From Puniceicoccaceae bacterium MED-G32 (GTDB taxonomy: Bacteria; Verrucomicrobiota; Verrucomicrobiia; Opitutales; Coraliomargaritaceae), in assembly GCA_002457235.1 (NCBI GenBank), contig NTJV01000006.1, positions 1 to 33,082 of the forward strand: a DNA stretch of 33,082 bases, written 5' to 3'. The notes beneath the pieces were generated by a model. It worked only from the letters and a program-made list of their open reading frames with translations, was not told where the DNA came from and made no database searches. Every line of letters starts with the position of its first letter. Positions within the stretch are counted from its first letter, which is position 1. The position numbers and the translations under genes were made by a program. This document shows, one piece after another, positions 1 to 33,082 of the stretch.

Positions 1-379
1 GGTGACGCTCTTCGGCAATTTTCTGAGTCTCTGCATCAAAATTGCTGGAGCCTTTGGATTCTTTAAGCAGAGAGAAAAAGAAATGACTGTTATTCAATGC
101 GGTGACGGCGAGTCCTAAACAGTCATTGATGACCTGACGCACTAATAGGTCTCGAGCATAGGCCTGCATCTGCTCAAAATTTTGATGCCGTTTGCCTGAG
201 GGCATGATTTGAGGTGCAGCCGAACGTTTTTTATAATCTTTCTCTTGGACGGATTCTCTAGAGGCTAAATTGAATGCGAGCATGTCCGCATGGCGTTGTA
301 ATCCATCCATAAATTCTTGTGCCATAGCACGTAAATTCAGTTCTTTTGATTGCTTATCTTTGCCAAATCCTTTGTTCAT
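1..379 (-). CDS. Hypothetical protein, N-terminal part (truncated by window edge)
   Basis: Reading leftward from an ATG at 379-377, an open frame runs 126 codons to the window edge with no stop, so the 3' end lies outside. The product begins MNKGFGKDKQSKELNLRA and looks soluble and helical: many charged residues, several Met/Gln/Glu-rich stretches, no signal peptide and no membrane segment. A basic, proline-containing patch follows at about residues 50-65, and then a second helical block with an Asn-Asn-Ser-His-Phe-Phe-Phe segment. I do not recognise the family and assign no function. Codon use looks like that of its neighbours. It is divergent from the peptide-transport operon starting at 625, so the 380-624 gap probably holds promoters for both. 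Confidence 0.7.
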   Translation of the reverse strand, partial: MNKGFGKDKQSKELNLRAMAQEFMDGLQRHADMLAFNLASRESVQEKDYKKRSAAPQIMPSGKRHQNFEQMQAYARDLLVRQVINDCLGLAVTALNNSHFFFSLLKESKGSSNFDAETQKIAEERH

Positions 380-404
380 CGCTTTTCTTATTTTCCTCAC
401 TTCT

Positions 405-430
405 TTGGATCAGAGCATTGGATCAGAGCA
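405..430. repeat. Perfect 13-bp tandem duplication
   Basis: TTGGATCAGAGCA occurs twice in immediate succession (405-417 and 418-430). It lies just upstream of the start codon of the leftward truncated gene, in its presumed leader or promoter. It may be a replication-slippage duplication; no function is evident. Confidence 0.85.
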
Positions 431-555
431 ATCTGCATTGCTTGTATCTAAAATCCATTCCAATAATACAAAATAAAACAAATTGTGTAGCCTTTATCAA
501 GAGGCAACTTTCCCAGTAAGCATTTGCCTTAGCAGTTTTTAAGTACTTTTTTATA

Positions 556-574
556 CGCTTTTAAGGCAAAAGCG
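556..574. promoter_or_regulatory. Perfect 7+5+7 inverted repeat upstream of the oppA-like gene
   Basis: CGCTTTTAAGGCAAAAGCG has two perfectly complementary 7-base arms around a 5-base centre. It lies 50 bases before the ATG at 625 in the 245-base gap 380-624. Neither strand has a U-run directly after the dyad, so a terminator is unlikely, and the geometry resembles a repressor or activator operator. The TATA-like sequence at 597-602 could be a weak -10 for the downstream operon. Apart from the tandem repeat at 405-430, I see nothing else in this gap. Confidence 0.4.
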
Positions 575-624
575 CTTGCAGGCTATGAGAAGAATTTATA
601 TCAAATCAGCTTGCACCTAAAATC

Positions 625-2244
625 ATGAAATTCACTTTTTTCCTCATCATTCCATTGCTTATCAGTCTTTTCATAAGCTTGGCGTGTACTCCGGCTCAAA
701 CAAATGTTGAACGAGGAATTTCTGAGCAAGTACTATATATTGGTATTGGCACTGAGCCTGAGGGGCTAGACCCCCACTTGGTATCTGGGGTGACTGAGCA
801 TTATGTCCTACTCTCACTCTTTGAAGGCTTGACGACTGTTGATCCGAAGACACTTGAAATCTTACCGGGTGTGGCGAAATCTTGGACAATCTCTGACGAT
901 GGCTTAGTCTATACCTTTCACTTAGATTCAGAGGCACTTTGGTCTAATGGTGATTCTGTCTCTGCCCATGATTTCACCTTTTCTTATGAACGTATCCTTT
1001 CACCGAAACTGGGAGCTCCTTATGCGTATATGCTTTATCCGATCAAAGGTGCAGAGGACTTTCATAAAGGACAGACCGATTCTTTTTCTGAGGTTGGAGT
1101 CAAAGCCATCAATGCAGAGACATTAGAAATACAATTACACTCGGTGACCCCTTATTTCCTTTCTTTGCCCACACATTTTACTTGGTGGCCAGTACACCCG
1201 CCGACCATTCTTAAGCATGGTTCAATGGTGGATCGAATATCGAAATGGACACAGCCAAAAAACTTTGTGGGCAATGGACCTTTCGCTTTAAAGACATGGC
1301 GTTTAAATAATGGAATCAGCGTGGTGCGAAATCCTTTTTATCGAGAAGCAGACATACTTAAACTGAATGGGATTGAATTTTTGCCGATCAATTTGGAAAC
1401 GGAGGAGCGTGCTTTTCGTGCAGGGCAAATTCATCTTACTTCGGGCGTACCGACTGCCCGTATTGATTGGTATCGCAAGCATCGTCCAGAAAACATCCGC
1501 TTTGATCCCTATCTTGGTGTGTATTATTATTTAGTGAATACGGAAAAACCTCCGCTCTCAGATAAGCGTGTGCGTCAGGCTTTAGCCTATGCCATCAATC
1601 GAGAGAGCTTGACTCAATATGTTTTAAAAGGCGGACAAAAGCCTGCCTATCATTTCACCCCTCCAAACACTGGAGGCTTCTCCGCAGAAAAGAACTTCTC
1701 CTATGATCCAGAAAAAGCACGGGCTCTACTCGCCGAAGCTGGATTCCCAAAGGGGAAAAATTTTCCCGAAATTGAATTACTTTATAATACATCCGAGTCA
1801 CATAAAATTGTTGCCGAGGCGATTCAGCAAATGTGGAAACAAGAACTAGGAATCACGATACGTTTACACAATCAAGAATGGAAGGTGTATTTGGACTCTC
1901 GGCAAAAAGGGGATTTCGATATCGTACGTGCGGCTTGGATCGGTGATTATTTAGACCCCTATACATTCCTCGGACTCGGCATTTCAGACTCAGGGAATAA
2001 TCATAGCGGATGGAGAGACATTGCGTTTGATCAACTGCTTACAGAAACCACACAAACCTTGGAGAGCGATAAACGCTTTGAGCTGTTTCAAAAAGCGGAA
2101 GATCGTTTAATTGAAGCGATGCCCTTCATCCCAATTTACTTTTATGTTCGTAGTCTACTTATCGATCGTTCCGTGGACGGATGGTACTCAAACATTCTCG
2201 ACTATCATCCCTATCAATTTATTTCCCTAACAGAGAAGGATTAA
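625..2244 (+). CDS. oppA: Oligopeptide ABC transporter substrate-binding lipoprotein (SBP family 5)
   Basis: This 539-residue protein would capture peptides in the periplasm and deliver them to the permease encoded just downstream. The N-terminus is a lipoprotein-type signal: a basic start, a hydrophobic stretch and Cys21 after Ser-Leu-Ala. The box is not ideal because position -3 is Ser. The mature part shows the SBP_bac_5 layout: an early Gly-Leu-Asp-Pro-His segment at about 45, then a VAKSWTISDDGLVYTFHL block followed by W-S-N-G-D and the DFTFSYERIL block. The late region matches peptide/nickel-binding proteins, with a DKRVRQALAYAINRE motif. Length is normal for OppA (about 540). The ATG at 625 is the only start that gives a signal peptide. 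It heads a tight operon with two permease genes; the stop is 7 bases before the next start. Substrate specificity cannot be read from sequence. Confidence 0.9.
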   Translation: MKFTFFLIIPLLISLFISLACTPAQTNVERGISEQVLYIGIGTEPEGLDPHLVSGVTEHYVLLSLFEGLTTVDPKTLEILPGVAKSWTISDDGLVYTFHLDSEALWSNGDSVSAHDFTFSYERILSPKLGAPYAYMLYPIKGAEDFHKGQTDSFSEVGVKAINAETLEIQLHSVTPYFLSLPTHFTWWPVHPPTILKHGSMVDRISKWTQPKNFVGNGPFALKTWRLNNGISVVRNPFYREADILKLNGIEFLPINLETEERAFRAGQIHLTSGVPTARIDWYRKHRPENIRFDPYLGVYYYLVNTEKPPLSDKRVRQALAYAINRESLTQYVLKGGQKPAYHFTPPNTGGFSAEKNFSYDPEKARALLAEAGFPKGKNFPEIELLYNTSESHKIVAEAIQQMWKQELGITIRLHNQEWKVYLDSRQKGDFDIVRAAWIGDYLDPYTFLGLGISDSGNNHSGWRDIAFDQLLTETTQTLESDKRFELFQKAEDRLIEAMPFIPIYFYVRSLLIDRSVDGWYSNILDYHPYQFISLTEKD

Positions 2245-2251
2245 TTTTTCA

Positions 2252-3169
2252 GTGTTTCAATTAAGCATCAGACGACTCCTACAAGCAATTCCAACCCTTT
2301 GGATTATTGCAACGCTGACCTTTATTCTGATGCAGCTGACTCCAGGCGGGCCCTTCGACCAAGAGAAACCTGTAACTCCTGAAATTAAAAAATTAATTGA
2401 AGCACATTACGGCATGGATAAACCGATCCATGAGCAATATATACAATTTATCGTGAAGCGCCTACAAGGTGATTTTGGCCCGTCCTATAAATATGCTGGA
2501 TGGGATGTGGATGAAATTATCGCACAAGCATTTCCAGTTTCACTGGAGCTTGGTTTGTATGCATTGATCATTGCTATCTGTATCGGTGTGCCTCTTGGCA
2601 TTCTGTCCGCACTGTTTCATAAAAAGCCGATGGAGATTGTCTTTATGAGTCTTGCTCTGATCGGTATTTGCTTACCCGCATTTGTTTTAGGACCGCTTTT
2701 ATTATTGGTCTTTTCAACAGAGTTAGGTTGGTTCAATCCCTTTGGTTGGAATTCATTCAGCGACCGTATCTTACCCGCTTTGACCTTGGGCTTATTCTAT
2801 GCCTCCTTTATTGCCCGGCTCACTCGTAGTGGCACTTTAGATGTTTTAAAACACCCGTATATTCAGACCGCACGAGCAAAGGGGCTGTCCTCGATACGGA
2901 TTCTCTTTGTCCATACATTGCGTTCTGCACTCAGTCCAGTGGTGGCTTATTTAGGTCCTGCAGTGGCGGGAATGATTTCTGGCTCATTTGTTGTTGAAAC
3001 TTTATTTTTTATACCCGGCTTAGGGAGCTTCTTTGTTAATTCGGCCTTCAATAGAGATGATACGATGGTCATGGGTACGGTACTTTTTTATGCCGCTCTG
3101 ATTATCCTCTTCAACCTCGTTGTTGATTTAATCCAAATTTGGATGAACCCAAAATTAAATCGTGATTAA
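2252..3169 (+). CDS. oppB: Oligopeptide ABC transporter permease, OppB type
   Basis: A 305-residue inner-membrane permease, one half of the translocation channel. It starts at GTG (2252), preceded by GAGAAGGA at 2233-2240, one of the few good Shine-Dalgarno sites in this window, which supports this start. TM1 covers about residues 9-29 and is followed by the OppB-type LTPGGPFD motif. Further membrane segments lie at about 98-120, 130-155, 172-190, 227-250 and 275-295. The EAA loop that contacts the ATPase lies at about 199-225 (HPYIQTARAKGL). Length is standard for OppB (306 in E. coli). It is coupled to the next gene by a short overlap. No ATPase gene follows in this operon. Confidence 0.92.
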   Translation: MFQLSIRRLLQAIPTLWIIATLTFILMQLTPGGPFDQEKPVTPEIKKLIEAHYGMDKPIHEQYIQFIVKRLQGDFGPSYKYAGWDVDEIIAQAFPVSLELGLYALIIAICIGVPLGILSALFHKKPMEIVFMSLALIGICLPAFVLGPLLLLVFSTELGWFNPFGWNSFSDRILPALTLGLFYASFIARLTRSGTLDVLKHPYIQTARAKGLSSIRILFVHTLRSALSPVVAYLGPAVAGMISGSFVVETLFFIPGLGSFFVNSAFNRDDTMVMGTVLFYAALIILFNLVVDLIQIWMNPKLNRD

Positions 3170-4040
3170 TTCAAAAACAGAAAAAATGCATCTTTCAAGG
3201 AGCGCAGGTAGCGAACAAACCAAGCTATGGGAAACGCTCTACAGGTCTACGAATGCACTGATTGGATTTGCCCTCTTTTTTACCATCACGCTTGCCTGCT
3301 TCATTGGACCATTTTTTGTGCCTCACTCTTACGAGACAACCCAACTTTCCCTCGGTGCGAGTGCCCCTTCCTCTCAACATCTATTTGGCACAGATGTTCT
3401 AGGACGTGATTTACTGATACGCACTTTAATCGGGGGACAAATATCGATCTTTGTCGGCTTTTTAGCCACGATTATCGCCTTAATCATAGGGACTGCTTAT
3501 GGAATGGTTGCTGGTTACGTTGGCAAAAAAACTGATGCACTGATGATGCGATTTGTCGATACACTGTATGCCCTACCGTTCACTATTATGGTGATTCTAC
3601 TGACAGTATTATTTGGCCGTAGTTTAGTTTTAATTTTTCTCGCCATCGGTGCAGTGGAATGGTTGACCTTAGCTAGAATTGTTCGTGGAGAAACTCGAAA
3701 TATCAAAACACAAGCTTATGTACAAGCGGCACAATTGAATGGACTGCCCCACCACCAAATTATTTCAAAGCACATCCTTCGAAATTTAATCAGCCCCGTG
3801 ATTGTCTTTGCTACTTTGACTATTCCATCGGTGATTCTTTTAGAATCAGTGATCAGTTTTTTAGGATTAGGCGTTCAGGCCCCACTGGCTTCTTGGGGTA
3901 GCTTAATTAATGAAGGTGCACAAAAATTTGATGTCTATCCGTGGCTTCTGATCTTTCCATCCATTTTCTTCTCTATGACAATTTTATCACTCAATTTTAT
4001 TGGTGATGCCTTTAGAGATGCCTTTGACCCTATCTTATAA
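3162..4040 (+). CDS. oppC: Oligopeptide ABC transporter permease, OppC type
   Basis: A 292-residue permease, partner of the preceding OppB. It shows an N-terminal cytosolic extension, TM1 at about 33-53, the GTDVLGRD motif at 77-83 typical of OppC/DppC, and an EAA loop at about 186-212 (VQAAQLNGLPHHQ). The last membrane segments carry the usual SFLGLGVQAPLASWG signature. The GTG at 3162 overlaps the oppB stop by 8 bases, suggesting translational coupling; an ATG at 3186 is an alternative. It ends only 23 bases from the stop of the convergent ATPase gene, with no clear terminator between, so the two transcripts probably run into each other. Confidence 0.92.
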   Translation: MINSKTEKMHLSRSAGSEQTKLWETLYRSTNALIGFALFFTITLACFIGPFFVPHSYETTQLSLGASAPSSQHLFGTDVLGRDLLIRTLIGGQISIFVGFLATIIALIIGTAYGMVAGYVGKKTDALMMRFVDTLYALPFTIMVILLTVLFGRSLVLIFLAIGAVEWLTLARIVRGETRNIKTQAYVQAAQLNGLPHHQIISKHILRNLISPVIVFATLTIPSVILLESVISFLGLGVQAPLASWGSLINEGAQKFDVYPWLLIFPSIFFSMTILSLNFIGDAFRDAFDPIL

Positions 4041-4063
4041 AAGAGCCACTGAGTAGGTATCGA

Positions 4064-4900
4064 TTATTGGTCGAATGTATCGCTAATTGTAGTGAGACGT
4101 TCTCTGCTATCGCCCAACTTAGGGATACAAGTAATCAAGGCTTTGGTATAAGGATGTTGAGGGTTCGACAAAACGGTTTCTACGCTTCCTGATTCCACAA
4201 TATCGCCTCGGTACATAACTAGAACACGATCGGCAAACCCTTTAACAATTCCAAAATTATGGGTGATTAATAAAATACTCATTCCTAATTGATTGCGCAG
4301 CTTTCTTAGCAAATCTAGAATCTGTGCTTGGATAGTTACATCCAGCGCAGTTGTCGGTTCATCTGCCACCAATAATTTGGGTTCGCAAGCCAATGCCATA
4401 GCTATAACGACACGTTGCTGCATCCCACCACTCAATTCATGCGGATATGATCGATAACGATGCTGTGCCTCTCGAATCCCTACGAGTTCTAAAAGCTCGA
4501 TTACTCGTCCTTCGACATCACTGATATCAGGACGGTGCAACCGCACCGCTTCCGCAATTTGAAAACCAATCGAGAAAACCGGGTTTAAAGAGGCTGAAGG
4601 TTCTTGAAAGATGTAGGCAATGCCTCCACCACGAATTTTTCGCAAAGCAGAATCCTCTAATTTTAAAACATCATCACCATCAAAAATAATTGAACCAGAA
4701 ACAGAGCAATTCGCATCCGTTGGGAGTAATCGAGTCAGAGCCAAGCAACTGACACTTTTTCCGCTTCCGCTTTCCCCAAGAATCGCAACGGTTTCTCCCC
4801 CTGCTTCAATGTCGAAATCAATCCCATGCACCACTTCATTAATCTGATCACCCGAACCAAATCCTATCTTCAATTGCTCAACTGTTAATAATTTCGACAT
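4064..4900 (-). CDS. oppD: Peptide ABC transporter ATP-binding protein, OppD/DppD type, short C-terminus
   Basis: This cytosolic ATPase would power peptide uptake. All nucleotide-binding motifs are intact: Walker A GESGSGKS (42-49), Q-loop Gln99, signature LSGGMQQR (156-163), Walker B LLVADEP (176-182) and switch His214. The family C-terminal extension starts normally ([14 protein letters not shown] at about 249) but stops at residue 278. OppD/DppD proteins usually run to about 330 and carry a cysteine-rich segment; here that segment is absent. The same frame after the stop shows no sign of it. It is the third gene of the leftward operon, 31 bases after the fused permease. No OppF-type second ATPase is in the window, so a homodimer or a partner encoded elsewhere is inferred. 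Confidence 0.92.
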
Positions 4901-4931
4901 AATTAAAAAAATACCCGTTTAGCTTAAATAA

Positions 4932-7235
4932 TCAAAGCTTCATCTTCGGATCAACAATATCTCGAAGCACATCCCCTAAAACATTGTAAGCCACGACCGT
5001 GACAAAGATTGCCACTCCAGGCAATAGCATCCACCAAAAATTCATAAAAAATACAATCATATTGCCCTGTGATTGTTTAAGCATCAATCCCCATGAAGCT
5101 GAAGGTTCTGAGATTCCCAATCCGAGAAATGAGAGTGCGGCTTCTGCTAATATATAACCAGGAATCGAAAGAGTTGCCGCGACCAATAAATAACTAGCAA
5201 TATTCGGCAAAATATGACGCACCAATATCAACCATACCGGGACACCAAAACTTTCTGCCGCTTGTACGAACGGTCTTTTGCGAAGGGATAAAGTCATGCC
5301 TCGAATAATCCGAGCGGTGCCCGCCCAGCCAATCACCGATAAAATAACCACAATAATCGTATACACTTGAACCGGCGAAAGCTCAGGTTGCATGAAGGCA
5401 GAACGCAACGCTAACAATAAATACAGACCCGGTATCGACATTAATAATTCGACCAGTCGCATCGCCGAGAAGTCCACCCAACCCCCATAATAGCCTGCTA
5501 TTGCACCTACAATGAAGCCTAGTACCAGCGTAATTGAAATACCAATCAATCCAATCGATAGAGAAATTTGAGAGCCATATAAAAGCCGACTGAATATATC
5601 ACGTCCCGTAGAATCAGAGCCTAATAAATACAATCGGTCGTTTTCGTTTCCCGATTCTAATTGAAGAAACTTATGGTCCATAGGAATGAAACCAAATAAT
5701 TGATATGGTTCTGATTTGGTAAAAAATTGAAGCTGTGCGGTTTCACCTGTCGCTTGATATTGAGCCGCCCCTACTTGCACTCTTTCCATCAAACTCACTT
5801 CAAAATGCCCATCCACAAATTGAATTTGTGAAGGTGGATGATAAGGAAAACTGAGGTTTTGCTCAGAGACCGAATACGGAGCAAAAAAGGAAGCAAAGCC
5901 TGAGAGAAAATAGAGAATTATTAAAATCGAAAAGGCAATTGCTCCAGAGGCCCGTTTAAAAATTGGAATCAATAAACGCTTCGCCATAATAAACATGAGA
6001 TAGCCCACCATGGCGATACACGCCAAGGCAACCAAAGCAACTATGAGCAGACCGACCCATTTTAAACATTGGGCAATTACAAACAACCCTGATGGGAAAT
6101 AAGACTCTAATAAAATTTCTCCGCCGATCAGACCAAAGAGAATTAAAAATAACCATCGACTATAATTCGTATTTTTCTTCCTAGAGTTGGATTGTTCCGA
6201 TTCGACTCGGATACGAGGGTCTACCCAACCGAGTAATAAGTCGGCTAATAGATTACCAAAAACCAGCAAGGTCACACCTACCAATACACCTGCCATAACT
6301 ACATATTGGTCTTCCCTTATCAACGCATCATAAATCAACTGCCCTAAGCCCGGATAGTTCATTACATTTTCTACCAATAAAGCACCCGATAACAAACTGG
6401 CAAAGGCATAGCCCAATGAAGTGATCAAAGGATTGATCGCATTACGAAACACATGCACAAACATTATGATACCTTCTCGTAACCCTTTAGCTCGTGCCGT
6501 TGTTACAAACTCTGCTCGCATACTGTCGATGAAATTGGCACGCATAATTCGCATAGTACCGGCAATGCCCCCGATGCCTAATACAATTGTCGGTAAAATC
6601 AAATGATGCAAATAATCGAGAAACTGTAAGCCCAGAGGCAAAAATTCACTTTCGATAGAGGATCGACCACCCTCAGGAAATAAACCAGTAACCGCGGCAA
6701 AATAAACCGCTAAAATCGCGAGAAAAAATTCAGGGATAGACAGTGCGGCATACGCAAAAAAAGCGGATATTCGATCAAAGATTGAATCTTTATACATGGC
6801 AGCTAAAATCCCCAAAGGAATTGCAATAATCCAAGCGAAGAGAATTGAACATAAAGAAAGAATAAATGTAGCAGGCACACGTTGCTTTAATAAATCAAAT
6901 ACCTCGACTTTGTAAGTCCATGATTCTCCGAAATATGGACTGCCAAAGAAGAGTCCTTTGTCAGGTTCACCCACCCATGGCCCGTATTTAAGTGGCGATA
7001 CATTTGCCAACCAATGTCCATACTGAACAAACCATGGCGTTGGATTTCCTGCTGCATCTACCAAGCCTAATTGATGCTCCATCTGCTCAATAAAGCTAGG
7101 GTCTATATCCTTTGCCGCTCGTGCTTGTGTTAAAAAGTCGCCCGGAGATAAATACATTAAAAGTGAAACGAGCAAACTCACTCCAAATAATAATGGAATT
7201 ATTGTGCATAAACGCCTGAAAATAAATCGCCACAT
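4932..7235 (-). CDS. Fused peptide ABC transporter permease (OppB-like + OppC-like in one chain)
   Basis: A 767-residue protein containing both permease halves. Residues 1-340 are an OppB-type half: TM1 at about 10-28, LSPGDF after it, a periplasmic segment to about residue 115, and an EAA loop VTTARAKGLREG. A linker at about 345-430 has two predicted membrane segments, an even number that keeps the second half in the correct topology. The OppC-type half begins at about 430 (ILIILYFLSGFASFFAPYS), has a periplasmic insertion of about 90 residues, then LLGSDSTGRDIFSRLL, and a second EAA loop VQAAESFGVPVW. It ends with the usual SFLGLGISEPSASWG block. The reading frame is unbroken, so this is a real fusion and not two adjacent genes. 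It lies between the binding lipoprotein and the ATPase. The YejB/YejE branch seems the nearest relative, judged from the insertion; this is inference. Confidence 0.9.
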   Translation of the reverse strand: MWRFIFRRLCTIIPLLFGVSLLVSLLMYLSPGDFLTQARAAKDIDPSFIEQMEHQLGLVDAAGNPTPWFVQYGHWLANVSPLKYGPWVGEPDKGLFFGSPYFGESWTYKVEVFDLLKQRVPATFILSLCSILFAWIIAIPLGILAAMYKDSIFDRISAFFAYAALSIPEFFLAILAVYFAAVTGLFPEGGRSSIESEFLPLGLQFLDYLHHLILPTIVLGIGGIAGTMRIMRANFIDSMRAEFVTTARAKGLREGIIMFVHVFRNAINPLITSLGYAFASLLSGALLVENVMNYPGLGQLIYDALIREDQYVVMAGVLVGVTLLVFGNLLADLLLGWVDPRIRVESEQSNSRKKNTNYSRWLFLILFGLIGGEILLESYFPSGLFVIAQCLKWVGLLIVALVALACIAMVGYLMFIMAKRLLIPIFKRASGAIAFSILIILYFLSGFASFFAPYSVSEQNLSFPYHPPSQIQFVDGHFEVSLMERVQVGAAQYQATGETAQLQFFTKSEPYQLFGFIPMDHKFLQLESGNENDRLYLLGSDSTGRDIFSRLLYGSQISLSIGLIGISITLVLGFIVGAIAGYYGGWVDFSAMRLVELLMSIPGLYLLLALRSAFMQPELSPVQVYTIIVVILSVIGWAGTARIIRGMTLSLRKRPFVQAAESFGVPVWLILVRHILPNIASYLLVAATLSIPGYILAEAALSFLGLGISEPSASWGLMLKQSQGNMIVFFMNFWWMLLPGVAIFVTVVAYNVLGDVLRDIVDPKMKL

Positions 7236-7264
7236 AGTTAATTTTGATTAATCTTAATCCGTGC

Positions 7265-9094
7265 TTACGGCTGCCCATCTCCTTCCCAAATTTCATCAAT
7301 ATTCCAAAGAATTGTACCTGATTTAGGTATATAAACATTCATCCATTTGTCTTTAATGCCGACATAACTGTAAGGCGAATAGCCAAATAGCAAAGGTAGC
7401 TCATCGGATAATATCGCCTGCACCTCGTGCATGTAAGCAATTCGTTGTTTACGATCTAAAGTTTGTTCCTGAAGTTTGATTAAAGTATCGATTCTCGCTT
7501 CCCATTCTGTCGCTGGTGATTTTTGATTTGGATACCACATGTGATACTTACCACTACTCAAATAAAGTGCCTTACTCCCAGAAGGATCATATGCAGCACT
7601 GGAAGACCCCCAACCCAAGATGGTCATATCATAATCAAAAGTGTTATCCGTACGCTTGAGCAGTGTCGCAAAGTCTGCACGCTCTAAGCGAACCTCAATT
7701 CCTAGATCTTTCATGTTTTCAACAAAAGTAATACCGATTTGGTCGTAATTCGCACTTTCAACGAGTAGTAGATTAAAAGAGACACGATTGCCTGACCCAT
7801 CGAATAATTGCCCTTCGCTATTCCAAGTGAAGCCAATGGATTGCAATAGTTCACGAGCTCTTTCTGGTGAGTACGCATATTTTGTAACATTTGGATTATG
7901 CCACTCACCTTGTGCAGGCGGTATGATTGAGTGCAATGGTTCCCCTTTTCCAAACAAAACTGCATCAATAATTCCTTTTCGATTGAAGCCGTGTAAAATG
8001 GCTTTCCGAAAATGCTTATCGCTAAACCAAGCAAATTTGTACGGTTCGATATAAGGGACTCCATCCTCTGAAGATTCGGGATTTAGGTTAAACCAAAAAA
8101 AGTTTACGCTAGAAGATGGGCCACGATTACTAATAGAAAAATCATAAATATCTGCTGCTTTTTTCACCCACTCATAATCGTCAGCACCAACGCCGGATGC
8201 ATCGCTCTTACCCGTAGCAAAATGGGCAATGGCTGTATTCGCTTCAGAGACAAATTTTATCACTAAATAATCCAAATAAGGTAATCGTTGCCCTGAACTA
8301 TCTGCACGCCAGTAATGAGGGTTTGGCTCTAGCACTATTCGCTCTCCTGGCTTGTATGAAAAAATCTTAAAAGGACCTAGTCCGACAATTTCTTCGGGAG
8401 TTTCGATTGCTGTTTGCGTTGTCCACTCTTTCATAAACGACCCTGAATTGAACGCATCGCCTAAAATATGTTTGGGTAAAATTGCTAGCCCGATATCATA
8501 CAAAAAAGGTGCATAAGTCGTGGGTAGATCAAACCGTATCGTATGGGCATCGATTAGTGTATATCGAATCGGCGTACCATCTATGTGCAGTTGTTGATAA
8601 TAACGAGATGGATAACGAGGCCGTTTGTCTCCGGTTGCTTCATCGATAATTTCCGATAAGATACAATCAAAAGTAAAGATCACATCTTCAGCGGTGAAGG
8701 GTTGACCATCACTCCAAAGCAAACCTTTTCGCAGATTAAAAGTATAGGTTAGACCATCCTCACTGACGATCCATGATTCAGCCAATGCCGGTTCAAATAA
8801 CTCAGTCTTTGGATTAAACTCCACTAAGTTACTGAGAAGGCGCGATAAAACCATACTCGTACTTAGGTTGTTAGGGACGAGCGGATTAAAAGTGGTTGGC
8901 TGGGTCGTCTCATTCAAAATAAAAATCCCGCCATAGCGGCCAGATTCACACTCAGAGATATCGACTCCTTCGGGTAAAGGGTGATGCGTTCTCTCATAAT
9001 TGATCGCCCGTTCACAGCCCAAGTTCAATAGGCTCAAAAGCAGAACTGAAGAAAGTGTTATAGACTGAATATACTGTGAGAAAAACAAAGGCAT
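7265..9094 (-). CDS. Peptide ABC transporter substrate-binding lipoprotein (SBP family 5), second copy
   Basis: A 609-residue periplasmic binding protein, first gene of the leftward transport operon. The signal peptide ends at Cys27 after Asn-Leu-Gly, a lipobox-like site that is imperfect at position -3. The mature protein carries SBP_bac_5 landmarks: GGIFILNETTQPTTFNPL near the start, LAESWIVSEDGLTYTFNLRK, WSDGQPFTAEDVIFTFD, and later RKAILHGFNRKGI. It is 70 residues longer than the first binding protein and clearly diverged from it, so the two probably recognise different peptides. Length and blocks resemble the larger YejA/AppA-like members. The start ATG is at 9094; the gene is divergent from lexA. 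The stop lies 29 bases before the fused permease. Confidence 0.9.
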   Translation of the reverse strand: MPLFFSQYIQSITLSSVLLLSLLNLGCERAINYERTHHPLPEGVDISECESGRYGGIFILNETTQPTTFNPLVPNNLSTSMVLSRLLSNLVEFNPKTELFEPALAESWIVSEDGLTYTFNLRKGLLWSDGQPFTAEDVIFTFDCILSEIIDEATGDKRPRYPSRYYQQLHIDGTPIRYTLIDAHTIRFDLPTTYAPFLYDIGLAILPKHILGDAFNSGSFMKEWTTQTAIETPEEIVGLGPFKIFSYKPGERIVLEPNPHYWRADSSGQRLPYLDYLVIKFVSEANTAIAHFATGKSDASGVGADDYEWVKKAADIYDFSISNRGPSSSVNFFWFNLNPESSEDGVPYIEPYKFAWFSDKHFRKAILHGFNRKGIIDAVLFGKGEPLHSIIPPAQGEWHNPNVTKYAYSPERARELLQSIGFTWNSEGQLFDGSGNRVSFNLLLVESANYDQIGITFVENMKDLGIEVRLERADFATLLKRTDNTFDYDMTILGWGSSSAAYDPSGSKALYLSSGKYHMWYPNQKSPATEWEARIDTLIKLQEQTLDRKQRIAYMHEVQAILSDELPLLFGYSPYSYVGIKDKWMNVYIPKSGTILWNIDEIWEGDGQP

Positions 9095-9129
9095 ACCAAT
9101 AGTTAGATACTTTTATTCCATGCATAGAT

Positions 9130-9195
9130 TTGACAACGTTAAATTGAATATTGACAAATGCACAACTGTTCACCTATTCATATGTACACTATGAA
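9130..9195 (+). promoter_or_regulatory. Probable lexA promoter/operator region
   Basis: Two TTGACAA heptamers in direct orientation start 21 bases apart (9130 and 9151), each matching a consensus -35 box. Downstream is a perfect dyad TTCATA-N7-TATGAA (9177-9195) that overlaps the ATG at 9191 and contains the self-complementary core TGTACA. LexA proteins normally repress their own gene through a dyad, so this is a candidate operator. A weak -10 (TATTCA, 9175-9180) would fit the second -35 with an 18-base spacer and give a nearly leaderless mRNA. Only the repeats are seen directly; their roles are inferred. Confidence 0.4.
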
Positions 9196-9847
9196 AGAAT
9201 TGACGACTCGACAGATAGAAATATTGGATTTTATCACCAACTATGAATGGAGACATGGCTTTTGGCCGAGCATTCGTAATATTCAAATGGAGTTTGACTA
9301 CAAAAGCACCAATGCAGTGATGGGTCACCTGCGGGCTCTTGAAAGAAAAGGAGCGATTGAGCGAATCCCCGGACAAGCTCGAACCTTTAGAATCAACCGC
9401 CCTGACAGCCCACAGGCCAACTTTGAATCTGAGATTCCCGACAATGCAAGTGAAGTTGTTGAGATCCCTGTGTACGGAGCAATTGCTGCGGGTTATCCCG
9501 ATCGCGTTGAGTCTTCAGGTGCTGTCGGCAGATTACAGGTAGACATTCAAAACGCAGGCTTTACCAATGCCAGTCGAAAGCAGTCCTTTGCCTTGGAAGT
9601 GAGAGGCGACAGCATGGTCGATGCTCAAATTTATGATGGAGATCGCGTGATCATTGAGCCTAGAGAAGCAAGAGATGGCGATATAGTGGCTGCTTTGATT
9701 GATGGTGAAGTGACCTTGAAACGATTAATTCAAAAAGCGGGTGAACCCCCCTATTTGAAAGCAGAAAATAAAAACTATCCTGAGTTGCACCCTTCAGATC
9801 AATTAGAGATTCAAGGTGTGGCCAAGGCAGTCGTTAGAGCACTTTAA
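9191..9847 (+). CDS. lexA: LexA repressor
   Basis: SOS-response repressor that cleaves itself when activated by RecA. The N-terminal winged-helix domain begins with the family pattern KELTTRQIEILDFI. A linker leads to the autopeptidase domain. The cleavage bond is Ala100-Gly101 in VYGAIAAGYP, the nucleophile is Ser141 in RGDSMVD, and the base is Lys177 in VTLKRL (numbered from the ATG at 9191). At 218 residues it is close to the usual 200-220. An in-frame ATG at 9158 would add 11 residues, but the family normally starts right before KxLTxRQ, and the candidate promoter overlaps that extension. The gene is single-cistron-like, followed 37 bases later by a glyoxalase-family gene. Its operator may be the dyad at 9177-9195. 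Confidence 0.93.
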   Translation: MKELTTRQIEILDFITNYEWRHGFWPSIRNIQMEFDYKSTNAVMGHLRALERKGAIERIPGQARTFRINRPDSPQANFESEIPDNASEVVEIPVYGAIAAGYPDRVESSGAVGRLQVDIQNAGFTNASRKQSFALEVRGDSMVDAQIYDGDRVIIEPREARDGDIVAALIDGEVTLKRLIQKAGEPPYLKAENKNYPELHPSDQLEIQGVAKAVVRAL

Positions 9848-9884
9848 GTCTTGTACTTATTTATAATACTGTAGGATTAGTCGT

Positions 9885-10271
9885 ATGAAGATTACTTTTG
9901 ATCATACACGTATTCGTGTTTCAAATTTGGAAGCCTCAATTGATTGGTACAAGAAAACCTGTGGCTTTGAAGTTTTAAGACGTACCGACAAATCTCCTTC
10001 AGGTAATGAACTAGCACATTTGAAAATTCCTGATTCAGAACACAAGCTAGAGCTCACTTTCTCTCCTGATTTTAAAGTAGAATTCCCAGAAGATTTGGTG
10101 CATACCTGCATCCGAGTTGATGATATTATTGCCTACTGCGACTATCTTGAATCTTTAGATCTTACCATCGATTTATGGCCATCTAATTGGCGTGAAAAAT
10201 TTGTTGATGGCAAAAAAATGGCTTTTATTACAGACCCTGATGGATATGAGGTCGAAATATTAGAGCACTGA
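9885..10271 (+). CDS. VOC-superfamily protein, glyoxalase I-like (lactoylglutathione lyase family)
   Basis: A 128-residue single-chain protein made of two beta-alpha-beta-beta-beta modules. The four metal-ligand positions of glyoxalase I all seem present: His7 (FDHTRIRV), Glu56 (KLELTF), His73 (VHTCIRV) and Glu124 (DPDGYEVEIL). The length is near that of bacterial GloA (about 135). GloA converts the methylglyoxal-glutathione hemithioacetal to lactoylglutathione in the cytosol. The ligand set makes enzymatic activity plausible, but VOC members are diverse (epimerases, dioxygenases, resistance proteins), so I leave the symbol empty. A weak AGGAT lies upstream of the ATG. It converges with ispF, with 7 bases between the stops. 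Confidence 0.8.
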   Translation: MKITFDHTRIRVSNLEASIDWYKKTCGFEVLRRTDKSPSGNELAHLKIPDSEHKLELTFSPDFKVEFPEDLVHTCIRVDDIIAYCDYLESLDLTIDLWPSNWREKFVDGKKMAFITDPDGYEVEILEH

Positions 10272-10278
10272 TCGACTG

Positions 10279-10770
10279 TTAAATTGCCACTGCGACTGCT
10301 GTGACTATTGCGGTACAATGAATACCGAGGCCACGACCGACATCGGTTAGTCCTTCCCCACTCGTTGCAGTGATACCAACATCAGAAAAAGCAATTCCCA
10401 AAAGCTCAGCAATTGAAATTCGCATCGTCTCTACCATGGGATCAATCTTTGGTTGATGGCATTCTAATGCGATGGCTACATGCGAAATGCTGTAGTCTCC
10501 AAAATCAGCCAATGCTAATTTAAGATATTCACGACTATCTGTAATGCCTTTCTGGCAAAGCTCATCTGCCTTAGCTCCGATTATTGTATTACCTGTAATA
10601 CTACTAATAGCATCGGTAATTGCGTGTAAGACAACATCAGCATCGCTATTCCCTTTCAAGGAGAGCTCACTCTCAAAATTGACCCCTCCTAAAATCAAAG
10701 GCTTGTTAATTGATGGGTCTTCGTGAAAGCGATGACTATCGAGACCTAAACCTGTTTTAATTTTAACCAA
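10279..10770 (-). CDS. ispF: 2-C-methyl-D-erythritol 2,4-cyclodiphosphate synthase
   Basis: Fifth step of the MEP isoprenoid pathway: cyclises CDP-methylerythritol phosphate with loss of CMP. The zinc ligands are visible in GLGLDSHRF (Asp and His, residues 10-12) and in the DADVVLHAITDAI block (His). The C-terminal ATSGEGLTDVGRGLGIHC matches the family substrate loop. At 163 residues it is a normal length (159 in E. coli). The start is TTG at 10770; no in-frame ATG lies close by, and starting here places the first metal motif at the expected distance. It is 21 bases downstream of ndk on the same strand, so the two probably share a transcript. No ispD neighbour is present. Confidence 0.93.
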   Translation of the reverse strand: MVKIKTGLGLDSHRFHEDPSINKPLILGGVNFESELSLKGNSDADVVLHAITDAISSITGNTIIGAKADELCQKGITDSREYLKLALADFGDYSISHVAIALECHQPKIDPMVETMRISIAELLGIAFSDVGITATSGEGLTDVGRGLGIHCTAIVTAVAVAI

Positions 10771-10791
10771 AATGTACCAGAATAAAAAAGA

Positions 10792-11199
10792 CTATAATTC
10801 AGGGAAAAAACGTTTTTTCTCAATCAGAGCATTTTCAGGGCTATCCGAAGCATGAACGACATTGCGCATTCTATCCGTACCAAGATCGCCACGGATTGTC
10901 CCCTTGGGAGCTTCAAGAGAATTTGTTGGCCCTAATAAATCGCGGACACGAGCAATCACTGATTCACCTTTCAAAAGTAAGACCACGACTGGGACACTAC
11001 TCATAAAGGCAACAATTTCTGGGAAAAATGGAAGATGTGCAACATGTGAATAATGTTCTTTTAATAATGTATCATCTAATTGCTTAACTTTTGCCGCGGC
11101 TATTTCAAAGCCTTCAGCTTCAAATCGACTGATCACCGCACCGCAGATTCCAGCAGTCATGCAATCAGGTTTCAAAATAATTAAGGTTTCTTCGCTCAT
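10792..11199 (-). CDS. ndk: Nucleoside diphosphate kinase
   Basis: Transfers the gamma-phosphate of ATP to nucleoside diphosphates through a phosphohistidine. Conserved positions: Lys10 in ILKPDCM, Tyr50 in HYSHVAHLPFF, the GTIRGDLG loop at 100-107, and the active His116 in RNVVHASDS. At 135 residues it matches the short bacterial form (about 140). The ATG at 11199 begins the usual first beta strand. It heads a likely ndk-ispF transcription unit. In the 155-base gap to the tRNA, a TTGACA (minus strand, 11271-11266) is a possible -35, but no good -10 stands at the right distance. Confidence 0.95.
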   Translation of the reverse strand: MSEETLIILKPDCMTAGICGAVISRFEAEGFEIAAAKVKQLDDTLLKEHYSHVAHLPFFPEIVAFMSSVPVVVLLLKGESVIARVRDLLGPTNSLEAPKGTIRGDLGTDRMRNVVHASDSPENALIEKKRFFPEL

Positions 11200-11313
11200 A
11201 ACAATATAAAGATTAGCCTATAAAGGAGGCTGAATTTTTCATAAAGTCTAGCAAAAAACATATTTTGTCAAAACTGCTAAAAATAAGGCAATGACTAAGA
11301 ATTTAAATTATGC

Positions 11314-11344
11314 TTGATTGCGTGAGATTTACTCGTTGTATATT
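11314..11344 (+). promoter_or_regulatory. Possible promoter of the tRNA-Val gene
   Basis: TTGATT at 11314-11319 and TATATT at 11339-11344 resemble -35 and -10 boxes. The spacer is 19 bases; an overlapping TGTATA would give 17. They lie just before the tRNA start at 11355. The match is moderate and the rest of the gap 11200-11313 shows nothing convincing on this strand. Confidence 0.3.
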
Positions 11345-11354
11345 GATACTTTAC

Positions 11355-11431
<77 letters not shown>

Positions 11432-11474
11432 TTTTCAAACGCTTAATTGCACATTCCTATAACTGTTTAAAACT

Positions 11475-12782
11475 ATGACTGATTCAAACCAAAAACCAGG
11501 ACTCGGAACACTGTCACTTCATGCCGGTCACGATATTGATGAAACAAACTCTCGTGCTGTTCCTATTTATCAAACAACAAGTTACGTCTTTAGAGACACC
11601 GAGCATGCCGCGAAATTATTCGGACTGGAAGAACTTGGTAATATCTACACACGTATTATGAATCCAACGACTGATGTGTTGGAAAAAAGAATTTCAGCCT
11701 TGGAAGGTGGAGTTGCCAGTCTTGGACATGCTAGTGGTCAAGCAGCCATCACCAGTGCTATTTTAAATTTGGCCGAAGCAGGCGACAATATCGTTTCTTC
11801 ATCACAGTTATATGGAGGTACTTATAGTTTATTTAAACATACCTTACCCAAACTTGGTATAGAAGTACGTTTTGCTGATGCAGAAAATCCTGAAACTTTT
11901 GCTTCTTTGATTGATGATAAAACCAGAGCGATTTATGGGGATACCGTGGGAAATCCTAAACTAAATATTTTCCCATTTGAAGAGATTTCTGCTTTGTGCA
12001 AAAAAGAAAAGTTGCCACTTGTTATTGATAATACGGTCTCCTCTCCTGCAGTCTGCCGACCGATTGAACACGGTGCCAATGTAGTGATAAATAGTTTAAC
12101 AAAATTCATTGGCGGGCATGGAACTAGTATCGGGGGCATGGTCACAGATGCCGGAAATTTTGATTGGGGAAGCGGTCGCTTCAGCATGTTCACTGAACCC
12201 GATGAAAGCTATCATGGTCTAGTGCATTGGGATGTTTTCAAAGCATTCCCTCCCGCAGGCGGAGCCAATATTGCATACATCATGAAAATGCGTCTACAAC
12301 TTTTGCGAGACATGGGTAATTGTGCAGCTCCTTTCAATTCATTTTTACACTTACAAGGAGTGGAAACCCTTCCTTTAAGAATGGAAAGGCATTGTGAGAA
12401 TGCAATGAAAGTTGCTGAATTCCTAAATGATCACCCTAAAGTCAGTTGGGTGAATTATCCAGGATTGAAAAATAGCCCACATCATGACGCTGCTAATAAA
12501 TATTTTGAGAAAGATCATTATGGTGCACTTGTTGGCTTCGGGCTAAAAGATGGCATTGAAGCAGGGAAATCATTCATTGATAATCTAAAGCTATTCAGTC
12601 ACTTAGCCAATATAGGTGATGCAAAATCCTTGGCGATTCACCCTGCCACAACTACTCACCAACAACTGGATGAGGAGCAACAAAAATCAACTGGCGTTAC
12701 CGCCGATTTTGTTCGTTTATCTGTAGGCATTGAATCCATTGAAGATTTACTAGAAGATTTGGACCAAGCTTTAAATTCATAA
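11475..12782 (+). CDS. metY: O-acetylhomoserine sulfhydrylase (Cys/Met metabolism PLP enzyme)
   Basis: Makes homocysteine from O-acetylhomoserine and sulfide, a direct-sulfhydrylation route to methionine. The fold-type I PLP family is clear: [12 protein letters not shown] and [12 protein letters not shown] at the N-terminus, [15 protein letters not shown], a SGQAAI segment, and the PLP lysine Lys210 in [18 protein letters not shown]. The 435-residue length and the TKFIGGHG form fit the MetY/Met17 group rather than the shorter cystathionine synthases (about 385). The C-terminal [10 protein letters not shown] is also typical. The ATG at 11475 follows the tRNA by 43 bases. No metX, metW or regulator is adjacent, and no obvious SAM riboswitch fits in the 43-base leader. 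Confidence 0.92.
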
Positions 12783-12811
12783 ACGAAAACAATCATCCTC
12801 CTACAGTCAAA

Positions 12812-13828
12812 TTGGCAAAAGATATACGTACAGTTATTGAATTAGCTTTCTGCACATTAATTTCTTGTGTGTCCTTATTGGGCAATGATTTCACTATAAC
12901 GATTGAAAGTTCAAATGATTTAAATGAATGGAATAGTATTCATACAGCAACAGTAACCTCTGAAGCAGAAAATACTTTCTATAGAGCGGTGATTGACCCT
13001 GTTAATGCGCCAACATTGATCTTGGAAAACACGATCCTTACAGTGACACAAACGTGGTCACAAGAAACTAATTATTCCCGTACTGCCCATGTTCAAGTGC
13101 CGGCTACAAATGCTGAGAGCCATCCAGTTATAATCTTTTTTCACGGAGCAAGTGGCAATGGCATCAATATGTTAAATCAATATGGTAATACTTTTACAAA
13201 TTACATTAAGATTGGAATGGATGGATATGATAACAAATGGAATATTAAAACTGAATCATCTGAGGCTAATGATATTGATTTTCTGAGTTCGGTCATTTCA
13301 CAATTAAAATCATACGCAAATGTTGACGCAGATAATATATCATTAATTGGCACATCAAATGGTGCTGCCCTAGTTCTTAAAGCACTATTAGAACTCCCCG
13401 AAAACTCGTTCAAAAACGGAATCTTTATGGCTGGTCAACTTATATCTGATCAGTACAGAGAAAATAAATTTTGGTATAATGAATTTCCTAGCAGAGTATA
13501 CACAAATGAAGTTTTACTTCCTGCCAGAAATAAGATAATTAGTTTTCATGGGACTGATGATACTTCAATTCCATATGACGGCGGATACATTAATTGGCTA
13601 AATAGAACATTTTATGATGCCCAAGAAAGTAATTATTTTTTAGCAAAAGGAAGGGGATTTACTGGATCCGCAATATCAGGAAATGGAATAGATACTATAA
13701 ATCCCTCGATTAAAGAATATGGTTATGCAGATTATGGTGTTTACCATTATAAAGTGATCAACGGAAACCATGGATTAACTGGATTCAAGAATGACATAGT
13801 CTCTATTATTCTTAGCCATATTGAATAA
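12812..13828 (+). CDS. Exported alpha/beta-hydrolase, esterase or depolymerase-like
   Basis: A 338-residue putative secreted hydrolase. The start is TTG (12812), with a hydrophobic N-terminal segment at about residues 8-24 that looks like a signal peptide. Residues 26-61 (ESSNDLNEWNSIHTATVT ... FYRAV) resemble the small 'deviation from norm' segments common on exported proteins of the Verrucomicrobia/Planctomycetes group. The catalytic domain shows FFHGASGNG (oxyanion region, 109-117), nucleophile Ser182 in GTSNG, an acid at Asp249 or Asp250 in HGTDD, and His320 in NGNHG, a full Ser-Asp-His triad. The layout is like PHB-depolymerase or LpqC-type esterases; the substrate is unknown. This and the next gene are more AT-rich than their neighbours, a possible sign of transfer. 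The start codon is uncertain. Confidence 0.7.
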   Translation: MAKDIRTVIELAFCTLISCVSLLGNDFTITIESSNDLNEWNSIHTATVTSEAENTFYRAVIDPVNAPTLILENTILTVTQTWSQETNYSRTAHVQVPATNAESHPVIIFFHGASGNGINMLNQYGNTFTNYIKIGMDGYDNKWNIKTESSEANDIDFLSSVISQLKSYANVDADNISLIGTSNGAALVLKALLELPENSFKNGIFMAGQLISDQYRENKFWYNEFPSRVYTNEVLLPARNKIISFHGTDDTSIPYDGGYINWLNRTFYDAQESNYFLAKGRGFTGSAISGNGIDTINPSIKEYGYADYGVYHYKVINGNHGLTGFKNDIVSIILSHIE

Positions 13829-13908
13829 TAAAAGATTTACTCAAACATATATATTTGAATAAGTATTCTATAGAGTATAAATATTCATCTAATATTCTTA
13901 TAAAAATA

Positions 13909-14721
13909 ATGAAAATCTGTTATTTTATTTTTACGCTATTTGTGAGCAGTTTATTGTTTTCGGAGAGTGTCAATGAACAATTAATTAATGATAATCCCGC
14001 TGAGATTTCTTTAATGGATACTCGTGATCTCGATCCTAAATTGAAGCTTTTTTTAGATAAATATTATCAGAAGAACTATTCAGACGATGAATATATTAAA
14101 ACTGTTAAAAGCATGCAGTTAGTGGGTGCCTATACGGTGAATGGGGGAGGAATAGGTAACATTAAAATTATTAAAAAAAGACCGAATAAATATAAGTCAT
14201 ACATAAAAAAGAACAATGATTCGGAACAAATTATCATTTATGATGGTGCTAGCCTAAAAAGCGGACGAACAACGAATTCAGATCCCACAATACAATGGCA
14301 ACCCTTAGATATTTATGCTTCTGAAAACTTATGGATTCATTATGAGCAAATATTTGACTCACTTCTGCTTAACCCTAAAGACCCAAAAAAAGAAATTTCT
14401 CTGGGCATCCCTTTCATGGAAGACGGCCAAGTAATACAACCCGTTAAAATCATATTAAAAAATGACATCAAAATGACCTACTTCGTTCCCATACGAAATA
14501 ATTTAACAAAAAAAATCTTAGTAGAATTTAACGAACGAGATCATTCTGCCTACAGAAGCTATACGATTCATTTAGCAAATTATGAATCAATAAACGGTAT
14601 GATGTTTCCTAAAAAAATCTCAACTCAACTGAGTGGAGACCATATTGTAGACATTGAAATTTCTGATATACAATTTAACTTGGGAATCAGTGACTTTTTC
14701 TTTAAGGCAATTCCTTTTTAG
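13909..14721 (+). CDS. Exported hypothetical protein, LolA-like fold suspected
   Basis: The ATG at 13909 is preferred over an upstream TTG (13855) because it places a clean signal peptide at the very N-terminus (MKICYFIFTLFVSSLLFS). The product has 270 residues. After the signal, TVKSMQLVGAYTVNGG is followed by alternating beta strands, and the C-terminal part reads YESINGMMFPKKISTQL and IEISDIQFNLGISDFFFK. That pattern resembles periplasmic LolA-like/DUF4292-type beta-sandwich proteins ('outer membrane lipoprotein-sorting'). I assign it by pattern only. Lys-rich and strongly AT-rich coding sequence sets it apart from the neighbours, like the preceding esterase gene. The 80-base gap before it has no terminator or promoter I can support. 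Confidence 0.65.
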   Translation: MKICYFIFTLFVSSLLFSESVNEQLINDNPAEISLMDTRDLDPKLKLFLDKYYQKNYSDDEYIKTVKSMQLVGAYTVNGGGIGNIKIIKKRPNKYKSYIKKNNDSEQIIIYDGASLKSGRTTNSDPTIQWQPLDIYASENLWIHYEQIFDSLLLNPKDPKKEISLGIPFMEDGQVIQPVKIILKNDIKMTYFVPIRNNLTKKILVEFNERDHSAYRSYTIHLANYESINGMMFPKKISTQLSGDHIVDIEISDIQFNLGISDFFFKAIPF

Positions 14722-14731
14722 GTTTTTATGA

Positions 14732-16213
14732 TCACTCTAATAAGCTGAGCATTGCTGACTGTTTTAAAAGGATCTCCTCTTTTTCTATATCGACTTGGGA
14801 ACCGGATACAATCCCTGCACCAGCGTATATCTTAATTGTCTTATTATCAAATTGGGCAGATCGTATTCCGACAATCATCTTTCCTTCATTTTGTCCGTTA
14901 AACCAGCCAATTAATCCTGAATATAAACCTCTTTCAAAGCCTTCCAATTGATTAATTCTTGGTACTGCTTTTTCTCTTGGTTGCCCACCCACCGCGGGTG
15001 TTGGATGCAATTCAGAAGCGACATCAAGAAAATGCACATTTTCATCCATAAAAGCAGAAATTTTCGTCTGTAAATGCTGAACATTCGCCAAAGCCAAAAG
15101 CCTAGGGTTTTCGTCTGCGATCCCATTGATGCCTAAAACATTCAATCGTCTCAAAATTGATTCTTTGACTAAATTATGTTCTCGTAAATTTTTATCACTC
15201 GCCAACAAACCAGAACCAAGTCGTGCATCCTCAATTGCTTTCCTTCCTCTAGAAGATGAACCTGCAATTGCCTCTGTCATCAAAATACTGTTTTTCACTT
15301 GAAGTAACATTTCAGGAGATGCACCGATAAAGGAGCGTTCGCTTCCATCACTAAATGAAAATATATAGCATGCACTGAATCGCTCCCTTAACCGATCTAG
15401 GTACTGGATACCTTTAACTGAAGAATCATTTTTTAAAACTAATTTTTGAGCTAATACAATTTTTTGGTAATTCTGATTATTTATTTCAGACAAAGCACCT
15501 GTAACTGCTTCTTCAAATGACGATTCGCTACAAACCTCCCCAGAGATTTTAGCTTCTTTTTGTTCGTTGAAATCGGCAATGTTCTGCTTGCCCTCTTCGT
15601 AATTAAAAAACAAGAAATTTATGTACTCATTTTCAATTCTATCAAATAAGGTATCTGTATCAGAGTCTTCATCTACTTCAATATTAAGCACTAATCCATA
15701 TTTTCCCGAATCACTAAACACATGCCACTTAGGTAAGAAAGTCGTTGCCGGTGCAAAGCCCTCGTCTTCACTCAAATTATCCTCAAAAGCAAAGGCATTA
15801 AAAAAATGTGGTCCATAAAATTCATACTCCGAATCATTGGGATAGCGACTAATCTTTTTCAAGCACGAGTCAGCAAAACTTTTTACAGACTGAAAACGAT
15901 CTTGCCCAGAAAAAGTGGCAGAAGCGACACTTCCATAAGCAAGAATGGAAGAATCATCTACAGGGCGTTCTAGATAGAAATGCAACTGATCCTTTAAGTC
16001 GATCGAATGAAGCACGCCCAAAGGTGCTAAATAAGACAAAGGTAAAGAAATACTAGCCAATTGAGGGCACATTGAGTTCTTGGCTTTCTCTATGCATTTA
16101 GATAAAAAAGCTTTTAAAGCTAGCTCATCAATAAAATGAGCAATATTTACAGATTGATCTTGCACTAAAATAAAACAAATCGACTCTCTAATTATCGCAA
16201 GTGACTTTTTCAA
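14732..16213 (-). CDS. menF: Isochorismate synthase
   Basis: Converts chorismate to isochorismate, the entry to menaquinone or to catechol siderophores. The chorismate-binding domain occupies the second half: general base Lys251 in QKIVLAQKL, RSFIGASPEMLL, MTEAIAGSSSRG, the HPTPAVGG motif (403-410) and FERGLYSGLIGW. The Ala in TPAVGG and the Lys in KIVLA favour isochorismate synthase over anthranilate or aminodeoxychorismate synthase. The N-terminal 200 residues are poorly conserved, as usual. At 493 residues it is longer than E. coli MenF (431). No other men or ent gene lies nearby, so menaquinone versus siderophore use cannot be decided here. It is divergent from the helicase gene, with about 40 bases between the starts. 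Confidence 0.88.
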   Translation of the reverse strand: MKKSLAIIRESICFILVQDQSVNIAHFIDELALKAFLSKCIEKAKNSMCPQLASISLPLSYLAPLGVLHSIDLKDQLHFYLERPVDDSSILAYGSVASATFSGQDRFQSVKSFADSCLKKISRYPNDSEYEFYGPHFFNAFAFEDNLSEDEGFAPATTFLPKWHVFSDSGKYGLVLNIEVDEDSDTDTLFDRIENEYINFLFFNYEEGKQNIADFNEQKEAKISGEVCSESSFEEAVTGALSEINNQNYQKIVLAQKLVLKNDSSVKGIQYLDRLRERFSACYIFSFSDGSERSFIGASPEMLLQVKNSILMTEAIAGSSSRGRKAIEDARLGSGLLASDKNLREHNLVKESILRRLNVLGINGIADENPRLLALANVQHLQTKISAFMDENVHFLDVASELHPTPAVGGQPREKAVPRINQLEGFERGLYSGLIGWFNGQNEGKMIVGIRSAQFDNKTIKIYAGAGIVSGSQVDIEKEEILLKQSAMLSLLE

Positions 16214-16255
16214 AGATATTTATAGCCGATAAGACGAAACATATTGAAATTTACT

Positions 16256-18232
16256 ATGGATCCCGAATTTTTTCCAATCGATTTTAAAGGTGCTTTAAAC
16301 GAAGAACAATACCAAGCGGTGACTGCTCAAGACGGTCCATCATTGGTGCTAGCCGGTGCGGGATCAGGGAAAACACGTACTTTAACCTATCGAGTTGCAT
16401 ATTTACTTCACTCAGGCGTCCAACCTCATGAAATATTGCTACTGACATTCACGAATAAAGCAGCCAAAGAAATGCTAGAGCGAGTTGAAGATCTTACCAA
16501 TATACCCAAGCACAAGCTCTGGGGGGGTACTTTTCATAGTATCGGGCAAAGAATCCTTCGTTTACATGGAGAAGCCATTGGTTTAAAAAGACACTACAAC
16601 ATTATTGATGAAAGTGAAGCCGAGGATCTTTTAAAAAATTCAATTCAATCCGTTGATCCAAAATTCATTAAAACTAAAGACAATCCCAAGGCAAAAGTCA
16701 TTTCTAATATGATTAGTTATGCGAGAAACACTCAAACCGAAGTTGCTTCTGTCGCAGAAGATCGCTACCCTCTCATAACAGGTATTGGGTCAAAAATCGC
16801 CGAATTTTACGAAGACTACAAAGAATCCAAGTTGAAACAACAAGTCACTGATTACGATGATTTACTTGAACTTTTATTAAAACTTTTTCGCGAGAATCCA
16901 GATATCGCTTCTATTTATCAAAATCGCTTTAAACACATATTAGTGGATGAATTCCAAGATACCAATCGCCTTCAATCCGATATTGTCGATGCTATTGGAA
17001 TTAATCACCAAGTCATGGCCGTAGGCGATGACGCACAATGTATATACACTTGGCGCGGGGCAAATCACGAAAATATCATGGGCTTTTCCGAAAGACATCC
17101 CGACACCGTTGTCCATAAGATTGAGACCAATTACCGAAGCACTCCAGAGATTCTAAATTTTGCAAATTCCATATTGAATGCACAACCAAGTGGAATGCAT
17201 TTTTCTAAAGAGTTAAAAGCGATTAAACCTTCGGGACAACTACCCTATTTTGTTCCATTAATGGATGGTCCCAATCAAGCACAATTTCTGTTAAAAAGAA
17301 TTCATGGCTTGCTTGAAGAAGGTTATAACTATTCTGATATGGCCATACTCTATCGAGCACACTACCAATCGATGGATATTCAAATGGAACTCAGTCGGCA
17401 AAACATTGATTACCAAATCACCAGTGGAGTTCGCTTTTTTGAGCAAGCTCACATAAAAGATTTGGTTTCACAAATACGATTTGCTTCCAATCCAGCCGAT
17501 GTGTCAGCCTTTAAGAGGTTTACCTGTTTATTGCCAAAAGTTGGCCCAAAAACCGCTGAAAAACTACATGCTCTTTGCCATGTGCATGCCGAGAAAAACA
17601 ATCTTGATTTCTGTAATGCTTTAAAATCTGAAGCCATTTTCAAAAAAGTTCCGAAATTCGCACAAGAAGAATGGGAATCGTTGACCGCAACTCTAGTTGA
17701 GTTAACCCAAGCTCTAGAAGATCAAACTCCCGAGGCCATTGTAGCATTAGCCGTAGAGGGTTGGTATAGCACTTTTATCCGAGAAATTTATCCCAATTGG
17801 CACGAACGAGAAGAAGACCTTGTGAGTTTAATTGGCTTCGCCTCACGCTTCGATACTCTTGAAGAATTACTCGCACAATTAGTCTTATTATCCTCAGAAC
17901 TTTCAAACCGTTCAGAACAAGATAGTAAGCACTGTTTACGACTTACCACAGTACACCAAGCAAAAGGGCTTGAATTTCCGATTGTCTTTATCATTGGTCT
18001 CGCTGACGGGCTCTTCCCCTTAAAACGAACGATTGACGAAGGAGATTTAGAAGAAGCTCGCCGTTTATTCTATGTCGCGGCAACCCGTGCTCAAGAGGAG
18101 CTTTACTTATGTTATCCAATGCTTAACAGCCTAGGTAATAATCTTATGCGAATGAACCCAAGTCGTTTTGTTCAAGAAATCGATACTTCTCTTTATCAGA
18201 CATTGAAAATCGCACCCAATCGCCGTTGGTAA
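16256..18232 (+). CDS. UvrD/PcrA/Rep-type superfamily 1 DNA helicase
   Basis: A 658-residue 3'-5' DNA helicase acting in repair or replication restart. All core motifs are readable: Q-motif LNEEQYQAV, Walker [13 protein letters not shown], Ia [63 protein letters not shown] and [17 protein letters not shown]. It is nearer in size to Rep (673) than to UvrD or PcrA (about 720), and ends soon after motif VI without the C-terminal tail that binds RNA polymerase in UvrD/PcrA. The assignment among the three is therefore open. The ATG at 16256 is chosen; a TTG at 16244 would add four residues. No LexA-type dyad like the one at lexA is visible upstream. Confidence 0.93.
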
Positions 18233-18306
18233 TTTTTTTGATAAAAATTTAGTGATTAATCGAAAAAAGATTTCCTTAGAAAAAAATATTCTCTAAAACA
18301 TACAAT

Positions 18307-21300
18307 ATGCATCCAGTCTTAATACAAGGAACATCCGCTCTATCTGAATTTCGCCTCAAACAACTCACAGAATCATTGTCTACAGCACGAAGCGACCTTG
18401 AAGACATTCGCATAAAAGCCGAATTTGTTTATATTTTACAAACGAATGAACCTCTAAATGAAGCAAGCTTAAATCAAAGCTATAGACTTTTATCAGCTAA
18501 AACACTCTTTAAACAATCGGACGGCTTTTTTGTCACACCGAGAAAAGCAACCTGTTCTCCATGGTCCTCTAAAGCCACCGATATATTTCAAAACTGTGGC
18601 ATCCAAGGCATTCAACGCATCGAAAAAGGTATTTATTACACCATTCATTATGCTGAGGACACTAGCCTGCTTGTAAGTGAACTCGGAAACGAGGCAAAGC
18701 TTCTTCATGACCCTATGACTGAAGGTATCTACACCGATCTCAGTGATTTCTTTGATGCACCTGAACCCACTAGTTTCAAAACCATTAACCTTCTAGAAAA
18801 CGGCATACAGGCCCTAGAAAAAGCAAATATAGAATGGGGATTAGCGATGAGCCAAGATGAGATTCAATATCTTGCCGACGCTTATTCATCAATTCAACGA
18901 AATCCTACAGATGTAGAACTCGTTATGTTTTCTCAGGTAAACTCTGAACACTGTAGGCATAAAATTTTCAATGCGGATTGGATAGTAGATGGCAAGCCAA
19001 GCCAGCAATCGCTTTTTCAAATGATTCGCAACACCTATAAACTAAACCCTGACGGGGTTTGCGTTGCCTATTCTGACAACTCGGGTGTTTTACTCGGTAA
19101 ATCTGGAGACTGGTGGGAAGTCACCCAAGACGATTCAAAACAATACAAAAATACAAATACTCGTTTAGATTTATTATGTAAGGTTGAAACCCATAATCAC
19201 CCAACAGCAATTTCTCCATTCCCAGGAGCAGCTACGGGAGTCGGCGGAGAAATTCGAGACGAAGGAGCCACTGGTATTGGTGGTCGATCAAAAGCAGGAC
19301 TTTCTGCATTCATGGTCTCTCATTTAAAAATTGATTCGCTAAAGCAAGGCTGGGAAACGCTTGATGAGCCTCACCCAAAGCGCCTTGCCTCTCCTTTGCA
19401 AATTATGCTTGAAGCGCCTATTGGAGGAGCTGCATTCGGTAATGAATTCGGCCGCCCACAACTCACTGGTCTCTTTCGCACATTTGAAATCGAACATTCT
19501 GGCAACTATAGAGGTTATCATAAACCCATCATGGCGGCAGGCGGAATGGGCAATCTAAAAGAAGAACACGTCCACAAAAAACCGATTCCTTCCAAAGCAA
19601 AGATTATACAAATTGGAGGTCCTGCGATGAAAATTGGACTAGGCGGTGGTGCGGCATCTTCGATCGGAGCTGGTTCGCAGTCTGAAGAATTAGATTTTGA
19701 TTCTGTTCAACGAGATAACCCTGAAATGGAGCGCCGTTGCCAACAAGTGATTGATCATTGTATCGCATTAGGTACCCAAAACCCAATTTTATCCATTCAC
19801 GACATTGGAGCGGGTGGCCTATCCAATGGTTTGCCCGAACTCGTTGAAGCCACTGGCGGTCGCTTTCATTTGAGAAATATTCACAATCAAGATTTCTCTA
19901 TGAGCCCAATGGAGATTTGGTGTAATGAAGCACAAGAACGTTACGTTCTTGCTATTTCGGCAGAGGATGAAGCCATTTTTTCTCAAATTTGCGAAAGAGA
20001 ACGATGTCCTTTTGCTATCGTTGGAGAAGCGACTGATGACCATAAATTAACTTTAGTCGACTCACACTTCGAGAATAATCCGATCGATATTGATATGAGT
20101 ATCTTGCTCGGAAAGACGCCAAAGATGACTCGAGACTGCAAACGCAAAACTTCTGATACCTCTGAAATAAATTATTCAACAATCAGCTTACAAGAGACGA
20201 TCAATCGCCTGCTAAGATTTCCAGCGATTGCCAACAAATCCTTTCTGGTCACCATCGCTGATCGCACCATTACTGGAACCGTGAGCCGTGATCAAATGGT
20301 TGGGCCTTGGCAAACTCCTCTTGCTGATGTGGCAGTCACGGCTACTACTATGGCATCCTATACTGGTGAGGCCATGGCTATGGGTGAACGTACTCCCATC
20401 GCACTACTAGATGCACCAGCCTCTGGACGTATGGCCATAGGAGAATGCTTAACTAACATGGCAGCTAGCCATATTGGATCATTACAATCCATTAAGCTTT
20501 CGGCAAATTGGATGGTAGCTGCTGGTGAAGATGGTGAAGATGCGAATCTTTATGATACAGTCACCGCTGTAGGAATGGAGCTTTGCCCTGCTCTCGGAAT
20601 TTGTATCCCTGTGGGGAAAGACTCTATGTCTATGCGAACCACTTGGAACAACGCAAAGAACGAAACGATTAAGCAAGTTTCTCCATTGAGTTTACTGATC
20701 ACTGGCTTTTCAACCGTCGAAGATGTACGAAAGACATTAACTCCAGATTTCAAACAAGCGCATAGTACACTTTTGTTATTTGATCTAGGGGAAGGCAAAA
20801 ATCGCATGGGAGCGAGTTCTCTAGCACAATGCTTTAATCAAGTAGGCGATACGCCCCCCGATTTAGACAACCCTGAATTATTTAAGCAATTCTTTGCCTG
20901 TATCCAATCACTCATTGCTAAGGATTTAATTCTATCATACCATGATCGTTCGGATGGCGGGCTTTATATCACTGTTACAGAAATGGCTATTGCGGGTCGT
21001 AAAGGCTACGACTTAAAACTAGATGCTTTACTCGAAGACGATGCCTCTGATTTATCCATTCATGAAACTCTTTTTAATGAAGAGCTAGGTGCAGTCCTTG
21101 AGATTGAGTCTGATAGACTTTCTGAAATCAAGTCCATTATTGAATCATTCGGACTAAGTGGCATCTGCCACTCTGTAGGGAAAACCACAACCAATAAAAA
21201 TGGACGAATCACACATCAATCAGAAATAATCTATGAAAATACAATAACTGAATTAAATCGTGCATGGAGCGAACTTAGCTTCACAATGCAGAGCTTAAGA

Positions 21301-22194
21301 GATAATTCCGATTGTGCCAAAGAAGCCTATGATTTGCTTTTGGATGAAACGGATACGGGTATAATTATCCAACCGACATTTGATCCGAATCAAATTCCAA
21401 ATATTTCAAAAAATACCCAACCCAAAATAGCAGTTTTCCGAGAACAAGGAATTAATGGCCAAAATGAAATGGCTTATGCATTTCATAAAGCTGGGTTTAA
21501 ATCTGTGGATGTACACATGACTGATTTACTCGAAGGCCGTTTTCAGATGAATGACTTTCAAGCTTTAGTTGCTTGCGGTGGCTTCTCTTACGGGGATGTT
21601 CTTGGGGCAGGTAGCGGATGGGCAAAATGCATTCTTTATAATGCTTCAATCAAAGAACAATTTGAACGATTCTTTGCTGATTCAAATACTATTGCCTTAG
21701 GCGTTTGCAATGGTTGCCAAATGCTTTCTCAGTTAAAATCCATAATACCAGGTGCGGATCCTTGGCCTTACTTTGTTAGTAATAAATCGGAACAATTTGA
21801 AGCACGTCTTTCCAATATCTCTGTCCTTAAATCACCTAGTATCTTCTTACAAGGCATGGAGGATAGTTTATTACCCATACCTGTAGCTCATGGTGAAGGT
21901 CGGACTGACTTCTCAAAAACTGGAAATTTAGAACAATGCTCAAAAGATAATTTAGTGGGTATGCGTTATATTGACTGTAAGGCACAACCAAGCGAAATCT
22001 ACCCAATCAATCCGAATGGATCCGAACAGGGTAACACTTGCTTCACAACACCTGATGGACGTGTGACAATTATGATGCCCCATCCAGAACGATGCTTTCG
22101 TTCTGTACAATTGAGTTATGGCTACAATTACTTTTGCGGCGAGAATGGCCCTTGGATGCGCCTCTTTGAGAATGCTCGTTCGGTATTTCAGTAA
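18307..22194 (+). CDS. purL: Phosphoribosylformylglycinamidine synthase, long single-chain form
   Basis: Fourth step of purine synthesis: ATP- and glutamine-dependent conversion of FGAR to FGAM. The 1295 residues carry all parts in one chain: PurS-like N-terminal domain, linker with [14 protein letters not shown], two AIRS-like halves ([20 protein letters not shown]; later [13 protein letters not shown]), and a C-terminal class I glutaminase. In the glutaminase, Cys1134 in GVCNGCQM, His1259 and Glu1261 in MMPHPER complete the triad. The length equals that of the E. coli enzyme (1295), and long blocks look nearly identical to it ([22 protein letters not shown]). No purQ or purS is needed or seen. 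The ATG at 18307 begins the conserved start. Its 3' end overlaps, on the opposite strand, an open tail of the broken DUF2851 gene. Confidence 0.97.
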
Positions 22195-22627
22195 TTCGAG
22201 AATACTGCTTTATCAATAAACCATATAAGGCTTGAATCCAAGCATTACGATTTGGGTTCCTACTTTGATCCGAGAGCAACTGCTTTAAATAGATACTACT
22301 GGAATTAGGCTTATCCCCTTGCCACCAGTCCAACCATATTGATTCAGTTGACATTAATTTTCCTGCCTCGATTAGAGGTAATATCTCATCAATCATAATA
22401 GTATGAAAACGAGTCTCCCCGACAAAGTTGTGCAAAATATCTGATTGAAAAACCTGTTTTATTTTTCGCATCATTGGACTGCGCTTACGATTATTAATGC
22501 TATTGCCTAATCCTTGATCCTTAAAAAATGCACTATGTTCAAGGATTTGTTTTGGCCAATTGGGTTCTTTTTCCAGCAAGGAAGTATATTGCTTCAATCG
22601 TGTCAGTGGTTGATTTGCCGGTCGGAA
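22070..22627 (-). pseudogene. DUF2851 gene, C-terminal fragment (other frame)
   Basis: In the frame shifted by one base from the upstream part, translation reads FRPANQPLTRLKQYTSLL and continues with WLDWWQGDKPNSSS and other segments expected in the C-terminal half of DUF2851 proteins. It joins residue-for-residue if one T is restored in the GTTTCC run (AAA on the + strand, 22626-22628). There is no ATG for this part; the first possible start is a TTG at 22597, which is an internal Leu in the family. From about 22194 down to the stop at 22070 the frame runs antisense to the highly conserved end of purL. That tail has no family resemblance and may reflect a second loss of the original stop. 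Confidence 0.65.
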
Positions 22628-23385
22628 ACAGACAGCTTCCAGTCTGTTTTGTATTTTTCATATAATACTTCAGCTGACTGATGCCAATTAGCTAAAGGTT
22701 GATGAAGTCCAATATTCGACATAGCTAAACGGTTACGGCTATATCCTAATACTTCTAAAAGCATAACATGACACGCTTCGTCCAAAGAACTATACTCAAG
22801 TCGTTTTTTTGCGAACTTAACTTTTCGTTGAAAGCGAGTTTTTGCTTCAGCATAAAAGAGTGCGATTCTTTCAGCTTCGCTTAGATTTTCTCTTAGATAT
22901 TTAAAATCAAAAAAATTCTTTTTTTCAAAAGTAAGTAGTGCATGTTCAATGGCGTAATTTTCTAAATCCGTATTCAAATAAGGTAACAAAGTAAGCGTTT
23001 CTAAATCTCTTAATGAATTTAAAAAATAGCTTCTATTTAAATCACCACTTGTATGATTTCCTAGTGCCAACACGACATGTAAAATGACTGAATCAAAGGA
23101 GGGATTTATGTGATGGTAATGATAGAACCAATCGATTGGCTCGAAGTGAACTTCCACAGAACCTACAATAGCTTTCCCATCTATTTTGAGTACGGCTTCT
23201 AAAAAGTCGGGTCCTTCATTATCATTCCAGCGACCTGGGTTCAAAATTGATATAGATTTACCTGATAGAGTCCGTAATCCTTTATGATTAAAATCTCCAT
23301 TAAACCAAATATTTTGAAGCACTGATTCAGGTACTGAATAGCTACCATACAATCCTTGAATCTCAAAGACTTGCCGATCATTCAC
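22603..23385 (-). pseudogene. DUF2851 family gene, N-terminal fragment (frameshifted)
   Basis: The first 250 codons match the DUF2851 family: residues after the start read GLYGSYSVPESVLQ, then ISILNPGRWNDNEGPDFLEA and VGSVEVHFEPIDWFYH, followed by ILHVVLALGNH. The frame stops at residue 260, far short of the family length of about 420-440. The expected RPAN segment follows immediately in another frame, so one gene has been split by a single-base deletion near 22626-22628, or by a sequencing error there. Restoring one base gives about 438 codons down to 22070. The family has no established function. It is the last gene of the minus-strand cluster starting with maf, 20 bases after the NYN-domain gene. 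Confidence 0.75.
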
Positions 23386-23405
23386 GCTTTTAAGTATAGC
23401 GAAAA

Positions 23406-23897
23406 TTATGAATCAAGGTCAATATTTATTCGGTTCTCAAGAGGTTTAGAGTCTGTACTAGAATGAATATTCCTGATCTCACCAAGCCGTTTATTAGATG
23501 ACTTAATCCAATCAAATAAATCCTGCGGTCGCAAGGCAGCTGCCCCGTTAGAGCGTGTTGCCTCTCGAACTAAATTATCATTACTCACTACGCTGACCTG
23601 TTCCTTATTTTTAATCCTTACTAAAATTCTTTCAATAACTCCATCAGCTGTCAGCGACTTCGGAGCAAAAACAAATTCAAATGTTTTATCACGAAAAGGA
23701 TATTCTACCTCTATAACCTTTTTACTACTATCAAATACAATAATAATGTGAACATCTTCCACAGAATGAATAGACTGAACCATCTCAGCCAATGTTTCTC
23801 TAGCCCTTGATTTATTGTTTGGCATTAGATGCTTTAAGGCATCCGATGCATAAATAATATTATAACCGTCGAGTAATATATATCGCTTAACAGACAC
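23406..23897 (-). CDS. NYN-domain protein, YacP/Rae1-like ribonuclease family
   Basis: A PIN-like NYN fold protein of the YacP group (PF05991). The first strand carries the acidic metal site in YILLDGYNIIYASD, then VHIIIVFDSSK, TADGVIERI and VSVVSNDNLVREATRSNGA, each placing an Asp where the family has its catalytic acids. B. subtilis Rae1, in this family, cleaves mRNA on the ribosome; whether this one does is inference. The GTG at 23897 (163 residues) puts the first motif where homologues start. A TTG at 23948 would add 17 residues with no motif. It lies 20 bases before the DUF2851 gene and 81 bases after the pseudouridine synthase gene. The C-terminal 25 residues are polar and probably disordered. 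Confidence 0.8.
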   Translation of the reverse strand: MSVKRYILLDGYNIIYASDALKHLMPNNKSRARETLAEMVQSIHSVEDVHIIIVFDSSKKVIEVEYPFRDKTFEFVFAPKSLTADGVIERILVRIKNKEQVSVVSNDNLVREATRSNGAAALRPQDLFDWIKSSNKRLGEIRNIHSSTDSKPLENRINIDLDS

Positions 23898-23978
23898 AGA
23901 ATTAAATAAAAGCTCACAAGCGTTTGAAGCAACGCATTTTAACGGCAAAAAGAACTTTTTTTACCCAATCAGATAGGA

Positions 23979-24713
23979 TCATTCCATTAATTGTTTAAAG
24001 ATTTCAGGAAGTTCGGATTGCGCCTGAAATTTATGCTGCCTTCCGTTCAGCTGATAAGAGACAGTTGTACTAAGTGAGTGTAAGCATAAGCGATTTACTC
24101 CAAAGCTTTGCTTAATCTGTCGATTAAATCTAAAATCACCATAAGTCTGGTCACCGATGATAGGCAGTCGGTTATCACTACAGTGAATTCTTAATTGATG
24201 CGTTCTACCCGTTATAGGTTCTAAGCTCAAACAGCTCATTTTCGGATCTTTATTGGATGTTGAAACAACTTTATATAAGGTTTGTGCGAGCTTTGTAGAA
24301 GCGTTATACTTTAAAGTATAATTCGATTGCTTAAGCTTTTGATTCCACTCTCCGAGAGCAAGCCGAGGGCATCCTTTGACTATAGCATAATATATTTTTT
24401 TAGTAGTTTGATTTTCGAATGCTAGACGCACTGCATCCTTAATCATCTGATTCAATCCAATTAGGATCACTCCTGAAGTCGGTGAGTCTAATCTATTTAA
24501 AAGCCACGCCTTCTGTTCATTTCCTTGTGCGTCTTTCCAAAAATAGTACTCTCGATCAAAATCATATTGAGCATTCAATAAAGCTGGCTTTTTCTCATTT
24601 CTAGAATTTGGATGAGACAACACACCGTCCGGCTTTTCTAGTGCGACAATACCATGTTTATTATGATTTAAAATCGAGACTGACTGATGGACTGGTAATG
24701 CTGAAACATTCAT
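23979..24713 (-). CDS. RluA-family pseudouridine synthase
   Basis: Isomerises uridine to pseudouridine in rRNA or tRNA. The 244-residue protein has the catalytic motif in the form LLNRLDSPTSGVILIG, with Asp76 as the nucleophile; most RluA proteins have His-Arg-Leu-Asp, here Asn73 replaces the His. Further family blocks are KKIYYAIVKG, EPITGRTHQLRIHC and LPIIGDQTYGD. There is no S4 RNA-binding domain, so it belongs with the short RluA/TruC-like forms; the target site is not predictable. It starts 2 bases after the stop of the TonB-like gene, so the two are almost certainly co-transcribed. Confidence 0.88.
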   Translation of the reverse strand: MNVSALPVHQSVSILNHNKHGIVALEKPDGVLSHPNSRNEKKPALLNAQYDFDREYYFWKDAQGNEQKAWLLNRLDSPTSGVILIGLNQMIKDAVRLAFENQTTKKIYYAIVKGCPRLALGEWNQKLKQSNYTLKYNASTKLAQTLYKVVSTSNKDPKMSCLSLEPITGRTHQLRIHCSDNRLPIIGDQTYGDFRFNRQIKQSFGVNRLCLHSLSTTVSYQLNGRQHKFQAQSELPEIFKQLME

Positions 24714-24715
24714 AG

Positions 24716-25822
24716 TTAACGATAATAAAAACGAACCCTTAATTCTTTCTGATCACCAAAGACTTGTATCATATCCTGAGTCCATGGACGGAAGGGAGAG
24801 CGTTTAGCAATAGCACTTTCACAGATAGTAGTCGCAATCAAACCAGCGGAACTAGATAAAACAGTTACGGAATCAATTGAGCCATCAGATTTTAAAATAA
24901 AGGATATACTAACCTGTGTTCCGGAATCTAGAGGTTTATAAAAAGCCACTTCATTATACCAACCGACTTGTAAGGCAGAATAAAACTGCTGTTCATACTC
25001 CCCAAATTCACTGAAGCTTGCATCTAAAGCAATGACCCCAAACTTATTTGCACTAGCCATAGATTGCATTGTTGGTCCGGTTGTGATTTCTGAAGATAAC
25101 TTCGGCCTTGCCATTGGAACTGGACGATTCTTTTCAATGTCTTTTATGTTCTTGGCTGCTCCTTCAGAAATTAAGCTCAAAGCATCCTTAGTAATCGGAA
25201 TAATTACTTTTTGGCCAGTTGCGTCTGGTATTATTTCTTCTTGATTTTTAAAAGTAATCACGTCCGTACCGTCTTTATTCTCTTCTACCTCGAAAGGATT
25301 GATTTGGGTTATTGAGCTAAGATCGTCAAAAGTTAAAGGTATTGGATTTGCTTGGCTAGCTTCAGATTTTATTGGTGCATTATCATTGGGTTCTATTTGA
25401 TAAACACCTGGAGACAATACTGTCTCTTCTGTAACAATTTCAGCTGAAACAATCTTTGCAGAGGATGTTTCACTTCCATCAACCAAAGGGACGGGACTGT
25501 TATTTTCCTCCATAGAGGTATCTGCCGCTTGTTGATCTTGGAACGAGTACCATTGACTTTTATCGGGCTGATTTTCTGCTACCTCTGGATTCACTTCTGC
25601 ATAATCACTAGGCACCACTTCAAGTTCAATTGGTAACACTGCATTCTCTGAGCTTAGGCTAAGAATTTCAGATTTTATAAAATGACGAAAGAGTAAAAGC
25701 ACCAATATATGGAAGAGCACTACAGACAAAAATGACCACAGTTGCCGTTTAATTACTATGTCACCCTGCTCAGTTAACGGGTAAAATCTAGACTGAATAT
25801 TGTAAGTCACAATAGTGCTCAT
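24716..25822 (-). CDS. TonB-like membrane-anchored protein
   Basis: A 368-residue inner-membrane protein with a short cytosolic start, one membrane segment at about 29-46 (LWSFLSVVLFHILVLLLF), a long acidic and Gln/Ser-rich periplasmic stretch (about 50-270), and a C-terminal domain of about 95 residues. That domain reads QVSISFILKSDGSIDSVTVL followed by a helix and SPFRPWTQDM, the pattern of TonB/TolA C-terminal domains. Unlike classical TonB it lacks a Pro-Lys/Pro-Glu linker, and no exbB/exbD is in the window. A role in coupling the inner and outer membranes is therefore inferred. It lies 18 bases after maf and 2 bases before the pseudouridine synthase gene. Confidence 0.7.
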   Translation of the reverse strand: MSTIVTYNIQSRFYPLTEQGDIVIKRQLWSFLSVVLFHILVLLLFRHFIKSEILSLSSENAVLPIELEVVPSDYAEVNPEVAENQPDKSQWYSFQDQQAADTSMEENNSPVPLVDGSETSSAKIVSAEIVTEETVLSPGVYQIEPNDNAPIKSEASQANPIPLTFDDLSSITQINPFEVEENKDGTDVITFKNQEEIIPDATGQKVIIPITKDALSLISEGAAKNIKDIEKNRPVPMARPKLSSEITTGPTMQSMASANKFGVIALDASFSEFGEYEQQFYSALQVGWYNEVAFYKPLDSGTQVSISFILKSDGSIDSVTVLSSSAGLIATTICESAIAKRSPFRPWTQDMIQVFGDQKELRVRFYYR

Positions 25823-25840
25823 TCTGTTGATGATTTGATT

Positions 25841-26428
25841 TTAATCAGTAAAAAAATTAAAGCCATGCTTCTTTAGTTGATTAGCTAGTAATTCCGTAGG
25901 CAAGCCCATGATATTATTAAAAGAACCTTTAATTGAATCAATGATCAAATCAGAAGCTTCTTGAATGCCATAAGCCCCTGCTTTGTCTAATGGATTCACT
26001 CGACTATGATATTTTCGGATGATTGATGGAGTTAATGCTCTAAACTTCACTTGGCTGACTTCATAAAAAGACTCTTTGAAATCGCCATTAGTCCATCGAA
26101 GTGAAATAGCCGAGTACACCTCATGCCACTGATCAGACAAAGTTTCTAGCATCTGCATTGCCTCATTTAGGTCCTGAGGTTTAGAAAATATTCGCCCCTC
26201 GAAAGCAACTGTTGTATCAGAACCCAGCACTAAGGCATCAGGCGCTTCTTTCGCAACTGATTCGGCTTTTAAAATTGCATTATTAAGCACCAAATTATCC
26301 GGCTTTAAATGAGGACGATCATCTTCTTCCACATTTGTAACTTGTACGGCAAAAGCTAAGCCCATGTCATCCAATAGAGTTTTTCTCCTTGGAGATGCCG
26401 ATGCTAAAATAAGTTGATTCGGATGCAT
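25841..26428 (-). CDS. maf: Maf-family nucleoside triphosphate pyrophosphatase (YhdE-like)
   Basis: A house-cleaning enzyme that hydrolyses non-canonical or surplus NTPs to NMP and pyrophosphate. The 195-residue protein shows the signature LASASPRRKTLL (SASPRR at 10-15), Asp71 in VLGSDTTVAF, KPQDLNEA and LDKAGAYGIQ (148-156). The KAGAYGIQ form is typical of the YhdE class (dTTP/UTP) rather than the YceF class (m7GTP). The ATG at 26428 is at the expected distance. It heads the minus-strand cluster maf, tonB-like, rluA-like, NYN, DUF2851 and is divergent from nadE. Confidence 0.92.
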   Translation of the reverse strand: MHPNQLILASASPRRKTLLDDMGLAFAVQVTNVEEDDRPHLKPDNLVLNNAILKAESVAKEAPDALVLGSDTTVAFEGRIFSKPQDLNEAMQMLETLSDQWHEVYSAISLRWTNGDFKESFYEVSQVKFRALTPSIIRKYHSRVNPLDKAGAYGIQEASDLIIDSIKGSFNNIMGLPTELLANQLKKHGFNFFTD

Positions 26429-26459
26429 ATAGAAATTAAACCACCTATTAATAAATGAA

Positions 26460-26486
26460 AGGCTTGATTTGCAAGCCTAGTATAAT
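26460..26486 (+). promoter_or_regulatory. Perfect dyad next to a consensus -10 box upstream of nadE
   Basis: AGGCTTG-ATTTG-CAAGCCT (26460-26478) is a perfect 7+5+7 inverted repeat. Two bases later comes TATAAT (26481-26486), an exact -10 hexamer, 17 bases before the nadE ATG. No good -35 stands at 16-18 bases, so the dyad occupies the place between -35 and -10. That is the geometry of an operator for a repressor, or for an activator of the distorting-promoter type. NAD-synthesis genes are often controlled by NrtR, NiaR or NadQ regulators, but I cannot assign the site to one. It could also affect the divergent maf. Confidence 0.5.
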
Positions 26487-26503
26487 GTGTAATACTACGA
26501 GAA

Positions 26504-28150
26504 ATGAAATTAGGACTTGCTCAAATAAATACAACTGTTGGTGATCTATCTGGGAATAAAGCCATCATACTGGATGCCTATAATCGCTTAGTTGAGCAAG
26601 GTGCTGAATTAATCATTTTCCCAGAACTTGTAGTGTGTGGCTATCCTCCGAGAGATTTATTATTAAAATCAAGATTTGCAAATGATGTAAAGCAAAGCCT
26701 AGACAGCATCGCTAGAGAAATTTCTGAAGTGCCCGCCTTGATTGGTTGCATAGAAATTGCTTCTTCCTCCCAAAAAGGTCGCCCACTCTATAATGCAGCT
26801 GCTTGGTGCGAATCTGGAACCATTTTATCTTACGGGCGAAAATGCTTATTACCTAATTATGATGTCTTTGATGAAGAACGTTATTTTGAACCTGCAACCA
26901 AACCATTGGTATACCAATGGAAAGATAAACGGATTGGAATCACTATATGCGAAGACATCTGGACAGATGAGAAGGTTCAAACAAGTAAGCGCTACTGCCA
27001 TGACCCTGTTGAACTTTTGTCTAAGGAAGGCTTAGACCTTCTTATAAATCTATCGGCTAGTCCTTGGCACACTCACAAGGAACACTCACGCCAAGATCTC
27101 ATCGAGCAAGTCAGTCATCGCTTGAATTGCCCAGTTGTCTATTGTAATTCGGTAGGCGGAAATGATGAACTTATTTTTGATGGAGATAGTTTCATCACCC
27201 ATCCAAGCAAAGGCATTATCGCTCAAATGCCTAAATTTAAACAATCACTCAATACCTTTGATATTGAAACAGCGACTCGCATAGCTACAGAAACAGAATG
27301 CCCTGAAAACACATTAAAACATATGCATGATGCTCTAATTTTAGGATTAAGGGATTATGCTCAAAAAAGTAATTTCACCAAAGGCATAATTGGGCTCAGT
27401 GGTGGAATCGATTCCGCCGTTGTTGCAGCTATTGCTACTGAAGCTTTAGGTGCGGACAATATCATTGGAGTCGCAATGCCATCTGCAATATCTAGCGATC
27501 ATAGTATCTCCGATGCTCAAGCCCTAGCCCAAAACTTAAAGATAGAATTTCAAAATATCCCAATCAAAGACCCAGTTGGAAGTATTGAGACCCATTTAGC
27601 TCCAAGTTTTAAAGGTCTAGAAAGAGATGTTACCGAAGAAAATATCCAAGCTCGACTTAGGGGAGTTTTGTTAATGGCACTATCAAATAAACACAATGCC
27701 CTACTCCTCACAACAGGCAATAAAAGTGAAATAGCGGTGGGCTATTGCACTCTTTACGGGGATATGTGCGGAGGATTAGCTGTGATATCCGATTTACCTA
27801 AAATGCAAGTTTACGCTTTAGCTAAATACATAAACCGTGATGGGATTATTATCCCACAAAATACTATCGACAAAGCTCCATCTGCGGAACTCAGCCCCGA
27901 TCAAAAAGATGAAGATTCTCTTCCGCCCTATCCTATACTTGATGCTATTCTTCATCACTATATCGAGGAAGGGCTTTCTAGAGCAGAAATAAGCGATCAA
28001 GGATTCGACTCTGATATCGTAAACTTTATAATAAAAAAAGTAGATCAGAATGAATACAAAAGAAAGCAGGCTGCACCTGGATTAAAAATTTCTCCTCTCG
28101 CTTTTGGTATCGGCAGAAGAATGCCTATCGTCCAAAAGTATATTAATTAA
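26504..28150 (+). CDS. nadE: Glutamine-dependent NAD+ synthetase
   Basis: Last step of NAD synthesis: amidates nicotinic acid adenine dinucleotide with nitrogen from glutamine. The 548 residues carry an N-terminal nitrilase-type glutaminase with the triad Glu41 ([10 protein letters not shown]), Lys113 ([14 protein letters not shown]) and Cys149 (ITICEDIW). The C-terminal synthetase has the PP-loop [14 protein letters not shown] (from 298), [12 protein letters not shown] and [14 protein letters not shown]. It is thus the two-domain form that needs no separate ammonia source; the length is typical (540-580). It is followed 17 bases later by hemL, probably on the same transcript. Regulation may act at the dyad 26460-26478. 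Confidence 0.96.
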
Positions 28151-28167
28151 TTTTTAAAAAACCGAAT

Positions 28168-29445
28168 ATGAATCAATCCAACGAGTTATTTGAAACTGCT
28201 AAAAAATACATCCCAGGAGGCGTTAACTCACCGGTAAGAGCTTTCCGTTCTGTCGGAGGGACTCCCTTTTTCACAAAACGAGCTGAAGGACCTTTTTTAT
28301 ATACAGCAGATGATGAACGTTTAACAGATTTTGTCTGCACATGGGGTCCTGCTCTTCATGGCCATAATCACCCTGAAATAAAAGAAGCTATACAAGTTGC
28401 ACTTGATCAAGGAACCAGTTTTGGCACCCCAAATCCTTATGAAGTCGAAATGGCTCAACTCATTGAAAAAATTGTCCCATCTGTTGAGAAAGTTCGCATG
28501 TGTAATAGTGGAACAGAAGCAACTATGTCAGCCATTCGATTGGCTAGAGGTTACACCCAAAGAAATAAGATCATTAAATTCTCAGGGTGCTACCACGGCC
28601 ATGTTGATTCTTTACTCGTGCAGGCTGGCTCTGGAGCTCTTACTCTAGGCAATCCAAACAGCGCAGGAATCCCTGAATCCTTTGCCAATGAAACCATAGT
28701 GATTGCCTATAATGATGAGGATGCACTAACAGAAGTCTTTAATCATTATAAAGACGAGATTGCCTGTGTCATTGTTGAACCCTACCCAGCGAACTGCGGA
28801 CTGATTTTACCCAATGAGAATTTTCTCTCTGCCTTGAGACAGATAACCACCCAACACAAAGCTGTTCTTATTTTTGATGAGGTCATGACTGGCTTTCGGA
28901 TTGCTCTAGGTGGTGTCCAAGAAAAAGAAAGTATTACTCCAGATCTCACTGCCATGGGCAAAATAATTGGTGGAGGACTACCGGTTGGTGCTATTGGCGG
29001 GAAAGCTGAGATCATGGATCACTTTGCACCTGACGGCCCCGTTTATCAAGCAGGTACACTAAGTGGCAATCCACTTGCTTTAGCAGCTGGTATTGCTTCC
29101 CTGAAAAAATGTATACGGGATAATCCCTATCCTTTACTAGAAAAACTAGGTAGCATGGTCAAAACTGCACTAGACGAAACGGCTAAAGAAAAAGGCATTC
29201 CCCTTCAAGTTCCACAAGTTGGTTCTATGTTTGCCCTATTCTTTTCTGAAAAACCTGTAACTAATTTTACTGAAGCCACACAATCGAATACTGATTTGTT
29301 CAAGACTTTATTTAATAAGGCTTTGAGCAATAAGGTTTACCTCCCACCATCCGCTTATGAAACATGTTTCATTTCCACAGCTCACGATTCCGATATCATG
29401 GAAATAGCAATCGAAAGCTTATGTGATGCATTGAAGAAAATTTAA
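28168..29445 (+). CDS. hemL: Glutamate-1-semialdehyde 2,1-aminomutase
   Basis: Forms 5-aminolevulinate from glutamate-1-semialdehyde in the C5 route to heme. The class III PLP aminotransferase motifs are clear: [18 protein letters not shown] at the N-terminus, [16 protein letters not shown] (112-127), [33 protein letters not shown] and the PLP lysine Lys265 in [15 protein letters not shown]. Length (425) equals the family norm (426 in E. coli). One small difference is EPYPANCGL, where most have EPxxxNMGx. The start is ATG, with no Shine-Dalgarno. Its last four bases overlap the end of the convergent phosphoesterase gene. Confidence 0.96.
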
Positions 29446-30242
29446 GCAGACGCTGGTATTTTCTTTAACTCAAAACGCTGAAAACTTTCAGCAATACCTC
29501 TTTTTTCATCAATACCAATCAGGCAACCACTTAAGCGAACATCCTCTTCCGCCACAGGAAAACGTCGTTTCATGCCATCTAAGAATAATTGAATCACAGG
29601 CTCAATCTTTCGCCCTAGCACAGAATGATGAGGACCTGACATACCTACATCACTGATATAAGCAGTTCCTTTCGGTAGAATTCGACCATCAGCTGTCGGT
29701 ACATGCGTATGCGTACCAATAACACCAGCAACTCTTCCGTCCAAATGCCAACCCAATGCCACCTTCTCAGAAGTGGCTTCCATATGTGCTTCGACTAAAA
29801 AAGCATCACATTCACCCTTGAGTTCATCCAATAGCTCGTTGGCAATACGAAACGGACAACCATCTGCTTTCATTCCGATATAATTTCGACCTAAGACAGT
29901 AAAAATACCTATTTTGAAACCATTGGCTGGAATTACTAAATGAGTGCGTCCTGGATTTTGCTTAGGCAAATTTGCCGGCCGACACACTTTATCTAAATTA
30001 CCAATTTCTGATTCAAAGCCTTTTTGATCCCAAACATGGTCTCCTAGGGTAATTGCATCGACACCTGAAGATAGTAAATCCTTTGCTATAGACTCGGTTA
30101 ACCCAGAGCCACCAGCCGCATTTTCTGCATTCACCACTACCGCATGTAACGATAACTCTGATCGTAATTCTGAAATCTTTTCGATTAAAAACTCACGTCC
30201 TGGTCTGCCGACTACATCACCTAAAAATAAAACTTTAATCAT
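29442..30242 (-). CDS. ymdB: YmdB-family metallophosphoesterase
   Basis: A 266-residue calcineurin-type phosphoesterase (TIGR00282). B. subtilis YmdB hydrolyses cyclic nucleotides and influences biofilm and motility choice. Metal-binding motifs: Asp9 in [12 protein letters not shown], Glu40-Asn41 in [12 protein letters not shown], Asp68-His69 in TLGDHVWD, His153 in [10 protein letters not shown], and His178/His180 in [11 protein letters not shown]. In B. subtilis the third site is Asn-His (GNHTWD); here it is Asp-His. The fold and remaining ligands are conserved, so activity is expected. The ATG at 30242 gives the canonical N-terminus. It is divergent from the acetolactate synthase gene and overlaps the hemL stop by 4 bases. 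Confidence 0.9.
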
Positions 30243-30244
30243 AC

Positions 30245-30318
30245 AATTGAGAATTGAACAAAGACAATGGGCTAAAGCAACCTAAATGAAAAACTAATCA
30301 TCGTAAAAATTCTCAATT
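30245..30318. repeat. 11-bp perfect inverted repeat with 52-base spacer between ymdB and ilvB
   Basis: AATTGAGAATT (30245-30255) and AATTCTCAATT (30308-30318) are exact reverse complements within the 189-base divergent gap 30243-30431. Each arm is itself nearly symmetric (AATT-N3-AATT). The first arm begins 3 bases from the ymdB start. The pair might be two copies of one operator or the stem of a long RNA hairpin in the ymdB leader. Elsewhere in the gap, TAAAAT at 30410-30415 is a possible -10 for ilvB, and GTATTAATAC (30399-30408) is a 10-base palindrome. No attenuator with a run of Leu/Val/Ile codons is visible. Confidence 0.4.
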
Positions 30319-30431
30319 AAATCCTATTATTTAAGACTTGAGTTCACTTCATTAATGATTTCTAAATATCTTCCTTTTTTATTATCAATTACCATAAAGT
30401 ATTAATACCTAAAATACAGTTATAGATCATT

Positions 30432-32225
30432 ATGAAACACAAAACAAACAAACACATCTCAAAGAATGACACAAAAAGTCAGACAATGAAGGGTGCCGAT
30501 GTTTTAGTCGCCGCTCTTGAAAAAGAAGGTGTGGATGTGGTCTTTGCATACCCAGGTGGTGCTTCTATGGAATTACACCAAGCACTGACAAAGAGTCAAA
30601 AGATTCGCACTATCCTGCCTCGCTTTGAGCAAGGGGGTGGATTCATGGCACATGGTTATTCACGAGCAACTGGAAAACCAGGCGTTTGCATGGCAACCAG
30701 TGGACCTGGTGCTACTAATTTGGTTACCTGTATTGCTGATGCATACATGGACAGTATTCCTTTAATCGCAATTACTGGTCAGGTGTACCAACAATTTATC
30801 GGTAAAGCTGCTTTCCAAGAAACCGATTTCTTTGGAATGACTCTACCTATTGTTAAGCATAGTTTTCTTGTTTTAAATAAAGAAGAATTACCTAGAATCG
30901 TAAAAGAAGCTTTTCACATCGCTAATACTGGACGACCTGGACCTGTTGTTATCGACATCCCTAAAGACGTTCAGCAAGCACTCTTCGAGCCTGAGTTCCC
31001 TGAAACAATTGACATTCCTGGCTATAAATCCGATGTGACGCTTCCAGAGGCATCAGACGAAGACTTACTTAAAGTCATAGACTCTATTCAAAATTCAAAA
31101 AAACCCGTCTTCTATACAGGCGGAGGAATTATTTCTGCAGAAGCACATTTGGAACTTCGTGAATTTGCTAAATTAACGGGTATTCCAGTAGCATCGACTC
31201 TTATGGGACTTGGTGCTTTTGACTCAGAAGACCCTCAATCGCTTTACTGGTTTGGCATGCATGGAACTGTTGCAGGAAACTGGGCCGTTTGTGATTGTGA
31301 CTTCTTGCTTTGTTTAGGAGCCCGCTTCGACGACCGAATCACTGGTAAAATAGAAAAATTTGCGACTGAGGCAAAAATCGCTCATATCGATATCGATATC
31401 TCAGAACATAATAAAAATAAGATTGTTGATTTGCCGATCCACTCAGACATCAAATATGCGCTTCGCCGTCTTATTGAATTATGGAAGAAAAATAAATGCA
31501 AACAACCTGACATTTCTGAATGGAATAGTCTGATTCAAGAATGGAAAGCAGAACACCCATTCTCCTACGAGGCTTCCGAACATATTACTCAACAAGAAGC
31601 GATTGAAGCTTTATATCAAGAAACAAAGGGTGATGCGATTATTTCAACAGGTGTAGGGCAGCACCAAATGTGGGCTGCTCAATATTTCCAATTCAGAGAA
31701 CCAAGAACTTATATAAGCTCATTAGGTCTTGGAACTATGGGCTTTGGTCTACCTGCCGCCCTTGGTGCAAAAATTGCTCATCCCGAAAAACTCGTTGTCA
31801 ACATTGATGGCGATGGTTGCTTCTTAATGAATGTTCAAGAGCTAGCCACGGCTAAAATTGAAAAGATCAATGCGAAAACCATAATCATGAACAATCAACA
31901 CTTAGGCATGGTGGTTCAATGGGAAGACTTACTTTATGAAAGTGTACGAGGGCAAACTATCCTATGCGATAAAGATAATATCGGTGGGCCAGATAACCTT
32001 GAGGCGCTCTACCCAGACTTTGTAAAAATCAGTGAAGGCTTTGGAGTTAAAGCAAGACGTGTTTCGAAAAAAGAAGAACTCAGAGAAGCTATCCAAGAAA
32101 TGATTACTCATGATGGTCCATATGTTCTAGAAGTCATCGTACCTTACACAGAACACGTGTTGCCAATGATCAAACAAGGGCTTTCTGCAAAAGAAATTCT
32201 CTTGAAGTCTCCAAATTCAAAGTAG
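30432..32225 (+). CDS. ilvB: Acetolactate synthase, large (catalytic) subunit
   Basis: First common step of branched-chain amino acid synthesis: condenses pyruvate with pyruvate or 2-oxobutyrate using thiamine diphosphate (ThDP). Catalytic Glu66 lies in [17 protein letters not shown]. Then follow [30 protein letters not shown], and the ThDP motif beginning GDG at 460-462 and ending with MNNQHLGM at about 488. Length 597 is slightly above the usual 560-590 because of a Lys-rich N-terminal extension of about 18 residues. An ATG at codon 19 (MKGADVLV) is an alternative start. The small subunit ilvN and ilvC, often adjacent, are not next to it: the following gene is a convergent DNA ligase whose end overlaps by 9 bases. 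Confidence 0.94.
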
Positions 32226-33082
32226 GCTTTTCACCGTTTCTAAAGTATCTGCATCACTCGCGAGCTTATCCTCTCTCCATCGGTGAATCCGTGGAAATCT
32301 TACCGCAATGCCTGACTTATGGCGTTTAGACTCTTGTATGCCTTCAAAAGCAATTTCAAAAACAAGCTCAGCCTGTACTACACGAACGGGTCCATGTTTA
32401 GCTGTTGTGTTTGCTCGAATCCATTTATCCACCCGCTTCATTTCCATATCGCTTAAACCTGAATATGCTTTGCAAAAAGGGACTAATTCCCCGTCTTTCC
32501 AGATTGAAAAAGTGTAATCTGAGAAAACACCTGCTCGTCTCCCATGCCCCTGCTGAGCATAAACCATCACTGCATCTACAGTATATGGCTCAATTTTCCA
32601 CTTCCACCACAGCCCCTTTTTTCTACCTACACTGTAAATTGCTGTTTTCTGCTTAAGCATTAATCCCTCAATGCTTTCTTCTCGAGAATGCGACCGCACC
32701 TCCGCCATTGCCTCCCATCCTCTTGAAGCATCGTAAATAGGCGATAACCGCATCACAGACGTTTCGATGGATGGCAGCCATTTTTCTAAAACATCTCTTC
32801 GCTCGGAGGTACTTTTTGCCCGTAAATCAACACTGTCTATCTCCAGTAAATCATAAGCCATAAAAACCACAGGAATCTCCTCAAGAATTGCTTTACTCAC
32901 TTTTTTTCGTCCTAAACGTTTTTGTAAATCGGCGAAGCTTCGTACCTTGTCGTTTTCAAAATCCCATGCCAATATTTCCCCATCCAAAACAAACGATTGT
33001 TCATCAGGGTAAGCCTTTAAAGCGTCTTCAATCTCTGGAAGTTGTTCATTAAGTAATTGCTCGCCCCTAGACCAAATCACTC
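32217..33082 (-). CDS. ATP-dependent DNA ligase, C-terminal part (5' end beyond window)
   Basis: About 288 codons are visible; the frame is open at the right edge, so the lysine of motif I that takes the AMP is not seen. Visible ligase motifs: IWSRGEQL (motif Ia region, at the edge), LDGEILAW (III), [12 protein letters not shown] (IIIa), [10 protein letters not shown] (IV) and WWKWKIE (V). An OB-fold domain follows, ending in [13 protein letters not shown], which holds the motif VI-like Arg/Trp region. The IWSRGE and FPRIHRWR forms resemble the ligases encoded beside LHR-type helicases and metallo-phosphoesterase/exonuclease genes in many bacteria; that context would lie outside the window. 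It is convergent with ilvB (9-base overlap). Confidence 0.88.

Follow-up and report, generated by a model that had tools for sequence, protein, structure and literature searches.

The closest described systems are peptide importers of the Opp/Dpp type, in which the two permease subunits are separate chains. In PMC12136057, DppB and DppC are described with six transmembrane (TM) helices per subunit and EAA coupling loops, and in DppBCDF each transmembrane domain (TMD) pairs with its own ATPase. Two BPD-type TMDs per chain are found in FbpB of Thermus thermophilus (9j4r_A), with 490 residues for both halves, and in E. coli ThiP, which belong to ferric-ion and thiamin transporters, respectively. 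The ThiP modules extend over residues 1-274 and 285-536, about 10 residues apart (PMC555942), leaving no room for a membrane hairpin. In the Opp system of Borrelia burgdorferi, one OppDF pair serves two permease heterodimers, according to PMC5736914. A keyword search of an open-access library of papers found no description of a natural OppB-OppC fusion.

Here we analyzed a window of 33,082 nucleotides from Puniceicoccaceae bacterium MED-G32 (genome of 671 kb, 70.8% complete) that encodes such a fusion, named BC in this study. Each half of BC matched one chain of E. coli DppBC and OppBC and of M. tuberculosis OppBC and DppBC (8z1w, 8z1y, 8z21, 8j5q, 8wd9) in sequence and fold; unlike these systems, BC is one chain with an extra two-helix hairpin. 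FbpB and ThiP also carry both TMDs on one polypeptide. The analysis confirmed the observation of the initial annotation, a permease fusion with a two-helix linker, and largely supported its interpretation. BC represents a conserved, single-chain version of a known importer and has a regular two-helix tether. It is very probably part of an ordinary peptide-type ABC importer that depends on a solute-binding protein (SBP), with its two TMDs joined covalently by the hairpin.

Organization of the fused gene and its locus

The unbroken 767-codon frame described initially was recovered exactly, on the minus strand (Table 1); the plus strand over 4932-7235 had stops throughout. Pfam matched BPD_transp_1 (PF00528) twice, as had been predicted (E 7.9e-63), and BPD_transp_1_N (PF19300) at residues 1-126 above its cut-off, while OppC_N (PF12911) at 433-468 was sub-cut-off (19.3 vs 23.9 bits). 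The best NCBIfam matches were Opp4C, Opp4B, Opp2B and Opp2C, all below their cut-offs; the equivalog cut-offs of Opp4B and Opp4C were missed with 260.1 of 450 and 273.7 of 350 bits. Among sequences of solved structures, the first half matched DppB/OppB and the second DppC/OppC. A coupling role of both EAA-type loops is presumed by analogy with DppBC (PMC12136057).

Table 1. Features of the fused permease gene and its surroundings (positions in the window).
Feature	Position	Strand	Basis
Fused OppB-OppC permease (BC), 767 aa; ATG at 7235, stop 4932-4934	4932..7235	-	ORF and translation, two BPD_transp_1, AF2 model
OppB-type half, residues 1-345	6201..7235	-	Pfam/NCBIfam, Foldseek, VIA-align
Linker, residues 346-425, two membrane helices, missing in split relatives	5961..6200	-	
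Linker helix 1, residues 352-379	6099..6182	-	AF2 secondary structure
Linker helix 2, residues 381-427	5955..6095	-	AF2 secondary structure
OppC-type half, residues 426-767 and stop	4932..5960	-	Pfam/NCBIfam, VIA-align
OppC periplasmic insertion, residues 466-530 (approx.)	5646..5840	-	Modelled as beta strands
EAA-type loop (putative coupling), OppB half, residues 236-262	6450..6530	-	Motif conserved in 41 fused rows
EAA-type loop (putative coupling), OppC half, residues 650-676	5208..5288	-	Motif conserved in 41 fused rows
Family-5 solute-binding protein SBP2, 609 aa, first operon gene	7265..9094	-	SBP_bac_5, E 3.4e-79
OppD-type ATPase (D) with oligo_HPY tail, last operon gene	4064..4900	-	Pfam
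Convergent oppA-oppB-oppC, separate permeases, no ATPase alongside	625..4040	+	ORFs, Pfam/NCBIfam
lexA and glyoxalase-like gene, beyond the SBP gene	9158-10271	+	Pfam

The large periplasmic insertion noted earlier in the OppC half was present between OppC TM1 and TM2. The alignment of split relatives also extended over it, and it is therefore not part of the fusion.

The BC operon contained a family-5 SBP and an oligo_HPY ATPase, the combination used to recognize Opp/Dpp-type systems. The N-terminus of SBP2 resembles a lipoprotein signal. The neighbouring convergent operon keeps OppB and OppC separate, in agreement with the initial annotation. The order SBP2-BC-D was found in most fused loci reaching far enough. 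Outside the window's genus, many fused loci, among them those of gut Opitutales and Cerasicoccus, showed no D match in the stretch retrieved, and in three of these D sat on another contig; thus, the constant unit is the SBP2-BC pair and not the whole operon.

Two further genes of the window were recorded. An ATP-dependent DNA ligase fragment (DNA_ligase_A_M, A_C; 32217-33080, minus strand) reaches the contig end, and a DUF2851 protein (22603-23385, minus strand) covers only profile positions 1-208 of 375 and is possibly short or split.

Structure model and proposed topology

The AF2 model of BC, calculated from an 81-row alignment (41 fused sequences and 40 split half-chains), had a mean pLDDT of 80.2 and a pTM of 0.80; a model of locus L032 from its single sequence was unusable (pLDDT 41). 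Read by eye, the secondary structure consisted of 6+2+6 long helices, the 14 that had been expected. The pLDDT was 79-88 in the linker beyond residue 360 and lowest at 345-350, right behind the OppB half. The best Foldseek match of the OppB half was DppB (8z1y_A, TMt 0.81). In VIA-align, OppB of M. tuberculosis OppABCD (8j5q_B) aligned with model residues 1-345 (Z 25.5) and DppC (8z1w_B) with residues 415-765 (Z 28.2), so that the modelled halves have the DppB/OppB and the DppC fold. The end of linker helix 2 (from about 415) matched the DppC N-terminal helix, and the hairpin, residues of about 346-414, was not covered by the alignments with the top-scoring DppC and OppB chains. FbpB (9j4r_A) aligned to both halves, over model residues 18-761 (437 residues, Z 19.1, rmsd 4.3), suggesting a rough similarity to this naturally fused permease in the placement of the halves; the listed sequence matches of BC were all Opp/Dpp.

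In the proposed arrangement, BC would supply both membrane subunits, on one polypeptide, of an Opp/Dpp-type type I ABC importer that depends on an SBP. The OppB half, with six helices, would end in the cytoplasm, the hairpin would cross the membrane outward and return, and the OppC half, also with six helices, would begin in the cytoplasm, with both coupling loops facing the ATPases. Lipoprotein-like SBP2 would deliver a peptide-like substrate, import would be driven by the adjacent OppD-type ATPase and an OppF-type partner coded elsewhere, and the covalent tether would set a 1:1 pairing of cognate halves, a control of pairing that may be the benefit of the fusion.

The linker hairpin

The linker between the aligned halves, initially estimated at 80-90 residues with two membrane segments, comprised 80 residues in the window and 75-93 in 50 measured fused sequences, two of which were re-fetches (L136 of L021, L137 of L027). 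Two hydrophobic peaks were present within the linker in all 41 aligned fused rows. On average, these rows had 3.4 K/R before and 3.8 after the hairpin, against 0.6 in the inter-helix loop, and both flanks exceeded the loop in 40 of the 41 rows, the exception being L034. This positive-inside count fits an in-out-in hairpin with both EAA loops cytosolic, in line with the earlier argument that an even number of linker helices keeps the orientation of the second half.

The linker was the fastest-changing part of the protein: its mean identity to the window was 0.28, whereas B and the C core reached 0.71 and 0.75, respectively. Its consensus contained few near-fixed residues. Its dN/dS was 0.06-0.35 in nine of 11 pairs (dS was saturated in the remaining two), and that of the cores 0.01-0.05. 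Judged by these ratios, the linker is under purifying selection that is weaker than on the cores.

An HMM built from 22 marine linkers was run on 28 other fused linkers (two of them re-fetches) and 1516 decoys, which were tiles of the B/C halves and shuffled linkers. Eight of the 28 ranked over every decoy: four members of the Cerasicoccus-type group at E<1e-13 and four other linkers at E 0.0003-0.083. The remaining 20 fell among the decoys. Linker homology across all fused clades was therefore not supported by this HMM, and its ranking does not demonstrate that the hairpin sequences arose once.

When both joined ends are cytoplasmic, a short cytosolic linker should suffice, such as the about 10 residues used by ThiP (PMC555942), and yet every fused linker measured had the two-helix insert. 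The hairpin might on these grounds be a functional accessory domain for docking or sensing, beyond a topological bridge, but its rapid divergence and few near-fixed residues speak against this, and we regard such a role as rather unlikely. Post-synthesis cleavage of BC into separately acting OppB and OppC could be proposed from the low model confidence just behind the OppB half and the fast change of the linker; however, the linker consensus held no conserved cleavage motif, and the linker is under purifying selection and retains its two membrane helices, which makes cleavage improbable. There is a still smaller chance that OppC is additionally made alone from an internal start in the BC gene: of the 41 fused rows, 22 had a Met within aligned residues 400-435, but no Met position there was common to more than 10 of the 41, in a count of Met residues alone.

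Distribution of fused and split forms

A contig scan seeded with BC peptides, one of them from the linker, yielded 78 distinct loci, the counts of which are not a census. By reading frame, 43 were fused and 32 split, and three (L046, L056 and L077) carried the OppB half only and were left unassigned. A stop or frameshift between the halves, named by the initial annotation as contrary evidence, was not seen in the relatives, and a chance open frame was excluded because 43 of the 78 loci keep the frame open across the linker. The nearest contigs bore titles of marine Puniceicoccaceae/Opitutia of the Verrucomicrobiota. The cultured Cerasicoccus arenae and C. maritimus were fused, and C. frondis was split.

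Split SBP-B-C-D-F operons of other Verrucomicrobiota, some from the same family, shared about 52-65% identity with BC in B and C and had the same gene order. Unlike in BC, their oppB and oppC abut or overlap without linker helices. In the examined split loci, the OppC frame opened ahead of the OppB stop, and the OppC match mostly began 19-58 nt past this stop (103 nt in L053; 583 nt in L060, where the C match was partial). No extra helices were found between OppB and OppC in these loci, which ties the hairpin to the fused form.

The fusion was present in 7/7 genomes searched of the window's genus. Among 43 genomes of its family (E<=1e-60), 23 were fused, 18 split, two had neither and none had both; the fused group includes one partial copy that spans the linker (G055) and one genome with two fused copies and 7% contamination (G049). 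A phylum-wide search of 387 genomes at E<=1e-95 gave 23 with a match, nine of them fused according to frame and re-reading, all nine belonging to the same order. At E<=1e-40, both halves occurred in one match in only two of 115 genomes, the window genome and G019. The fusion is rare within the genome samples taken, which agrees with the earlier statement that it is less common than separate genes. An assembly or frameshift artefact joining two genes might be suspected in an incomplete assembly (70.8%), but its probability is negligible given the same fusion in all seven genus genomes, 23 of 43 family genomes and two cultured Cerasicoccus species, and a linker coding for 75 or more residues at low dN/dS; a frameshift was ruled out by these relatives.

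Contigs titled Rhodospirillaceae, Paceibacterota, Desulfonatronospira and Desulfohalobiaceae also carried Verrucomicrobiota-like copies (L009, L079, L045, L047, L048, L050, L052, L055 and L066), by misbinning or transfer.

Phylogeny and probable cassette exchange

A B-C tree without the linker comprised 82 rows, 38 of them split and 44 fused. It required two changes of the fused label, of which the starred branches force only one, and L024, a long branch, stood apart. In a 41-row tree, the 26 fused rows formed one side of a branch with a support of only 48. A single clade of all fused forms was therefore not upheld. Most simply, the fused forms may have had one origin in Opitutales-type Verrucomicrobiota, which these trees support weakly.

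Split members of the window's family together with C. frondis formed a separate clade in the B-C tree (support 99), and the SBP tree (79 rows) agreed with it. The D tree disagreed, with split-permease family members interspersed among fused-permease ones. Forcing the split-permease family members into one clade in the D tree cost 37.9 lnL (p-AU 0.017; 57 of 60 rows), and forcing marine fused and family split forms together in the B-C tree cost 103 lnL (p-AU 8e-5; 41 of 82 rows). According to these trees, SBP, B and C share one history and the operon ATPase has another. This conflict suggests that the SBP-B-C cassette was exchanged as a unit, which is considered likely and not proven because the constraint groups were picked after viewing the trees and the trees were quick ones.

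Five loci (L069, L074, L113, L115 and L116) were compared with window positions 4064-9094, and the identities were 73-75% for D, 39-41% for SBP and 54-60% for B/C. In L069 and L074 the site was flanked by lexA/glyoxalase, as in the window. An in-situ cassette exchange is probable for these five loci.

Probable ATPase sharing and implications

Each of the 11 genomes that were at least 90% complete contained two permease sets and two oligo_HPY ATPases, fused and split alike, with one ATPase of the G009 pair scoring below the cut-off; the count relied on the oligo_HPY tail, and an ATPase without it could be overlooked. In the window genome, at 70.8% completeness, the operon D was the one oligo_HPY match. 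Two permease sets with only two Opp-type ATPases suggest that one D/F pair probably serves both, here BC and the oppABC set, as in the Borrelia Opp system, the permeases of which are separate proteins. Since split genomes also have two permease sets, pairing control alone cannot explain why only some lineages fuse. It is conceivable, if doubtful, that SBP2-BC is an exchangeable module, with fused and split cassettes replacing each other at a single site in the operon, served by a resident ATPase pair that two transporters share, and with a functional hairpin that makes a single-chain permease workable there.

In a natural permease of the Opp/Dpp type with a single chain, the OppB partner of each OppC is predetermined, which makes BC useful for studies of how heterodimeric TMDs pair and of the half to which each ATPase binds. 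That SBP and permease move as a pair while the ATPase remains in place, as suggested by the trees, is a testable proposition about modularity in this class of importer. Because the underlying machine is familiar, the gain is incremental.

Other fusions and insertions in related permeases

A different fusion was observed in other Verrucomicrobiota, with SBP_bac_5 N-terminal and OppB C-terminal in one frame of 1095-1197 aa (L127:3313-6708, plus; L129:4255-7845, minus; L130:7726-11010, plus; L138:2982-6308, plus) and OppC separate where seen. In further genomes of the E<=1e-40 search, several OppB matches lay inside open frames of 1015-1379 aa. In the related family f17, the OppB half carried a long variable insert between the first two TM helices, in frames of 814-906 aa (L133:2941-5424, L134:2683-5124 and L135:2972-5689, all minus), and the insert site coincides with the place of the DppB scoop motif.
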